Shown here: one piece after another, positions 1-64,000 of the stretch
Position numbering within the stretch: the stretch's first letter is position 1
Layout of the letters: each line of letters starts with the position of its first letter
Assembly: GCF_030687715.1 (NCBI RefSeq)
Contig: NZ_CP117445.1
Location: 4,019,501 to 4,083,500 of the forward strand
DNA length: 64,000 nt
Origin: Pseudomonas sp. FP2196
Lineage (GTDB): Bacteria; Pseudomonadota; Gammaproteobacteria; Pseudomonadales; Pseudomonadaceae
Direction of reading: 5' to 3'
Notes under the pieces: generated by a model
What the model saw: the letters and a program-made list of their open reading frames with translations, nothing else
Told to the model about the DNA's origin: nothing
Database searches by the model: none
Translations under genes and position numbers: made by a program

Positions 1-3000
1 CGCGGTGTTGCCGGTGATGCCATTGATTCCGGTGAGGTTCAGAGTGCCGGTGCCGACCTTGACCAGGCCACCGCTGCCACTGAGGCCGCCGTCGAAGGTG
101 CTGGTGACGTCGCCGCTGCCGACGGTCAGCGTGTTGCTGCCGGTGAGCTGCACGTCGCCGCTGCCGGTCAGCGCGCCGAGGCTGGCGTCGCTGCCCAGAT
201 TCAGGCCGGCGCCAGCGCTGATATTCACGCCTGCGGTGTTGCCCAGCGCATTGCTGTTCAACGTGGTGACGCTGCCGGAGACGATATTCAGCGCGCCAGT
301 GAACGTGTTGTTGCCGGCCAGGGTCAGGTCCGACAGACCGTTTTTGGTCAGGTTGCCGGCGCCATCGATGATGCCGTTGAGGCTCAAGTCATTGTTGCCC
401 GCGACGGTCAGACCGGCGTTCAACGTGATCGCATTGCCGATGCCGAAGGAGGCGCTGTTATCCAGGGTTGCCGCGCCGCCAACAATCAACGCGCCAGTGC
501 CCAAACCGTTGGCATTGCCCAGAGTCAGGGTGCCGGCGTTCAGAGTGGTACCGCCGCTGAAGGTGTTGTTGCCGTTGAGGGTCAGGTTGGCCGTGCCATC
601 CTTGATCAACTGACCGGTGCCGCTGGTGACGCCGCCGAGGGTCAGGTTCTGCGTGCCGCCGACGGTCAGCGCCGCATTGAGGCCGACGGCGTTGTTCAGC
701 GAAACCAGCGGCGAATTGCTGTCGAGTGTCGCAGCACCCGCAACGGTCAGTGCACCGGAGCCCAATGCCGAACTGTTGCCGACGGTCAGGGTGCCGGCGT
801 TCAGGGTCGTGCCACCGAGGAAGTTGTTCGCCGCGTTGAGGATCAGATTGGCCGTACCGTTTTTCACCAGACTGCCGGCGCCGCTGACCAGGCCGGTCAG
901 GGTCATGTTCGCCGTTCCGCCGATGTCCAACGCGCCGGCCAGCACTACCGCGTTGTTCAGGCTGACGGCGGTGTTGGCGTCCAGCGTCGTGCCTGCCGCC
1001 GCGTTCAATGTGCCGGAGCCCAGCGCGCTGTTGCTGCCGACAATCAGCTTGCCGGTGTTCAGCGCGGTGTTGCCGAAATAGGTGTTGGCACCGTTGAGGG
1101 TCAGGTCGGCGGCGCCATTCTTGACCAGCCCACCGATACCGGCGACCACGCCGCCGAGGGTCAGCGCATTGGTGCCGCCAACAGTCAGGGTGCCGCCGAG
1201 GTTGACGTTGTTGGCCAGGTTTGCAGCCGTGTTGGCATCCAGCGTGGTGCCGTTGGATGCGTTCAGTGCGCCGGTACCGATTGCTGTGTTGGAGCCGACG
1301 ATCAGCGAACCGGCGTTCAGCGCCGTGGTGCCGGTGTAGGTGTTATTGCCGTTGAGCGTCAGGCTTGAGGCGCCGGTCTTGACCAGACTGCTACCGCCGC
1401 TGATCACGCCGCCAAGGGTCAGCGCGTTGGCGCCGCCCGCGGTGAGGTTGGCATTGAGGGTGATCGCGTTATTCAGGGTCACCGCCGAGCCGCTGTTGAG
1501 GGTGCCCGCCCCGGCCACGGTCAATGCGCCGGTGCCAAGTGCCGCGCTGTCGCCGACAGTCAGGCTGCCGGCGTTCAATGTGGTACCGCCGCTGAACGTA
1601 TTGGCGCCGCTGAGGGTCAGGTTGGCCGCGCCGTTCTTGATCAACTGTCCGGCGCCGTTGATCACACCGGAGAGGGTCAGGCCGCTGCTGCCGCCGAGGG
1701 TCAGGGCACTGCTGTTGAGGTTGACGTTGTTGCTCAGGTTGACGGCGGTGTTGCTGTCCAGAGCTGAAACATCGATGACGTTCAGCGTACCGCTGCCCAA
1801 CGCGGCAGCATTGCCCACGGTGAGGGTACCGGCGGCCAGCGTGGTACCGCCGAGATAGGTGTTGGCGCCGTTGAGAATCAGGTTGGCGAAACCGCGCTTG
1901 GTCAGCCCGCCACTGCCGCTGATGACACCGCCGAGAGTCAGGTCAGCGCTACCACGAACTTCCAGATCCCCCCCCAGGGAAACCGCGTTGGTCAATGCGA
2001 CCGCGGTGCTGGCATCAAGCTTGGCGCCTGCCGCGGTCGTCAAGACACCGGTACCCAGCGCGGTGTTGGAGCCGACAATCAGCGTACCGGCATTGAGCGC
2101 AGTACCGCCGGCGTAGGTGTTGTTGCCGCTGAGGGTGAGGTCCGCCGTACCGTTCTTGATCAGGTTGCCGGCGCCACTGAGGACGCCGCTCAGGCCCAAC
2201 GCCTGCGTACCGCCAATGGTCAGATCCGCCGCCAGCGCGACGGCGTTGGCGAGGGTCACCGCCGTGGTCGCATCCAGCGTGGTGCCGGCCGCCGCGCTCA
2301 ACGCGCCAGTGCCCAGCGCGGTGTTGCTGCCGACAAACAGGCTGCCGGCGTTCAGCGCAGTGCTGCCGCTGTTCGTGTTGTTACCGGTCAGGGTCAGGCT
2401 GGCGGTGCCGGTTTTGGTAATCCCGCCGGTGCCGGACAACACGCCGCCCAGGGTCAGCGCATTGCTACCGAGCACGTTGAGGGCGCCAGTCATGGCGATG
2501 TTGTTGGCCAACGTGACGTTGGCCGTGCTGTCGAGGCTGGTGCCGGCGGCGGTGGTCAGCGCGCCGCTGCCAAGCGAATCGTTATTGGTCACCAGCAGGC
2601 TGCCGGCGCTGAGGGTGGTGGTGCCGGTGTAACCGCTGTTGGCGCCGCTGAGGGTCAGGCTGCCGGTACCGGTTTTGGTCAGGCCGCTGCTGCCGGTGAT
2701 CAGGCCGCCGAGGGTCAGTGCGCCGGTGCCGCCAGCCGTCAATGTGCCGCCAAGGCTGATGGCGTTGCTCAGGTTGATCGTGCCGGGTGCGCTCAGGGTG
2801 GTCGCGCCGGTGACATTAAGAGTACCGGTGCTCAGCGCCAGGTTGTTGCCCAACTGCACGGTGCCGCCGTTGAGTGTGGTATTGCCCAGATAGGTGTTGG
2901 CGGCGCTGAGGTTCAACTGGCCGGCACCGACCTTGGTCAGGCCACCGCTGCCGGAAATCACCCCGCTCAGGGTAGTGGCGTTGCTGCCTTGCACGGTCAC

Positions 3001-4155
3001 GCCGCCAGCGCCGAGGGAGATCAGGTTGCTGACGTTCAAGCCGGCATTGCTGGCCTGCAGGATCCCGCCGTTGGAGGTAATCACACCGCTGCCGAACGTG
3101 GCGTTGTTGTTGAACTGCGCGACACCGCCATTGAGCGTGGTCGCACCGCTCACCAATGGTCCCTGCAAGGTCCAGGTGCCGCTGTTGATGGTCAGGTTGT
3201 TGAAGTTGACGTAGGTGGCGCTCGACGCCGTTCCCGTCCCGGTCGTGCCGCCGCCGACGCCGATCGGGTTTTGCAGGATCAGGCTGTTGGTGCCGCCCGC
3301 GCCGCCATCGACGGTGCCGGTCGGGGCGAAGGTCAGGTTTATGCCGATGAGGCCACCGAGACCGACGCTGACCTGAACACCGTCACCGACGTTGACGCTG
3401 GAGCCGGTCACTGCGGTGAAGGTGTTGGTGCTCGCCGCGCCCATCGACACGCCGCCTGTGATCGCGCCGGCGTTGGTGAAGGTGTTGCCCGCCGCCGAGG
3501 TCTCGAAGGCGATCCGGCCGTTGATGACGCCGGTGCTGCTGTTGGTCATGTTGACCTGCGAGCCGCCGTAGACGCCGACCACCGGGGTATCGGCCAACGT
3601 AATGCCGCCGACCGAGAGTCCGGTCGAGGTGATGGTGCCGTTGTTGGTGATGCTGGTGGTACCGGCCGCCGCGTTGTTCACCGCGATACCCAGGCCATCG
3701 ATGCTGGCCAGGTTGAGGCCGAGTAGCATGCCGGTGCCGCGAATGATCCCGCTGGCGTTGTTGAGCACGCTGACGGTACTCGTCGCACCGGTACCGATAA
3801 AGGCACCGCCGCTCAACACCGAGACCAGGCCAAGCAGCGCCGGATCGATGGTGCCGGAGTTGTTCAGGCTGATGTTGACCCCGGTCAGGTCCATCACGTG
3901 GCCGCCGAGGGTCGCGTTCATCTGCGCCCCGCTGTTGACGTTGACCGTCAGGCCGTTGGTCGCACTGCTGAAGTTGTTGAGAAACAGCGGCAGGCTCGGC
4001 ACGCCGGTACAGGTCACGGTCGAGCCGGCTGTGGAGCACGTAGCCAGCGCCGGTGTGCTCACGCCGCCGAACAACAGCCCGGCGACGCTCAGATGCACAG
4101 CAAGGGAAAGTGGGGAAAAACGCGAGACGAGGGCGACACCAAACCTTGCTTCCAC
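1..4155 (-). CDS. Giant autotransporter adhesin, passenger N-terminus (3' end outside window)
   Basis: An open frame of 1385 codons runs from a GTG at 4155 to the left edge. The start is set by AAGGAG at 4162-4167, six bases upstream. Residues 1 to about 38 form a signal peptide ending in an ALA motif. About 300 residues of Asn/Gly/Ser/Thr-rich beta-helix follow, then tandem ~86-residue units (258-261 bp) of the type LTLGG-V-SG-G-L-K-G-LTL-G-NT-, which match the autotransporter-associated beta strand (PATR) repeats known from type Va adhesins. The C-terminal beta-barrel expected for self-export is beyond the window, so the autotransporter call rests on the repeats. It has no same-strand neighbour in the window. 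Likely role: surface adhesion or biofilm. Confidence 0.85.
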   Translation of the reverse strand, partial: MEARFGVALVSRFSPLSLAVHLSVAGLLFGGVSTPALATCSTAGSTVTCTGVPSLPLFLNNFSSATNGLTVNVNSGAQMNATLGGHVMDLTGVNISLNNSGTIDPALLGLVSVLSGGAFIGTGATSTVSVLNNASGIIRGTGMLLGLNLASIDGLGIAVNNAAAGTTSITNNGTITSTGLSVGGITLADTPVVGVYGGSQVNMTNSSTGVINGRIAFETSAAGNTFTNAGAITGGVSMGAASTNTFTAVTGSSVNVGDGVQVSVGLGGLIGINLTFAPTGTVDGGAGGTNSLILQNPIGVGGGTTGTGTASSATYVNFNNLTINSGTWTLQGPLVSGATTLNGGVAQFNNNATFGSGVITSNGGILQASNAGLNVSNLISLGAGGVTVQGSNATTLSGVISGSGGLTKVGAGQLNLSAANTYLGNTTLNGGTVQLGNNLALSTGTLNVTGATTLSAPGTINLSNAISLGGTLTAGGTGALTLGGLITGSSGLTKTGTGSLTLSGANSGYTGTTTLSAGSLLVTNNDSLGSGALTTAAGTSLDSTANVTLANNIAMTGALNVLGSNALTLGGVLSGTGGITKTGTASLTLTGNNTNSGSTALNAGSLFVGSNTALGTGALSAAAGTTLDATTAVTLANAVALAADLTIGGTQALGLSGVLSGAGNLIKNGTADLTLSGNNTYAGGTALNAGTLIVGSNTALGTGVLTTAAGAKLDASTAVALTNAVSLGGDLEVRGSADLTLGGVISGSGGLTKRGFANLILNGANTYLGGTTLAAGTLTVGNAAALGSGTLNVIDVSALDSNTAVNLSNNVNLNSSALTLGGSSGLTLSGVINGAGQLIKNGAANLTLSGANTFSGGTTLNAGSLTVGDSAALGTGALTVAGAGTLNSGSAVTLNNAITLNANLTAGGANALTLGGVISGGSSLVKTGASSLTLNGNNTYTGTTALNAGSLIVGSNTAIGTGALNASNGTTLDANTAANLANNVNLGGTLTVGGTNALTLGGVVAGIGGLVKNGAADLTLNGANTYFGNTALNTGKLIVGSNSALGSGTLNAAAGTTLDANTAVSLNNAVVLAGALDIGGTANMTLTGLVSGAGSLVKNGTANLILNAANNFLGGTTLNAGTLTVGNSSALGSGALTVAGAATLDSNSPLVSLNNAVGLNAALTVGGTQNLTLGGVTSGTGQLIKDGTANLTLNGNNTFSGGTTLNAGTLTLGNANGLGTGALIVGGAATLDNSASFGIGNAITLNAGLTVAGNNDLSLNGIIDGAGNLTKNGLSDLTLAGNNTFTGALNIVSGSVTTLNSNALGNTAGVNISAGAGLNLGSDASLGALTGSGDVQLTGSNTLTVGSGDVTSTFDGGLSGSGGLVKVGTGTLNLTGINGITGNTA
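300..3150 (-). repeat. Tandem ~258-bp coding repeats (86-residue beta-strand units)
   Basis: The plus-strand phrase GTGTTG-T/G-GCCG-TGAGGGTCAG recurs near 303, 561, 822, 1081, 1339, 1597, 1858, 2116, 2374, 2635 and 2893. Steps are 258-261 bp, so the frame is always kept. The copies differ in many synonymous and conservative positions, which suggests an old array that still could expand or contract by recombination. Confidence 0.8.
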
Positions 4156-4306
4156 GGGCTACTCCTTGTCGTGGTCAATTCTTCCTTGAAGGCGTGCGAA
4201 GCCTGCTTATTCCACACGCGAATCAAGAGCGCGACGGTCATCACAAAACCGTTGATTGCTCACAAAGCTAGTAGACGCCCAGACATGGGGCACGGATTAA
4301 ATGGTG

Positions 4307-4342
4307 TTAATACTTTAATACTAGCCCCTCTAAACCGGGGCT
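4307..4342. promoter_or_regulatory. Upstream region of the autotransporter: tandem octamer plus hairpin
   Basis: TTAATACT is directly repeated at 4307-4314 and 4315-4322. It is followed by a 6-bp GC hairpin (AGCCCC/GGGGCT, 4323-4342). The segment is much more AT-rich than its surroundings and lies about 150 bp upstream of the adhesin start. A promoter or regulator site is an inference. The rest of 4156-4593 holds only the repeat at 4386-4473 and the tsx leader. Confidence 0.3.
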
Positions 4343-4385
4343 TTCAGCCCTTGGACACGAGGATTTGAACGCTCGGCATCACCCT

Positions 4386-4473
4386 TGTAGGCGCTGCGGC
4401 ACGCTGCGCTCTTTTGATCTTGATCTTTAAAGCAAAATCAAAAGATCGCAGCGTGCCGCAGCGCCTGCAGGGG
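4386..4473. repeat. REP-like inverted repeat, family A (GATCTTTTGA core)
   Basis: Two arms carry GCGCTGCGGCACGCTGCG and its complement around GATCTTTTGATC-type cores, separated by a short AT-rich spacer. Related copies lie at 9752-9898, 13331-13414, 24445-24533 and 45858-45963. All are intergenic, as expected for Pseudomonas REP doublets. Confidence 0.75.
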
Positions 4474-4593
4474 TAACCGGGAGGAGTTGGTACGTGTTAT
4501 GCAAACGTTTGCGAACCGTCAATCCCGGCATTTTCGCCACACATCCAGTAGGCCCGCAGAATCCGGGCCTTGATCTGCAAAAAAGGACTTTGA

Positions 4594-5553
4594 ATGCACG
4601 TCGCTTCCGTTTTATGCGCCCCGTTTGCGCACACGTTTGCTGTTTCCCTGCTACTGACTGGCGTTACCGGAGTTCTCAGCCACAACGCGATGGCGCAACC
4701 GGCGCTCCCCGAAGAATCCGCTCAGGGCGAAACCCTCAGCCCCGAAGCCAGTCCGCCGCAAAAAGGTGCGTACCTGTCGGATTGGTACAACCAGGACCTG
4801 ACCCTGATCGGCAGCAAAGACATCAGCTTCGGACCGCAACCGGCGGACGATATCTACCTGGAATACGAGTATTTCGGGCGCAAAGGCCCGTTCGAACTGT
4901 ATGGCTACATCGACGTGCCGAAGATCTTCAATATCGGCAACAGCCACGACAAAGGCGTGTGGGACCACGGCTCGCCGGTGTTCATGGAGCACGAGCCACG
5001 CATTTCCATCGACTACCTCGCCGGCCGCAGCCTGGCCATCGGCCCGTTCAAGGAGTGGTACGTAGCGTTCGACTGGATCTACGACCACGGCAGCCGCAAA
5101 GAGAACCGCGCCAACACCCTCTACAGCGGCTTCGGCACCGACATCGACACCCATTCGCGGGTCAACCTGTCGGCCAACCTGTACGGGCGTTACCAGTGGG
5201 AAAACTACGGCGCGAGCAATGAGTACTCGTGGGACGGCTACCGCGCGCAGCTCAAGTACATCATCCCGATCGACAAATTCAGCAACGGCGCTTCGTTGAC
5301 CTACATCGGCTTCACCAACTTCGATTTCGGCTCCGACATGCACAAGGACAACCCGGCGCGCACCGCCAACGCGACGGTGGCGACCAACGTCTTGCTGTAC
5401 TCGTTCACCCATTTGCGCTTCACCCTGGTCGGGCGTTATTTCCACAATGGCGGTAACTGGGAAGACGGCAGCGAGCTGAATTTTGGCGACGGCAATTTCC
5501 GCGCCCGCTCCAACGGCTGGGGTTACTACGCCGGCATCGGTTATCAGTTCTGA
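4594..5553 (+). CDS. tsx: Tsx-like nucleoside-specific outer membrane channel
   Basis: The 319-residue protein has an N-terminal signal peptide (about residues 1-33, ending near AMAQ). It then shows the alternating aromatic beta-strand pattern of the Channel_Tsx family, with conserved stretches such as DIYLEYEYFGRKGPFELYGY and ending GYYAGIGYQF with a C-terminal Phe typical of outer membrane barrels. Known members let nucleosides cross the outer membrane. The next gene, 15 bp downstream, encodes a purine nucleoside permease-like periplasmic protein, so both likely act in nucleoside uptake. The start ATG is preceded by AAAAGGAC. Confidence 0.85.
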   Translation: MHVASVLCAPFAHTFAVSLLLTGVTGVLSHNAMAQPALPEESAQGETLSPEASPPQKGAYLSDWYNQDLTLIGSKDISFGPQPADDIYLEYEYFGRKGPFELYGYIDVPKIFNIGNSHDKGVWDHGSPVFMEHEPRISIDYLAGRSLAIGPFKEWYVAFDWIYDHGSRKENRANTLYSGFGTDIDTHSRVNLSANLYGRYQWENYGASNEYSWDGYRAQLKYIIPIDKFSNGASLTYIGFTNFDFGSDMHKDNPARTANATVATNVLLYSFTHLRFTLVGRYFHNGGNWEDGSELNFGDGNFRARSNGWGYYAGIGYQF

Positions 5554-5568
5554 AATAAGGAGATGTTT

Positions 5569-6591
5569 ATGCAAGCAATGATGCGAGTTTTTCTGGCCGC
5601 TTCCACCCTGCTCTCTTGCACCGCATGGGCTGACGATGCGCCGATCCAGCCCAAAGTCGTATTGATCACCATGTTCGCCCCCGAGGCGCAGCACTGGATC
5701 GATCGCCTTGAGCTCAAACAGCAGATCCGTGTGCCAGGCCTGTCCGCCGAGTACCCGACCATCCGCTGCAACACGCAGCAGGTGTGCCTGCTGACCACTG
5801 GCATGGGCCAGACCAACGCGGCCGCCTCGACGCTGGCACTGGCCATGTCGCCGAAATTCGATCTGCGCAAAAGCTATTTCCTGATCGCCGGTATCGCCGG
5901 GATCAGCCCTGAACACGGCACCATCGGCACCGCCGCATGGGCGCATTATCTGGTGGAGTTCGGCACGCAGTGGGAGCTGGATTCCCGTGATGCGCCATCG
6001 AGTTGGCCGACCGGTTATCTAGGCATCAACACCAAAGGCCCGAATGAAAAACCACCGCTGGATTACAAGACCGAAGTCTTCGAACTCAATCCGACATTGC
6101 AGGCCAAGGCTTACGCCCTGAGCCACAAAGTCGAACTGAGCGAGAGCAAGGAATCCGCCGCTTGGCGTTTGAAATACCCGTCAGCGCCCGCCAACCAACC
6201 GCCAGTCGTCACCCGTTGCGACACACTGGCGGGCAACACCTGGTTTTCCGGCACGCGCCTGAGCGAACGGGCTGAGGTCTGGACCAAACTGCTCACCGAC
6301 AACAAGGGCGAATACTGCACGACGCAGCAGGAAGACAACTCCACCTACGAAGCGCTGCTACGCGCCAGCCGTGAAGGACTCGTCGATGTGCAACGCCTGG
6401 CGGTGGTGCGCGCTGGCTCCGACTTCGACCGTCCTGAACCGGGCGGTAGTGAAGTGGATAATTTGCTCAAGTATGCCGATCAGGGCGGTTTTGTCCCGGC
6501 CCTTGAGAACCTCTATCGCACGGGTAATCCGCTGGTGCAGGACATCCTCAAGCACTGGTCTGCCTGGGAAAATGGCGTTCCACAATCCTGA
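5569..6591 (+). CDS. Purine nucleoside permease (NUP family), periplasmic
   Basis: The 340-residue protein has a signal peptide ending near TAWADD. It contains NUP-family segments such as KVVLITMFAPEAQHW, TGMGQTNAAAS and FLIAGIAGI, the last two resembling nucleoside phosphorylase folds. AAGGAG at 5557-5562 abuts the ATG at 5563 but lies six bases before the ATG at 5569, so 5569 is the better start. The family is named from a Candida nucleoside permease. In bacteria a periplasmic nucleoside-binding or cleaving role is inferred. It follows tsx in an apparent operon. Confidence 0.75.
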   Translation: MQAMMRVFLAASTLLSCTAWADDAPIQPKVVLITMFAPEAQHWIDRLELKQQIRVPGLSAEYPTIRCNTQQVCLLTTGMGQTNAAASTLALAMSPKFDLRKSYFLIAGIAGISPEHGTIGTAAWAHYLVEFGTQWELDSRDAPSSWPTGYLGINTKGPNEKPPLDYKTEVFELNPTLQAKAYALSHKVELSESKESAAWRLKYPSAPANQPPVVTRCDTLAGNTWFSGTRLSERAEVWTKLLTDNKGEYCTTQQEDNSTYEALLRASREGLVDVQRLAVVRAGSDFDRPEPGGSEVDNLLKYADQGGFVPALENLYRTGNPLVQDILKHWSAWENGVPQS

Positions 6592-6606
6592 AGAACTAAA
6601 GAACCT

Positions 6607-6698
6607 TGTGGGAGCTGGCTTGCCAGCGATGGCATCAGTGCAGTCAACATCTTCATCGGCTGCTCTACCGCTATCGCTGGCAAGCCAGCTCCCACAGG
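6607..6698. repeat. REP doublet, family B (GTGGGAGCTGGCTTGCCAGC)
   Basis: Two inverted copies of GTGGGAGCTGGCTTGCCAGC followed by GATGG enclose about 35 bp. This can fold as a long hairpin between the convergent nucleoside operon and oxidoreductase gene. Related copies are at 7991-8040 (partial), 11168-11195 (single) and 46959-47050. Confidence 0.8.
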
Positions 6699-6717
6699 TT
6701 ATGCGGTGTGACGGAGA

Positions 6718-7674
6718 TCAGGGGATAAGGATGACCTTGTCACCGCTGCCCTGATTCACCTCGGCATACCGCGCCAAGCCTTCCGCCAGCGGCGATTCCA
6801 CCAGCCCTTGCGGCAACGGCAGCAGACCTTCATCAAAGAACCGCCCAAACTGCTCCAGCATGGCCGCGCACGCTTCAACGCCGTACAGCAGCGAGTTGAT
6901 CCCGACCACCGAACCGCCCTTGCGATACAACGCCAGTGCCGGCAACTGCACATGGCCGTCGACCGGCGCGGCGATGATCGCGATACGGCCGAACGGTGCC
7001 AGCGCCGCAACCGAGGCCGGCAGCCAGAAACCGGTGGTGTCGAAAATCACATCGGCGCCGCCGCGATACACCGCGTTGACCTGCACACCGAGGTCTTCGT
7101 GTTTATCCAGTTGCAGCGTCTGATAACCCTGCGCCTGCAAGTCCTTGACCTGCTCCGGCCGGCGCGCCGCTGCCAACAATTGCGCGCCGCGTACCTTGGC
7201 CAACGCCAATGCTGCCGTGGCCACCGCACCTCCGCCGATCACCAGCAAGCGGGTTTGGGCCGTTACCAGACTGCGCGCCAGCGCATCCCACGCCGTGGTG
7301 TAAGGCACCCCGAGGCTGGCGGCCTGGGTGAAACTCAGATGCGAGGGTTTATGCGCCACGCCCTTGGCAGGCAGTTTGACGAATTGCGCGTGGGAGCCAT
7401 CGGCAAAGAAACCCAGCTCACGCCCGGTGCCCCAGACTTCCTGACCGATCAACGCCTGCGGGCCTTCGACCACCACACCGGCAAAGTCCCGACCGGGAAT
7501 GCGTGGCAGCGTGGTATAGGGAAAACGCCCGAGCACGTTCTTTACGTCGCTGGGGTTCAGGCCGGCAGCCTTGATCTCGACCAACACTTCATCAGCGCCC
7601 GGCACCGGCGTCGGCACCTCGACGTAACGCAGGGAAGACAAGTCGCCGGTTTTATCGAATTGCAGTGCTTTCAT
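6718..7674 (-). CDS. Zinc-type alcohol dehydrogenase / quinone oxidoreductase family protein
   Basis: The 318-residue protein begins MKALQFDKTGDLSSLRYVEV, the usual start of medium-chain dehydrogenase/reductases. A GroES-like N-terminal half (ALNPSDVK-type GLNPSDVKN, residues ~35-45; RIPGRDFAG) is followed by a Rossmann segment LLVIGGGAVATAALALAKV. Catalytic zinc cysteines are not evident, so NADPH:quinone-reductase-like activity is more likely than alcohol dehydrogenase; the substrate is unknown. An upstream in-frame extension overlapping xapX is rejected because family alignment starts at the MKAL methionine. It lies 31 bp after the xapX gene, probably in one transcript. Confidence 0.8.
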   Translation of the reverse strand: MKALQFDKTGDLSSLRYVEVPTPVPGADEVLVEIKAAGLNPSDVKNVLGRFPYTTLPRIPGRDFAGVVVEGPQALIGQEVWGTGRELGFFADGSHAQFVKLPAKGVAHKPSHLSFTQAASLGVPYTTAWDALARSLVTAQTRLLVIGGGAVATAALALAKVRGAQLLAAARRPEQVKDLQAQGYQTLQLDKHEDLGVQVNAVYRGGADVIFDTTGFWLPASVAALAPFGRIAIIAAPVDGHVQLPALALYRKGGSVVGINSLLYGVEACAAMLEQFGRFFDEGLLPLPQGLVESPLAEGLARYAEVNQGSGDKVILIP

Positions 7675-7705
7675 GGACACATCCACCGAATAAGAAAGAG
7701 GACAC

Positions 7706-7879
7706 TCAGGACAACCAACCGGCCACCAGTTGCCGGCCCATCGGCCACAACTGCTCACCCGCGAGCATGCCTAGCAGTCCGACCAGTGCGATGGCCGGTG
7801 GGGCTGGAGAACGGAAATCCAATGCGCCATAGAGCAGGCCGACGCCAAGACCGATGGCCAGCGAAATCAGGTAGTTCAT
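7706..7879 (-). CDS. XapX-domain small membrane protein
   Basis: A 57-residue ORF starting at an ATG (7879) with GGAG about eight bases upstream. It has two hydrophobic segments: MNYLISLAIGLGVGLLYGAL and PPAIALVGLLGMLAGEQ. The GLGVG-GLLYG and P-AP-PAIALVGLLGMLAGEQ pattern is typical of XapX (DUF1427), found beside xanthosine genes in enterobacteria. Its function is unknown. It precedes the oxidoreductase gene and faces away from the AraC gene. Confidence 0.8.
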   Translation of the reverse strand: MNYLISLAIGLGVGLLYGALDFRSPAPPAIALVGLLGMLAGEQLWPMGRQLVAGWLS

Positions 7880-7990
7880 GGGGGAAACTCCGCCGCGAGA
7901 AAGGAATGGGCAGAGTCTAGGGAAAGGATTTAACCGGTACCGGCCAAGGACTTCTGAATTTCAGCCAGATAACGGCAAGTCACCACGAAA

Positions 7991-8040
7991 CCCTGTGGGA
8001 GCTGCGGTGCGACGATTCGACTTGCCAGCTCCCACAGGGA
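7991..8040. repeat. Partial REP, family B
   Basis: CCCTGTGGGAGCTG at the left and CCAGCTCCCACAGGG at the right form a shortened inverted repeat with a degenerate centre, just after the AraC stop codon. It may serve as a 3'-end hairpin. Confidence 0.6.
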
Positions 8041-8046
8041 TTGCGT

Positions 8047-8823
8047 TCAGTCTTTAGTGAATTGCGAAGGAGCGACGCCCAGTTCGCGGCGGAACATGTC
8101 GCTGAAACTGCTCGGCGAATAGCCCAGCTCACGGGCAATCACACTGACCGCCACGCCCTGAATCAACTCCGCCGCCGCCGTCGCCAGTTGCACCTGCCGC
8201 CGCCATTCGGCGAAGCCCATGCCGAGGCTGTCCTTGAACAACCGCGCCAGCGTCCGAACACTGGCACCAGCATTTTCCGCGTGCTGCTCGAACGGGATAT
8301 CCAGCGACGGCGCGGCCATCACCGCCTGACACACGTTCATCAAGCGCCGATCGGAATCGTCCGGCAGCGGGATCTTCAACTGCGAACGCCGGGCGCGCTT
8401 GAGCTCCAGCAACGCCAACCCGACCAACGCCTCGTAATACTCAGGCTCACCGCTGTTGCCCTGCGCCACCAACCCAACGATCAACTCACGCAGCAACCCG
8501 CCGACCTCGATCACCTGCACCGACTCATCCAGCGTCGCCGCCAGCGCCGGGCGCAGATAGATATTGCGCATCTGCAAATCCGACACCACACGAATCCCGT
8601 GCGGCACCCCGGGCGGCAACCACACCGCGCGCTGCGGCGGCACCACCAGCGCTTCGTGCGGGGTTTCGACCCACATCACCCCGCTCATCGCATACAGCAA
8701 CTGGCCCCAGACATGCTCATGCGGCTCGATATACAAACCACGCGGATACGTGCGTGCCAGCGGCTGCACGGGCACATCGGTGTCACTGAGATCGGGGGGC
8801 GCGGCAAGGGCCATGGCGAGCAT
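8047..8823 (-). CDS. AraC-family transcriptional regulator with cupin sensor
   Basis: The 258-residue protein has an N-terminal cupin-like part (residues ~20-110, with PHEHVWGQLLYAMSGVM and WLPPGVPHGI) that would bind a small effector. The C-terminal double helix-turn-helix (~155-258) includes ASVRTLARLFKDSLGMGFAEW and IARELGYSPSSFSDMFRRELG. Its position next to the xapX/oxidoreductase genes suggests it controls them. The start is uncertain: ATG 8823 and ATG 8814 are both possible and neither has a good ribosome binding site. Confidence 0.85.
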   Translation of the reverse strand: MLAMALAAPPDLSDTDVPVQPLARTYPRGLYIEPHEHVWGQLLYAMSGVMWVETPHEALVVPPQRAVWLPPGVPHGIRVVSDLQMRNIYLRPALAATLDESVQVIEVGGLLRELIVGLVAQGNSGEPEYYEALVGLALLELKRARRSQLKIPLPDDSDRRLMNVCQAVMAAPSLDIPFEQHAENAGASVRTLARLFKDSLGMGFAEWRRQVQLATAAAELIQGVAVSVIARELGYSPSSFSDMFRRELGVAPSQFTKD

Positions 8824-8959
8824 TCATTGGGGTTGGCGGAAGTGCCATGGTACCCAGTGCACCCACGCGTCGCCATTGATAGATACCGTCGGACAATCCG
8901 AATGAATTTTCCCGGTGCGCCGCGATCCTTCTATTACTACAGGGAGGAATACGGGCTTT

Positions 8960-9187
8960 ATGAACAACGCAAAACTCTACGTCATCGAATACACCCTTCA
9001 CGGCACGCCCAAGTCGTTCATTATCCGCTCGGACAAAATGGACAACACGGAGGCGTGGCACTGGGCAAGCTGCGACGCAGGCGTGGGTCGCATCCCGCGC
9101 TTCGGCCGCGAGAAAGTGCAGAAAACCAGCAAGCCGATGGCGGAAAAATTCGGCGTGGAAAACGTCGTCTGGCGACCGACCAGCTAA
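8960..9187 (+). CDS. Small conserved-looking protein of unknown function
   Basis: The 75-residue protein starts MNNAKLYVIEYTLHG and contains SFIIRSDKMDNTEAWHWASC and PMAEKFGVENVVWRPTS. I take the ATG at 8960 because AGGGAGG lies upstream at 8941-8947; a start at 8915 would add 15 poorly protein-like residues. No catalytic motif, membrane segment or signal peptide is visible. It resembles small soluble Pseudomonas-restricted proteins, but I cannot assign a function. It lies between the AraC gene and another small orphan. Confidence 0.65.
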   Translation: MNNAKLYVIEYTLHGTPKSFIIRSDKMDNTEAWHWASCDAGVGRIPRFGREKVQKTSKPMAEKFGVENVVWRPTS

Positions 9188-9226
9188 GCTTTACGCAGCG
9201 ATCGGGATCATTCGGGGGAATGCACA

Positions 9227-9499
9227 ATGAGCAACATCAGCAGTCCGGCACATCTGGATTACGGCCTAGACACACTGTTCGGACGAATTACCAAAAGTGT
9301 CGATTGTGAGGTGGGGCTGGAAGCCGTCGAAGATGATCCGTATTGCTTTGCTCTGAGAGTGCCGGCGCCGCTACCTGAAAATCTTGATCAAGCGAAAACC
9401 GTGGTAGTCAGGGTTGAGGGTCGACGATTGCAAGGAACCGTCCGGCATACGGAACGGCTGGAGGATGAAAGTCTGAAACTGGAAGTGGAGCCTGATTAG
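9227..9499 (+). CDS. Small acidic protein of unknown function
   Basis: The 90-residue soluble protein is acidic, with a likely beta-rich C-terminus (VVVRVEGRRLQGTVRH, ESLKLEVEPD). GGGGGA seven bases upstream supports the ATG. A rho-independent terminator overlaps its stop codon, so it is the end of a transcript, possibly shared with the gene 39 bp upstream. No family is recognised. Confidence 0.65.
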   Translation: MSNISSPAHLDYGLDTLFGRITKSVDCEVGLEAVEDDPYCFALRVPAPLPENLDQAKTVVVRVEGRRLQGTVRHTERLEDESLKLEVEPD

Positions 9500-9513
9500 G
9501 CTCCACTTTTTTT
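9485..9513 (+). terminator. Rho-independent terminator
   Basis: AGTGGAGCCT-GATT-AGGCTCCACT is a perfect 10-bp stem with a four-base loop, followed by a run of seven T. Its stem starts inside the last codons of the preceding gene. Confidence 0.9.
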
Positions 9514-9524
9514 ATCGTCGGTCG

Positions 9525-9692
9525 TTAGCCGTGTGCACATTTACAGCCCTTGCTTGAGCACACTTCGCCATGTTCGTGATGCTTGGCGCAGCCTTCGCAG
9601 CAGTAGTGCTTGCCATGGCGCGCAATCGGATGCTCACCGAGCTTGCAGTTGCATTTAGGACAGTCGCAGGTGCTTTCAGAAGTAACAGGCAT
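9525..9692 (-). CDS. Bacterial metallothionein
   Basis: A 55-residue protein with ten cysteines and five histidines, in the pattern CDCPKCNCKLG near residues 9-19, HYCCEGCAKHH near 29-39 and CSSKGCKC near 45-52. This is the SmtA/BmtA-type arrangement that binds zinc and cadmium in a single metal-thiolate cluster. AAGGAG eight bases upstream fixes the ATG at 9692; an in-frame extension upstream lacks family similarity. Cytosolic zinc buffering or detoxification is expected from the family. Confidence 0.9.
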   Translation of the reverse strand: MPVTSESTCDCPKCNCKLGEHPIARHGKHYCCEGCAKHHEHGEVCSSKGCKCAHG

Positions 9693-9751
9693 GGGACAGA
9701 CTCCTTCAGTGGTGGTTGTCTGAGGCTTGAAGGGCAAGCCGTAGGAACCAG

Positions 9752-9898
9752 TGTAGGAGCTGCCGAAGGTTGCGATCTTTTGATTTTGCTTTTTGGGGAT
9801 CGGGGGGCATATCCGTTGCTGCGGTGGGCCTGGAGATCAAAAGCAACGTCAAAAGCCAGAGCCAGATCAAAAGATCGCAGCCTTCGGCAGCTCCTTGT
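9752..9898. repeat. REP-like doublet, family A, wide spacer
   Basis: GTAGGAGCTGCCGAAGGTTGCGATCTTTTGA at the left (9754 on) pairs with TCAAAAGATCGCAGCCTTCGGCAGCTCC at the right. About 85 bp separate the arms, longer than in the other family A copies. Confidence 0.7.
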
Positions 9899-9899
9899 A

Positions 9900-11165
9900 T
9901 CTCGACTATCGCTCCGTCAGGAGCGATAGTTCTCGACTGATCATCGAGGGAGGGACTTGGAAGCCGTGCAGCTCCTTAGGCTTTTTGCCTGTGATGTAGA
10001 TCGTGCTCCAGCCCTCCACACTCACTCGTATAGTTCGAACGGTATCTTGGGCCCGTCTCTGGCGAGAGCCCGCATTCGCAAGGTTGGACAGAGTGCAGTG
10101 ATGATCGAAAACCGATTAATGGAGAAACGGTCATGTCCAATTTCGTCGGCGTCGATGTCGCTAAAAATACCTTTGATATCGCCACTCACCTGCCAAACGG
10201 CAAGCACAAAACCAAGGCCAAACTGGCTAACGACTCAAAAGGTTTCAAAGAGTTTGACGCCTGGTTGAACAAGCAGGTCGAGCCTACAGCCCTGATCGTG
10301 ATGGAAGCCACCAGCGTTTATCACCTGGAACTTGCCGAGTTCGTCTACAACAAGGGTTACCGGGTCTGCGTCGTCAATCCGGCGACGACCCACGCTTACG
10401 CCGACAGCGAGCTGCGCCGGATCAAAACCGACAAAAGCGACGCCAAATTGATCGCTGACTTTGCTCGGGAAAAGGCTGAAAAGCTTCAGCTTTGGGCTCC
10501 GGAGCCGCTGAAATATCGTCAGCTAAAGGCGATGGTACGTCGCTTGGATGACCTTCAGGAAATGGAGCAAATGGAGCTCAATCGCCTGGATGTGTCCGAC
10601 GAAAAGGTCAAAGACTCGATCAACTCTGTGCTGCGTCACATCGAGAAAGAGATCGTTGAAACTCACAAAGCAATCAAAAAACACATCGACGATGATCCAG
10701 ACATGCGCCAAATGCGCGACTTGATCGTGACCATCGACGGTATTGGCCAGAAAACCCTTGAGCGGCTGCTGGCAGAGTTGGGCGACCTGCGTAAATATGA
10801 CGACCCTCGCAAACTGGTCGCTGCCGCCGGGTTGAACCCAAAGCTGCAGGACTCGGGAAAGTTCAAAGGCAGAGCAGTGATTTCGAGGATCGGATCGGCT
10901 CGCGTTCGGGCGGGTCTATACATGCCTGGGTTGGTTGCACTGAAGCACAACAAGGCAATCATCGCCATGAAGGAACGCTTGAAGGCCAACGGCAAGGCCC
11001 CCAAGCAAATCATCTGTGCAGCGATGCGCAAACTCCTACATTTTGTCTACGCCGTTCTTAAATCGGGCCAGCCATTTGACCCGAAAATTGCCCTTGCCCG
11101 ATGAGGGGCAAGACGGTATCTACAGGGAATGTGTACACCCACCAGAACCTGGCCGGCTGTCAGGC
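9900..11165 (+). mobile_element. IS110-family insertion sequence (ends not resolved)
   Basis: A single DEDD transposase gene is flanked by about 230 bp of upstream non-coding DNA. This includes hairpins at 9903-9928 (ACTATCGCTCC/GGAGCGATAGT) and 10049-10071 (GGGC..TCTC-TGGC-GAGA-GCCC). On the right the element abuts a half REP doublet (11168-11195) whose partner arm is missing, as if a REP doublet had been the target. IS110 elements lack terminal inverted repeats, so the ends given are approximate. Confidence 0.45.
10133..11104 (+). CDS. IS110-family DEDD transposase
   Basis: The 323-residue protein has the RuvC-like DEDD domain first: D8 in GVDVAKNTFD, E60 in VMEATSVYH, and D105/D108-type residues in TDKSDAKLIADFAR. 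A Transposase_20 domain follows (residues ~190-290; IDGIGQKTLERLLAELGD, AAAGLNPKLQDSG, SRIGSARVRAGLYM) with the family's conserved Ser. GGAG eight bases upstream supports the ATG. It appears full length and intact. IS110 recombinases are now known to be guided by an RNA made from the element's non-coding end. Confidence 0.92.
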   Translation: MSNFVGVDVAKNTFDIATHLPNGKHKTKAKLANDSKGFKEFDAWLNKQVEPTALIVMEATSVYHLELAEFVYNKGYRVCVVNPATTHAYADSELRRIKTDKSDAKLIADFAREKAEKLQLWAPEPLKYRQLKAMVRRLDDLQEMEQMELNRLDVSDEKVKDSINSVLRHIEKEIVETHKAIKKHIDDDPDMRQMRDLIVTIDGIGQKTLERLLAELGDLRKYDDPRKLVAAAGLNPKLQDSGKFKGRAVISRIGSARVRAGLYMPGLVALKHNKAIIAMKERLKANGKAPKQIICAAMRKLLHFVYAVLKSGQPFDPKIALAR

Positions 11166-11167
11166 CG

Positions 11168-11195
11168 CCATCGCTGGCAAGCCAGCTCCCGCAGG
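11168..11195. repeat. Single REP arm, family B, at the IS right side
   Basis: CCATCGCTGGCAAGCCAGCTCCCGCAGG matches the right arm of the family B doublets at 6607-6698 and 46959-47050. No left arm is found nearby; the IS110 element occupies that place. Confidence 0.6.
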
Positions 11196-11329
11196 ACAAT
11201 GAGTCCCCCCCCGCACGCGGCGAATGCCGCCCCACTCAACACAATGAGCGTTAGCTCGAGTACCGCTTTTGATCTGCGAGCGCCCGCAGGGAGGGCCGTA
11301 CGTCAGGGCGGAATCCTAGGTCGCCTTAC

Positions 11330-11788
11330 TCAGTCAGAAGAGCGAACACTACTGCGATACATGAATACCAAAGCCAACCCCAAACAAACCATCGCCAAAA
11401 TCCGACTCGAAGAAAGATCGATCGCCGGATTACCCAACCAGCCAAAGTTATCAATCAACATCCCCATCCCCAGCTGCCCGACAATCACCGCCACCGTCGC
11501 CACCGCCGTGCCGATCCGAGGCACCGCACCGACCATCACAATCATGTAAACCACACCGAACAACGCACCACTGAGCTGCCATTTCGGCACATCGAGCAAA
11601 CTCACCGCATGGGCCGGTTCAAAAAACAGAATCAACAACCCGGTAACCAGCGCCCCCACGGCAAACGTCAGCAAACTACTGCGCAACACCCCAACGGTTT
11701 CCCCCAGACGCCCATTGATCGCCGCCTGAACACTCAACACCGCACCTGCCGCGACCACCACAGCCAACAAAATAATCAGATTCATCAT
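11330..11788 (-). CDS. DMT-type small membrane transporter (DUF606/YdcZ), second of pair
   Basis: A 152-residue protein with about five hydrophobic helices: IILLAVVVAAGAVLSVQAAI, LRSSLLTFAVGALVTGLLIL, ALFGVVYMIVMVGAVPRIG, VATVAVIVGQLGMGMLIDNF and ILAMVCLGLALVFMY. The GQLGMGMLIDNFGW motif is typical of DUF606 proteins, half-size relatives of EamA exporters. TGATGATG couples it to the preceding gene (stop 11790-11788, start ATG 11788 or 11785). The two halves probably form a heterodimer; substrate unknown. Confidence 0.8.
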   Translation of the reverse strand: MMNLIILLAVVVAAGAVLSVQAAINGRLGETVGVLRSSLLTFAVGALVTGLLILFFEPAHAVSLLDVPKWQLSGALFGVVYMIVMVGAVPRIGTAVATVAVIVGQLGMGMLIDNFGWLGNPAIDLSSSRILAMVCLGLALVFMYRSSVRSSD

Positions 11789-12273
11789 CAACCCCGAGCA
11801 ATCAAGACAAGTGCAGCAACAATCAACAACAGCGCCAGCCAACGCTCAGCGTTGACCTTCTTGCGCGCCGCGCCGAACCAGCCAAAGTGGTCGATCAACA
11901 CACTCTTGCCTACCTGCCCGGAGAGGATCGCGATCATGGTCATGGCGATGCCGATGTGCGGGGTCGCCAGCGTCAGAACCACCACGTAGATCGGCCCGAG
12001 AATACCGCCGATCAACTGCCAACGCGGCAATGTGTTCAACGCCGGCCCTTGTTGCGGGCCGCTGAGCAACAGCAGCAAAAACAGAATCGCCGAACCCACG
12101 CCGAAAATGCTCAAGGTCGCCCACAGATGCCCGACCTGCACACCCAAAGGCCCGAGCAACCCCGCCTCCACCGACAGGCCCATGCCCGCCAGAATCACCA
12201 GCGGCAGCAACAACAAACGCAACCCCGGTTTGGCCACCGGCGGCGCGACACTTACCTCTTCCAACGTCTGCAT
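11788..12273 (-). CDS. DMT-type small membrane transporter (DUF606/YdcZ), first of pair
   Basis: A 161-residue protein with about five transmembrane helices, including LRLLLLPLVILAGMGLSVEA, ILFLLLLLSG and TMIAILSGQVGKSVLIDHFG; the last matches the DUF606 signature also seen in the downstream partner. The start MQTLEEV at 12273 is chosen because upstream in-frame sequence is not protein-like. It is transcribed divergently from a LysR regulator 112 bp away, which is the likely controller. Confidence 0.8.
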   Translation of the reverse strand: MQTLEEVSVAPPVAKPGLRLLLLPLVILAGMGLSVEAGLLGPLGVQVGHLWATLSIFGVGSAILFLLLLLSGPQQGPALNTLPRWQLIGGILGPIYVVVLTLATPHIGIAMTMIAILSGQVGKSVLIDHFGWFGAARKKVNAERWLALLLIVAALVLIARG

Positions 12274-12344
12274 AACTAAAACCCAAGCAAATAATCGATG
12301 GCGCGGATTATCGACTGGCGGCGCTTTGCGATAAATGGGAGCAT

Positions 12345-12383
12345 CCTGACAACACTTTTGCGCAACTCGCACAGCAGGATGAT
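12345..12383. promoter_or_regulatory. Inverted repeat in the LysR/DMT divergent promoter
   Basis: GCATCCTG at about 12350 and CAGGATG at about 12376 are inverted around 20 bp directly before the lysR ATG. A second element with ATAATCGATGGCGCGGATTAT lies at 12291-12311. Either could be the autoregulatory LysR site; this is inference. Confidence 0.3.
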
Positions 12384-12385
12384 TC

Positions 12386-13321
12386 ATGCACGGGCTCAAC
12401 GAACTCGGATTCAAAGCGCTCAGGCTGTTTGTGGCGGTGCTCGACCACGGCAGTTTCTCCGAAGTCGCCCGCCGCGAAGGCGTGGCACCCTCCTCGATTT
12501 CACGGCAGATTCAGTTGATGGAGCAGGCGCTGAACCAGCAATTGCTCTACCGCCACACTCGCGCAGTCACGCCGACCGAAGCCGGGCGCATGCTCGGCCA
12601 TCATGCGCGGCTGGTGCTGGTGCAACTGGAAGAAGCCGAGCAAGCGCTGCAGGAACAGCAAAGCGAACCCACGGGGCTTGTACGAATCAACGCGCCAGTG
12701 GTGTTCGGCCAACGCCATCTGACGCCGTGGCTGGGGCAGTTGTGCGCGCGTTATCCGAAGCTGCAACTGGATATCCAACAGACTGACCACTACGTCGACC
12801 CGTTGCAGGAAGGTGCCGACCTGCTGTTCCGCATCGGCTCGTTACACGATTCGAGCATGCAGGCGCGGATTCTTGCGCCGCATCGCTTTCAAGTCGCGGC
12901 CAGCCCCGCTTACCTCAAACGTCACGGCACACCGCAACACCCCGACGAACTCGCGCAGCATCAATGCCTGGCCTACAAAGGCGCGACCGGCCAGCAACGC
13001 TGGTTTTTCCGTCAGGGTCAGGGCGACTGGACACCCTACTCGGTCAAAGGCCCGATCACCGGCAACCACGCCGACACCCTCACCCAAGCCGCCGAACAAG
13101 GTCTGGGGCTGGTGATGTTTCCGTCGTGGCTGATTGGCGAAGCCGTGCGCGAAGGCACGCTGGTGCCTGTGCTGAGAGAGTATCAGGTGTCGAACAGCCT
13201 GGAGCCGCAGCAGATTGCGGTGCTGTGGCCGGGGAGTAGAAGGTTGTCGGTGAAGGTGCGGACGGTGATTGATTTTTTTGTCGAGTGTTTTGGGGAAGTG
13301 CCGTACTGGGACAGATCTTAA
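12386..13321 (+). CDS. LysR-family transcriptional regulator
   Basis: The 311-residue protein has an N-terminal winged helix-turn-helix (residues ~8-68: FVAVLDHGSFSEVARREG, PSSISRQIQLMEQ) and a substrate-binding domain (~90-300: GLVRINAPVVFGQRHLTPWL, AAEQGLGLVMFPSWL). It belongs to the CrgA-like group, many of which repress a divergent transporter gene. The two DMT half-transporters start 112 bp away on the other strand and are the likely targets. Confidence 0.9.
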   Translation: MHGLNELGFKALRLFVAVLDHGSFSEVARREGVAPSSISRQIQLMEQALNQQLLYRHTRAVTPTEAGRMLGHHARLVLVQLEEAEQALQEQQSEPTGLVRINAPVVFGQRHLTPWLGQLCARYPKLQLDIQQTDHYVDPLQEGADLLFRIGSLHDSSMQARILAPHRFQVAASPAYLKRHGTPQHPDELAQHQCLAYKGATGQQRWFFRQGQGDWTPYSVKGPITGNHADTLTQAAEQGLGLVMFPSWLIGEAVREGTLVPVLREYQVSNSLEPQQIAVLWPGSRRLSVKVRTVIDFFVECFGEVPYWDRS

Positions 13322-13330
13322 TCAGTCCCC

Positions 13331-13414
13331 GTGTAGGAGCTGCCGCAGGCTGCGATCTTTTGACCTTTAAACAGCAAGAGCAAAAGATCGCAGCCTGCGG
13401 CAGCTCCTACAGGG
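13331..13414. repeat. REP-like doublet, family A
   Basis: TGTAGGAGCTGCCGCAGGCTGCGATCTTTTGA (13332 on) and its inverted complement ending CTCCTACAGGGG enclose a 20-bp spacer, between the convergent lysR and chemoreceptor genes. Confidence 0.8.
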
Positions 13415-13430
13415 GATGTTGTGGACGGTT

Positions 13431-15113
13431 TTAAATGCGGAACTGCCCAACCAGCTTGCCCAGTCGCTGACCCAGATCCGCCAGACTGCGCGAAGTCTGC
13501 GCTCCCAGTTGGGTCTCATCCGCCACGCTGTCCACCGCCACCGCAATCTGATGCACGCTGCGGTTGATCTCTTCGGCCACCGCCGTCTGCTCTTCGGCCG
13601 CACTGGCAATCTGCGCGTTCATCGAGTTGATGGTCGCGATCAGCTCAGCCATCGCATCCAGCGAAGCACCGGCCTGATTGGCCTGCTGCGAGGTACCGTC
13701 ACCCGCCTCGCTGGAACGGCGCATCGCTTCCACCGCAGACTGCGTGCCCGCCTGCAAGCGATCAATCATCCCCTGAATTTCCTGAGTACTGATCTGCGTA
13801 CGACTGGCCAGCGCTCGCACTTCATCCGCCACCACGGCAAACCCGCGCCCGGCCTCACCGGCCCGCGCGGCTTCAATCGCCGCGTTCAATGCCAGCAGGT
13901 TGGTCTGTTCGGCAATCGAACGAATCACCCCGAGCACGCCGACAATCGAACTCACGTCCTGCTGCAAACTGTCCAGCGACACACCGCTGTTGCGGATGTC
14001 ATCGACCAGCGCATGAATCTGTTTGATGCTGCCGGCCACCACGCGTTTGGCGCTCTGGCCTTCTTCGTCGGTCTGCTGGGCCGCGACCGCAGCGTTTTGC
14101 GCGCTCTTGGCGACTTCCTGGGCGGCGGCAGACATTTCGTTGATCGCCGTGGCCACCTGATCAGTCTCGTGGCGCTGGCGCTCCATGGCTTGATCCGAAC
14201 GCTGGGCCTGATCCGACACTTGTGTCACCAGCCCGGTCAGTTGCGTGGTCATCTCGGTGATCTGCCGCACCAGGCCGTGGATCTTGTCGACGAAACGGTT
14301 GAACGAGCCGGCCAGTTCGCCGAGTTCATCTTGGCTGGTGATGTTCAAACGACGGGTCAGGTCGCCCTCGCCCGCCGCGATATCGTCGAGGTTGGCTTTC
14401 ATCAGAGTCAGTGGACGCAGAATCGTGTTGGCCAGCAGCATCCCCGCCGCCGCGATCACCAACAGCACCACCACCGCCACGCCGACGATGCTGAAGATCA
14501 CGCCCTGCATACGTTCCTGCACCTGCGCTTCAACCTGCGCCACCTGCGCTTCGATGCCGTCAAGGTTGACCGAGGTGCCGACCGCCATGTCCCATTTCGC
14601 CAGGTATTCGGTGTAACCGAGTTTTGGCACCAGCACCTTTGCGTTGCCCGGCAACGGCGAGCTGTATTGCAGATAGTGGGTGCCGTCCTTCGCCACTTTC
14701 ACCAGACCGAGGTTGACGTAAACACCGTTCGGGTCGCGGTTGTCCTTGAAGCTTTTACCCACGCCTTCAGGGTCGTTGGCCTTGAACAGGCGCACGGTCT
14801 CGGAGTCGTAGCCGAAGAAGTAGCCGTCCTTGCCATAGCGAATGCCCGACAGCAGTTTGATCGCCTGCGCGCGCGACTCGGCATCGCCGGGGACGGCAGC
14901 GTCATACAGCGGTTTGATCGTGGTCATGGCCACGGCGACGTAACTTTGCAGAGTGGCCTTGGCGTCGCCGAGCAGGCGTTCGCGGGTCTGTTCGACCTCT
15001 TTATGCGCCTGTTCCTGGAGGATGAACAGCGTGGTCAGGCTGATGACCAGCGCAAAGAGCAATACCGGAAGGACGGCAAGGGACAGGACTTTGGCCTTGA
15101 GACTCAAGCGCAT
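13431..15113 (-). CDS. Methyl-accepting chemotaxis protein, sCache type
   Basis: The 560-residue protein has TM1 at ~8-30 and a periplasmic single-Cache domain at ~35-190 containing [20 protein letters not shown] and [14 protein letters not shown], typical sCache_2 signatures. TM2 lies at ~205-227, followed by HAMP ([20 protein letters not shown]) and a signalling tip with [19 protein letters not shown]. Related Pseudomonas receptors sense C2/C3 carboxylic acids, but the ligand here is not known. It is the last gene before a REP doublet and has no operon partners. Confidence 0.92.
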
Positions 15114-15215
15114 GGGGGAAGCTCACTCTTTTGATTTTATTGGCGTGGTTAAAGGCTTTAACGGCACGCCAGATCAAAAGTTGAGTCAGCAATTCCCCCC
15201 AATCCCCCTGTGGGT

Positions 15216-16532
15216 TCAGAGAACCATCGCGGCCACCCAGCCGAACGCCAGCAATGGCAAGTTGTAATGCAGGAAGGTCGGCACCACGGTATCCCAGATG
15301 TGGTGATGCTGGCCGTCAATGTTCAGGCCGGAGGTCGGGCCAAGGGTCGAATCCGAGGCGGGCGAACCGGCGTCGCCCAGCGCGCCGGCGGTGCCGACAA
15401 TGCAGACGATGGCCAGCGGACTAAAGCCCAATTGCACGCACAACGGCACGAAAATCGCCGCCAGAATCGGCACGGTGGAGAACGACGAACCGATACCCAT
15501 GGTCACCAGCAGCCCCACCAGCAGCATCAGCAAGGCCCCAACACCCTTGCTGTGATTGATCCACGACGCCGACGACTCGACCAGTGTCTGCACCTGCCCG
15601 GTGGCCTTCATCACTTCGGCAAACCCGGAGGCGGCGATCATGATAAAGCCGATCATTGCCATCATTTTCATGCCTTCGGTGAACAGGTCATCGGTCTCGC
15701 GCCACTTGACGATGCCCGATACCGAGAAGATCAGGAAGCCGGCCAGTGCGCCGATAATCATCGAGTCCAACAGCAGTTGAACGATGAATGCCGCCGCGAT
15801 TGCCACACCGGCAATCATCAGACTCATCGGGTTGTACTGCACGACTACCTGTTCAACCTGCTCGATCTTCGTCAGATCGTAAACACGCTTTTTGCGGTAA
15901 CTGATGAACGCCATTGCCAGGCCGAACACCATGCCCAGCGCCGGAATGCCCATGGCGTGGGTGACGTTGATACCGCTGATGTCGACACCGCTGCGCGCGA
16001 CGTTGGCCAACAGGATTTCATTGAGGAAGATGTTGCCAAAACCCACCGGCAGGAACATGTACGGCGTGATCAGGCCGAACGTCATGACGCAGGCGATCAA
16101 CCGGCGATCCAGTTGCAGCTTGGTCAGCACATATAAAAGCGGCGGCACCAGCAACGGAATGAACGCGATGTGGATCGGCAGGATGTTCTGCGAGGCAATC
16201 GCCACCACCCACAACAGGCCGATCAGTAGCCATTTGACGCTGCCGCCGCCCGTCGAATGTTGACGATCGACCATCGCCAGCGCCTTGTCGGCCAACGCAT
16301 GGGCCAGTCCCGACTTGGCAATCGCCACGGCGAAAGCACCGAGCAACGCGTAGGACAACGCCACCGTCGCCCCGCCACCCAGGCCACTGTTGAACGCCTT
16401 GAGCGTGGCGTCGATGCCCAAGCCACCGGTCAAACCGCCAACCAATGCACCGATGATCAAGGCGATCACCACGTGCACGCGGGACAGACTGAGGATCAGC
16501 ATGACGCCGACCGCAGCAATCACTGCATTCAT
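15216..16532 (-). CDS. Na+/H+ antiporter-family permease
   Basis: A 438-residue polytopic membrane protein with about 11-12 helices. Features include [40 protein letters not shown] and a C-terminal [20 protein letters not shown] segment that is typical of the Na+/H+ antiporter (YuiF/NhaC-like, ArsB/NhaD superfamily) group. GAGG about ten bases upstream supports the start. Some members move amino acids such as histidine rather than ions, so the substrate is open. It is separated from the chemoreceptor gene downstream by 102 bp. Confidence 0.8.
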
Positions 16533-16670
16533 TTCACTACCTCAAAAACACTGCGGTGGACAATTCACCGCCAGACAGGATGAGTCCGCCACGAAGCACC
16601 GGCGGATTTGCAAAGAGGGTCTTGTTAAAAGGGCGCGCACTGTGCCGCAGAGTGGCCGCAGTGTCAAAGC

Positions 16671-16708
16671 CCTGTGGCGAGGGGATTTATCCCCGATGGG
16701 TGGCGAAG
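16671..16708. repeat. Single REP, family D (GGGGATTTATCCCC)
   Basis: CCCTGTGGCGAGGGGATTTATCCCCGATGGGTGGCG (16671 on) is a short palindromic unit. The paired form is at 48839-48936. Confidence 0.7.
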
Positions 16709-16759
16709 CCGCCCTCCTGCGCAATGACTGCGGCAATCGGCCCTATTGTGTTTCCAGCA

Positions 16760-16786
16760 TAAAGAAAGTCGAAACGCGGCCGCTAC
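16760..16786 (+). promoter_or_regulatory. FliA (sigma 28)-type promoter
   Basis: TAAA at 16760-16763, a 15-bp spacer, then GCCGCTAC at 16779-16786. The known FliA consensus is TAAA-N15-GCCGATAA, so the -10 matches six of eight. It lies 40 bp before a chemoreceptor start codon, where such a promoter would be expected. Confidence 0.6.
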
Positions 16787-16826
16787 AGTGCAAAGTCTCA
16801 GATATTTATCGAATAAGGATGTTTCC

Positions 16827-18974
16827 ATGTCGCTCAGACAACTTTCCATCCAATGGAAAATCACCCTGCTCGCCGGGCTTTGCCTGGCCGGTATCGTGAC
16901 CCTGTTGGTGGGTCTTTCGCTGTATCGCATGGAGCACAGTTCCGAACTGGTGAAAGCTTCGAGCATGGAGATGCTCACCGAGTCGGCCCAGGCGCGCATC
17001 GAATCCCAGGGCGAGGTGCAAGCGGCGGGCATTCGTCAGCAGTTCATGGACGCCTATCAGTACGGCCACGGGTTTTCGCGACAGGTGTTGTTCCTGCGTG
17101 AACAGGCCGAGAAACGCTTCCTCGATGCGTTCGACCTTCGCGAAGACATGACCCGCCAGGTCAAATCGGCGCTGCAAGCCAACCCTGACTTGCTCGGCCT
17201 GTCGCTGGTGTTCGAAGCCAACGCACTGGACGGCAAGGACGAGTTGTTCGCCGGCCAGGCCGAACTGGGCAGCAACGACAAGGGCCGCTTTGCCCTGTAC
17301 TGGTCGCAGCCGACCCCGGGCAAAGTCACCTCGATGGCCCTGCCGGAAAGCGACATGACCGACATCAGCATCGGCCCCAGCGGTCAGGCCGCCAACGCCT
17401 GGTTTACCTGCCCGCGCACCACGCTCAAACCGTGCGTGATCGAACCGTACTTTTATGTGATCGACGGCCAGAAGGTGCTGATGACCAGCATCGTTTTCCC
17501 GCTGATGGTCAACGGCAAGGTCATCGCGTCGCTGTCGGTGGACATCAACCTCAACAGCCTCCAAGCAATCAGTCAGGGCGCGAGCAAGAAGCTTTACGAC
17601 GGCCAGACCGTCGTGAGCATCATCAGCCCGGTCGGCCTGCTGGCCGGTTACAGCCCGGATGCCGGCAAACTCAGCCAGCGTCTGGATGCCGTGGACAAGG
17701 CCAGTGGCAGCGAACTGTTGCGCGTGCTCGCCTCCAGCAACAGCGTCAGCAGCTTGCACAGCAACGGCCAGTTGAAAGTGCTGTCGCCGTTCCAGCCGAT
17801 TCCGGGCGGACCGTCGTGGGCGGTGTTACTGGATGTGCCGGAGAAAGTTTTGGTGGAGCGTGCCGAGGCACTCAAGCAGCAACTGGATGCGAGCAATAAT
17901 TCCGGCACCCTGATCGAGTTGAGCCTCGGTGTGCTGGCCGCGTTGATCGGCCTGCTGCTGGTGTGGCTGATGGCGCGCAGCGTGACCAAACCGATCCTCG
18001 GTGTCGCGCACATGCTCGAAGACATCGCCAGCGGCGAAGGTGATCTGACCCGACGTCTGGCCTATGACAAGAAGGATGAACTGGGTCAACTGGCCGGTTG
18101 GTTCAACAAGTTCCTCGACAAGTTGCAGCCGATCATCGCCGAGGTAAAACGCTCGGTGCAGGACGCGCGCAACACTGCCGACCAGTCGTCGGCCATCGCC
18201 ACCCAGACCAGCGCCGGCATGGAGCAGCAATACCGTCAGGTCGATCAGGTTGCCACCGCGTCCCACGAAATGAGCGCCACGGCGCAGGACGTCGCCCGCA
18301 GTGCGGCGCAAGCGGCCGAAGCGGCCAAGGACGCTGATCGCGCCACCCGTCAGGGCCTGACCGTGATCGACCGCACCACCGCCAGCATCGACACCCTCGC
18401 CGCCGACATGAGCGCGGCAATGGTGCAAGTCGAAGGGCTGGCCGCCAACAGCGAGAAGATCGGTGCCGTGCTTGAAACCATCCGCGCCATCGCCGAACAG
18501 ACCAACCTGCTGGCGCTCAATGCGGCTATCGAAGCGGCGCGTGCAGGTGAGGCCGGACGTGGTTTTGCCGTGGTCGCCGATGAGGTGCGCAACCTCGCCC
18601 GTCGCACGCAGGAGTCGGTGGAAGAAACCCGTCAGGTGATCGAGCAACTGCAAAGCGGCACGCAGGATGTGGTCGGTTCAATGGGCAACAGCCATCGTCA
18701 GGCGCAGGGCAGTGTCGAGCAGGTCGGCCAAGCGGTGACCGCGCTACGGCAGATTGGTGATGCGGTGACAGTGATCAGCGACATGAACCTGCAGATTGCC
18801 AGTGCCGCCGAGGAACAGAGTGCAGTGGCTGAGGAGATCAACAACAACGTGGCGACAATTCGCGATGTGACGGAGTCGTTGTCCGGGCAGGCGAATGAGT
18901 CGGCGCGGGTGAGTCAGTCTCTGAACAGCCTGGCGAATCAGCAGCAGAGTTTGATGGATCAGTTTCGGGTCTGA
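16827..18974 (+). CDS. Methyl-accepting chemotaxis protein, dCache type (McpU/TlpQ-like)
   Basis: The 715-residue protein has TM1 at ~13-35 and a large double-Cache periplasmic domain at ~45-350 ([51 protein letters not shown]). TM2 is at ~361-385, HAMP ~386-440, and the signalling tip near 554 with [26 protein letters not shown] six bases upstream sets the ATG at 16827. Its neighbour is a BqsRS-like operon, as for TlpQ in P. aeruginosa, so it may sense polyamines or histamine; this rests on synteny and general similarity only. Confidence 0.9.
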
Positions 18975-18993
18975 CGGCCCATTGCAAAACCCA

Positions 18994-19085
18994 ATGTGGG
19001 AGCGAGCCTGCTCGCGAAAGCGGTGTGTCAGTAAACGATGATGTGTCTGACCCACCGCATTCGCGAGCAGGCTCGCTCCCACAAG
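18994..19085. repeat. REP doublet, family C (GTGGGAGCGAGCCTGCTCGC)
   Basis: GTGGGAGCGAGCCTGCTCGCGAA and its inverted copy GCGAGCAGGCTCGCTCCCAC enclose about 40 bp. It lies between the convergent chemoreceptor and kinase genes. Similar doublets are at 21815-21906 and 36419-36509. Confidence 0.85.
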
Positions 19086-19106
19086 GGATTGGTGGTGTTT
19101 GGGTGA

Positions 19107-20420
19107 TCAGCGTTTAGGCAACTCGATCACCACCTTCAATCCGCCCCACTCGCTCTCGCCCAGCACCAGCAATCCGCCCCATGTATCGACGATATCGCGC
19201 ACGATCCCCAATCCCAGACCATGCCCGTGAGTCTGCTCATCCAGCCGCGCGCCACGGCTGAACACCTGAGCACGCTGCTCCTCTGGAATCCCCGGCCCGT
19301 CATCTTCCACGCTCAGGGCAAAGCCGTCTGTTCGTTCAATCACACTCAAGCGCACTTCGGCATCCGCCCACTTGCAGGCGTTATCCAGCAAGTTGCCGAG
19401 CAGTTCCAGCAAGTCCTCACGATCCCACGGCAATTGCAGCCCCGGCGGCGCCACGTAGCTCAACGCCAGATGTTCACCGTGAATCATGTTCAGGGTCGCC
19501 AACAGTCCCGGCAGTTCCGCGTCGCAATCGAACAGCGCCCCCGGCAGCGCATCCCCGGATAAACGTGCGCGATTAAGCTCACGATTGAGCCGCTGCTGCA
19601 CTTGCTCCAGTTGTTCCTTGAGAATCTTGCGCAGTTCGGGATGGCCATCGAGTTTTTCGCTCGACGCCAGACTCAGCAACACCGCCAACGGTGTCTTCAG
19701 CGCATGGCCCAGATTGCCCAAGGCATTGCGCGAGCGCTTGAGACTGTCTTCGGTGTGCGCCAGCAGATGGTTGATTTGCGCCACCAACGGCTCCAGTTCC
19801 ACCGGCACCTGATCATCGAGCTGCGAACGCTGTCCCTGCTGCAATTGAGCGATTTGTTCACGGGCCTTTTCCAGCGGCTTCAAGGCGCGACGCACGGTCA
19901 GGCGTTGCAAAAACAGAATCAGCAACAACCCGGCCAATCCCAGGCCGAGGCCGATCTGGCGCATGCGCTGAAAGCTCTCGCGCACCGGGGTGTAATCCTG
20001 GGCGACGCTGATCGAAATCGACTGGCCCAGCCGGCGATAGTCCGAACGCAGCACCAGCAACTGCTGACCGTCCGGCCCCAACTGCAGATTGCTGTGCAGG
20101 CCGGGATGTTCGAGCAGCGGCAAGTCCTGATCCCACAACGAGCGCGAGCGCCAATGGCTATCGGCAAAGTCGATGCGGAAATAATGCCCGGAAAACGGCC
20201 GCTGATAGGCCGGCGACAAGTGTCGTTCATCCAGTTGCAAACCCTGCGGACCACGCACCAGCGCCACCAGCAAGCTTTCACTGTCGTTGCGCAACCCGGC
20301 TTCGAGGTAGCGCTGCAAACCCATTTCAAACAACCAAAGACTGGTTTGCGCCAGCACCAGGCCAACAACCACCATCACGCTGATCAACCCCAGGCTCAAG
20401 CGGCGCTGGATCGACCTCAC
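19107..20420 (-). CDS. bqsS: Sensor histidine kinase, BqsS/CarS-like
   Basis: The 437-residue kinase has TM1 at ~8-30, a ~120-residue periplasmic domain, TM2 at ~156-173 and HAMP. The H-box [11 protein letters not shown] carries H239, followed by an N-box with NLLDNACKW and G-boxes EDDGPGIP and HGHGLGLGI. Order and content of the operon (two PepSY proteins, regulator, kinase, TlpQ-like receptor nearby) match P. aeruginosa PA2656-PA2659, known as BqsS/CarS, which responds to Fe2+ and Ca2+. The periplasmic stretch at residues 44-48 reads RNDSE, where BqsS is reported to have RExxE. It overlaps the regulator gene by 4 bp. Confidence 0.85.
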
Positions 20421-21085
20421 GAAGCTTGCCCGCCGAACAGGTAACCCTGACCGCGACGGGTTTCGATCACGCTTTTGCCGAGCTTGCGGCGCAGGTGATT
20501 GACGTGGACTTCGAGAACGTTGGAATCACGCTCGGTTTCACCGTCGTAGAGGTGTTCGGCGAGGTGGCTTTTAGAGAGGATCTGTTCCGGGTGCAGCATG
20601 AAATAGCGCAGCAGGCGGAATTCGGCGGCGGTCAGCAGAATGTCGGCACCGTCGCGGGTCACGCATTGGCGACCCTCGTCCAGGTGCAGGCCGGCGGCCT
20701 TGAGCGTGCTTTGGTTGGCCTGGCCCTTGGAGCGGCGTAACAGCGACTGCACCCGCAGGTGCAGCTCTTCGGGGTGAAACGGTTTGGTCAGGTAATCGTC
20801 GGCGCCGGCCTTGAGGCCTTCGATGCGTTCAGCCCAGGAATCGCGCGCGGTCAGGATCAGCATCGGGATCGACAAGCCGCCCGCGCGCCACTGCGCCAGC
20901 ACCTCAAGCCCCGGTACACCGGGCAAGCCGAGGTCGAGGATGATCAGGTCATAGGGCTCGCTGCTGCCCTGATACACCGCATCGCGCCCGTCCGCCAGCC
21001 AATCCACCGCATAGCCTTGGCGTTGCAGGCCGGCGATCAATTCGTCGGCCAGCGGTACGTGGTCTTCCACCAGAAGCAAACGCAT
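20417..21085 (-). CDS. bqsR: OmpR-family response regulator, BqsR/CarR-like
   Basis: The 222-residue protein has a receiver domain at 1-115 with acidic pocket E7/D8, phospho-acceptor D51 in [11 protein letters not shown]-site in LILTARD and K in LTKPF. A winged helix DNA-binding domain follows at ~125-218 ([39 protein letters not shown]). The genes for PepSY proteins lie 3 bp upstream and the kinase overlaps by 4 bp. A BqsR-box-like site sits upstream of the operon (21763-21778), consistent with autoregulation. Confidence 0.88.
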
Positions 21086-21088
21086 CGA

Positions 21089-21400
21089 TCAATCTTCCTT
21101 GTCTTTCACGAGTTCGCCGGTATCGGCCTTCAGGTGCAGCTCGCGCGCGACACCCTCGGCGGTCAGCAACTCGACTTCATAAATATAGACGTCGTGTTTC
21201 TCTTCCAGCTCGACTTCCAGCAGTTTCGCGCCCGGATAGCGATCCATGGCCTGCTGCAGCACTTGCTCCAGCGGCAGGATCACCCCGCGCTCACGCAGCT
21301 TCAGGGCTTCGTCCTGATCGAGGTCGCGGGCCATTGTCGTCGAGCAGAAAATCACAAGCGCCAACGCAGTACGGCTGGTGGCGCGAACATTAACCTTCAT
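21089..21400 (-). CDS. PepSY-domain periplasmic protein, second (BqsQ position)
   Basis: A 103-residue protein with a signal peptide (ALALVIFCSTTMARD) and one PepSY unit (~25-103) including YPGAKLLEVELEEKHDVYIYEVEL and DTGELVKDKED, an acidic tail. Its ATG overlaps the upstream stop as TAATG, so translation is likely coupled. In P. aeruginosa the same position holds a protein of the Bqs operon. The acidic face would suit cation binding in the periplasm, which is an inference. Confidence 0.85.
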   Translation of the reverse strand: MKVNVRATSRTALALVIFCSTTMARDLDQDEALKLRERGVILPLEQVLQQAMDRYPGAKLLEVELEEKHDVYIYEVELLTAEGVARELHLKADTGELVKDKED

Positions 21401-21708
21401 TACGTATCCTGATGATCCTTGAGAACCTGCCCGCTGACCGCGTCTAATTCCAGATCCCACTCCAGACCTTGCGGATCACGCATTTCGACCTGATAGATGT
21501 ACTTGCCGTACTCTTCTTCCAGCTCGGTTTCGGTGATCGTCGAACCCGGGTGTTTGGCCAGTGCCGTGGCATTGAGCTTCTCGAAGGAGACGATAGTACC
21601 AGCGTCGCGCAGACGCAGGGCTTCATCGGGACCCAGATCGCGTGCATGAGCGAGGCTGGCGGTGAGGCCGATGATCGAGGCGAGGGACAGGGCAGTCAGG
21701 GTTTTCAT
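21400..21708 (-). CDS. PepSY-domain periplasmic protein, first (BqsP position)
   Basis: A 102-residue protein with a signal peptide ending near AHARD and a PepSY unit with ITETELEEEYGKYIYQVEM and LDAVSGQVLKDHQDT. It is clearly a paralogue of the next gene (shared ARDL-DEAL-LR motif after cleavage). GGAG seven bases upstream marks the ATG at 21708. It is the first gene of the four-gene operon. Confidence 0.85.
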   Translation of the reverse strand: MKTLTALSLASIIGLTASLAHARDLGPDEALRLRDAGTIVSFEKLNATALAKHPGSTITETELEEEYGKYIYQVEMRDPQGLEWDLELDAVSGQVLKDHQDT

Positions 21709-21762
21709 GGTGTCTCCGTAATTTTTATGTGTTGCGTACGGTGGGCACCTTAGCGGGATGAA

Positions 21763-21778
21763 CTTAACTGAAACTGAA
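21763..21778 (-). promoter_or_regulatory. BqsR-box-like direct repeat
   Basis: On the minus strand the sequence reads TTCAG-TTTCAG-TTAAG. This is one mismatch from the TTAAG-N6-TTAAG box described for P. aeruginosa BqsR. It lies 55 bp upstream of the first PepSY gene, with an AT-rich CATAAAAAT stretch (21721-21729) between them as a possible -10. Confidence 0.55.
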
Positions 21779-21814
21779 TTGCCATCATTGCCCCAGAGCA
21801 ATACCTCTCTCCCC

Positions 21815-21906
21815 CTGTGGGAGCGAGCCTGCTCGCGAATGCGGTGTGTCATTCAACATTCACGTCTCTGATACAACGCTTTCGCGAGCAGGCTCGCTCC
21901 CACAAG
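21815..21906. repeat. REP doublet, family C
   Basis: Two inverted GTGGGAGCGAGCCTGCTCGC units separated by about 45 bp, between the divergent PepSY operon and patatin gene. Confidence 0.85.
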
Positions 21907-21921
21907 GATCCAGAGTGGCTC

Positions 21922-21927
21922 TATAAT
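21922..21927 (+). promoter_or_regulatory. Perfect -10 hexamer TATAAT
   Basis: TATAAT at 21922-21927 is 29 bp upstream of the patatin-like ATG and immediately after a REP doublet. No good -35 is seen because the REP arm occupies that place. Confidence 0.45.
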
Positions 21928-21955
21928 TGTTCGCTTGCTAACGATCGAGACCGGT

Positions 21956-23035
21956 ATGACAGCCATCCACATCAAATTCCCCGCCCTCACCCTCAAGGCC
22001 GGCCCTCGCGCCATGGCGCGCATTCGTGCTCAGGGCCTGAACGCTGCCGACGTCGGCACCCTGCCCGGCGCGGCCGGTGGGCCGAAGGCGTTGGGGATTC
22101 AGGGGCTGGATCTTGCGCTGTTCGGTGAATGGCTGCCGAGTGCGCCGCGCGAGCGTTCGCTGATCGGCGCATCGGTCGGTTCCTGGCGCTTCGCCAGCGC
22201 CTGCCTGCCGGATGCCGCCGAAGGCATCCGCCGTCTCGGTCATCTGTACGCCGAGCAGAATTTCAACAAAGGCGTGACCATGGCCGAGATCAGTCAGAGC
22301 TCGCAGCGCATGCTCAATGACCTGCTCGACGGTCGCGACGCGAGCATTCTGAACAACGCCGATTACCGCTTGAACATCATGGTGGTGAAAAGTCAGGGCC
22401 GCCTCGCTGACGACCATCGCGGCCGACTGGGACTGGCGCTGGGTTCGGTGATCGCCGACAACCTGCGTGGCCGCGCGCGGCTGTCGCGGCACTTTGAACG
22501 GCTGATCATCCACGACCCGCGTCTGGCACCGCCGGTCAACGCACTGAACGATTTCCCGTCGCGCTTCGTCGCGCTCAACGCCGGCAATCTGCGCCAGGCA
22601 CTGCTGGCCTCGGGCTCGATCCCGATGGTCATGGAAGGTGTGCGCGACTTGCCGGGCGCCGGTGCCGGGACGTTCCGCGATGGCGGTCTGCTCGACTATC
22701 ACCTCGACCTCCCTTACAGCGGCGACGGCATCGTGCTCTATCCACACTTCACCGACCGGGTGATTCCGGGCTGGTTCGACAAGACCCTGCCATGGCGCCG
22801 CGCTTCGGTGGAGCGCCTGCAAGATGTGCTGTTGCTCGCACCGTCGAAGGAATATCTGGCGCGCCTGCCCTACGGCAAACTCCCTGACCGGAACGACTTC
22901 AAACGCTTCATGGGCGATGCGCAGAGCCGACAAAAATACTGGCACGCCGCGATGGACGAGAGCCGCCGACTGGGCGACGAATTCCTCGAACTGACTGCCA
23001 ACGGTCGCCTCGCCGAGCGCTTGCTGACCCTTTAG
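21956..23035 (+). CDS. Patatin-like phospholipase family protein
   Basis: The 359-residue protein has a nucleophile elbow GASVGSWR (Ser near residue 73; G-x-S-x-G) and a later [12 protein letters not shown] segment whose DGG supplies the catalytic Asp of the Ser-Asp dyad. The [11 protein letters not shown] stretch (~35-45) suits the oxyanion loop. No signal peptide is seen, so it acts in the cytosol or is secreted otherwise. The lipid substrate is unknown. ATG 21956 is used rather than the in-frame TTG at 21935. Confidence 0.8.
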
Positions 23036-23120
23036 TCAGTGTTTTGCGCAGAGCTCTGGTAAACTCGCCGCCTGCCCGAATCGCTGCGGCGAACGCCATC
23101 TGAACAGAGCCGAAACTACT

Positions 23121-23477
23121 GTGGAAATCTTCAAAGAGTTTACCTTCGAATCCGCCCACCGCCTGCCGCACGTCCCGGACGGCCACAAGTGCGGGCGTCT
23201 GCACGGTCACTCGTTCAAAGTGGCGCTTCACCTGAGCGGCGACCTCGATCCGCACACTGGCTGGATCCGTGATTTCTCCGAGATCAAGGCAATCTTCAAG
23301 CCGCTGTACGAGCGTCTGGATCACAACTACCTGAATGACATTCCAGGCCTGGAAAACCCGACCAGTGAAGTGCTGGCCAAATTCATCTGGAATGAAATGA
23401 AACCGCTGCTGCCGGAACTCAGCGCGATCCGTATTCATGAGACCTGCACCAGCGGTTGCATCTATCGCGGCGAATGA
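23121..23477 (+). CDS. queD: 6-carboxy-5,6,7,8-tetrahydropterin synthase (QueD)
   Basis: The 118-residue protein has zinc ligands H13 (ESAHRL), H28 and H30 (GRLHGHSF), with nucleophile C24 (HKCGRLHGH) and the C-terminal HETCTSG motif with catalytic Glu. These place it in the QueD branch of PTPS enzymes, making carboxytetrahydropterin for queuosine. The start codon is GTG (23121); upstream sequence has no strong ribosome binding site. No other queuosine gene is nearby. Confidence 0.92.
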
Positions 23478-23494
23478 TCCAACACCGATACCCC

Positions 23495-23526
23495 GTGTAG
23501 GAGCAGCCTCCGGCAGTTCCTACGGG
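23495..23526. repeat. Single REP-like hairpin, family A relative
   Basis: GTGTAGGAGCAGCC and the following GGCAGTTCCTACGGG form an imperfect hairpin after queD. Confidence 0.5.
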
Positions 23527-23553
23527 ATCGGTGTTTATCCAGGGAAATAGAGA

Positions 23554-23577
23554 ACAGCCTTTACGGCTGTTTTTTTA
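23554..23577 (+). terminator. Rho-independent terminator after queD
   Basis: ACAGCC-TTTAC-GGCTGT is a perfect 6-bp stem followed by seven T (last at 23577). Confidence 0.85.
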
Positions 23578-23619
23578 TGCCTATGCTTCTTGGCTCAAAC
23601 CCGCCAAGAGGACAGGCCC

Positions 23620-24432
23620 ATGACGGACTGGCTGCTGGATCAGGTCTTTGATTTCCATGGCCGACAAATACGTCATGCCGTACGCGGCGACGGCCCGCCG
23701 CTGGTGTTTGTGCATGGCACGCCCTTCTCGTCCTATGTCTGGCATCGCATCGCACCGCATTTTTTCGCCACACACCGCGTGCATTATTTCGATTTGCTCG
23801 GCTACGGGCGCTCGGAAAAACCGGACGCCGACGTGTCACTCGGCGTGCAAAACCAACTCCTCGCGCACCTGCTCGATCACTGGAACATCCAGCGCCCCGA
23901 CGTAGTCGCCCACGACTTCGGCGGCGCCACGGTACTGCGCACGCATCTGCTCAACGACAAGGATTACCGCAGCCTGACGCTGATCGACCCGGTGGCGCTG
24001 ACGCCGTGGGGGTCGCCGTTCGTGCAGCACGTGCGCCAGCATGAAGCGGCGTTCAGCGGCCTGCCGGACTACATCCAGCGCGCCATCGTGCCAACCTACA
24101 TTCGCGGGGCGATTCACCGGGATATTCCCGATGATGAACTGGCCCCGTACGTGCAGCCGTGGCTCGGCGATCCGGGGCAAGCGGCGTTCTATCGGCAGAT
24201 CGCGCAGATGGATGAGCGCTATACCCGTGAAGCTGAAAGTTTGTACTCGGCGATCCGTTGCCCGGTGCAGATTCTCTGGGGTGAAGAGGATCAGTGGATC
24301 CCGATAGAACGTGGCCTCGCGTTACACAACTTGATCCCCGGCTCACAATTCCACCCAATCCCCCACGCCGGCCACCTCGTCCAGGAAGACGCCCCTGAAG
24401 CCATCGTCGCCGCCCTGCTGCGATTTCTCTGA
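23620..24432 (+). CDS. Alpha/beta hydrolase with Asp nucleophile (haloalkane dehalogenase-like)
   Basis: The 270-residue protein shows FVHGTPFSSYVWHRI (oxyanion loop), FDLLGYGRSEKPD, then VAHDFGGATVLR where the nucleophile elbow carries Asp, not Ser. Acid ILWGEEDQWIP and base PHAGHLVQEDAP (His) complete the triad. Asp nucleophiles occur in haloalkane dehalogenases and epoxide hydrolases, so dehalogenation or epoxide hydrolysis fits better than esterase action; the substrate is unknown. AGAGGA upstream supports the ATG at 23620. Confidence 0.8.
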   Translation: MTDWLLDQVFDFHGRQIRHAVRGDGPPLVFVHGTPFSSYVWHRIAPHFFATHRVHYFDLLGYGRSEKPDADVSLGVQNQLLAHLLDHWNIQRPDVVAHDFGGATVLRTHLLNDKDYRSLTLIDPVALTPWGSPFVQHVRQHEAAFSGLPDYIQRAIVPTYIRGAIHRDIPDDELAPYVQPWLGDPGQAAFYRQIAQMDERYTREAESLYSAIRCPVQILWGEEDQWIPIERGLALHNLIPGSQFHPIPHAGHLVQEDAPEAIVAALLRFL

Positions 24433-24444
24433 GCCCAAAAATCC

Positions 24445-24533
24445 CCCTGTAGGAGCTGCCGAAGGCTGCGATCTTTTGATCTTGCTTTTAAAGATCAAAG
24501 TCAAAAGATCGCAGCCTGCGGCAGCTCCTACAG
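24445..24533. repeat. REP-like doublet, family A
   Basis: CTGTAGGAGCTGCCGAAGGCTGCGATCTTTTGATC (24447 on) and its inverted complement enclose a short AT-rich spacer between the hydrolase and codB. Confidence 0.85.
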
Positions 24534-24703
24534 GATCGTTGCACATAAAATCCTGGCAGCCCCCACATTGTGCTTCGTTGCAGAGGGTGCACCGCTTTCG
24601 CGCCAAAAAAATGCTGGCTCGTCTATACATACCCGGCAACTTCCGGTTTGGCACGACCACTGCAACCCTCCCCGCGTCTCCCCTTTTCAGCAAGGAACGC
24701 CCC

Positions 24704-25975
24704 ATGACGCAAAACGATCCCGGTAACGATTACCCCCTCAGCGAAGTCCCCATGCACGCGCGCAAAGGCCTGGCCTCCACAGCGATGGTGCTGCTGGGTT
24801 TCACCTTCTTCACCGCGACCATGTTTGCCGGCGGCAAGCTCGGTGTGGCGTTCAGTTTTGCCGAGATGATGGCGGTGATCATCGTCGGTAACCTGCTGCT
24901 CGGCCTCTATGCGGCGGGGCTGGGCTACATCGCCTTCAAAAGCGGCCTCAATTCGGTTCTGATGGGCCGTTTCTGTTTCGGTGAAGTCGGCAGCAAGCTC
25001 AGCGACCTGATCCTCGGTTTCACCCAGATAGGCTGGTACGCCTGGGGCACAGCGACCGCTGCGGTGGTGCTCGGTAAATACTTTGAGCTGGGCGAAGGCA
25101 CCGTTCTGGTTCTGATGGTGTTGTTCGGCCTGGTGTTTTGCGCCACGGCGTATGTCGGTTATCGCGGCCTGGAGATTCTGTCGTACATCGCGGTGCCGGC
25201 GATGATGCTGCTGTTGATGTTGTCGATGTGGGTGGCGACGGTGAAAGTCGGCGGTTTCGAGGGCTTGCTCAGCGTGGTGCCAAGCGGCTCGCTTGACTGG
25301 TCGACCGCGATCACCCTGGTGTTCGGCACCTTCGTCAGCGGCGCGACCCAGGCGACCAACTGGACGCGCTTTTCGCGCTCGGCAAAAGTCGCGGTGCTGG
25401 CCAGCCTGATCGGTTTTTTCATCGGCAACGGCTTGATGGTGCTGATCGGTGCGTACGGTGCCATCGTTTATCAGCAGCCGGACGTGGTGGAAGTGCTGCT
25501 CCTGCAAGGCTTCGCCATGGCCGCGATGGCCATGCTGCTACTCAATATCTGGAGTACCCAGGACAACACCATCTACAACTTCGCCGTCGCCGGCTGCAAT
25601 CTGCTGCGCACCGGCCGACGCAAGACCGTGACCCTGGCCGGCGCAGTGATCGGCACCCTGCTCGCCCTGCTGGGCATGTACGACATGCTGGTGCCGTATC
25701 TGATTCTGCTCGGCACGGTGATTCCACCGATTGGCGGGGTGATCATGGCCGACTTCTTCTTCCGCTGGCGCGGGCACTATCCGCGCCTGGCCGACGCACG
25801 GCTGCCGGCCTTCAACTGGCCGGGCCTCGGGGCTTACGGGGTCGGCACTATCGCGGCGTTCAGCTCGCCGTGGGTTGCGCCGCTGGTAGGCATCGCCGCT
25901 GCCGCGCTAACGTATGTCATCGTCACCGGCCTGCTCGGCGCCCGCCGCGCCAGCGCGCCACTACAAGACCTATAA
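24704..25975 (+). CDS. codB: Cytosine permease
   Basis: A 423-residue, 12-helix protein of the NCS1 nucleobase-cation symporter family: KGLASTAMVLLGFTFFTATM, TQIGWYAWGTATAAVV, GFTQ and NIWSTQDNTIYNFAVAGCNL match CodB proteins. AAGGAA upstream fixes the ATG at 24704. The next gene, 14 bp downstream, is cytosine deaminase, so the pair imports and deaminates cytosine for pyrimidine salvage. Confidence 0.92.
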   Translation: MTQNDPGNDYPLSEVPMHARKGLASTAMVLLGFTFFTATMFAGGKLGVAFSFAEMMAVIIVGNLLLGLYAAGLGYIAFKSGLNSVLMGRFCFGEVGSKLSDLILGFTQIGWYAWGTATAAVVLGKYFELGEGTVLVLMVLFGLVFCATAYVGYRGLEILSYIAVPAMMLLLMLSMWVATVKVGGFEGLLSVVPSGSLDWSTAITLVFGTFVSGATQATNWTRFSRSAKVAVLASLIGFFIGNGLMVLIGAYGAIVYQQPDVVEVLLLQGFAMAAMAMLLLNIWSTQDNTIYNFAVAGCNLLRTGRRKTVTLAGAVIGTLLALLGMYDMLVPYLILLGTVIPPIGGVIMADFFFRWRGHYPRLADARLPAFNWPGLGAYGVGTIAAFSSPWVAPLVGIAAAALTYVIVTGLLGARRASAPLQDL

Positions 25976-25989
25976 GAAGGATTTGCCTG

Positions 25990-27225
25990 ATGCACATCAT
26001 CAACGCCCGACTGCGCAACCAGGAAGGTTTGCACGAATTGCACCTTGAGGACGGGCTGATCCGCAGCATCGCCCGGCAGACCGAAGCGCCGTCCCTCGGC
26101 CCGGACGACCTCGACGCCGGCGGCAATCTGGTGGTGCCGCCCTTCGTCGAGCCGCACATTCACCTCGACGCCACCCTCACCGCTGGCGAGCCGCGCTGGA
26201 ACATGAGCGGCACGCTGTTCGAAGGCATTGAGTGCTGGGGCGAGCGCAAGGTCACCATCACCGAAGAAGACACCAAGACCCGCGCCAAGAAAACCATTCA
26301 GACCTTGGCCGCCCACGGCATCCAGCACGTGCGCACCCACGTCGATGTCACCGACCCGCAACTCACTGCACTCAAAGCCATGCTTGAAGTGCGCGAGGAA
26401 AGCCGGCATCTGATCGACCTGCAAATCGTTGCGTTCCCGCAGGAAGGCATCGAGTCATACCGCAACGGCCGCGAGCTGATGGAAGAAGCGATCCGCATGG
26501 GCGCGGACGTGGTCGGCGGGATTCCGCACTTTGAGTACACCCGCGATCAGGGTGTGAGTTCGGTGAAGTTCCTGATGGACCTGGCCGAACGCACCGGTTG
26601 CCTGGTCGACGTGCATTGCGACGAAACCGACGACCCGCATTCGCGCTTCCTTGAAGTGCTCGCCGAAGAGGCACGCAGCCGCGACATGGGCGCCCTTGTC
26701 ACCGCCAGCCACACCACGGCGATGGGCTCTTACGACAACGCCTACTGCGCCAAACTGTTCCGCCTGCTCGGCCATTCCGGGATCAGTTTTGTCTCCTGTC
26801 CGACCGAAAGCATTCACCTGCAAGGCCGCTTTGACAACTTCCCGAAACGCCGTGGCGTGACCCGGGTGAACGAGTTGCTGGAAGCCGGGATGAACGTGTG
26901 TTTTGGCCAGGATTCCATCGTCGATCCGTGGTATCCGCTGGGCAACGGCAATATCCTGCGCGTGCTGGAAGCCGGGCTGCACATCTGCCACATGCTCGGT
27001 TACCGCAACCTGCAAAGTGCGCTGGATCTGGTGACCGACAACAGCGCCAAAGCCATGAACCTGGGCGAGCGATACGGCCTGGAACAGGGGCGCCCGGCGA
27101 ACCTGCTGATTCTGTCGGCGGACAGCGATTACGAGGTTATTCGCAGTCAGGGTCTGCCGCTGTATTCGATTCGTGGCGGCGAGGTGCTGATGAAGCGGCA
27201 GATGCCGGTGGTGGAATTTATGTGA
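25990..27225 (+). CDS. codA: Cytosine deaminase
   Basis: The 411-residue amidohydrolase has metal ligands in PHIHLDAT (two His near 56-58), VDVHCDETDD (His, with catalytic Glu), ALVTASHTTAMGS (His) and VCFGQDSIVDPWYPLG (Asp), as in Escherichia coli CodA, which converts cytosine to uracil and ammonia with Fe or Zn. AAGGAT about eight bases upstream supports the ATG. It forms the codBA operon and has normal family length. Confidence 0.93.
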   Translation: MHIINARLRNQEGLHELHLEDGLIRSIARQTEAPSLGPDDLDAGGNLVVPPFVEPHIHLDATLTAGEPRWNMSGTLFEGIECWGERKVTITEEDTKTRAKKTIQTLAAHGIQHVRTHVDVTDPQLTALKAMLEVREESRHLIDLQIVAFPQEGIESYRNGRELMEEAIRMGADVVGGIPHFEYTRDQGVSSVKFLMDLAERTGCLVDVHCDETDDPHSRFLEVLAEEARSRDMGALVTASHTTAMGSYDNAYCAKLFRLLGHSGISFVSCPTESIHLQGRFDNFPKRRGVTRVNELLEAGMNVCFGQDSIVDPWYPLGNGNILRVLEAGLHICHMLGYRNLQSALDLVTDNSAKAMNLGERYGLEQGRPANLLILSADSDYEVIRSQGLPLYSIRGGEVLMKRQMPVVEFM

Positions 27226-27342
27226 GGTATGGCAGCCGACGTCATCAGGTTGTGGTCGTCGACTGACTGAATCCGTGTAGCCAGGTAAAGCACATTTACG
27301 GTTATGGCGTGCGCTGTTCTTATCGCGAAACAGTAGAGCAAA

Positions 27343-27360
27343 CCTGTCAGATCTGACAGG
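27343..27360. promoter_or_regulatory. Perfect 18-bp palindrome upstream of the amylase gene
   Basis: CCTGTCAGATCTGACAGG is a perfect palindrome 65 bp before the amylase ATG. It could be the operator of a dimeric repressor or activator. No known operator is matched with certainty. Confidence 0.5.
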
Positions 27361-27388
27361 CGACACGCTCAGCGAACAGACTCACTGT

Positions 27389-27420
27389 GTCCTCTTGGGA
27401 TCGACGGATCCGGAGAGGAC
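27389..27420 (+). promoter_or_regulatory. Hairpin enclosing the amylase Shine-Dalgarno
   Basis: GTCCTCT (27389-27395) pairs with AGAGGAC (27414-27420). Inside, GGATC (27398-27402) pairs with GATCC (27407-27411) around a GACG loop. The Shine-Dalgarno GGAGAGG (27412-27418) is in the 3' arm, four bases before the last spacer to ATG 27425. The stem has 12 pairs with one small internal loop. Confidence 0.65.
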
Positions 27421-27424
27421 GACC

Positions 27425-28993
27425 ATGAACGCGATTTCACCGCTCAAGCTGTTTGTCTGGCTATGCCTGACCTTCACCGCGACGCTTACCGCTAACGCTG
27501 CAGTTCGCAACGGCAGTGGCGAAGAGATAATGCTGCAAGGGTTTCACTGGAACTCAAGCCGTAATTCCGAGCCGTGGGATTCGGTGCTCTTGCAAAAGGC
27601 TGCAACCATCGGCTACGACGGGTTCACGCTGATCTGGTTGCCGCCGGTCTGGACCGATACCTCCAGTTGGAGCAGCGCGCAGAGCAGCGGCGGCGGTGAA
27701 GGTTATTTCTGGAGCAGCTTCGACAAAAACAGCCGGTACGGTAGCGATCAGCAGCTTAAACAGGCGGCAGCGGCGCTCAACGCTGCCGGCGTCAAAGTTG
27801 TATACGACGTGGTGCCCAATCACATGCGCGATGATAAGGCGGTCACGTCAATGTTCCCCCGCGGCAGCCATGAATGGCGCCACGATTGCCTGCAATGTGA
27901 TGAGGGCGATGCGTTCATGGATGGGGAGGCAGACCTGAACACAGCCAATCCCAGAGTGTTCGAGACCTTCAAGAACGAATTCATCAATCTGCGCGACAAC
28001 TATGGTGCACAGGGCCTGCGCTTTGATTTCGTCCGCGGTTACGCTCCGGAGACGGTAGACCGCTGGATGAACGCCCTTGGCAGCCGGCAGTTCTGTGTCG
28101 GGGAGAACTGGAAAGGCCCTGACGAATATCCTGAAGGTGACTGGCGGCGCTCTGCCAGTTGGCAGGACGTGCTCAAGGATTGGTCGGATCGCTCGCATTG
28201 CACCGTGTTCGACTTCGCGCTCAAGGAGCGCATGCAAAATGGCTCGCTCGCCGAATGGCGCCATGGTTTGAACGGCAACCCGGATCCCGCCTGGCGCGCG
28301 ATTGCGGTAACGTTCGTCGACAATCATGACACCGGCTATTCGCCCGGCGCCTACGGCGGACAACATCATTGGGCGCTGCCCGATGCGCAGGTCAATCTGG
28401 CGTACGCGTACATCCTCAGCAGTCCCGGTACGCCGACTGTGTATTGGCCGCACATGTACGATTGGCAGCGCGACCAACTCATCCGGCAGCTCATTAAGCT
28501 ACGTAAAAGTGCTGCCATCCGGGCCGACTCGCCGATCCGCTTCAACACCCAATATTCGGGGCTGGTGGCCACGACCTCAGGTGCAAGTGGAACCTTGGTG
28601 ATTGCGCTCAAATCCGATCTGCAACGGTTACCCGAGGGCATGGGCGCACCGACGCTGACGTGGGACAACGGCGATATCCGCATCTGGAGCAGACCGGCGC
28701 AATCGGCGGCAGTCGCGGTCAACGTCCACTGCGAAAACGCCAACCCGCAACCGGGTGAAGGGGTGTACGCCGCGGGCTCGTCTCTGGAGTTTGGCGCGTG
28801 GGATCCACAGCACGCGATTGCGCTGACCGCCACAGGCAATCGCTGGAGCGCGAGCATCGAAGTACCCGCGCAGCAGACACTCGAATGGAAGTGCATCGTG
28901 CGCGGGCAGAATGCTTCGCCGATCTACTGGCAACCGGGGGCGAATAATTCGTTCACCAGCGGCGTTGTAGCCGACACGGTCGGGCGGTTTTGA
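27425..28993 (+). CDS. Secreted alpha-amylase (maltotetraose-forming type, GH13 + CBM20)
   Basis: The 522-residue protein has a signal peptide (1 to ~25, TANA-AV) and a GH13 barrel with DVVPNH (region I), GLRFDFVRGY (nucleophile D201), FCVGENWKG (acid/base E227) and TFVDNHDTG (D302). A C-terminal starch-binding CBM20 domain (~425-522) includes NPQPGEGVYAAGSSLEFGAW and LEWKC. Overall similarity is to the Pseudomonas maltotetraohydrolases, which release maltotetraose from starch ends. It is monocistronic, with a palindrome and a ribosome-site hairpin upstream. Confidence 0.9.
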   Translation: MNAISPLKLFVWLCLTFTATLTANAAVRNGSGEEIMLQGFHWNSSRNSEPWDSVLLQKAATIGYDGFTLIWLPPVWTDTSSWSSAQSSGGGEGYFWSSFDKNSRYGSDQQLKQAAAALNAAGVKVVYDVVPNHMRDDKAVTSMFPRGSHEWRHDCLQCDEGDAFMDGEADLNTANPRVFETFKNEFINLRDNYGAQGLRFDFVRGYAPETVDRWMNALGSRQFCVGENWKGPDEYPEGDWRRSASWQDVLKDWSDRSHCTVFDFALKERMQNGSLAEWRHGLNGNPDPAWRAIAVTFVDNHDTGYSPGAYGGQHHWALPDAQVNLAYAYILSSPGTPTVYWPHMYDWQRDQLIRQLIKLRKSAAIRADSPIRFNTQYSGLVATTSGASGTLVIALKSDLQRLPEGMGAPTLTWDNGDIRIWSRPAQSAAVAVNVHCENANPQPGEGVYAAGSSLEFGAWDPQHAIALTATGNRWSASIEVPAQQTLEWKCIVRGQNASPIYWQPGANNSFTSGVVADTVGRF

Positions 28994-29003
28994 TCGCGAA
29001 TTG

Positions 29004-29990
29004 TCAGCGATTCCCTGTCCGCAGCGCTGCGCCAAACAGTTGCACGCCGGTCAGTTCGCCCGCTTGGGTCTGCAGCAGAATGGGCGCGGTTCCGCCGGGC
29101 ATCACCACCTGAACTTCACCCGCCGCGACCCAACCGACACGCCACGCCGCACACGCCACCGCACTGGCGCTGGTGCCGGAAGACGCCGTCGGCCCTTCAC
29201 CGCGCTCGAACACCCGCGCGACGATTCGCTGCTCCGACTCACGCACGGCCCATTGCAAGTTGACGCCTGCCGGGCACGGTTCTCCCGCGCCGGTCGGCTT
29301 GGCGTAGGCAATACGGGTCAAGCCCTGGGCCAGTGGCGATTCGCGCATCTGCTCGTTACTCGGTAACCCGGCAACGTCTGTCAGCAACGTCACGCAATGC
29401 GGATTACCGATGCGCACGAATTGGCTATGGTTCCATGCGGAGTCAAGTTGCCCCAAGGGTTGGACTTGGCTCACTTCACGACCATTGAATCGACTGCTTT
29501 GAACATTCTGCGCACCGACCGCTTGGGGCCCGAATGCGGGTTGGCCGAGGTCGAGCCAGAAACCCTTTACACCTTCGACTTCAGCAGACTTCACCGAAGT
29601 CTCCACCGGCTCGCCCTTGTCGTGATGAACACGTAGCAACGCCCCGTGCTCCGGCATCAGGCCCTGTTCGGTCAGGGCTTGCGAGAAAATCGTCAGGCCG
29701 TTGCCACTGCGCTCGGCCAAGGTACCGTCGGTGTTGACGATCAGCACGTCAAATGGCGCCGATGCCTGAAACGGGCCGATCAGCAAACCGTCGCTGCGGT
29801 GGGACTTGCTGTTCGCCGGACGCTGGCCTTCAGGCCAATCGCAGCAGAGCTTGATCGCCGCCTCACTCCACGACTGACGCGCCGAGGCACATTCGATGGC
29901 GTTTGCAGGCAAATCAATGCCCGCCTCCTGCAATGCTGCAGGTGAGATTACGCCGTAGATATTGCCTCGGGCATCATAGAACTGCGTCAT
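29004..29990 (-). CDS. Diaminopimelate epimerase-fold protein lacking catalytic cysteines
   Basis: The 328-residue protein follows the two-domain DapF layout: start MTQFYDARGNIYG, GNPHCVTLL near the middle, and ERSGNG and SSGTSASAVA loops. In true DapF the loops read CGNGAR and ACGTG with two catalytic Cys. Here both are Ser (S95, S271), so racemisation by thiols is unlikely. A changed isomerase or non-enzymatic role is inferred. AAGGAG upstream supports ATG 29990. It is convergent with the amylase gene and has no lysine-pathway neighbours. Confidence 0.8.
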   Translation of the reverse strand: MTQFYDARGNIYGVISPAALQEAGIDLPANAIECASARQSWSEAAIKLCCDWPEGQRPANSKSHRSDGLLIGPFQASAPFDVLIVNTDGTLAERSGNGLTIFSQALTEQGLMPEHGALLRVHHDKGEPVETSVKSAEVEGVKGFWLDLGQPAFGPQAVGAQNVQSSRFNGREVSQVQPLGQLDSAWNHSQFVRIGNPHCVTLLTDVAGLPSNEQMRESPLAQGLTRIAYAKPTGAGEPCPAGVNLQWAVRESEQRIVARVFERGEGPTASSGTSASAVACAAWRVGWVAAGEVQVVMPGGTAPILLQTQAGELTGVQLFGAALRTGNR

Positions 29991-30039
29991 CACTTTTTCT
30001 CCTTGCAGCCAAAGAAGTCCACTGTAAACCGCAATCCGC

Positions 30040-30128
30040 TGCAGGGGTGAGGCTGCTGGCGATAGCGGTGTGTCGGGGAAAAATATCGACAGATCCACCG
30101 CTATCGTGAGCAGGCTCGCTCCTACAGG
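30040..30128. repeat. Degenerate REP doublet, family C relative
   Basis: GGGTGAGGCTGCTGGCGATAGCGG at the left (30044 on) pairs imperfectly with CCGCTATCGTGAGCAGGC and CTCGCTCCTACAGG at the right. The left arm is truncated. Confidence 0.5.
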
Positions 30129-30226
30129 TTAGGATGTCGGCTGCACGTCCCCGGAACAGCTGCGATCGAACCTCGACGCTGAATCAATGTCCTTCGGGGA
30201 CGCGACGTTTTTTGCCAAGGATCGAT

Positions 30227-31378
30227 ATGACCAGCCTCAACCCCCAAGACACTTTCGTCCCCGGACGCCTGCAACAGATGTCCACGCGCATCGCTTTCTT
30301 CATCGCCGGGCTCGGCATTGCCGCGTGGGCGCCACTGGTGCCGTATGCCAAGGCGCGTGCCGGGCTTGATGAGGGCACACTGGGGCTGTTGCTCTTGTGT
30401 CTGGGGGTCGGTTCGATTCTGGCGATGCCGATGGCGGGGATTCTCGCCACGCGCTTCGGCTGCCGCAGAGTGGCGACTGGCGGCACCTTGCTGATCTGTG
30501 TGGCGTTGCCGCTGCTGGCGACGGTGTCGTCGATTCCGGCGTTGATCGCCACGCTGTTCATGTTTGGCGCCGGGCTTGGCACGGTGGATTCGACAGTGAA
30601 CCTGCAAGCGGTGATCGTCGAACGGGCCAGCGGCAAAAACATGATGTCGGGCTTTCACGGCTTGTTCAGCCTCGGCGGGATCGTCGGCGCCGCCGGCGTG
30701 AGTGCCCTGCTCGGCCTCGGCCTGTCGCCGCTGGGCGCGATGCTGGTGGTGGTGGCGGTGTTGATCGCCGCGTTGTTCAAGTGTGTACCGCACATGTTGC
30801 CCTACGGCAGCGAAAGCTCAGGCCCCGCCTTCGCCATTCCCCACGGCATCGTGCTGTTCATTGGCGGGATGTGCTTTATCGTCTTCCTCACCGAAGGCGC
30901 GGCGCTGGACTGGAGCGCGGTGTTCCTGGCGCAAGAGCGCGGGATCGACACCGCCTATGCCGGACTCGGTTATGCGGCATTTGCCCTGACCATGACCGCC
31001 GGACGTTTGATGGGTGACCGGATTGTTCGGATTGTCGGGGCGACGCGGATCATTCTGTTTGGCGGTCTGTTGGCATCCGCCGGACTGTTTCTGGCGACGT
31101 TTGCACCGAGCTGGGAGGCCGCACTGGTCGGTTATGCGCTGGTCGGTGCCGGCTGTTCGAACATCGTGCCGGTGCTGTATACGGCGGTGGGCAAGCAGAC
31201 GGTGATGCCGGAAAGCATCGCAGTGCCGGCGATTACTACGTTGGGTTATGCGGGGATTCTGGCGGGACCGGCGGTGATTGGTTTTGTTGCCCATGCCAGT
31301 AGTTTGAGTTTTGCTTTTGGGCTGATGGCAGTGCTGCTGGTGGCGGTGGCGATTGGTGGGAAGGTATTGAGAGTCTGA
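30227..31378 (+). CDS. MFS transporter (YbjJ-like)
   Basis: A 383-residue, 12-helix protein with GLGIAAWAPLVPYAKARAG near the N-terminus, GVGSILAMPMAGILATRFGC and a central ALDWSAVFLAQERG loop, typical of the YbjJ/FucP-like MFS subgroup. AAGGA upstream of ATG 30227 supports the start. Substrate is unknown; family members have been linked to sugars or efflux. It stands alone between repeat elements. Confidence 0.8.
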   Translation: MTSLNPQDTFVPGRLQQMSTRIAFFIAGLGIAAWAPLVPYAKARAGLDEGTLGLLLLCLGVGSILAMPMAGILATRFGCRRVATGGTLLICVALPLLATVSSIPALIATLFMFGAGLGTVDSTVNLQAVIVERASGKNMMSGFHGLFSLGGIVGAAGVSALLGLGLSPLGAMLVVVAVLIAALFKCVPHMLPYGSESSGPAFAIPHGIVLFIGGMCFIVFLTEGAALDWSAVFLAQERGIDTAYAGLGYAAFALTMTAGRLMGDRIVRIVGATRIILFGGLLASAGLFLATFAPSWEAALVGYALVGAGCSNIVPVLYTAVGKQTVMPESIAVPAITTLGYAGILAGPAVIGFVAHASSLSFAFGLMAVLLVAVAIGGKVLRV

Positions 31379-31454
31379 ACTTGGTGCATCTGCCAGATTG
31401 TTGTTTTGGGGTTGGGATTGGGGGCATATCCTTTGCCGCGGGTGTTGCCACTGG

Positions 31455-31788
31455 CGGTTTCGCTCTTACAGCGACTCACTTTTCAAAACGCCGGAATGCC
31501 GGCCCAGCGAAAAGTAAGCAAAAGGCTTTGCCCCTGGCGTACGGCACTTCGCTGAGGCTCAGTGTTCCCTCGCTACGGTGTCCATCCGGGGGTGGGAGCG
31601 CAGCGACCGTTTGGCGTAGCCAAACACATCGAGAGGAGGTGCAGCGCAGCAAACCGCAGGCGACTGCCCCCGGATCAATCCCGCAGCGAAGGAACCCGAG
31701 CCAAAGCGAGGGCCGAACGTCAGGGCACAGACCTTTGGTTACTTTGGGGCGTTTGCCAAAGTGACCCGCCGTAAGGGCGGAACCCTAA
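31455..31788. repeat. ~330-bp element with terminal inverted repeats (MITE-like)
   Basis: The left end (31461-31525: CGCTCTTACAGCGACTCACT, AAAAGTAAGCAAAAGG) is an imperfect inverted copy of the right end (31732-31786: CCTTTGGTTACTTTGG, CAAAGTGACCCGCCGTAAGG). The ~200 bp between is GC-rich and compact with further pairing. Short ORFs run through it on both strands but show no protein-like pattern. I recall such segments as a repeated Pseudomonas element often called as hypothetical genes; I take it as non-coding. A shrunken piece is at 11291-11317. The rest of 31379-31834 is otherwise empty. Confidence 0.6.
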
Positions 31789-31834
31789 TCAGCCATCACC
31801 CCAAAAACGGATATTCACCCAATCAACCCATCAA

Positions 31835-34258
31835 TCAGAACCCCACGCTGGCCTGCACAAAAAACGTCCGCGGCGCCCCCACATACATCCCCGAATTGTT
31901 ATCACTGGAACGCGTGAAGTACTGCTTGTCGAAGACGTTCTTCACCCCCGCCCCCAGCTTCAGATTCGACACCTGCGGCCCAAAGTCATACCCCCCGCGC
32001 ACGTTCCAGGTCACATAACCCGGAATATCGCCGTACTGCCCATCCGCCGTACCGTCAGTAATGTAATTGCCATTGAAACTGCCATCAGCATTCACCCCGG
32101 TACCCGGCGAGCGCTGCTTGGACTGAGCAAAACCATCAATATTGTAAGTCCAGCGATCAACGTCATACCGCAACCCCACCGTCGCCACCTGACGCGAATA
32201 AAACGGCAGATCACGCCCCTTGAACCCCGGAATCTCCCCTTCATACGTCGCACGGGTATAAGTAAAACCGGCATTCGCAGTCAGTCCATCAAGACGCGAA
32301 TCCAGCGCCGCCATGTCGTAATGCACCGACGCTTCAATCCCCTGGTGCTTGGTCGCACCAAGATTGGTCCAGCCCACATCGTTGCTGATGTATTGCAGTT
32401 CATCGTCGAAGTCGATGTAGAACAGCGTCACTTCCCCGCCCCACACGTCATCGTTGTAGCGCGTACCGATCTCGTAAGTCTTGGCCTTTTCCGGCTCCAG
32501 ACCGTTGGCGGTGTTGTCACCGGAACCACCCTGACCGAGCTGGAAATATTGCAGGCTGCCGAACGACGTCTCGTAGTTGGCGAACAGCTTCCACGCATCC
32601 GACAAGTGATACATCACGCTCAACGCCGGCAGCGGTTCGTTGCTTTCGATGCTGCGGTTTTTCTCCGGCACCGGTCTGCCGGCAGTGTCGAGCACGGCGC
32701 GGTCGTGCCAGTCGGTGCTGATGTGTTCGAAGCGAATACCCGGCGTAATCGTCCAATTGCCGACGTCGATTTTGTTGTCGACATACACAGAGTTGGCTTC
32801 AGTGCCGCCGGTGCGATCCTGAAACACATGGCCGTCGGAGGTCGGCGTAACCACCGGCTGATTGTTGACCAGCGCCAGACGGCTCGACTGCTCGTGCATC
32901 GCCTCTTTCAGATAGCGGTAACCGACGCTGACTTCCTGAGTCGTCGGGCCAACGTCAAACACGCGCGACACACGCGGCTCGATGCCCAAGGTGTAATAGG
33001 AGCGCGGATACGAGCTGAGGGTTTTCTGGTCGCGGGCGGCGATGGTGCTGCCACGGAAGCTGTCGGTGTAATAGGTCAGCACTTCGGCCTGGGTACGCTC
33101 ATCGATCTGGCGAATCCACTTGAACGACACGTCTTTGCGCCGACCGGTGAAGTTGTCGTAGTCGCGCACCGAATCGTAGGGTTTGTCGTCGTACTGCTTC
33201 TGCGTCAGGCCACCGGGCATGTCGGCGCTGGCGTCGTAGTAGTGGAAGTTGAGGCTGAAATCGTCCTGATCGGTCGGCGCCCAATGGGTCTTGAGCAGCA
33301 CGTCGTCGATGTCGTTGCCGTTGTTGCGCTCGCGGTAACCGTGGCCATTGACGCCCGAATACAGCAACGCCACGCCCATGCCGTTGTCGGCAGTGCCACC
33401 GAGGAACGCGGTGTCGATGTGCTTCCAGCCACCGTATTGGGTGGTTTCCAGCGTGGTGCCGATTTCACCGGTGGTTTTTTCCGGGATCGCGCGGGTGACG
33501 AAGTTGATCACCCCGCCGACGTTCTGCGGCCCATAACGCACGGAGCCGGCGCCGCGAACCACGTCGATGCTGTCAAGGTTGCCCGCAGAAATCGGCGCCA
33601 TCGACAATTGCGGCTGACCGTACGGCGCGAACGCTGCCGGCACGCCATCGATCAGTACAGTGGAGCGCGGCGACAGACGCGACGTCAGGCCGCGTACGCC
33701 GACGTTCAGCGCGATGTCGCTGCCGCCGGTACCGTTGGAATCCTGCACCTGCACACCCGGCACCCGTTTGAGCACGTCACTGACGTTCATCGCGCCCTGC
33801 TCGACCATCGCTTCGCGGCGGATCACCGTACGCGCACCGGGGTGGTTCTGCACCACGGCCGCATCGGCATCACCAAGCCAGTCGCCGACCACTTTGATGT
33901 CGGTCACGCCCAGTTCCAGCGGGCCGTTGACGGGGGCCGTCGCGGCGGGCGACAGGGTCACTGAACCTTCGTTGATCTGATAATCCAGACCGCTGCCCTG
34001 CAGCAATTGGCGCAGCGCCTGCTCCGGCGAGATGTCGCCATCCACTGCAGGGGCTTGTTTACCGGCAACCAGATCGGGACTGAAAAACACCTGCAGCGAA
34101 GTTTGCTGCCCCAGTTCGCTCAGGGCCTGGCCCAGTGGCTGTGCGCGGATATGAATGGCGTCGGCAGCGAATGCCAGTGGCATGGCAGCATTGACCGCCA
34201 GCGCGAGGGCCAGCGGCAACCAGGGTGATTTCTTGTTGTTGGCAGAGGTGGTTTTCAC
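31835..34258 (-). CDS. fecA: TonB-dependent ferric citrate receptor (FecA-like)
   Basis: The 807-residue protein has a signal peptide (to ~31), an N-terminal STN signalling domain (~35-105: PLGQALSELGQQTSLQVFFS), a plug (VSDVLKRVPGVQVQDSNGTG, LIDGVPAAFAPYGQPQLSM, NVGGVINFVTR) and a 22-strand barrel ending QASVGF. The STN domain and the fecI-fecR genes just upstream show a surface-signalling receptor. Similarity of plug and barrel is to FecA, Fe3+-dicitrate. It lies 98 bp after fecR. Confidence 0.88.
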   Translation of the reverse strand: MKTTSANNKKSPWLPLALALAVNAAMPLAFAADAIHIRAQPLGQALSELGQQTSLQVFFSPDLVAGKQAPAVDGDISPEQALRQLLQGSGLDYQINEGSVTLSPAATAPVNGPLELGVTDIKVVGDWLGDADAAVVQNHPGARTVIRREAMVEQGAMNVSDVLKRVPGVQVQDSNGTGGSDIALNVGVRGLTSRLSPRSTVLIDGVPAAFAPYGQPQLSMAPISAGNLDSIDVVRGAGSVRYGPQNVGGVINFVTRAIPEKTTGEIGTTLETTQYGGWKHIDTAFLGGTADNGMGVALLYSGVNGHGYRERNNGNDIDDVLLKTHWAPTDQDDFSLNFHYYDASADMPGGLTQKQYDDKPYDSVRDYDNFTGRRKDVSFKWIRQIDERTQAEVLTYYTDSFRGSTIAARDQKTLSSYPRSYYTLGIEPRVSRVFDVGPTTQEVSVGYRYLKEAMHEQSSRLALVNNQPVVTPTSDGHVFQDRTGGTEANSVYVDNKIDVGNWTITPGIRFEHISTDWHDRAVLDTAGRPVPEKNRSIESNEPLPALSVMYHLSDAWKLFANYETSFGSLQYFQLGQGGSGDNTANGLEPEKAKTYEIGTRYNDDVWGGEVTLFYIDFDDELQYISNDVGWTNLGATKHQGIEASVHYDMAALDSRLDGLTANAGFTYTRATYEGEIPGFKGRDLPFYSRQVATVGLRYDVDRWTYNIDGFAQSKQRSPGTGVNADGSFNGNYITDGTADGQYGDIPGYVTWNVRGGYDFGPQVSNLKLGAGVKNVFDKQYFTRSSDNNSGMYVGAPRTFFVQASVGF

Positions 34259-34356
34259 GTCGAACGTAGTCCTGTGGATCGCAAGAGTGTGCGGCTGTTA
34301 ATGCAAACCAGTTGCAGTTGAACAGGAAGACGATGAACTCGAAAAAAACCTGAATT

Positions 34357-35340
34357 TTATTTTGAGATTATTTCCTGACTGCCGTCCGCAAGGGTGCGCA
34401 CGGCCACCGGCAGAATGCCCGGCAAGGCTTTGAGCAAGGCATCGGTGTTGTCGGATTTGAACACGCTGGTCAGGCGCAGACTGGCCACGGTGGGGTTGGC
34501 GACCGTCAACGGCTTATCGCGATAACGCGACACTTCGGCGGCAACTTCGCTGAGGCTGGCGTTGTTGAACACCAGTTTGCCGCCGCGCCACGCCGTCAGC
34601 TCCGCCGGGTTGACCGCGTAGGCCGCCGCGACTTTGCCTTGCGCATCGACATGGGTGCCGAGGCCCGCGGTCAGGCTGGTGAACTCGTTGTCCGGCGCAG
34701 CACGGCCCTGCACCTTGACCGTGCCCTGCTCCACCGCGACCCGGGTTTGCGTTAAATCCCGGCGCACATCGAAGCGAGTGCCAGTGACGGTAACCTTGCC
34801 GCTGCCAGCCTCGACCACGAAGGGCCGGGAGGTGTCATGTTCGACGCTGAACATCGCCTCGCCTTCAGTCAGCTCGATCAGCCGTCGATCCTTCTCATAG
34901 CGCACCTGCAAGCGGCTGCGACTGTTCAGATCAATCACCGAGCCGTCCGGCAACGCCACATGTTTACGTTCACCCAACGCCGTGGCGAACTCGGCGCTGT
35001 AGCTCCCCGGGTGATTCAAGCCGCTGAACAGACCCAGTCCAAGCGCCACCGCCAGCACACTGGCCGCCACGGCATAACGCAGAAGCGGACGGCGTTCGCG
35101 GCGCGCAGGCGTAGTTTCAACAAGGGCTTTGAGGCGAGACGCCGGCAGCAGATCCGCCGCCGTCCACAAGCCCTGGAGCAACTGGAATTCATCCCGGTGC
35201 TGCGGATGTTCATTCAGCCAGGCGTCGAAGCGCTGCTGCTCGTCGACACTGGCGGCCGGCTCCTGCAAACGCACAAACCAGCCAGCCGCGTCATCACGTA
35301 CCGTCGTTTGCCCGCACGCGCAATCACGAGTATCCGTCAT
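34357..35340 (-). CDS. fecR: FecR-family anti-sigma regulator
   Basis: The 327-residue protein has a cytoplasmic N-terminus with DAAGWFVRLQEPAASVDEQ and FDAWLNEHPQHRDEF (DUF4880), one TM helix (~98-117: YAVAASVLAVALGLGLFSGL) and a periplasmic FecR domain (~130-230: ALGERKHVALPDGSVIDLN) plus a C-terminal STN-like part. Known members carry the signal from the receptor STN domain to the FecI sigma factor. AGGA precedes ATG 35340; the sigma gene stop is 40 bp upstream. Confidence 0.9.
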   Translation of the reverse strand: MTDTRDCACGQTTVRDDAAGWFVRLQEPAASVDEQQRFDAWLNEHPQHRDEFQLLQGLWTAADLLPASRLKALVETTPARRERRPLLRYAVAASVLAVALGLGLFSGLNHPGSYSAEFATALGERKHVALPDGSVIDLNSRSRLQVRYEKDRRLIELTEGEAMFSVEHDTSRPFVVEAGSGKVTVTGTRFDVRRDLTQTRVAVEQGTVKVQGRAAPDNEFTSLTAGLGTHVDAQGKVAAAYAVNPAELTAWRGGKLVFNNASLSEVAAEVSRYRDKPLTVANPTVASLRLTSVFKSDNTDALLKALPGILPVAVRTLADGSQEIISK

Positions 35341-35380
35341 GGAATGTCCTGTTTGGCTGGGGATGAAAAAGCACGGCCGC

Positions 35381-35872
35381 TCATGATTGCAATCCGTCGA
35401 GGCGATCACGCAAATGCCGCAGGGTGCGGATCATATACTTTTCGACCATGTTCTTGGACAGGCCCAGGCGTTCGGCGATTTCCGCCTGGGTCAGGCCTTC
35501 GATTTTCTGCCAGACGAAAATCTTCCTGCAGTTGACCGGCAGCTCGCTGAGCGCCCGTTCGATGGAGTCGGCCAACTGGATCGCATGCATGTAATGCTCC
35601 GGGTCGCCGGACGACGACACACTGTGATCGATCGCCTCTGACTCCATGGCGCCGCGCCGATCCTCACGCCGATACCCATCCACCGCGATATTGCGCGCGG
35701 TCTGATGCAGATACGCCCGGGGTTGCTGCACCGCCGCCGAATCGGACTCAAGCACCCGCACAAAGGTGTCGTGCGCCAGATCCTCGGCCTGCGCGCGATT
35801 GCGCAAGCGGCGAGTCCAGGTGCCGATCAACTCTTCGTAATGCTCGAAAAAGCCGGGTCTGCGGGAACGCAT
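35381..35872 (-). CDS. fecI: FecI-type ECF sigma factor
   Basis: The 163-residue protein has region 2 (EELIGTWTRRLRNRAQAEDL, AHDTFVRVLESD, RAYLHQTARNIAVDGYRRE) and region 4 (LPVNCRKIFVWQKIEGLTQ, AERLGLSKNMVEKYM). It should direct RNA polymerase to the fecA promoter after a ferric siderophore signal. ATG 35872 is preferred over an in-frame TTG at 35938 since the latter lies beyond the Fur-like palindrome at 35911-35925. Confidence 0.9.
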   Translation of the reverse strand: MRSRRPGFFEHYEELIGTWTRRLRNRAQAEDLAHDTFVRVLESDSAAVQQPRAYLHQTARNIAVDGYRREDRRGAMESEAIDHSVSSSGDPEHYMHAIQLADSIERALSELPVNCRKIFVWQKIEGLTQAEIAERLGLSKNMVEKYMIRTLRHLRDRLDGLQS

Positions 35873-35910
35873 GGGGGTATTGGCGACGTGCTGAGGGAAA
35901 GGGTGTGAAT

Positions 35911-35925
35911 AGTAATGGTTACCAT
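35911..35925. promoter_or_regulatory. Fur-box-like palindrome before fecI
   Basis: TAATGGTTACCATTA is a perfect palindrome with the AATG-N5-CATT spacing of the Fur consensus. It lies about 40 bp upstream of fecI, as expected for iron repression of a FecI-type sigma gene. Confidence 0.6.
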
Positions 35926-35976
35926 TAAGCCGAAGCAATGGATTCCTCGACCGACCGTCCGGGTCGCCTCTCCAGC

Positions 35977-36354
35977 TCAGCGTTTTATCGAAATCACTCC
36001 ACTCATGTATTCATGCAGATCGCGCAGATCCTTAACGCTCCAGGCGTGCGGCGGTATTTTTACCCCGTTCTCCTGCAACGTTTTCGGAATCAGGTTGCCG
36101 TTCGGGCGAAGGATGATCGACGACACAATGACGCCCGGATACTCATTCAGTCGTTTTTTGAACGCGGACGTTGTCAGGTCGGGTGTGGGTGGATTGCTTT
36201 TATGCGCCAGTAGCCCTGTGCCTTTTATATCGGCTCCATGGCACACGGCGCATCGCTGCACATAGAGATTTTTGCCATTGCTGTTATCCGCAAAGGACAC
36301 GGAAGGTTGAGCGATCAACCAAGCCCCGAGTACAGCGAAGAATGCTGTTTTCAT
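35977..36354 (-). CDS. Small periplasmic cytochrome c
   Basis: The 125-residue protein has a signal peptide (to ~22, SFADN) and one haem site CAVCH (about residues 35-39), followed by GADIKGTGLLAHKSNPPTPD. Met ligand candidates lie near the C-terminus (EYMSGV). GGGAGG upstream fixes ATG 36354. It follows fecI but on a separate transcript, and its electron partner is not visible. Confidence 0.85.
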   Translation of the reverse strand: MKTAFFAVLGAWLIAQPSVSFADNSNGKNLYVQRCAVCHGADIKGTGLLAHKSNPPTPDLTTSAFKKRLNEYPGVIVSSIILRPNGNLIPKTLQENGVKIPPHAWSVKDLRDLHEYMSGVISIKR

Positions 36355-36418
36355 TGTTTGCCTCCCTGGCATTCAAGAGGCGCAAGATAATGAGTTTTAA
36401 CGCCTGGCGCAAAACCAA

Positions 36419-36509
36419 TGCGGGAGCGAGCCAGCTCGCGAATGCGGTACATCAGTCACTCACTGCATTGACTGAATGGACGCCTTCGCGAACAGGCTCG
36501 CTCCCACAG
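36419..36509. repeat. REP doublet, family C
   Basis: TGCGGGAGCGAGCCAGCTCGCGAATGC and the inverted CGAACAGGCTCGCTCCCACAG lie between the cytochrome gene and the 3' end of tpsA. Confidence 0.8.
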
Positions 36510-36556
36510 TTTTTTGGTGGATGCCGGTTCAAGTGCATCCGCCACTGGCGGGTGGA

Positions 36557-39500
36557 TCAACCTTTTTCGTCAATCCCCGCTTGCAGGGGCTGCCCTTCCA
36601 GGTGGCCGCTCAGGGTGACCGGGCCGACCTTCAGGTTGCCGTTTTCAAGAGAAACCGTCGGCGCGTTTTCTTCCTTTTTCTGTGGCAGATCCAGTCCGGC
36701 TTTCACGCCGTAATCGAAGTTGCTCAGGTCGGTGCTGCTGACCGTCGAGCCATTCAGATCAACCTTGCCCTCACGCGCAGAAATATGTGCACCAGTCAGT
36801 TGTGTGGCGCCGCCGACATTGAGATTTACTCCTTGGCTACCGCTGATCCCGGAGGCCTCAGCAACGCTGTCCTTGTGCGCGTATTCGCCCTGCGCTTTCA
36901 GACTTGGCTTGTAGTCGGTACCGGCGAGTTTTTCCTTGTCGCTGGGTGGATTCTTTTTCGCGGTCAGGCCCAGATCGACATCGACCTTGGCGTGGGTCTG
37001 CGAGTCCTGACGGCTTTCGACGGTCAGGTCTCCCGCAACGTTGCCGCTGACGTTTTGCGCATCGATCCGCGCACCCGAAAGCTGCGCATCGCCCGCGCTG
37101 TTGAGCACCACCCTGTCGGCCTTGATCAGGCTGTTCTGCTGCGTGGTGCCTTGCAAGTAATCCACGCCGACCTTGGCCCCGGCATTGAAGCCGTGATCGC
37201 TGCTGGCCTTCTCTTCGGCTGCTGTCGGTTTTTTGCTGCTCAGGTTACCGCCAGCATTCAGCGCCACATTCCAGTTGTTACGGCTGTCGGTGGATTGCGC
37301 CGACTCCTGCACATAACCGCCCTTCTGCGCATCGATGCTGACGTTTGGCGCGGTGACTTGAGTGCCTTGCAAATGAACCGCATCACCGCTCAGGGCGATA
37401 CCGCTCTGGCTGTTGAGTTGGCCACCGGTCAGGGTCTGCGAGTGCTCGTTGACCTGACCAATGTTGAAGTTGCCGCTCAGATTACCGCCCTGATCACGGC
37501 TCTTCTCGCTGCTGGTTTTGCTGCCGCCGCCCTTCAAGCCACCGCCGAGATTGCTGCCGGTGGCGGTGTGAGTGTCAGTGGCTGCTTGCAGATCGAGTTT
37601 GCCGTCGGCGTGCAGATCGATGGCGCCCGCGCTGTCGATTTTCGTGCCTTGCTGAACCTGATCGCCCCCGCTGCTCAGTTGCACGCCGTTGCCGCTGATG
37701 CTCGCCACATGGGCCTGTGTGTCAGTGGTCTGCTTGCCGCTGTGATCGAGCTGGAACCCGGCGCCGAGGTCAACGTTGGTGCCATCGGTGCCTGGCAAGG
37801 TGCCGACCGTCAGCGAGCCATTGCCGCGCAGGCTGGTGTTGCTGCTGCTCTGGCGGTCGGTGGCCTGATGCAGCGCCAGGTCGCCGCCGGTCTTGATGCT
37901 CACGTTGCCCTGCCCGCCGTCGAAACGGCTGCCTTCGAACTGGGCATCGCCTGCGGTTTTGATGTTCACACCCTGGCTACCGGCATAACCGCCGACCACG
38001 GCGGTTATGCCGTCCTTGCTCGATTGGCTGCTGCCGCCCGCGCCGCTGCCGGCGACATTCACGTCCTCACCGGTTTTGGTGTAGACGCGCACATCAACCT
38101 TGGCATCTACCGCGTTATCAGTACTGCTGTGGGTGTTGTTCGCGGCATCGGCGACCAGTTTGTCGGCGCTGATGTTCACTTTGCCGGCGCCGGCGGTGTA
38201 CTGGGTGCCTTGGTCGTGCAGCGTGCCCGCGACTTTCACGTCGACGTTGCCACCGTCAAAGCGGCTGACTACAGCGTTGCTGCTTTGCTGGGTTTTATTG
38301 GCGCTGCCGTGACCGACCGCAACGTCGATACCGACATTCGGTTGACCGAGATTAGCCAGCGCATCCTTGTCCGGCACTTTGCCGTTCAACGCATCTTTGA
38401 CGACACCCGCAATCGGCCGGGCGATGTCTTTGTACTCGACGTTGGCACCGATGTCCGCCGACCAATTGCTCTCGGCGTGGGTGCTGCTATCAGTATTGCT
38501 GGCCGCGCGGTTGTCGACTTCGTTGGCCGCGATGTTCAGACCATTTCCGGCCTTCACCTGAGCACCTTCAGTGGCGAGCTTGTCGGCGTTGATTGTCAGG
38601 CCGCCGGCACTCTGCACACTGCTGGTTTGCGCCGTGGTTTTGCTCGTGGTGTCCTGCGAGGTGCTGTGGGCGAAATCGACGCCACTGCCGGCGCGGTCGA
38701 GGCCGCCGGTGTAATAAAAACCGCCGCCAGTGCTGGACGTCTCGGTGGTGGTTTTGTGGCTGTCCTGCTCGGCCAGCAACGACACGTTTTTACCGCTCAA
38801 CGTCGTGTCGCCAGCGGTGGATTTAACGTCCGAGCCCTTGACCGTCAGATCGCCGCCAGCCCTCACCTGCACGGCGCCACCGCTGAGGCTGGAACCTTGC
38901 TGGGTGACGTCGTTGCGGGTCACCGTTTGCTGCTTGTCTTCGTAATGAATCCCGGCGCGGTACTGCTCCGGCGTTTGCTCTTTCGCATAAGCGTCGAAGC
39001 CACGGGTTTCAGTGGAGTTGCTGCTTTCGTGAGTGTTCTGCGCGGAATGCACGTTCACATGCCCCGCCGCGTCCGCCGTCAGCGCGCCGTCAGCCTTGAC
39101 CGTCGAGCCAGCGACTTCAATGTCCTTGGCGCTCTTGAGCTTGAGGTTGCTGTCGGACACCAGTTCGCTGCGCACCGTGGTGCTGTCCTTGGCGTTCTGG
39201 CGCGACTCGTCTTTGCTGATGCCGAAGAACTTGCTGTCCTTGTCATGATTGTTGCTGTGCGAGGTGTCTTGGACACCGTCGATCAGCAGCGAACCTTTGT
39301 CGCTGATCACGCTCGCGTCGGTGCCGCCACGCACCTGACTGCCGCTGATACGCACGTCGTCAGCCTTGACGATCAGCTTGCCGGCCGCATTGATTTTGCT
39401 GCCCTGATGTTGGGTCTGGCCCTTGTCGGCATCGCCGGTTTTTCCAAAGAAACCACCGCCGACCAGATCGCCGGAATAACGATTGTCGCTGCTGCGATTG

Positions 39501-41023
39501 CTGCGTGTGGCGGTAGCGATTTCCACTTGTTTGCCGGCCAGTTGCAGGTCGCCCGAGCTGTCCAGTTCGGCGCCTTCGGAGCGCAACAATGCAGCGGTTT
39601 GCAGGGCGATGTTGCCAGCCTTCAACTGGGTGGTGACGCTGCGTTGCTCTTCGCTACTGGTGTTCCAATTGGCCTTCCACAGGTGCTTGCGATGGTTACC
39701 CTGATCGGTCTGGGTGTGGCTTTCGGTGGCCGCAGTCAGGCGCACATCGCCGCCGCTTTTCACATCCAGACTCTTCGCCGCTTCGACCTTGGCCGCGTTC
39801 AGTTCAGTGTCTTTGCCGGAGGACAGTTTCACGTCACGGCTGGCAACGATCTGGCTGCCGTGCTGACGCGTTTCGCTGTCGGTCTGGGTGCGATCGTAGG
39901 TTTCCCAGGTGATGCCGATGGTGCTGTTGTTCCAGTTCTCGCGTTTTTCCTGGAGCTTGCGGCTTTCGACCGTGCTCAGGGTCAGATTGCGCTTGGCATC
40001 AACCGTAACGTCACGGCCGCTGACATCGGTAGCGGCCAATGTCAGGTCCTTGCCGCTGTGCAGACCAACATCGCCCTGGCTGCTGCGGATGCCCGCGCGC
40101 GTCACGTCGAGACTGTTGGTCACGGCCTCACCGCTGACACTGAGGTCACCGGCCGAACGAATCTGCACGCCGTCACGCCCGGCCACTTGCACCGCGCCGA
40201 CGCGCACGCCGGCACCTTCAGCGGTGCTGACAATGTTGATGCGTCCGGCCTGCATAGCGCCGAACAGGCTCGCGTCGATGCGTTGATCGGTGGTGTTGCC
40301 TGCCGCGTCCACGGTTTTCACCTGGCCGCTGGCGTAATCGACCTGATTGCGGCCAACGGTGAGGTTCAGTTGATCACGGGCAGTGAGCGCGCCCTGACTG
40401 TCGATACGCGGGGCGATCAGGTTGATCGAGCCCTCGCCGTTACGCAGGCCGCCGCTCTGAATCTGCAACTGGCCGCTGGCGTCACGGGTGCTCAGGGCTT
40501 GCAGTTTGCCGTCGTTCAACTCCGGGCGACCGACAACGAGGTTGGCGTTCGGCGTGTTGATGAAACTGCCGCCATTCACCGAAATGCCGTTGGGGTTGGC
40601 CAGCACATAATCGGCGGCGCGACCGAAGATTTCCTGGGCGCCGTTGATGGCCGACGGGTTGCGGCTGATCACTTCGTTGAGGATCACGCTCGCCGCTTGT
40701 CCTTGCAGTTGCGGGTTGGCTGCCAGTTGCCCGGCGAGTTGCGATTGCCCGGCCTGCAAGGCGTTGTTCAGTACCAGCCCCTGGCGGTCGACGTTGTAGT
40801 CGAGGAACTGGTTGTGCGACAGGCCCGAACCGTTGGGCGCGACGATGTTGACGATGGGCACACCGCCCTGGGTTTGCAATTGCGCGGTACCGCCGGGGCC
40901 GGGTGCGACGACGACACCACCGGCCAGAGCGCTGGGCAGGTGCACGGCGAAGAACAGGCTGGCGATCGCCCAACGCAATTTGCCCCGTGGGGAAAGATGA
41001 AATGCAAAGGTGTGTGCTGGCAT
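36557..41023 (-). CDS. Two-partner secretion adhesin TpsA (filamentous haemagglutinin family)
   Basis: The 1488-residue protein has an extended signal peptide (to ~34, SALAGG). The TPS secretion domain (~40-165) shows NQFLDYNVDRQGLVLNN, NPNGISVNGGSFINTPN and NANLVVGRP. A long beta-helix of haemagglutinin repeats rich in GD/LT-S/A-KD follows, from ~250 to 1450. It ends in a short charged tail; no VENN motif or toxin domain is seen, so it looks like an adhesin rather than a CdiA. GGAG before ATG 41023 supports the start. The exporter gene is 112 bp upstream on the same strand. Confidence 0.9.
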   Translation of the reverse strand: MPAHTFAFHLSPRGKLRWAIASLFFAVHLPSALAGGVVVAPGPGGTAQLQTQGGVPIVNIVAPNGSGLSHNQFLDYNVDRQGLVLNNALQAGQSQLAGQLAANPQLQGQAASVILNEVISRNPSAINGAQEIFGRAADYVLANPNGISVNGGSFINTPNANLVVGRPELNDGKLQALSTRDASGQLQIQSGGLRNGEGSINLIAPRIDSQGALTARDQLNLTVGRNQVDYASGQVKTVDAAGNTTDQRIDASLFGAMQAGRINIVSTAEGAGVRVGAVQVAGRDGVQIRSAGDLSVSGEAVTNSLDVTRAGIRSSQGDVGLHSGKDLTLAATDVSGRDVTVDAKRNLTLSTVESRKLQEKRENWNNSTIGITWETYDRTQTDSETRQHGSQIVASRDVKLSSGKDTELNAAKVEAAKSLDVKSGGDVRLTAATESHTQTDQGNHRKHLWKANWNTSSEEQRSVTTQLKAGNIALQTAALLRSEGAELDSSGDLQLAGKQVEIATATRSNRSSDNRYSGDLVGGGFFGKTGDADKGQTQHQGSKINAAGKLIVKADDVRISGSQVRGGTDASVISDKGSLLIDGVQDTSHSNNHDKDSKFFGISKDESRQNAKDSTTVRSELVSDSNLKLKSAKDIEVAGSTVKADGALTADAAGHVNVHSAQNTHESSNSTETRGFDAYAKEQTPEQYRAGIHYEDKQQTVTRNDVTQQGSSLSGGAVQVRAGGDLTVKGSDVKSTAGDTTLSGKNVSLLAEQDSHKTTTETSSTGGGFYYTGGLDRAGSGVDFAHSTSQDTTSKTTAQTSSVQSAGGLTINADKLATEGAQVKAGNGLNIAANEVDNRAASNTDSSTHAESNWSADIGANVEYKDIARPIAGVVKDALNGKVPDKDALANLGQPNVGIDVAVGHGSANKTQQSSNAVVSRFDGGNVDVKVAGTLHDQGTQYTAGAGKVNISADKLVADAANNTHSSTDNAVDAKVDVRVYTKTGEDVNVAGSGAGGSSQSSKDGITAVVGGYAGSQGVNIKTAGDAQFEGSRFDGGQGNVSIKTGGDLALHQATDRQSSSNTSLRGNGSLTVGTLPGTDGTNVDLGAGFQLDHSGKQTTDTQAHVASISGNGVQLSSGGDQVQQGTKIDSAGAIDLHADGKLDLQAATDTHTATGSNLGGGLKGGGSKTSSEKSRDQGGNLSGNFNIGQVNEHSQTLTGGQLNSQSGIALSGDAVHLQGTQVTAPNVSIDAQKGGYVQESAQSTDSRNNWNVALNAGGNLSSKKPTAAEEKASSDHGFNAGAKVGVDYLQGTTQQNSLIKADRVVLNSAGDAQLSGARIDAQNVSGNVAGDLTVESRQDSQTHAKVDVDLGLTAKKNPPSDKEKLAGTDYKPSLKAQGEYAHKDSVAEASGISGSQGVNLNVGGATQLTGAHISAREGKVDLNGSTVSSTDLSNFDYGVKAGLDLPQKKEENAPTVSLENGNLKVGPVTLSGHLEGQPLQAGIDEKG

Positions 41024-41135
41024 AAAAACGTCTCCATGTGAGTACGGCATCACGTCGCGCGATTTTTCCTGGCCGTGGCTGTCGCGCTCAGATCCAACGG
41101 CTGTTTGTTCACTGCATTCTTCGTTTATGTAGCGC

Positions 41136-42863
41136 TCATATTTGTAAGCCGACCCGCATCAGCCAGGTCTGCGGCTCATGCTGCAGACCGTTGGGCGTGT
41201 TGAGGGCACGTTGGTAATCGACGTCCACTTGCAGGTTCTTCCAGCCCAGATTCAGGCCGACACTGGCGCCGCTCAGGCGTTGGCCCTGGGCGCCGTGATC
41301 GGCCTTGATCCAGCCATGGTCGAGACCGATGCGCGGGGTCATCTGCATCGGCCATTCGCTGCGCAGCGGCAGGCGCAAGGTGTTGCGCCAGATCGCGCCG
41401 CTGGCGCCGGACGCACTGCTGACCCGATAACCGCGAACCGCCGAATCATCAGTGCCGAGCAGTTGTTCGATGGCCGGCAACGGATCGGGGCTGTACTGCA
41501 AATTGAGCTGGCTCTGCCACTGCCACGCTTGCGCGCCGAACTGGCCATTGCGCCACTGGCTGAGGCCGGCGCGGTACTTGTGAAACTGCGCCTTGGGCAG
41601 GTTGTTGATCTGATGCTGCGAATCGTCATCGGCGCCAAACCAGCGCAGGCCTTGGGCGTAGTTGACGTCGAGGTTCCACACCGCGCGGTCGAGCCAGAAC
41701 AGATTGAGTCCGGCTTCGGCCACGGTCAGGGTCGGGCTCTGAATTCCCAGGCGCACGTGTTCCAGATAGCTGTCGACGTCCTTGTGCGCCAGTTGCAGGT
41801 TGGCGCTGAGCTGGCGGCTCTGGTCGCGCCACAACACGCGATCGGCGCGCAGGCTGACCTGGTCGGTGATACCCGTGCTGTGAAAAGTCGTGCTTGGCAG
41901 TTTGAACGGCGCGCGGTATTCGGCGTGGCTGGCGAACACGCTGTAGGTCCAATAACCGTAAGGGATCGCGTAATACAGGCTGGCGTTGCGACTGTAGCGG
42001 TCGCCCTGATTGAGCGTGTCGCTGGCACTGAGACTTAACAGGTCGTTGAGTTCCAGCGGGCTGTCGAGACTCAAGCTGAGCGTGTCGCGGTCGCGCCCGG
42101 TGCTGGCACTGCCAAGGTTGTCGATTCCCGCGTTCAAGGCCCAGCGTGACTGCCCGGTGGTGCGCGAACGCAGGATGATTCGTGAGGCGCCGGGCTGGCT
42201 GCCGGGGGCGATATCGGCGGTCAGGTCAACAGAACGCAAGCGGTTCAACTGATCCAGACCTTGCTCCAGGTCACGCAGATTCAGCGGCCCACCGAGCATC
42301 CCCGGAAAAGCGCCACCAAGGGAAACCGGCAGGCTCTGATCGGCCAGTTCGATGGACTCGATGTAGCCCTCGTCGACCATGACGTCGAGCGACTGCCCCG
42401 CTGCCGGAGCGCTCGCCAGATAAGGACGGCTGGCGATATAGCCCTGCTCGACGTAGATCGCGGTGATGGTCGCCAGCAGGTGATTGATCTGGCCGACGCC
42501 CATGCACGGTGCCAGCAGCGGTTTGATCCGGGCGTTGAGTTTGCTGCTGTCGATCAATGTGACGCCGCCGATGCGCGTGCCGCTCAACGGCCAGCAGCGG
42601 TCATCGGGGGTTACGGTCTGGGGAATCGCCGGAGTGACCGTTGCCGGGCCGAACGCGCCGCGCTCCAGTTGCCGCTTCCTTTGCTCAAGCTGAAGTTGTT
42701 GCAGATCGCGCTGCTGTTGTTGCTGCTGGCGCAACACTTCCTGGCCCGGGACGACAGGTTCGGCCGCCTCAAGCGAGGAGGCACAGACACTCAACACAAA
42801 GGCCGACAACAGCGGGCAACGCGTGGCAAAACGACGAAACACAGCTTGAAGCGAATACGGCAC
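41136..42863 (-). CDS. Two-partner secretion outer membrane exporter TpsB (ShlB/FhaC family)
   Basis: The 575-residue protein has a signal peptide and a Gln-rich helix (~35-60, QQQQQQRDLQQLQLEQRK) like the FhaC H1 plug. Two POTRA domains (~75-220: GGVTLIDSSKLN, YVEQGYIASRPYL; ESIELADQ) precede a 16-strand barrel with VRGYRVSS (the VRGY motif of the L6 loop) and end MRVGLQI. The start is the GTG at 42863, with AAGGAA five bases before; a TTG at 42878 is less likely. It should export the TpsA encoded downstream. Confidence 0.9.
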   Translation of the reverse strand: MPYSLQAVFRRFATRCPLLSAFVLSVCASSLEAAEPVVPGQEVLRQQQQQQRDLQQLQLEQRKRQLERGAFGPATVTPAIPQTVTPDDRCWPLSGTRIGGVTLIDSSKLNARIKPLLAPCMGVGQINHLLATITAIYVEQGYIASRPYLASAPAAGQSLDVMVDEGYIESIELADQSLPVSLGGAFPGMLGGPLNLRDLEQGLDQLNRLRSVDLTADIAPGSQPGASRIILRSRTTGQSRWALNAGIDNLGSASTGRDRDTLSLSLDSPLELNDLLSLSASDTLNQGDRYSRNASLYYAIPYGYWTYSVFASHAEYRAPFKLPSTTFHSTGITDQVSLRADRVLWRDQSRQLSANLQLAHKDVDSYLEHVRLGIQSPTLTVAEAGLNLFWLDRAVWNLDVNYAQGLRWFGADDDSQHQINNLPKAQFHKYRAGLSQWRNGQFGAQAWQWQSQLNLQYSPDPLPAIEQLLGTDDSAVRGYRVSSASGASGAIWRNTLRLPLRSEWPMQMTPRIGLDHGWIKADHGAQGQRLSGASVGLNLGWKNLQVDVDYQRALNTPNGLQHEPQTWLMRVGLQI

Positions 42864-43141
42864 GCAACTTCCTTGCAATCATCAAATGGCGTAATGCCAC
42901 CCTATCAATGATCGTGATAGTCGGAGCCCTCCTACACAAATGCAAGACGCTTCCTACAGCGCTTACATTTCTTAAACAATTGATTTGCCAGACATCAGGG
43001 TTTCCCCTAGGGCCCGTCGGGAACCCGCATATAGCGCTTGGAGGGGCAACTTACGATCGGTCGAAGATTTCAATTGCCACTAAATATTACCTGCGTCATA
43101 TTACATCCGTAATAACGACCCGTTTCCACAGGTATTTCGCC

Positions 43142-44260
43142 ATGACCAGCATGCCCACCCTCGAAGCCGACCAGGCTGTGCCGGTGAAGACCAGGCCTAC
43201 CCTGTTTAACCGCCTGTTGATCCCCAGCGCCGGTCTGATCGCGCTGGTGTTCGCCGGTTTATATGCCGCGCATTGGTGGGGCACCGGGCGTTTTCTTGAG
43301 GAAACCGACGATGCCTACATCGGTGGTGATGTCACTGTGATCGGGCCGAAAGTCGCCGGCTATATCGAAGAAGTGCTGGTCAGCGACAACCAGTCCGTGA
43401 AGGCCGGCGACGTGCTGATTCGTCTCGACGCTCGCGACTATCGCGCCAACCTGGCCAAAGCCGAAGGCGCGGTGGCGGCCGAACAGGCGCTTTTGGCCAA
43501 CCTCGACGCCATCGAGCAACTGCAACACGCGGTGATCGGTCAGGCCCGCGCCGGCATTGATGCGGCGGGTGCCGAAACCGCGCGCTCGCGGGATGACAAC
43601 GCGCGCTACAAACGTCTGGTGACCACCAATGCCGTCTCGGTGGAAAGCGCCCAGCGCGCCGACGCCACCTTCAAAACCGCCCAGGCCCTGAGTGCCCGCG
43701 CGCAAGCCGAACTGCTCGCCGCACAGCGCCAGCTCGCAGTGATCGATACCCAGAAACAGCAAGCCCGTGCCGCTCTCCAGCAGGCGCGCGCCGAACGTGA
43801 TCTGGCGCAACTCAACCTCGGCTACACCGAACTGCGCGCCCCGGTCGATGGCGTCATCGGCAACCGCCGCGCGCGGGTCGGTGCCTACGCGCAGGCCGGC
43901 TCGCAGCAACTGTCGGTCGTGCCGGCCAGCGGCTTGTGGGTCGATGCCAACTTCAAGGAAGACCAGCTTGCAAGAATGCGCCCCGGCCAACGCGTGAGCA
44001 TTCGTGCCGACGTGTTATCAGGTCAGCCATTCCACGGACGCCTCGACAGCCTCGCCCCCGCTACCGGTTCGCAATTCAGCGTACTGCCGCCGGAAAACGC
44101 CACCGGCAACTTCACCAAAATCGTCCAGCGCGTACCGGTGCGAATTCTGCTCGACCCGGCTGATGGCGTGCTCGGCCACTTGCGGCCCGGCCTGTCGGTG
44201 ACCGCTGAAGTCGACACCCGCGCGCAACCTGAAACCAGCGCTGTGGCCGTCGCGCCATGA
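43142..44260 (+). CDS. HlyD/EmrA-type membrane fusion protein
   Basis: The 372-residue protein has one N-terminal TM helix (~23-42: LIPSAGLIALVFAGLYAAHW), a lipoyl half (EETDDAYIGGDVTVIGPKVA, VLVSDNQSVKAGDVLIRLD), a long coiled coil (~95-200, Ala/Gln-rich) and a C-terminal beta domain (GLWVDANFKEDQLARMRPGQ). The pattern is that of EmrA, which bridges the inner membrane pump and the outer membrane channel. It overlaps the MFS pump gene by 4 bp (ATGA). Confidence 0.9.
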   Translation: MTSMPTLEADQAVPVKTRPTLFNRLLIPSAGLIALVFAGLYAAHWWGTGRFLEETDDAYIGGDVTVIGPKVAGYIEEVLVSDNQSVKAGDVLIRLDARDYRANLAKAEGAVAAEQALLANLDAIEQLQHAVIGQARAGIDAAGAETARSRDDNARYKRLVTTNAVSVESAQRADATFKTAQALSARAQAELLAAQRQLAVIDTQKQQARAALQQARAERDLAQLNLGYTELRAPVDGVIGNRRARVGAYAQAGSQQLSVVPASGLWVDANFKEDQLARMRPGQRVSIRADVLSGQPFHGRLDSLAPATGSQFSVLPPENATGNFTKIVQRVPVRILLDPADGVLGHLRPGLSVTAEVDTRAQPETSAVAVAP

Positions 44261-45849
44261 GCACCACCCTCGCCGCCCCGGCGCAACCGTTCAATGCGGC
44301 GGACATGCCGACCGCGACCAAAGTCTTCGCCTTCGCCACGATGTGCATCGGTATGTTCATTGCGCTGCTGGATATACAAATTGTCTCGGCGTCGTTGCGC
44401 GATATTGGCGGCGGTCTTTCCGCCGGCACCGACGAAACCGCGTGGGTGCAGACCAGTTACCTGATCGCCGAGATCATCGTGATCCCGCTGTCGGGTTGGC
44501 TGTCGCGGGTGTTTTCCACACGCTGGCTGTTCTGCGCCTCGGCGGTCGGCTTCACCCTCGCCAGCCTGCTCTGCGGCGTCGCCTGGAATATCCAGAGCAT
44601 GATTGCCTTTCGCGCGCTGCAAGGCTTTCTCGGCGGCTCGATGATTCCGCTGGTATTCACCACCGCGTTCTTTTTCTTCACCGGCAAACAACGGGTGATT
44701 GCCGCCGCAACCATCGGCGCGGTCGCTTCACTGGCGCCGACATTGGGGCCGGTGATCGGTGGCTGGATTACCGATATTTCCTCGTGGCACTGGCTGTTCT
44801 ATATCAACTTGGTACCTGGGATTTTCGTTGCCGTGGCGGTGCCGATGCTGGTGAAGATCGACCAGCCGGAACTGTCGCTGCTCAAAGGCGCGGACTATCT
44901 GAGCATGGTGTTTCTGGCGCTGTTTCTCGGCTGCCTGGAATACACCCTTGAAGAAGGCCCGCGCTGGAACTGGTTCAGCGATCAGACGATTCTGACCACC
45001 GCGTGGATCAGCGGGTTGGCGGGATTGGCCTTCATCGGCCGCACCTTGCACGTGGCCAATCCGATCGTCGATCTGCGCGCACTCAAGGATCGCAACTTCG
45101 CCCTCGGCTGCTTTTTTTCGTTCGTCACCGGGATTGGTCTGTTCGCGACGATTTACCTGACGCCGCTGTTCCTCGGCCGAGTGCGCGGTTACAGCGCGCT
45201 GGACATTGGTCTGGCGGTTTTCTCCACCGGGGTGTTCCAGATCATGGCGATTCCGCTGTATGCCTTTCTGGCCAACCGGATGGATCTGCGCTGGATCATG
45301 ATGATCGGGTTGGGTTTGTTCGCGGTGTCGATGTGGGAATTCAGCCCGATCACCCACGATTGGGGCGCCGGCGAATTGATGCTGCCGCAAGCCTTGCGCG
45401 GGATTGCCCAGCAACTGGCGGTGCCGCCGGCGGTGACGCTTACCCTTGGCGGGCTAGCGCCGGCGCGGCTCAAGCATGCGTCGGGCCTGTTCAACCTGAT
45501 GCGCAATCTGGGTGGCGCGATTGGCATTGCTGCCTGCGCGACCATTCTCAATGACCGCACTAACCTGCACTTCACACGGCTGGCGGAACATCTGAACAGC
45601 AGCAACGAGGCGATGAATCAGTGGCTGTCGCAGGTCGGCGGCAACCTCGCCACCCTGGGCCAGAGCGGCGACATCGGCGTCACCGCCAGCCTGCGTCAGC
45701 TATGGCTGCTGACCTACCGCGAGGCGCAAACGCAAACCTACGGTGACACCTTTCTGATGATCATGGCGTGCTTCGTCATCGCCACGGCGATGGTGCCCTT
45801 GATGCGCAAGGTGCAACCACCGGCCGCGCCGAGTGCCGAAGCCCATTAA
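44257..45849 (+). CDS. DHA2-family MFS drug exporter (EmrB-like)
   Basis: The 530-residue pump has about 14 helices. DHA2 signatures are present: MFIALLDIQIVSASLRDIGG near the start (motif D1), SGWLSRVFSTRWLF (motif A) and ASLAPTLGPVIGGWITD (motif C). Together with the upstream EmrA-like protein it should expel hydrophobic compounds; an outer membrane partner is not encoded here. No regulator gene is adjacent. Confidence 0.9.
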   Translation: MSTTLAAPAQPFNAADMPTATKVFAFATMCIGMFIALLDIQIVSASLRDIGGGLSAGTDETAWVQTSYLIAEIIVIPLSGWLSRVFSTRWLFCASAVGFTLASLLCGVAWNIQSMIAFRALQGFLGGSMIPLVFTTAFFFFTGKQRVIAAATIGAVASLAPTLGPVIGGWITDISSWHWLFYINLVPGIFVAVAVPMLVKIDQPELSLLKGADYLSMVFLALFLGCLEYTLEEGPRWNWFSDQTILTTAWISGLAGLAFIGRTLHVANPIVDLRALKDRNFALGCFFSFVTGIGLFATIYLTPLFLGRVRGYSALDIGLAVFSTGVFQIMAIPLYAFLANRMDLRWIMMIGLGLFAVSMWEFSPITHDWGAGELMLPQALRGIAQQLAVPPAVTLTLGGLAPARLKHASGLFNLMRNLGGAIGIAACATILNDRTNLHFTRLAEHLNSSNEAMNQWLSQVGGNLATLGQSGDIGVTASLRQLWLLTYREAQTQTYGDTFLMIMACFVIATAMVPLMRKVQPPAAPSAEAH

Positions 45850-45857
45850 AACGCTAA

Positions 45858-45963
45858 CCCTGCAGGAGCTGCGGCACGCTGCGATCTTTTGACTTTGATT
45901 GTAAAAAACAAGATCAAAAGATCGTCCGATCGCGGCCCGAGCCTTCGGCAACTCCTACAGGGG
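45858..45963. repeat. REP-like doublet, family A, altered right arm
   Basis: TGCAGGAGCTGCGGCACGCTGCGATCTTTTGA (45861 on) pairs with TCAAAAGATCG. The right arm is then broken by TCCGATCGCGGCCCGAG before resuming as CCTTCGGCAACTCCTACAGG. Confidence 0.65.
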
Positions 45964-45970
45964 TGGGTGA

Positions 45971-46411
45971 TCAGGCTTGCGGGATTTTGCGGAAGCCCAC
46001 TGCCAGACGGTTCCAGCTGTTGATGGTGTTGATTGCGACGCTCAGGTCGACCATTTCCTTGGGCGAGAACTGCGCGGCGACGACTTCGTAGTCTTCGTCC
46101 GGGGCGTGGGTCAGGCTCAATTGGGTCAGCGACTCGGTCCACAGCAGCGCCGCACGTTCGCGGTCGCTGAAGAACGGTGCTTCGCGCCATGCCGTCACGG
46201 CGAACAGGCGACGTGGAGTTTCGCCGCCCTTGATCGCATCAGCGGTGTGCATGTCGATGCAAAAGGCGCAGCCGTTGATCTGCGAGGCGCGCAGCTTGAC
46301 CAACTCGATCAGGGTCTTTTCCAGCGGCAGTTTGGAGACGGCGGTTTCCAGGGCCATCATCGCTTTCAGGGCATCTGGGGACGCGGTGTAGAAATCGATA
46401 CGTGGTTTCAT
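45971..46411 (-). CDS. AhpD-like carboxymuconolactone decarboxylase family protein
   Basis: The 146-residue helical protein carries the redox motif CAFCIDMHT (CxxC plus His, residues ~48-55) in an AhpD fold and the ELVKLRASQINGC lead that is typical of the family. Such proteins act as peroxidase-type thiol reductants or of unknown role. It has no catalytic partner nearby. The start at 46411 is usual for the family (MKPRIDFY-). Confidence 0.85.
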   Translation of the reverse strand: MKPRIDFYTASPDALKAMMALETAVSKLPLEKTLIELVKLRASQINGCAFCIDMHTADAIKGGETPRRLFAVTAWREAPFFSDRERAALLWTESLTQLSLTHAPDEDYEVVAAQFSPKEMVDLSVAINTINSWNRLAVGFRKIPQA

Positions 46412-46589
46412 GGCGGGTTACCGGGGCGAGTGAATGTGTGACTACGTTAGTCCCGGCGCGTGGTTCGACAAATAGCCAATATTCGCGAAGATCAGGAGGC
46501 CACTTGATTGACCGCTCGTCACTCGACCGGCACCAAGCGTTCGGCGCGTCAGACCAATATCAGGTAAATCCCCTTTTTGGAGACCTACC

Positions 46590-46889
46590 ATGATCACGCG
46601 CAAATTCACCTCGTTATTGCTCGCCGGCCTGCTGGCCACGGCTTCGGGCGCCAGCTTCGCGGCCAACGATGGCGCTGATGCGACCGGCACCAAATCCGGC
46701 GCCACCAGCGGCTCGACCATGCCGCCAGACAACACGCCGGGCGCGCCTTCTGGTGGTAGCGGTTCCAATGGCGCCGGTTCCGGTACCGGCACTAATGGCG
46801 GCGCCAGCGGTTCGGGCTCGGGTGCCGGTGGCGGCACCGGTTCGGCAGGTGGCGGGACTGGCGGTGCGGGCGGTGGCACGGGCGGCTGA
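46590..46889 (+). CDS. Small exported glycine/serine-rich protein
   Basis: The 99-residue protein has a signal peptide (LLLAGLLATASGASFAAND) and then a low-complexity tail in which Gly makes up more than half of the last 50 residues, with many Ser and Thr. Long Gly-rich runs fit a flexible exported polymer, but no function can be given. The repetitive base pattern (GGTGGC-type) may make it length-variable. The ATG has GGAG within ten bases. Confidence 0.6.
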   Translation: MITRKFTSLLLAGLLATASGASFAANDGADATGTKSGATSGSTMPPDNTPGAPSGGSGSNGAGSGTGTNGGASGSGSGAGGGTGSAGGGTGGAGGGTGG

Positions 46890-46958
46890 ACGAACAAGAG
46901 CCACCCTTGGTGAGAACGCTCCTTTGAGTGTTTCCACAATCCTCGCTCAATGAAAATC

Positions 46959-47050
46959 CCTGTGGGAGCTGGCTGGCCAGCGATGGCGTCAGCACGGTCA
47001 ACATCTTCTTGGGCTGACAGACCGCTATCGCTGGCAAGCCAGCTCCCACA
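46959..47050. repeat. REP doublet, family B
   Basis: GTGGGAGCTGGCTGGCCAGCGATGG and the inverted CGCTGGCAAGCCAGCTCCCAC enclose about 40 bp, between convergent genes. Confidence 0.85.
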
Positions 47051-47071
47051 CGTTTTTGTGCTGATTTGTGG

Positions 47072-48646
47072 TTAGCGATCGGAGCGCATGAGTTCCGCTG
47101 AACCGTCCTCCGGCGACAGCACCGCCGCCCGGTTGCGCCCGGCATTTTTCGCCTGATACAGCGCCGCATCCGCCCGTTGGATAAACACTTCCGGGCTGTC
47201 ATTGCCATTGGGAATAAATGAGTAACAGCCCAGACTCACGGTGAGATATTCGGTGGGTGATCCGCTGTGGGTAATGCGTTTGTCGATCACGCTGCGGCGA
47301 ATCTGCCCGGCTATCGCCAATGCGCCGTTGATGTCGGTATCGGGCAACAGCACCGCGAACTCCTCGCCCCCGTAGCGCACCGCCAGATCCGACTTGCGCT
47401 GGCAGCAGTTCTTCAGCACCTGCGCCACTTGCATCAGACAATGATCGCCGGCCACGTGGCCATAAGCATCGTTGTAACGCTTGAAAAAATCGATATCGAG
47501 CATGATCAGGCTGACCGGGCTGACCTGCCGCGCGCCCCGGGCAAACTCGATTTCGAGTGACCGTTCAAACAGTCGCCGGTTGGCCAGTCCGGTGAGACTG
47601 TCGTGGGTGGCAATCTGCTCCAGCGAGCGTTGTGCCTGGCGCAGGTTCTTCTCGATCCGCTCACCGTTGCGAACCTGATGGATAAACACCCAGCCAAACA
47701 GCCCAATACCCAGGATCACCAGCGCCACGATCACGCTGGACTGGAACGCACGTTCATACCAACCCTTGAGAATTGTGTCCCGCGAGGTCGCGGCAGACAC
47801 CACCAACGGATACGACGCCAGTTGTCGATAGCCGTACAAACGGTTAACGCCATCGACCACCGAATCGATCATCGCCGTGCCGGCCGCCGCACTCGGCAGC
47901 AGTTTCTGATAGATCTCGCCCTGAGCCAGTGACGTACCAATCAGCGATTCATCAAACGGTCGGCGGGCAAGCAAGGTGCCGTCGGTCAGGCCGAGAAACA
48001 TGATGCCGTTGTCGTCGAGGCTGAAGCTTTTGAAGAATTGGTCGAAGTACGCCATCTTGATTCCGGCCAGCAACACACCTTGAAAATTGCCGGCGCGGTC
48101 GTTGACGCGCTTGGAGATCGGGATGATCCACTCGCCATCCTCGCGGTTGCGAATCGCCGGGCCGATGTGCGCCACGGTCGAGGCGTTCTGCTGATGGAAC
48201 TTGAAGTACTCACGGTCAGCCACGTTGATGCCATGGGGCAGATCGTTGAATGAGGTAAGCACCCACTGTCCCTGCTGGTCGAACAGGAACATGCCGTGTA
48301 ACTGACTCAGTTGCTGCACCCGGCGGGCGAAGGTTCTTTGCAGGCGCGGCTTCTGCGCCGCGCCGTAACCATCATCCTGAATCCAGTCGACCAGGCTGGT
48401 CATCACCAGATCCGCCGCGAGAAACGTGTCTTCTGCCTGCTGCGCCATCGCCCGGGTCAGGTTGCTCGAGGCCATTTGCGCCACCGCCAGATCCTGACGC
48501 CGCGACTGCTCCAGTTGCAGGTACAGCAAACCGAACAGGCACAGGCTCACCGCAACGACAAACAACACCGCCGCTTTTCGTAACGGCAGGCGTTTAAGCG
48601 CGCCGGGGGCCTGTTGCGGATCGTGAATGGGGATTGGCAAAAGCAT
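47072..48646 (-). CDS. Membrane diguanylate cyclase with periplasmic Cache-type sensor
   Basis: The 524-residue protein has TM1 (~25-45), a periplasmic dCache-like domain (~55-300: RTFARRVQQLSQLHG, ADREYFKFHQQ, GEWIIPISKRVND), TM2 (~308-328) and a GGDEF domain (~345-515). The active site is RYGGEEF with an intact RxxD inhibitory site (RKSD) five residues upstream, so it should make c-di-GMP and be feedback-inhibited. An unknown ligand in the periplasm controls it. Confidence 0.9.
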   Translation of the reverse strand: MLLPIPIHDPQQAPGALKRLPLRKAAVLFVVAVSLCLFGLLYLQLEQSRRQDLAVAQMASSNLTRAMAQQAEDTFLAADLVMTSLVDWIQDDGYGAAQKPRLQRTFARRVQQLSQLHGMFLFDQQGQWVLTSFNDLPHGINVADREYFKFHQQNASTVAHIGPAIRNREDGEWIIPISKRVNDRAGNFQGVLLAGIKMAYFDQFFKSFSLDDNGIMFLGLTDGTLLARRPFDESLIGTSLAQGEIYQKLLPSAAAGTAMIDSVVDGVNRLYGYRQLASYPLVVSAATSRDTILKGWYERAFQSSVIVALVILGIGLFGWVFIHQVRNGERIEKNLRQAQRSLEQIATHDSLTGLANRRLFERSLEIEFARGARQVSPVSLIMLDIDFFKRYNDAYGHVAGDHCLMQVAQVLKNCCQRKSDLAVRYGGEEFAVLLPDTDINGALAIAGQIRRSVIDKRITHSGSPTEYLTVSLGCYSFIPNGNDSPEVFIQRADAALYQAKNAGRNRAAVLSPEDGSAELMRSDR

Positions 48647-48838
48647 GTCCTGGGCAGGTACGACAGGGGCGCGAGCCCGAAACCCTTATGTTTTGTGAGC
48701 TTAGTTCACACGGATGCAGGGGGCAAACACCCCGCTCTCGCCCAGTTGTATCGGCGCGCGGTGGATTTGGATGATCGCCACAGGTCGATTTATTTTTACG
48801 ATTGGTTTTGCAGTAGATAAGCAGCGTGGACACGAGGC

Positions 48839-48936
48839 CCCTGTGGCGAGGGGATTTATCCCCGATGGGTCGCGCAGCGGCCCAAGAAACCGGACTGCTG
48901 CGCAGTCCATCGGGGATAAATCCCCTCACCACAGGT
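48839..48936. repeat. REP doublet, family D
   Basis: CCTGTGGCGAGGGGATTTATCCCCGATGG and its inverted copy enclose about 40 bp. This is the paired form of the unit at 16671-16708. Confidence 0.85.
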
Positions 48937-48956
48937 TCAGAGCAGAGAGCACTGAG

Positions 48957-49025
48957 CTCTCTGCTCTCTGCTCTCTGCTCTCTGCTCTCTGTTCAATGCT
49001 CAGCGCTCAGCGCTCAGCGCTCAGC
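48957..49025. repeat. Two heptanucleotide microsatellites
   Basis: CTCTCTG is repeated five times (48957-48991), then after seven bases CTCAGCG is repeated almost four times (48999-49025). Both lie between the RNase T2 stop and the diguanylate cyclase start on the same strand. The surrounding 48647-49044 contains no gene. Confidence 0.85.
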
Positions 49026-49044
49026 AATTCTGATTCAAATCACC

Positions 49045-49710
49045 TCAGCGCGACGGCGGCACCCGAATATCCCCCGCCCGGCACTGCGTCTTCACCCCTT
49101 TGCCACAGGCGCCAGGCTGCAAGTCTTTACCCATGCACACGCGCACCTCCGACAATTCCGGGCCGCTGCAAATCACCGCGATGCCATCCGCCGCAATTCC
49201 CGGGTTGGCCTTGCGGAACAAGTCGGCGATTTCTTGCGCCTCAAAGTAATAGGACGTGCTGAACGGTTGCAGCTCTTGCGGGATTTTCACCGCGCCAACA
49301 GCCTTATCCGCCGCATCCAGATAGCCCATCGCGCCGAGACCACTGCATGTGCCATGTTTCGACCATTCGTGATCAAGCAACTTCTTGGTCGGGAACAGCG
49401 TCATGCCCTTGCTGCTTTCCGCCGCCGACAGTGTGGTCAAAGGCGGGCAGGACTGCGGCCAGCCGCCCTTGGCATATTGCGGCCACAAACCATGCAGGAC
49501 GAAGCCGTAACCTTTACCGGAACACTGCACGTCATCCTTGTGCGTGAGGCAAAACGTCGGTGACCAGGACAGCGCCAACAGGTAGTAATCGAATACCCCC
49601 GCCACCGATTCCGCCTGCACCTTGCCGGACTGGGATTGACGCGCCGAACTCAGACCGACGCTACCGGCCGTCAGCGCAATCACCGCCAAAATTGTAAACA
49701 GCTTTTTCAT
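49045..49710 (-). CDS. Secreted ribonuclease T2
   Basis: The 221-residue protein has a signal peptide (LFTILAVIALTAGSVGLSSA) and both T2 active-site blocks: CAS I FVLHGLWPQ and CAS II EWSKHGTC, each with a catalytic His. Six or more Cys suit disulfides in the periplasm. RNase I-type enzymes cut RNA to nucleotides for scavenging. AAGGAG upstream fixes ATG 49710. Length fits the family. Confidence 0.93.
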   Translation of the reverse strand: MKKLFTILAVIALTAGSVGLSSARQSQSGKVQAESVAGVFDYYLLALSWSPTFCLTHKDDVQCSGKGYGFVLHGLWPQYAKGGWPQSCPPLTTLSAAESSKGMTLFPTKKLLDHEWSKHGTCSGLGAMGYLDAADKAVGAVKIPQELQPFSTSYYFEAQEIADLFRKANPGIAADGIAVICSGPELSEVRVCMGKDLQPGACGKGVKTQCRAGDIRVPPSR

Positions 49711-49875
49711 GTACCCGCTCCTTGGGACGCCTGCGTCCGTGGTTTTCGTTCCTGACCAGACGTGGTCAGGGCTGATTTGGACACGCCAGTGTTGCAAGCG
49801 CATGACGCAAGGCAAGGCCGTACCCCGTTGAAAGGTCTACGATTAATAAGCAGCTATCAAACACAGGGATCCGAA

Positions 49876-50358
49876 ATGAGTAAAGCAGACGAACTCGCCG
49901 CGAAGCTCCAGCAAACCCGGCACACCCGCGCGGCCGGCATCACCTGCGCGGCACTGGAAATCGATTGCTGGCCGGCGCAGGTCTACGACCTGTACCACCG
50001 CATCGAGGCGTGGCTGCAACCGGTGACCGAAGTCGGCCTGAAGATTCGGCGCAATCCTACGCACATTTGCGAAACCTCCCCGGATGGTGAATCCCACGAC
50101 TACGCCATCGACCAACTGGTGATCGACGCGAATAACCAAAGCCTGACATTTGATCCCATCGCCCGCTTTACCGAGGATGGCGCCGGCCGCGTGCAAATCA
50201 CCCTGCCGGAGCGAAACACCTATCTGTTGCGCACCGTCGATGAACACCACGAAAGCCACTGGTGGCTACAGACCGTTGAAACCGGGCAGGAGCTGGATGC
50301 GATTGCATTGACGGAAAACAACCTGTTGCAGGTGGTGCAGGAAGGGTTGGGGCTTTAG
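49876..50358 (+). CDS. Protein of unknown function
   Basis: The 160-residue soluble protein has no signal peptide or TM helix. It starts MSKADELAAKLQQTRHTRAA and includes IDCWPAQVYDLYHRIEAWL and ESHWWLQTVETG near the end. AGGG ten bases upstream supports the ATG. The fold may be alpha/beta with a C-terminal helix (ENNLLQVVQEGL), but I recognise no family. Neighbours (RNase T2, copA) give no clear clue. Confidence 0.65.
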   Translation: MSKADELAAKLQQTRHTRAAGITCAALEIDCWPAQVYDLYHRIEAWLQPVTEVGLKIRRNPTHICETSPDGESHDYAIDQLVIDANNQSLTFDPIARFTEDGAGRVQITLPERNTYLLRTVDEHHESHWWLQTVETGQELDAIALTENNLLQVVQEGLGL

Positions 50359-50372
50359 GTCATTGCTGAACC

Positions 50373-50387
50373 TGTCAAAACTGTAAT
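50373..50387 (+). promoter_or_regulatory. Copper-box-like site upstream of copA
   Basis: TGTCAAAACTGTAAT resembles the TGACA/TGTAA-type repeats bound by CopR/CusR regulators. It is 73 bp before the copA ATG. No copRS gene is in the window. Confidence 0.45.
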
Positions 50388-50459
50388 CTGCCCCTCAGCC
50401 AACTGAAAGCTTACGCTGGTTAGCCTCCCTGTCATGGATCAAACGGGGACTCATCGCGC

Positions 50460-52157
50460 ATGCCTTCCAACACCTCAAGACGCACCTTCGTCAAAGGCCT
50501 GGCCGCCGGTGGTTTGCTCGGTGGCCTCGGCCTGTGGCGCACCCCGGTCTGGGCGCTGAGCGGTCCCGGTCAAATCAACGAACTGAGCGGCAGCGAGTTC
50601 GAGCTGTTCATCGGCGAAACCCCGGTCAACTTCAGCGGCCAACCGCGCACGGCGATGACCATCAACGGTAGCCTCCCCGGCCCGCTGCTGCGCTGGCGCG
50701 AAGGCGACACGGTGACGCTGCGGGTACGTAACCGGCTCAAGGACAGCACCTCGATTCACTGGCACGGCATTCTGCTGCCGGCCAACATGGACGGCGTGCC
50801 GGGCCTGAGTTTTCATGGCATCGAGCCGGGCGGCGTGTATGTCTACCAATTCAAAGTCCGACAGAACGGCACCTACTGGTATCACAGCCATTCCGGGCTT
50901 CAGGAGCAGGCTGGCGTCTATGGGCCGCTGGTGATCGACGCCAAAGACCCGGAGCCATTCCAATACGACCGCGACTACGTGGTGATGCTCAGCGACTGGA
51001 CCGACGAAACCCCGTCCCACCTGATGAAGACCCTGAAAAAACAGTCCGACTACTACAACTTCCACAAACGCACCGTTGGCGACTTCATCAACGACGTCAG
51101 CGCCAAAGGCTGGGGAGCCACCGTCGCCGACCGCAAGATGTGGGCAGAAATGAACATGAACCCCACTGACATCGCCGACGTCAGTGGCGCCACCTACACC
51201 TTCCTGATGAACGGCCACGCGCCCGACACAAACTGGACCGGCCTGTTCCGCCCCGGCGAAAAACTGCGTTTGCGCCTGATCAACGGCTCGGCCATGAGCT
51301 ATTTCGACGTACGCATTCCGGGGCTGAAAATGACCGTGGTCGCCGCTGACGGCTTGCACGTCAAACCGGTCAGCGTTGATGAACTGCGCATCGCCGTAGC
51401 GGAAACCTACGACGTGATCGTCGAGCCCGAATCCGAGGCCTACACCCTCTTCGCCCAAGCCATGGACCGCACCGGTTACGCCCGTGGCACCCTCGCGACC
51501 CGCGCCGGGCTGTCAGCCCCGGTGCCGGCGCTGGACCCGCGGCCATTGGTCACCATGGACGACATGGGCATGGGCGGGATGGATCACGGATCGATGGACA
51601 TGAGCGCCATGGATCACTCGGCCATGGGGCCGATGCAAACGCATCCCGACAGCGAGAAGAACAACCCGCTGGTGGACATGCAAGCCATGACCACCGCGCC
51701 GAAACTCAACGACCCCGGCCTCGGCCTGCGCAACAACGGTCGCCGCGTGCTGACCTACGCCGACCTGCGCAGCACCTTCGAAGACCCGGACGGCCGCGAC
51801 CCGGGCCGCACCATCGAGTTGCACCTCACCGGCCACATGGAAAAATTCGCCTGGTCATTCAACGGCATCAAGTTCTCCGATGCCGAGCCGCTTCGCCTCA
51901 AGTACGGCGAGCGCATTCGTCTGGTGCTGGTCAACGACACGATGATGACCCACCCGATTCACCTGCACGGCATGTGGAGTGATCTGGAAGACGAAAATGG
52001 CGACTTCCAGGTGCGCAAACACACCATCGACATGCCCCCCGGCACCCGCCGCAGCTATCGCGTCACCGCCGACGCACTGGGCCGCTGGGCCTTTCACTGC
52101 CATCTCCTGTACCACATGGAAATGGGCATGTTTCGCGAAGTACGGGTGGAAGAATGA
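50460..52157 (+). CDS. copA: Copper resistance multicopper oxidase CopA
   Basis: The 565-residue protein has a Tat signal ([13 protein letters not shown], residues 6-18). All four copper-binding blocks are present: HWHG (~97-100), WYHSHSG, HPIHLHG and [12 protein letters not shown] near the C-terminus, so the type 1, 2 and 3 sites are complete. A Met/His-rich insert ([20 protein letters not shown], ~372-391) is typical of CopA/PcoA. It oxidises or holds periplasmic copper. copB overlaps by 4 bp or follows by 11 bp depending on its start. Confidence 0.95.
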
Positions 52158-53038
52158 AGGGGCCGATCATGACTCGATTCACTGCGTTGTCCTTGCTGCT
52201 TGTCGGCAGCTCGGCCATGGCCGCCAGCGACATGCAGGGCATGGATCACAGCCAGATGCCCGGCATGGATCATTCGGCGCTGCAAAGCATGGACGACGGC
52301 ATGATGCAGCCCGCCGCCCCGACAGAAAGTCGCACACCGATCCCCGCGCTGACCGACGCCGACCGCGCCGCCGTGTTCACAAGCCCCGGTGGCCATCAGG
52401 TACATGACAGCGCGATCAACAGCTATTTCCTCGCCGACAAACTCGAATGGCAGGACGCCGACGACGGCAGCGCGTTGGCGTGGGATTTGTCCGGCTGGAT
52501 CGGCGGCGACAGCGATCGCCTGTGGCTGCGCTCCGAAGGCGAACGCAGCAACGGCAAGACCGAGGACGCGGAAATCCAGGCCCTGTGGGGCCATGCGATT
52601 TCGCCGTGGTGGGACGTGGTCAGCGGCGTGCGCCAGGACTTCAAGCCCGGCGCCCCACAAACATGGGCGGCCTTCGGATTGCAGGGCATGGCGCTGTACA
52701 ACTTTGAAGCCGAGGCCACCGCGTTTATCGGCGAAGGAGGTCAGAGCGCGATTCGGCTGGAGGGCGACTACGACATTCTGCTGACCAATCGCCTGATCCT
52801 GCAGCCAACCGCCGAACTCAACGTTTACGGCAAAAACGACCCGCAACGGGGCATCGGCTCAGGGCTGTCCAACACCGAAGCCGGCCTGCGCCTGCGCTAT
52901 GAAATTCGCCGTGAATTTGCCCCCTACATCGGCGTGACCTGGAACCGTACCTACGGCAACACCGCCGATTACGCACGGGCCGAAGGCGAGGATCGCAGCG
53001 AAGCGCGCCTGGTGCTTGGCGTGCGGCTGTGGTTCTGA
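52154..53038 (+). CDS. copB: Copper resistance outer membrane protein CopB
   Basis: The 294-residue protein has a signal peptide ([14 protein letters not shown]), a short Met/His-rich region ([20 protein letters not shown], ~25-44) and a beta-barrel ending GVRLWF with terminal Phe. CopB/PcoB binds copper at the outer membrane. The ATG at 52154 overlaps the copA stop as ATGA; ATG 52169 is an alternative start with a shorter signal. Confidence 0.92.
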
Positions 53039-53093
53039 AGCCATTCGTTCAATAACACAACAACCACCGCCCAAGAGCGGTAAGAGGCCTCGC

Positions 53094-53468
53094 ATGCGCA
53101 CATTGAAAACCACCGTCATACTCGTCACCGGCCTGCTCTTGAGCAGTCTGGCCCAGGCTCACCCGAAACTGCTCTCATCGACCCCGGCCGAAGGCGCGGA
53201 CGGCGCGGCGCCCGGCAAGATCGAATTGCACTTTTCGGAAAATCTGGTGACCCAGTTCTCCGGGGCCAAACTGGTGATGACCGAAATGGCCGGCATGGCC
53301 CATGCGCCGATGCCGATGAAAGCCAAAGTCAGCGCCGGCAGCGACCCGAAAACCATGCTCATCACCCCGCTCGCCCCGTTGCCTGCCGGCACCTACAAAG
53401 TCGAATGGCGCGCGGTGTCTTCAGACACCCATCCGATCACCGGCAACGTCACGTTCAAAGTGAAGTGA
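53094..53468 (+). CDS. copC: Periplasmic copper-binding protein CopC
   Basis: The 124-residue protein has a signal peptide ending SLAQA before the ligand His of mature residue 1 (HPKLL). It has a seven-strand Ig-like fold with a Met-rich patch (MTEMAGMAHAPMPM, the Cu(I) site of CopC) and SSDTHPITG near the C-terminus with a Cu(II) His. AAGAGG upstream supports the ATG. It sits between copB and copD, the usual order. Confidence 0.93.
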   Translation: MRTLKTTVILVTGLLLSSLAQAHPKLLSSTPAEGADGAAPGKIELHFSENLVTQFSGAKLVMTEMAGMAHAPMPMKAKVSAGSDPKTMLITPLAPLPAGTYKVEWRAVSSDTHPITGNVTFKVK

Positions 53469-53471
53469 GCG

Positions 53472-54341
53472 ATGGGCGAACTGAGCAACATCATCCTGCG
53501 ACTGGCGTTGTATGTGGATCTGCTGCTGTTGTTCGGGGTGGCGTTGTTTGGGGTCTACAGCTTTAACCGGGTGCTGCGGTTTCAGCCGATGTTGCGCGCC
53601 ATGGCACTGCTCGGGATTGTGCTGTCGGTGGCTGGCGGAGTGCTGATGACCAGCGCCATGAGTGGCGAAACCGAGCTCGCGGCGCTGTGGCCGCATCTGC
53701 AGATGATGCTGCTTGAAACAGACGTGGGGCTGGCGTGGGCGGTGCGGGTTTGTGCGCTGATCGTCGTGTTGATCAGGCCGGGGTTGTGGATCGCGTCGAC
53801 TGCCGGCGCTATCGCCCTCGCATCGCTAGCCTGGAGTGGGCATGGCGCGATGGACGAAGGATGGCTGCGGATCTGGCATTTCCTCAGCGACATCCTCCAC
53901 CTGCTTGCTGCCGGGGCATGGTTGGGCGCCATGCTGGCGCTGGTGTTGATGGCGCGCGGGCTTGTTGATGAACCAAGACTTCGGCAACTGGCTCATGCCG
54001 TCAAACGCTTCGAACCGGTGGGCGCAGTGATTGTGCTGACGCTCGCCGTGACTGGCGTGGTGAATTACCTGTTTATCGTCGGCCCCAAGCTCGATGACGT
54101 GTTGCTTGGTGCCTACGCAATTCTGCTCGCGATCAAGGTGGTGCTGTTTGCGGCCATGCTGGTGTTAGCGGCGCTGAACCGCTTTCACCTCGGGCCATTG
54201 CTGGAGAAGTCCTTGCGCGATGGTCAGCACTGCAAAGCTGCGAACGCTCTCAGGCGCAGTGTTCTCCTGGAGTTGGCCATCGCGCTGCTGATCGTGGCGC
54301 TGGTTGCATGGCTGGGCACTTTGAGTCCCGAGCCGGGATGA
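53472..54341 (+). CDS. copD: Copper transport membrane protein CopD
   Basis: A 289-residue protein with eight TM helices (e.g. LALYVDLLLLFGVALFGVYS, GAWLGAMLALVLMARG). GGVLMTSAMSGE and WHFLSDILHLLAAGAWLGA are typical of CopD, which moves copper inward or partners CopC. The gene starts three bases after copC and closes the copABCD operon. Confidence 0.9.
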   Translation: MGELSNIILRLALYVDLLLLFGVALFGVYSFNRVLRFQPMLRAMALLGIVLSVAGGVLMTSAMSGETELAALWPHLQMMLLETDVGLAWAVRVCALIVVLIRPGLWIASTAGAIALASLAWSGHGAMDEGWLRIWHFLSDILHLLAAGAWLGAMLALVLMARGLVDEPRLRQLAHAVKRFEPVGAVIVLTLAVTGVVNYLFIVGPKLDDVLLGAYAILLAIKVVLFAAMLVLAALNRFHLGPLLEKSLRDGQHCKAANALRRSVLLELAIALLIVALVAWLGTLSPEPG

Positions 54342-54399
54342 CACCCGGCAAAGGCTTTCACTACACTGGGCTACCTTTCCCTGCATAAGCCCGATCGCC

Positions 54400-55185
54400 A
54401 TGACAACGCTAAAAAGCACGATGATCTTCTGCGGCCTGCTGACCCTGACCGCCGGCGCTCACGCGGAGCCAACCCCTTCGCACCTGGATACCATTCAGCA
54501 ACAAGGCCAGTTGCGCGTCTGCACCACCGGCGACTACAAGCCCTACACCTTCAAACGCACTGACGGTGACTTCGAAGGCATCGACATCAGCATGGCCCGC
54601 TCGCTGGCCGACAGTCTCGGGGTCAAGGTCGAGTGGGTGCCAACCACCTGGAAAACCCTGATGCCGGACATGCAGGCCGGCAAGTGCGACATCGGCATGG
54701 GCGGGATTTCGGTCACGCTGGACCGGCAGAAAAAGGCTTACTTCAGCAACACCCTCGACGTCGACGGCAAAATCCCGCTGGTGCGCTGCGCCGACCAAGC
54801 CAAATACCAGACCGTCGAACAGATCAACCAGCCCGGCGTGCGCTTGGTCGAACCCGCCGGTGGCACCAACGAAGCCTTCGTCCACGCCTTCCTGCCCAAA
54901 GCGCAACTGGCCCTGCACGACAACGTGACGATCTTCCAGCAACTGCTCGACAACAAGGCCGACGTGATGATCACCGACGCCTCGGAAGCGCTGTATCAGC
55001 AGAAGTTGAAACCGGGGTTGTGCGCGGTCAATCCGCAGCAGTTCATGCAGTACGGCGAAAAGGCCTACCTGCTGCCGCGTGATGACATCAGCTGGAAGCT
55101 GTACGTTGATCAGTGGCTGCACCTGAGCAAAGTGACCGGCAAATACCAGAAGGTGCTCGGCGAGTGGCTGGCGGTTCCGCAGTAA
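54400..55185 (+). CDS. pheC: Periplasmic cyclohexadienyl dehydratase-like protein (PheC type)
   Basis: The 261-residue protein has a signal peptide (GLLTLTAGAHAEP) and a solute-binding-protein fold. TTGDYKPYTF, DFEGIDISMA, GISVTLDRQKKAYFS, PAGGTNEAFV, VTIFQQLLDNKADVMITDA and EKAYLLPRDD match PheC of P. aeruginosa closely by recall. That enzyme turns prephenate or arogenate into phenylpyruvate or phenylalanine in the periplasm. A plain amino-acid binding protein is the alternative, but no permease genes are adjacent. Confidence 0.75.
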   Translation: MTTLKSTMIFCGLLTLTAGAHAEPTPSHLDTIQQQGQLRVCTTGDYKPYTFKRTDGDFEGIDISMARSLADSLGVKVEWVPTTWKTLMPDMQAGKCDIGMGGISVTLDRQKKAYFSNTLDVDGKIPLVRCADQAKYQTVEQINQPGVRLVEPAGGTNEAFVHAFLPKAQLALHDNVTIFQQLLDNKADVMITDASEALYQQKLKPGLCAVNPQQFMQYGEKAYLLPRDDISWKLYVDQWLHLSKVTGKYQKVLGEWLAVPQ

Positions 55186-55265
55186 GCATGCTGTGAGTTC
55201 GGAGTAACTGTGCAGGTGTGCGATTCAGCACCCGGCATCAACATTTTCAGTACTTGAGGTGCCCC

Positions 55266-55700
55266 ATGAATGTCGACTGGCTCAACTTCACTCCGTGGTC
55301 ATCCCTTGCCGGTGGCGCACTGATTGGCCTGGCGGCCAGCCTGTTGGTTGTCGGCAATGGGCGTATCGCGGGGATAAGCGGCCTGATCGGCAGTCTTCTG
55401 CAACGAAGTCGTGAAGGCGCAAGCGAGAAAGCTCTGTTTCTCCTTGGTCTGCTCGTCGCGCCAGTGCTCTGGGGATTGTTCACCACGTTGCCGCGAATCG
55501 AGTTCCAGAGTGGCGGGTTCGGGCTGGTCGTCGCCGGTCTGTTGGTCGGCATTGGCACACGATACGGTTCAGGTTGCACGAGTGGTCATGGGGTTTGCGG
55601 CATATCGCGCCTTTCACCGCGCTCAATGGCCGCCACTGCCTGTTTCATGCTCAGTGGATTCATGACGGTGTTTGTCCTGCGTCATGTGCTGGGAGCATGA
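55266..55700 (+). CDS. YeeE/YedE-family membrane protein, first half
   Basis: A 144-residue protein with four TM helices and the family motif GTRYGSGCTSGHGVCGISRL (~97-116), whose Cys is thought to bind a sulfur species. GAGGTG upstream supports ATG 55266. Full-length YeeE imports thiosulfate; here the function is split over two overlapping genes, as is common in bacteria. Confidence 0.88.
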   Translation: MNVDWLNFTPWSSLAGGALIGLAASLLVVGNGRIAGISGLIGSLLQRSREGASEKALFLLGLLVAPVLWGLFTTLPRIEFQSGGFGLVVAGLLVGIGTRYGSGCTSGHGVCGISRLSPRSMAATACFMLSGFMTVFVLRHVLGA

Positions 55701-56122
55701 ACATGATCAAACTGAACGCGTTCATTGCCGGCCTGCTTTTCGGCCTGGGTCTGCTTCTGGCAGGGATGGCCAACCCGGAAAAAGTACTGGCATTTCTGGA
55801 CTTGGCCGGTGCCTGGGATCCCTCTCTGGCATTGGTCATGGTGGGGGCCATTGCCGTCGCCATCGGCCCCTTGACCTGGGCCCGTCGGCAATCCCGATCC
55901 CTGCTGGGAAACCCCATGCAGCTACCCGTCAAACGTGAGCTCGACCGACGATTGATTGGCGGCAGTCTGCTGTTCGGTGTTGGCTGGGGAATAGCCGGTA
56001 TCTGCCCTGGACCTGCAGTGACCATCCTGCTGACAGGCCATTGGCAAGTCATCGTGTTCGTCATGGCCATGCTGGCTGGCATGTTGCTGTTTAGCGTACT
56101 GGAAGCCCGACGCGACGCCTGA
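55697..56122 (+). CDS. YeeE/YedE-family membrane protein, second half (DUF6691-like)
   Basis: A 141-residue protein with four TM helices, starting at an ATG overlapping the upstream stop (ATGA, 55697-55700). FGLGLLLAGMANPEKVLAFL and GVGWGIAGICPGPAV are characteristic; the CPGP Cys mirrors that of the first half. The pair likely forms one sulfur-compound channel. Confidence 0.88.
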   Translation: MNMIKLNAFIAGLLFGLGLLLAGMANPEKVLAFLDLAGAWDPSLALVMVGAIAVAIGPLTWARRQSRSLLGNPMQLPVKRELDRRLIGGSLLFGVGWGIAGICPGPAVTILLTGHWQVIVFVMAMLAGMLLFSVLEARRDA

Positions 56123-56160
56123 CCCGCGTTATCGAAAGGATCAGTGCGAGCTGAAAGTGT

Positions 56161-56940
56161 TCATCTCTTCGGCCACGCACCCGTGGGGATCGGCGCCAGT
56201 GATTTGAAAGCAGGCTTGGCGAACCAGTAACCCTGCATCAGATAAATGCCGCAATCGGCGAGAAAGTCTCTTTCCTGGGCATCTTCGATGCCCTCGGCGA
56301 TCACCTCCACGCCCAACTCTCTACACATGTTCACGACGTTACGCACGATGGTCTGGCGCACACGGTCCGTGTGAATATCCCGGATCAGCGCCATGTCCAG
56401 CTTGATCAAATCCGGCTGAAAATCCGCCAACAGGTTAAGACCGGAATAGCCGGCGCCAAAGTCGTCGATCGCCGTTTTGAAACCAAACTCGCGGTACTCA
56501 CGCAAGATATTCATCAAATGCTTGTTGCTTTCAACGTGCTCGCCTTCCACCGCTTCAAAGATCAGGCGATCCAGTGGGAAGCCATAAGTGCGCGCCGCTT
56601 CCAGCGTGCTGCGAATACACATTTGCGGGCGGTAAACGGCATTCGGCAAAAAGTTGATCGACAGGTACTGCGTCATCCCTAACTGAGCCGCCGTGGAAAT
56701 CGCCCGTACACGACACAATTGGTCAAATCGATAACGGTTTTGATCGTCCACCTGATCCAGGACGGACAAGGCGCCTTCACCATTCACGCCGCGAACCAGG
56801 GCTTCATGAGCAAAAGTCGTCTGATCGCGCAGATCCACAATGGGCTGAAACGCGAAGGCGAAATCCATCTCCGGAACGCCTTTGTTCTTACAGCCCTGGC
56901 AGCCTCCGGGCGAGGCGAATGATTTTGGAAAGTCGGTCAT
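56161..56940 (-). CDS. EAL-domain c-di-GMP phosphodiesterase with N-terminal Cys motif
   Basis: A 259-residue cytosolic protein consisting almost only of an EAL domain: E46-A-L48 in HEALVRG, NFLPN, FEAVEGEHV, DDFGAGYSGLN, IKLDMALI (Lys) and VIAEGIED are all kept, so it should be active. Before it is GGCQGCKNKG (C14, C17), a CxxC that may bind metal or respond to redox. AGGGGG upstream fixes ATG 56940. Confidence 0.88.
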   Translation of the reverse strand: MTDFPKSFASPGGCQGCKNKGVPEMDFAFAFQPIVDLRDQTTFAHEALVRGVNGEGALSVLDQVDDQNRYRFDQLCRVRAISTAAQLGMTQYLSINFLPNAVYRPQMCIRSTLEAARTYGFPLDRLIFEAVEGEHVESNKHLMNILREYREFGFKTAIDDFGAGYSGLNLLADFQPDLIKLDMALIRDIHTDRVRQTIVRNVVNMCRELGVEVIAEGIEDAQERDFLADCGIYLMQGYWFAKPAFKSLAPIPTGAWPKR

Positions 56941-57077
56941 GACACCCCCTGACAACGGGTTGTAACCGTCCATGGTGATAGATAAAAAGCAGTTCGGCTT
57001 ATTTGCTAACCCGCCATAACTCTAGCCCAACGGCGCCTGAGTATTTTGAAGGCGCCGTGGGCTCATCGTTCACAAAA

Positions 57078-59012
57078 TCAAGTGCGGAAATGCGCGGTCA
57101 TTCGCTGCAAGTCCTGCCCCAGCGACGCCAATTCAATCGTCGCCGCCGCACTCTCTTCGCTGGCCACCGCCGACTGGTCCGCCACATCACGCACACTGAC
57201 GATGCTGCGATTAATCTCGTCGGCCACGGCACTTTGCTGCTCGGCAGCGGCCGAGATCTGCAGGCTCATTTCCTGGATCGTGCCGATGGACTGATTGATC
57301 TCGGTGATCGCCAACTCGGCCTTCTGCGCCAACACCACCGTATCGAGGGTGCGCTCGCGGCTGGAAGCCATCAGCGTAGAGGCCGCTTGCGTGCCCTGTT
57401 GCAGGGTGACGATCAGCGCTTCGATTTCCTTGGTCGAGTCCTGCGTGCGCTGCGCCAGCGAACGCACTTCGTCTGCCACCACGGCAAAACCACGACCCTG
57501 CTCCCCCGCTCGCGCCGCTTCGATAGCGGCGTTCAACGCGAGCAGATTGGTCTGCTCCGCGACGGCTTTGATCACATCGATCACTTTGCCGATCTGCTCA
57601 CTGTCCTGAGACAGTACGTTCATCGCGCCGCCCAATTCTTCAATGGCCACCGCGAGCTCGCTGATCTGCACCGTCGCCTGCTTCACCACCGTACTGCCGT
57701 GGCGAGCCTGCTGATCGGCCAAGGTTGCGGCCGCGGAGGCGTCGGTGGTGTTACGCGCAACTTCCTGCACCGTCGAAGCCATTTCGTGCATCGCCGTGGC
57801 GACTTGATCCACTTCACTTTTTTGCTGACGCACACCCGCGCTGGTCTGCTCGCTCATGGCCGAGAGTTTTTCCGCAGAAGTGGAAATATGCGTGACGCCA
57901 TTGCCGATACCTTGCACCAGCGTATTCAGGTTCTGCGCCATGTCCTGCATCGCATTTTGCAGATCGCCCAACTCATCTTTGCGCGCCGATTTGGCCTGAA
58001 CCGTCAGATCGCCTTTGGCAATACGCCGAGCCAGATCAACCGTCAGCGCCAGCGGCGAAGTGATCTGCCGCGAGATGACCACCGAAGCAAACAGCCCGAC
58101 CACCAGCGCCAACACAGTCAACACCGCCATCTGAATAAAGGCTGAGTGCTGATCTTCACGCGCCAGACGCTGCTGGGTGTCCATCAGGCCGTTCATGATG
58201 CTGTCCATCGCCTTGCTTTCCTGGTCGACCTGCTGACGCATGCTCTGCTTCTGCTCAAACAGCCCGGCCACTTCCACCAAAACTTCGCGATAACGACGCA
58301 TCCCCGCGTGAGCTTCTTCCAATTGACTCGACAGGGTCGCCGGCAGACTGGTACGCGCCTTGGTGATATCGCTCAGGAACGAGTCGATGGTCTCCATCAG
58401 CACTTTTTTGTTCGCGTCGTCGGGCACCGCAATGTAACGACGCAACATCAGACGAAACGTAGTCATGCCGTTGCGCAAATCGGCCACCGTGCGCAGCTCC
58501 CGAACGCGTTCGCCATCGGCAGACGCCAGAGCGTTGGTCGTGGTGGCTTCAAGCATGCCGGCAAATGTCTGCGCGTACTTGTCCGACAGCGCACCCAGCG
58601 GTTTCAGGGCATCCGTCGTCGACTTATCGGCATCGATCAGCCGCTTTACCTTCTGATCGTAGGCAACAATCGTGGTTTGCAAAGCCTTCAAGGCTTGCTG
58701 GTTTTCAGCGCGCGTCAACGTTTCCAGAGCCTTGCTCACAAGGCCCTGCAAGACATTCAACTGCGCGTGATAAGAGTCGGCGAAAGCGGCGTCAGCGGCG
58801 GCTTCGTATTGTTTCTCGGACAGACGCATATCTTGCGTAGCGTCATTCAACGTGCCGATCAGACGCGTCGTACTCAAACGATCAACCAGCACGCTGTTGC
58901 TGTTATAGCCAATGAAAGCAACCGCCAAAACAGCCAGCAAAAGAATGCCGAAACCGGTTCCCAGCTTGCGGGAAACCTTGATGTCACCCAGAAAATTCGA
59001 TGCAACTGCCAT
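57078..59012 (-). CDS. Methyl-accepting chemotaxis protein, HBM type
   Basis: The 644-residue receptor has TM1 (~18-36: [19 protein letters not shown]), an all-helical ~245-residue periplasmic domain (~40-285; long helices, [36 protein letters not shown]) of HBM size, TM2 (~288-310), HAMP and a signalling tip with [19 protein letters not shown]. Related HBM receptors sense TCA-cycle acids; the ligand here is open. ATG 59012 has GAGG upstream. Confidence 0.9.
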
Positions 59013-59292
59013 ATTCAGCCTCAAACGCCCTGACGCGAAACGCCAGGCACAAAAAATAGATCTTCGGCAACCGCAGTCACCGTCCAGACATTCGGGGGTC
59101 GTCATCCAAGGCGTGTAACGGGACGCTCCAGCTGTCCCGGAAATGCGAAATACGATGCTGTTGATGCGTCAACGAAAGACCCGACGCGAGCATCGGCAGA
59201 CAAACCATCACGTCGCAAACAGAGCGTCCGGACGCAAGATTTATCGATTCAGCAAAGGTATCTGGAAGGGATGCTATAAACTTTAGGAAAAC

Positions 59293-59318
59293 TTGTACAA
59301 CTTTTTATTTTTGTACAA
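59293..59318. promoter_or_regulatory. Two TTGTACAA palindromes, 18 bp apart
   Basis: TTGTACAA occurs at 59293-59300 and 59311-59318, with AT-rich sequence between. They lie about 280 bp upstream of the HBM receptor start. Such twin half-turn palindromes suit a dimeric repressor (for example GntR type); this is inference. The rest of 59013-59467 holds no gene that I can support. Confidence 0.4.
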
Positions 59319-59419
59319 TCATTGAACTTTCAGAGCCGCGTGATGACGCATTGCCATCACAAATTGTGGCACATCGCTACTGGCGCAAAAAGACGCTGAA
59401 AAAGCCGATTCAGAACCCC

Positions 59420-59460
59420 GCCCCTCTGCGGCAACAGCCTGCAGCACGCCGCAGAGGGGC
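59420..59460. terminator. Strong 13-bp hairpin at the end of the DUF6124-type gene
   Basis: GCCCCTCTGCGGC (59420-59432) is perfectly complementary to 59448-59460, with a 15-base loop. It directly follows the minus-strand stop codon. T-runs are weak, so it may stop transcription in either direction only partly. Confidence 0.6.
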
Positions 59461-59467
59461 ACGGGTT

Positions 59468-59830
59468 TTACGGCTTGATTTCGACGTGATCCAACGCCTG
59501 ATTCACCGCCAACTCACCCAACATCACCACCTGCGCAATGCCCAGCGCGGTTTTACGGTTCGAGGGATCAAGCAGCGCGGCGAAGTTGTTGAGCAACTCG
59601 GAGGCCGAACTCAGGGTTTCACTGGCGTTGGCCAGCAGGGATTCGGTGTCGTACTTCGGATTGGCGAAGTACATGCGTTCGGGCTCGTTGGTGCTGGCCA
59701 TGATCTGGCTGGCGGGAAGGAGATAGTGATCGAGCGCGCGCTCGGCGGCTTCGTGGAGTTTTTTGGAATGGGGGGATTCGTAGGGGGATGCGGGATCGGA
59801 TTCTGGTGGGTTGGGTGTTGGTTTGAACAT
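59468..59830 (-). CDS. DUF6124 (formerly DUF3077) family protein
   Basis: A 120-residue acidic helical protein starting MFKPTPNPPESDPASPYESP, with KLHEAAERALDHYL (~24-37), ESLLANASETLSSASELLNN and VVMLGELAVNQALDHVEIKP. This matches a family that is abundant in Pseudomonas and of unknown function, by recall. AGGAG about nine bases upstream fixes ATG 59830. The open frame continues upstream to 60034, but that part reads as leader. It is preceded by a long leader with distant complementary arms. Confidence 0.8.
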   Translation of the reverse strand: MFKPTPNPPESDPASPYESPHSKKLHEAAERALDHYLLPASQIMASTNEPERMYFANPKYDTESLLANASETLSSASELLNNFAALLDPSNRKTALGIAQVVMLGELAVNQALDHVEIKP

Positions 59831-59905
59831 GGTGTAACTCCTGACGGATAAACGAAAAGGAGCCATCACTCTCGCTACCAAACGAAGGGTGGAGGCCATA
59901 CGCAG

Positions 59906-60036
59906 GTTGGTAGACCGGTCGTCAGGAACCCCGGCGCATCCGAAGACGCCCCGCGCATGACCACCATAAAACGAAGACGAGAAACGCCCTCGAAAGACAG
60001 TAGTCTTGTGCTTCTGACGGAGACGGGCTACCAAAC
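59906..60036 (-). ncRNA. Candidate structured leader of the DUF6124-type gene
   Basis: Within the minus-strand leader TTGGTAG (59907-59913) pairs with CTACCAA (60028-60034), and inside it CGTCAG (59920-59925) pairs with CTGACG (60014-60019). A further 8-bp hairpin GGTCACTG/CAGTGACC lies at 60039-60058. Nested complementary arms over 130 nt suggest a folded RNA. It has not been tested and no known RNA family is assigned. Confidence 0.4.
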
Positions 60037-60152
60037 CCGGTCACTGGTTTTCAGTGACCCAGGAACGATAGAACCCGCGAGCTAGACGCACAAGCCGGCG
60101 GATTCTGTCTTAGGTGTAGGGGGAGGCGCAAGGTGTTGTAGGGCGTGGGTGG
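59964..60152 (-). repeat. Direct repeat, copy 1 (DUF6124 leader region)
   Basis: Begins CCATAAAACGAAGACGAGAA and runs to about GCAAGGTGTTGTAGGGCG. It matches 61421-61607 in the same orientation over nearly 190 bp with scattered differences. Confidence 0.85.
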
Positions 60153-60365
60153 CGCTACGTAGCCGCAATTAAACAGAAGTAGAATTGTTGTTGATATCGT
60201 ATAGGTCAGTTGAAAAAAAGGCTTCACGGTATGCTGAAAATTAAATCCCGTCCCGTTTTGCAACAAGGACAGATGAAAGCGCTGCCTAAAGTTAGCAGTT
60301 TGATGGACAAAACAATGCGAAAACGCTAAATATAGCCTTCGCATTTTCCATGCTTGGATAGCCAT

Positions 60366-61229
60366 ATGACTAGCGAAACCCCAACTGCGAGTTCCGACAC
60401 GGTAGAACGATCGTTCGCTGACTTTTTAGAAGCATCGCCACCTAACCAGATAGCTATCATCAACGATCTGATGGAGAAGAAATGGGATGGGGGAAATCAG
60501 TACTACTTCTTAAAAACTCCGGAAATACAAATTCATTGCCCGGACGAGTCTTGCAATGGAATAAGATTTCACCGATGCGTAGACGGTCACAAACTCGCAC
60601 CTACTGAAGCAAAACCAGCGAACTATTTCATAGTCTATCGTTGTTCCAACTGCACGAGACATGTAAAAAGTTTTGCAATCTCCGCATATCGCGACTCTTT
60701 AGTATCAGGCACACTAGTTAAATTTGGAGAAAACCCCGTATTTGGCCCTCCTGTTGCATCAAGACTATTAAAGCTAATCGGACCTGATCGAGAGAACTTC
60801 CTTAAAGGAAGAAGATGTGAAAACCAAGGACTTGGCATTGGAGCTTTTGTTTATTATCGGCGAGTGGTAGAGCATCAAAAAAATCGAATATTCAAAGAGA
60901 TCGTAAAAGTATCCGAAAAAATAGGCGCTCCCACTAACAAAATAAACATTCTAAATGCTGCATTAGAGGAGACACAATTTACAAAAGCCCTAGATATGGC
61001 AAAAGATGCGATGCCTGATAGCCTGCTCATCAATGGGCACAGTCCTCTAAAACTTCTTTATAGAGCGCTGAGCGAAGGGATCCACAATCTTTCTGACGAG
61101 GAATGTTTAGGTTTTGCGTCCAGTGTACGAATCGTTCTTGGTGAGCTATCAGACCGGCTTTCACAAGCGCTCAAGGATGAGGCTGAAATCACAAACGCCC
61201 TCAACCGATTGCTAGCCCCCACCAAATGA
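60366..61229 (+). CDS. Unrecognised AT-rich gene with zinc-ribbon-like Cys pairs
   Basis: A 287-residue soluble protein. Cysteines at 58, 63, 71, 93 and 96 (HCPDESCNG, RCSNC) could form a zinc ribbon. The segment GIGAFVYYRRVVEHQKNRIF (~158-177) followed by helices resembles DUF4145-like proteins of phages and defence loci, but I cannot name a family with confidence. Base composition and codon use are much more AT-rich than the core genes. The ribosome binding site is poor. A hairpin AATGCGAA/TTCGCATT (60314-60346) precedes it. Likely acquired by transfer. Confidence 0.7.
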   Translation: MTSETPTASSDTVERSFADFLEASPPNQIAIINDLMEKKWDGGNQYYFLKTPEIQIHCPDESCNGIRFHRCVDGHKLAPTEAKPANYFIVYRCSNCTRHVKSFAISAYRDSLVSGTLVKFGENPVFGPPVASRLLKLIGPDRENFLKGRRCENQGLGIGAFVYYRRVVEHQKNRIFKEIVKVSEKIGAPTNKINILNAALEETQFTKALDMAKDAMPDSLLINGHSPLKLLYRALSEGIHNLSDEECLGFASSVRIVLGELSDRLSQALKDEAEITNALNRLLAPTK

Positions 61230-61287
61230 TCTCTAGACCTTACATCTTAATCACTGGCTTATAATTTTCGCCTCATCTACAAGGAAT

Positions 61288-61412
61288 GAAATAGGGACGG
61301 ATTTATCTTCCAAAACAGCGAAAAAATAAATCCGTCTCTATTTCGTTTTGCAGGCGACAAAGTGGACGGATTTATTTACTGCCAAGCCCTATCTATCTAC
61401 ATAAATCCGTCA
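61288..61412. repeat. Four inverted GACGGATTTAT units
   Basis: GAAATAGGGACGGATTTAT (61288-61306) and its near-perfect inverted copy (61326-61344), then GGACGGATTTAT (61364-61375) and ATAAATCCGTC (61401-61411), form two consecutive hairpins. They are unlike the REP families in the core DNA. With copy 2 of the leader repeat they fill the gene-free stretch 61230-61741. Confidence 0.7.
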
Positions 61413-61420
61413 CCTTTTTC

Positions 61421-61607
61421 CCATAAAACGAAGACGAGAAACGCCCTTGCAAGAAAGTAGTCTTGTGCATCTGTCGGAAGACGGGCTACCAAACCCGATC
61501 AATGCTTTCAGCGACACAGGAACGATAGAACCCGCGCGCTAGAGGCACAAGCCGGCGGATTCTGTCTTGGGTGTAGGACGGCGCAAGGTGTTGTAGGGTT
61601 TGAGCGG
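61421..61607 (-). repeat. Direct repeat, copy 2 (orphan DUF6124 leader)
   Basis: Matches 59964-60152 in the same orientation, including TTTGGTAGCCCGTCTTCCG on the minus strand. The second arm of the stem and the DUF6124 gene are missing. The sequence changes abruptly at 61420. Confidence 0.85.
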
Positions 61608-61741
61608 CAACACTAAGCGTGTTTTAAACAAAATAAATTTAATGTTTAAATCCGTTTTAATGAGTTGATAAATCACTCTATCCTTAGCAAAAATCCGCCA
61701 ACGCCTCACTTTAACAAGCCAACCGACACCTCTCTATTATT

Positions 61742-62851
61742 TTAACCAGCTAACAATTTAGTTAGCAGTGCTCCGATGACGCCACCAAAAATCGCGGAGC
61801 TTATGACTGCAACAATCTCAGCAGATTTAAATGACGCCTGATTTACATGTTGAGCCCAACTCAGAATGGACTCAATTGGGTAATCGGGACTTTGCTCATC
61901 GCGCCCAACCAAATATCGTTCAAAATACCTTGAAACACCCTTACCATAGGTCGATTTTAGAAGTGAATTATTCTGCTGCTGTTGTAATTCAAACTCCACA
62001 CGCAAGGAATATGCATCCGAAATCAATTGCTTTGAACCAGTATGGATCTTGAATCTTTCCAAAACACGAAATATCGAAAAATCGGCATCGACAGCTTTCT
62101 TAAGAGCGGACCAAGCTGTCGTTATGTCTCTCCATTTTTTCCCCATACGGACGCGTGCGCGTTGAAGTTCATAAAACAGACTCATCTCATCATCAATCAG
62201 CCGATATACCATGCTCATTTCCCTATCACTTGGTGATGAGGACCCATTACTTACCGCAAAAACAAATTTATCGTAGCCTTTTTCAACATTAACTTCGAGC
62301 GCTACATCTCCACCGTTTTCCACATCACCTTTAACAAAAAAATCTCCGTGAAAAGGCGATGGTCCGATGCACTCGAAGGTCACCCCATTACTCACTCGCT
62401 TAAACTCTCGCTCTAAAAACTCGCGCAACACTCGTACTGACTGAGAGGGCGAGTCGTTTTTAGAGCCCACACTCTCGACAAAAACAAGCGGACCATAATA
62501 TTTGTTAAGCATTTGAACCTTGAAGTGCTCGACTCCAGAACGAAGATAATCTTCGGGCTCTGAAATCACTTCAGCCTGCACCCTACGAGGAATATACAAA
62601 TCAAACTTTATAACCAGCAACTCAACATAGGGGGAATATGCACCACCAGACAACTCAGGTGGACTTTCGATTAATTCATATTCATAATCAAACTTCTCAT
62701 AATACTTAACTTCGAGCTCGCTAACTGATGACAGTGAGTTCAGCGCGACTTTCACAGCCTCAACATACTCTGATTTCTTAAACTTAGACGGAACACCCGG
62801 ATTATACCCAAAGTGAAAACAGCCAACACCAAATGCGCGAAGACTAGACAT
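61742..62851 (-). CDS. Unrecognised AT-rich gene with C-terminal membrane anchor
   Basis: A 369-residue protein, soluble for ~340 residues (FGVGCFHFGYNPGVPSKF, DYLRSGVEHFKVQMLNKYYG, SDREMSMVYRLIDDEMSLFY), ending in one hydrophobic helix EIVAVISSAIFGGVIGALLT. No family is recognised. AT-rich composition and rare-codon use contrast with neighbours. ATG 62851 with GGAA eight bases upstream is chosen over a TTG at 62869. A tail-anchored cytosolic domain is the likely topology. A role in defence is only a guess from location next to dusA and another orphan. Confidence 0.65.
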   Translation of the reverse strand: MSSLRAFGVGCFHFGYNPGVPSKFKKSEYVEAVKVALNSLSSVSELEVKYYEKFDYEYELIESPPELSGGAYSPYVELLVIKFDLYIPRRVQAEVISEPEDYLRSGVEHFKVQMLNKYYGPLVFVESVGSKNDSPSQSVRVLREFLEREFKRVSNGVTFECIGPSPFHGDFFVKGDVENGGDVALEVNVEKGYDKFVFAVSNGSSSPSDREMSMVYRLIDDEMSLFYELQRARVRMGKKWRDITTAWSALKKAVDADFSIFRVLERFKIHTGSKQLISDAYSLRVEFELQQQQNNSLLKSTYGKGVSRYFERYLVGRDEQSPDYPIESILSWAQHVNQASFKSAEIVAVISSAIFGGVIGALLTKLLAG

Positions 62852-63107
62852 ATTTTTGTTCCATCGCAATCCCTAGAGCATATAAATTACTAATTTGCCA
62901 ACACTAAGTCTAGCGTTCTTCAATCTTTAAACTAATCGTAAGATTCCTCCTCACAACCGATGATTAATGTCTTGATCCCGGATTGAGCAGATGGATCTGC
63001 GTTAATCGTGCCGCCATTGATTTCAATTGCAAGACTCTTCTGAGCACTGCATCTCGTTCTGATAAACTCCCACCACCTCCCAGCCTCACCCAATCCAGAA
63101 CCGCCCA

Positions 63108-64000
63108 ATGTCCCCTATTCCCGCCACACCCGCCCCACTCTCCCGCCGCTTCTCCGTCGCCCCCATGATGGATTGGACTGACCGCCATTGCCGTTTCTTC
63201 CTACGCCTCTTGTCGAAGAACGCCCTGCTCTACACCGAAATGGTCACCACCGGCGCGCTGCTCAACGGCGATCACGAGCGTTTCCTCCGTCACAACGAAG
63301 CCGAGCACCCTCTTGCCTTGCAGTTGGGCGGTAGCGTCCCTCTCGATCTGGCTGCCTGCGCCCGCATGGCCCAGGAGCACGGTTACGACGAGGTGAACCT
63401 GAACGTCGGCTGCCCAAGTGATCGTGTGCAGAACAACATGATCGGTGCGTGCCTGATGGGTCATCCGCAGTTGGTGGCGGATTGTGTGAAGGCGATGCGC
63501 GATGCGGTGTCGATTCCGGTGACGGTGAAGCATCGGATCGGGATTAATGGGCGGGACAGTTACGAGCAGTTGTGTGATTTCGTCGGGACGGTGCGGGATG
63601 CCGGGTGTACGAGTTTTACGGTGCATGCGCGGATTGCGATTCTGGAGGGGTTGTCGCCGAAGGAGAATCGCGACATTCCGCCGTTGCGCTATGACGTGGC
63701 GGCGCAGCTTAAGGCGGATTTTCCGGCGTTGGAGATTGTGCTGAACGGCGGGATCAAGACGATGGAGGCCTGCCATGAGCATTTGCAGACGTTCGACGGT
63801 GTGATGCTGGGGCGTGAGGCTTATCACAATCCGTATTTGCTGGCGGAGGTGGATCAGCAGTTGTTCGGCAGTTCGGCGCCGGTGATCAGTCGGGCCGAGG
63901 CGTTGGCGCAGTTGCGGCCTTATATCGCCGAGCATTTGTTGGCCGGCGGGTCGATGCACCACATCACACGGCATGTGCTGGGCCTGGGCACCGGGTTTCC
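63108..64000 (+). CDS. dusA: tRNA-dihydrouridine synthase A (3' end outside window)
   Basis: The first 297 residues are present. RRFSVAPMMDWTDRHCRFF, LLYTEMVTTGALL and LALQLGGS form the FMN barrel start; NLNVGCPSDRVQ holds the catalytic Cys; VKHRIGIN and SFTVHARIAILEGLSPKENR follow, the last DusA-specific, then VLNGGI and GREAYHNPY for FMN phosphate. It reduces U20 of tRNAs. The gene body returns to GC-rich core composition. Confidence 0.95.
   Translation, partial: MSPIPATPAPLSRRFSVAPMMDWTDRHCRFFLRLLSKNALLYTEMVTTGALLNGDHERFLRHNEAEHPLALQLGGSVPLDLAACARMAQEHGYDEVNLNVGCPSDRVQNNMIGACLMGHPQLVADCVKAMRDAVSIPVTVKHRIGINGRDSYEQLCDFVGTVRDAGCTSFTVHARIAILEGLSPKENRDIPPLRYDVAAQLKADFPALEIVLNGGIKTMEACHEHLQTFDGVMLGREAYHNPYLLAEVDQQLFGSSAPVISRAEALAQLRPYIAEHLLAGGSMHHITRHVLGLGTGF

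Follow-up and report, generated by a model that had tools for sequence, protein, structure and literature searches.

A duplicated leader in Pseudomonas sp. FP2196 is a copy of a C4 antisense RNA unit, one of many on the chromosome

The repeated leader analyzed here is, judged from its sequence, a copy of a C4 antisense RNA unit. It lies in a window of 64,000 nucleotides from the genome of Pseudomonas sp. FP2196 (6.24 Mb, one contig), and this window very probably holds one complete and one relic C4 unit out of about 41 putatively self-silencing units dispersed over the chromosome. C4 is best known as the immunity RNA of two E. coli phages, P1 and P7. The RNA itself is known; what is new is a large C4 repertoire of many specificities tied to genes for DUF6124 and DUF3077 proteins. 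At the level of sequence, the identity of the C4 element, the layout of the unit, the complementarity of own pairs, the covariation of the fold, the copy number and the purifying selection on the genes are demonstrated.

An Rfam scan of the whole 64-kb window at curated cut-offs returned two matches, both in the leader and on the minus strand: a C4 antisense RNA at 59885..59971 (RF01695, 75.6 bits, cut-off 45) and a c4-a1b1 element at 60020..60071 (RF03163, 50.1 bits, cut-off 46.7). Since both known families match above cut-off, the earlier note's proposal of a new Pseudomonas cis-regulatory RNA is dropped. Read 5' to 3' on the minus strand, the unit is composed of a promoter-like box, a1, b1, C4 (b' followed by a'), a2, b2, and the ATG of a DUF6124 gene. 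The promoter-like TTGTGC-17-TATCGT (60065..60093, minus strand) was picked by eye, agrees with the consensus in 3/6 and 4/6 bases, and stays under the threshold of a consensus scan, where it went unreported; the box and about 100 nt upstream of it are conserved in an alignment of many paralogous units. The a1 target TTTGGTAG (60028..60035, minus strand) forms a 7 bp run with a', and the b1 target CCGTCAG (60014..60020, minus strand), which sits where the Rfam a1b1 match ends on its 3' side and lies nearly all beyond it, forms a 6 bp run with b'. Within the C4 match we read the segments b', TTCCTGACG (59920..59928, minus strand), and a', TCTACCAACC (59905..59914, minus strand). Downstream follow the a2 target TTTGGTAG (59875..59882, minus strand; +3 from the C4 end), with a 7 bp run complementary to a', and the b2 target CCGTCAGGAG (59838..59847, minus strand; +38 from the C4 end), overlapping the Shine-Dalgarno sequence AGGAG and with an 8 bp run complementary to b'. 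The gene (59468..59830, minus strand) encodes 120 aa, its translation starts with MFKPTPNPP, and it matches PF19619 with 69 bits (cut-off 27).

The arms TTGGTAG/CTACCAA and CTGACG/CGTCAG are present as described before. Both TTGGTAG and CGTCAG are found on either side of C4, as a1 and b1 upstream and again as a2 and b2 downstream; the earlier arm pairs correspond to a1/a' and b1/b', and the downstream partners a2 and b2 are absent from the earlier note. As to the structured RNA suspected there, the C4 fold shows compensatory (double) changes at 15 of 20 predicted pairs.

The leader repeat consists of direct repeats of 72, 58, 54, and 30 nt, in register and 1455-1458 nt apart. Aligning the block 59964-60178 with 61421-61633 gives 182 identical columns out of 216, far above chance expectation, such that the reported direct duplication at a distance of 1.45 kb is real, with a length nearer 215 bp than the stated 190 bp. 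Copy 2 (61421..61633, minus strand) comprises the promoter region and a decayed a1b1 (31.9 bits at 61478-61528), without C4 or gene. It retains a1 (TTTGGTAG), while b1 is altered from CCGTCAG to CCGACAG, and its homology to copy 1 breaks off just inside the start of C4, where a palindromic repeat adjoins; the former description, one arm kept and the gene lost, thus holds, with C4 missing as well. Two adjoining palindromes (inverted repeats I1 and I3, 61285..61420, no strand assigned) carry GACGGATTTAT, of which four exact occurrences were found in the 64-kb window versus 0.03 expected. Among the DNA compared, copy 2 is most similar to copy 1 (89.5%), which in turn is nearer to its counterparts in other genomes (92-93%) than to copy 2. 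In the stretches of four relatives (L144-L147) blastn matched unit 1 alone and copy 2 is absent; L146 alone covers the full interval from unit 1 to dusA, and a palindrome of like kind is located there.

In our reading, copy 2 is what remains of a duplicated unit after the loss of C4 and gene. Alternatively, it could be a working decoy, a short RNA of promoter and a1b1 which titrates the C4 of copy 1. The promoter-like region, a1, and a terminator-like hairpin with T run, which stands just before C4 in both copies, are retained, and the low a1b1 score is indecisive, since 23 of the 42 a1b1 matches in the genome are under the cut-off (19 above), some of them below the score of copy 2. However, b1 is changed, the hairpin has 6 pairs in copy 2 versus 8 in copy 1, and the four relatives have unit 1 alone, so we regard a decoy as improbable and retain the reading as a relic.

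The DNA between the copies is AT-rich and carries an orphan gene, in line with the first description: its GC content is 0.42 compared with 0.60 for the whole window, and the gene (60366..61229, plus strand; 287 aa), located between copy 2 and unit 1 and upstream of dusA, matches a phage protein family (phrog_25239, E 1.2e-78). Pfam and PADLOC scans of this gene gave no match, its 30 pattern matches in genome contigs yielded 0 confirmed relatives, and no pattern match was found in viral contigs; PADLOC likewise had no match for DUF6124 or for a 375-aa gene. The DNA upstream of dusA varies between relatives and is, by eye, partly prophage-like. The unit stretches of G036, G098, G019, and G011 all adjoin the dusA start, and the MCP gene is missing from the G019 stretch; in G019, G011, and G098 the unit is followed by short matches to the dusA start alone and then by other DNA, phage-like by eye in G098. 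The leader as a dedicated recombination or integration site is unsupported; what stands of the suggested array and insertion site is that tandem units and insertions occur.

On the whole chromosome we found 41 C4 matches, all above the cut-off, and 39 DUF6124 matches. An a1b1 match lies 25-63 nt upstream of C4 in 39/41 cases, and DUF6124 is the next match downstream in 33/41. The eight other C4 precede two DUF3077 genes, a Bro-N antirepressor-type gene, a methyltransferase gene, and four frames without Pfam match, while for six DUF6124 matches the gene does not directly follow a C4. Three a1b1 matches come without C4, namely copy 2 in the window, a unit interrupted within C4 by an element encoding a Mutator-family transposase, and a unit at 760386 in which both C4 and the usual protein start have been lost. 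The DUF6124 copies 4804595+ and 3524570- look broken.

The DUF6124 proteins tested are under purifying selection: dN/dS is below 1 in all 333 pairs passing filters (of 496; median 0.40), where the pairs stem from 32 of the 39 copies and are not independent. M1, K3, P6, and P8 are invariant in 32 aligned copies, and the start M-x-K-x-[TV]-P-[ND]-P-P is common to most of the proteins, a conservation that is partly selected, as start codons giving the motif were preferred and several of the seven omitted copies lack it in the frame read. The motif as a codon-level RNA signal was rejected; the proline codons vary, and it is thus a feature of the peptide. The structure model (mean pLDDT 74.9) consists of a helix at the N terminus and, at residues 62-114, a helical hairpin predicted with confidence; a fold search with this model retrieved no PDB entry at E<=0.001, the best match being at 1.1.

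Within the genus, C4 occurs in 184 and DUF6124 in 158 of 199 genomes; at most 20 C4 and 29 DUF6124 candidates were scored per genome, so that counts per genome are floors. Sixteen hand-picked genomes (14 match-rich, two with one match) contain 24-47 C4 in the former and one in each of the latter. On the level of the class, C4 was detected in 12 of 229 genomes including FP2196, the other 11 having 1-4 each (18 candidates scored per genome), and a DUF6124 match in FP2196 alone. Among the matches listed, named homologues are nearly all from Pseudomonas (P. fluorescens, P. koreensis, P. viridiflava, P. chlororaphis, and others); of the 120 listed out of 1686, one bears the name Streptomyces. In the best 80 of 514 confirmed loci, taken from other genomes, C4 precedes DUF6124 in 80/80 cases and ends 45-55 nt before the ATG. 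Of the folded RNA formerly presumed to control the gene, a structured regulatory RNA tied to DUF6124 therefore remains, yet its arms are antisense/target pairs and not one nested hairpin.

Further families are connected to C4. In G009, G134, and G061, C4 lies at most 700 nt upstream of 27/33 DUF3077 matches, a count which leaves out the three DUF3077 rows of FP2196 itself. Moreover, 11 of 27 C4 sites in 14 stretches of these three genomes are followed after 44-55 nt by a small frame with the same protein start; all 11 belong to the 21 sites of G009, and one starts with TTG. Five of these frames were scanned, of which none exceeded a Pfam cut-off and two had weak DUF3077 or DUF6124 scores. The link of C4 to DUF3077 genes and same-start frames indicates that C4 serves more than one small-protein family.

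As C4 is known from phages, the units might be prophage remnants without present host role. One unit is located before a Bro-N antirepressor-type gene, and 65 DUF6124 loci were found in IMG/VR contigs, 58 of which have a C4 model match of at least 74 bits; all 17 scanned loci with DNA on both sides contain C4, in five cases about 550 nt upstream of the matched gene, a gap which another DUF6124-like frame occupies in L259. In L259 the unit adjoins tail-protein and tape-measure genes, and in L271 a major head gene lies close by; in these two contigs the unit has the look of an extra gene amid structural ones. IMG/VR loci close to the end of a contig may belong to the host. Against remnants speak the 24-47 copies in 14 of the 16 picked genomes, the purifying selection across the 32 copies tested out of 39, the joint presence of C4, a2/b2, and gene in 80/80 loci, and the near absence of DUF6124 relatives of the window protein from phage records (1/50,697, at the record edge) and their absence from plasmid records (0/72,556). 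We therefore consider mere remnants unlikely and proceed with the reading of dispersed self-silencing units.

For the 41 C4 we determined the longest Watson-Crick run between a' and the a2 stretch and between b' and the b2 stretch, for own and foreign combinations. Mean runs are 6.85 bp (own) versus 4.25 bp (foreign) for a'-a2 and 7.02 versus 4.91 bp for b'-b2, neither reached by any of 10000 permutations; controls with a' and b' swapped revealed no difference (4001 and 9885 of 10000). The upstream targets behave alike, with 7.12 versus 5.26 bp for a1 and 6.05 versus 4.79 bp for b1 (both 0/10000), where the b'-b1 matches are weaker than the other own pairings. An earlier, cruder pairing measure agrees (0/5000 permutations). 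Both downstream runs amount to at least 6 bp in 32/41 own but 44/1640 foreign pairs; insulation is imperfect, because 9/41 own pairs stay below this two-segment threshold and 44 foreign pairs pass. The C4 of the window passes it with zero foreign targets, while the window target is matched by two foreign C4, 1374111- and 4923196+.

A second set of 108 loci, composed of 80 named DUF6124 loci (the best 80 of 514 confirmed) and 28 of the 65 IMG/VR loci, comprises 58 distinct loop pairs. Here, both runs reach at least 6 bp in 50/58 own versus 174/3306 foreign pairs, and one control (a' against the b2 stretch) is slightly raised (reached by 19/5000 permutations). Thus, most C4 RNAs are apparently tuned to their own neighbouring small gene, and since most units have their own a/b combination, the copies would be mostly self-regulating rather than cross-regulating.

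These pairings bear on a further alternative, a new cis-acting leader of the riboswitch or attenuator type, the arms of which fold on each other in one transcript. Such a leader would account for complementary arms within one leader and for the terminator-like hairpin before C4 in both copies. But each arm finds a further target close to the ribosome binding site, own-pair matching holds for a2/b2 as well as for a1/b1, known antisense families match C4 and a1b1, and terminator-like sites in the region number 3 as compared with 3.3 in shuffles, which leaves this explanation very unlikely. Under the preferred reading of a C4 unit, by analogy with P1 and from the layout, the leader transcript would span a1/b1, C4, a2/b2, and the gene, and C4 is probably excised from it as in P1. 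Its a' and b' would then pair with a2 and b2 and hide the Shine-Dalgarno sequence, such that the DUF6124 gene stays silent; pairing with a1/b1 within the same leader probably tunes C4 formation. The units would, by and large, be insulated from one another in the cell.

How such specificities change is indicated by related units. The C4 of G036, G098, and G019 are 99-100% identical to that of the window and have the same b'/b2 pair, while the G011 counterpart (L145) keeps the a type and has a different b' with a matching b2 (ten positions, two G-U, by eye). In a four-unit cluster, the near-identical paralogues 3527786 and 3533094 differ mainly in the RNA module: the coding regions are 0.92 and the promoters 0.82 identical, compared with 0.59 for a1b1 plus linker, 0.61 for C4, and 0.51 for a2b2. 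Compared with the window unit, 3533094 is 0.82 identical in C4 and 0.73 in a2b2, versus 0.60 in the coding region and 0.55 in the promoter. This mosaic suggests an exchange of C4 together with a2b2; a clean swap of the whole module from a source like the window unit is disfavoured, because a1b1 plus linker of 3533094 is near neither (0.59, 0.53). In 31/41 cases, the unit with the nearest C4 is not the one with the nearest coding region, with many distances near-tied. New specificities may thus arise by mutation and probably also by exchange of RNA modules between units.

That the resident C4 RNAs together form an antisense immune memory, silencing C4-type genes of incoming phages, is the least probable explanation: units of C4 and DUF6124 occur in virus-type contigs, C4 is tied to heteroimmunity in P1 and P7 (PMC12197685), and phage C4 pass against host targets in 34/738 combinations (4.6%), above the foreign rate within the genome, but in the direction that matters, host C4 against phage targets, the rate is at this background (21/738, 2.8%, versus 44/1640, 2.7%; the test drew on 21 of the 65 viral loci, of which 18 are distinct).

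With these units, what was a curiosity of phages would become a set of separate switches across a whole genome. Paralogous C4 units with matched loops and targets constitute a natural data set on how antisense specificity diverges with little cross-talk, and for the uncharacterised DUF6124 and DUF3077 the link to C4 points to a regulator and a likely expression logic. As a speculation that we regard as rather unlikely, Pseudomonas may hold dozens of insulated C4 switches silencing small helical proteins, where selection for separate control drives module exchange and the proteins are effectors freed when the C4 supply fails, e.g., upon phage takeover or when a unit enters a naive cell. Among the matches listed in our literature search, no multi-copy chromosomal C4 family was found; Weinberg et al. 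2010 lists C4 and c4-a1b1 (PMC2864571), and its supplement may mention Pseudomonas copies. The literature searched gave no mention of DUF6124 and, for DUF3077, one paper, in which a pseudogene is changed in furfural-tolerant P. putida (PMC9630843).

Among known systems, the units resemble type I toxin-antitoxin systems as self-contained combinations of gene and silencing RNA with dispersed paralogues. In type I systems, a small gene is silenced by an antisense RNA. The units here differ in that C4 is located in the leader on the same strand and the product is a predicted helical protein of 120 aa. Chromosomal Rfam C4 matches appear in the RNA tables of Xylella fastidiosa strain De Donno (two C4; PMC12189769) and Burkholderia cenocepacia (one C4, in one transcriptional unit with isrK; PMC4603805), although a large family is not described in these tables. 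The closest system is immI (c4-icd-ant) of P1 and P7 (for P1 see PMC8201110, PMC8546580, PMC12197685), with which the window unit shares the order promoter-a1-b1-C4-a2-b2-gene, b2 just before the start codon, and RF01695 and RF03163 matches above cut-off. In the P1 record AF234172, a1 and b1 are located at -88 and -74 from the C4 start, and a2, b2, and the icd ATG at +4, +33, and +51 from the C4 end; the corresponding values of the window unit are -64 and -49, and +3, +38, and +55, with the Rfam C4 element exceeding the annotated P1 RNA by ten bases. These near-equal spacings identify the anatomy of the window unit as that of a C4 unit. In contrast to P1, the controlled gene is DUF6124 instead of icd/ant, and a scan at E<=0.1 gave no common PHROG family for P1 Icd and the window protein. 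Unlike P1 and P7, finally, a single chromosome carries 41 C4 matches with many private specificities.

Many of the C4 units have in common, as judged by eye, approximately 100 nt of DNA upstream of the promoter-like site (e.g., 60072-60178 in the window), which follow the pattern GTTTAAA ... CTACAACACCTTGCGCC ... CGCCAGAATCCGCCGGCTTGTGCG. This block is a possible site for a shared regulator. Some units were likewise seen, by eye, to carry a second promoter type.

Directly beside copy 2, the decayed duplicate of the complete unit's promoter region and a1b1, two palindromes at 61285-61420 bear four GACGGATTTAT motifs, which occur nowhere else in the window. A stretch resembling them is found upstream of dusA in L146, a relative's DNA spanning the first unit through to dusA, and the palindromes may represent mobile repeat elements. 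The 375-aa gene between copy 2 and dusA (61742-62869) revealed no match in Pfam, PADLOC or PHROG.

On the same chromosome, one unit (L098, G000:C1:3851639-3853630) is disrupted within its C4 RNA by an element whose encoded transposase belongs to the Mutator family (PF00872, 409 bits). In genome G009, C4 RNAs also occur in tandem: three consecutive copies at L294 (G009:C21:16214-16512), with no convincing gene downstream, and two at L295 (G009:C58:321065-321241), ahead of a third unit. These tandem RNAs may act solely in trans.

Regarding the proteins encoded downstream of C4, the one at L300 1572 weakly matches the bacterial death-like domain bDLD2, below threshold (E 0.0079; 17.1 vs 25 bits); this sequence likeness is to be taken as a lead only.

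In many prophage-type loci from IMG/VR, the main C4 is preceded, at a distance of about 500 nt, by an additional C4-like match that scores lower, e.g., at 3342-3433 in L286 and 3343-3434 in L282. In the genome under study, one C4 unit (L110, G000:C1:6006892) is followed by a Bro-N antirepressor-type gene of 175 aa, and this order, C4 before an antirepressor-type gene, connects this unit to the phage arrangement.
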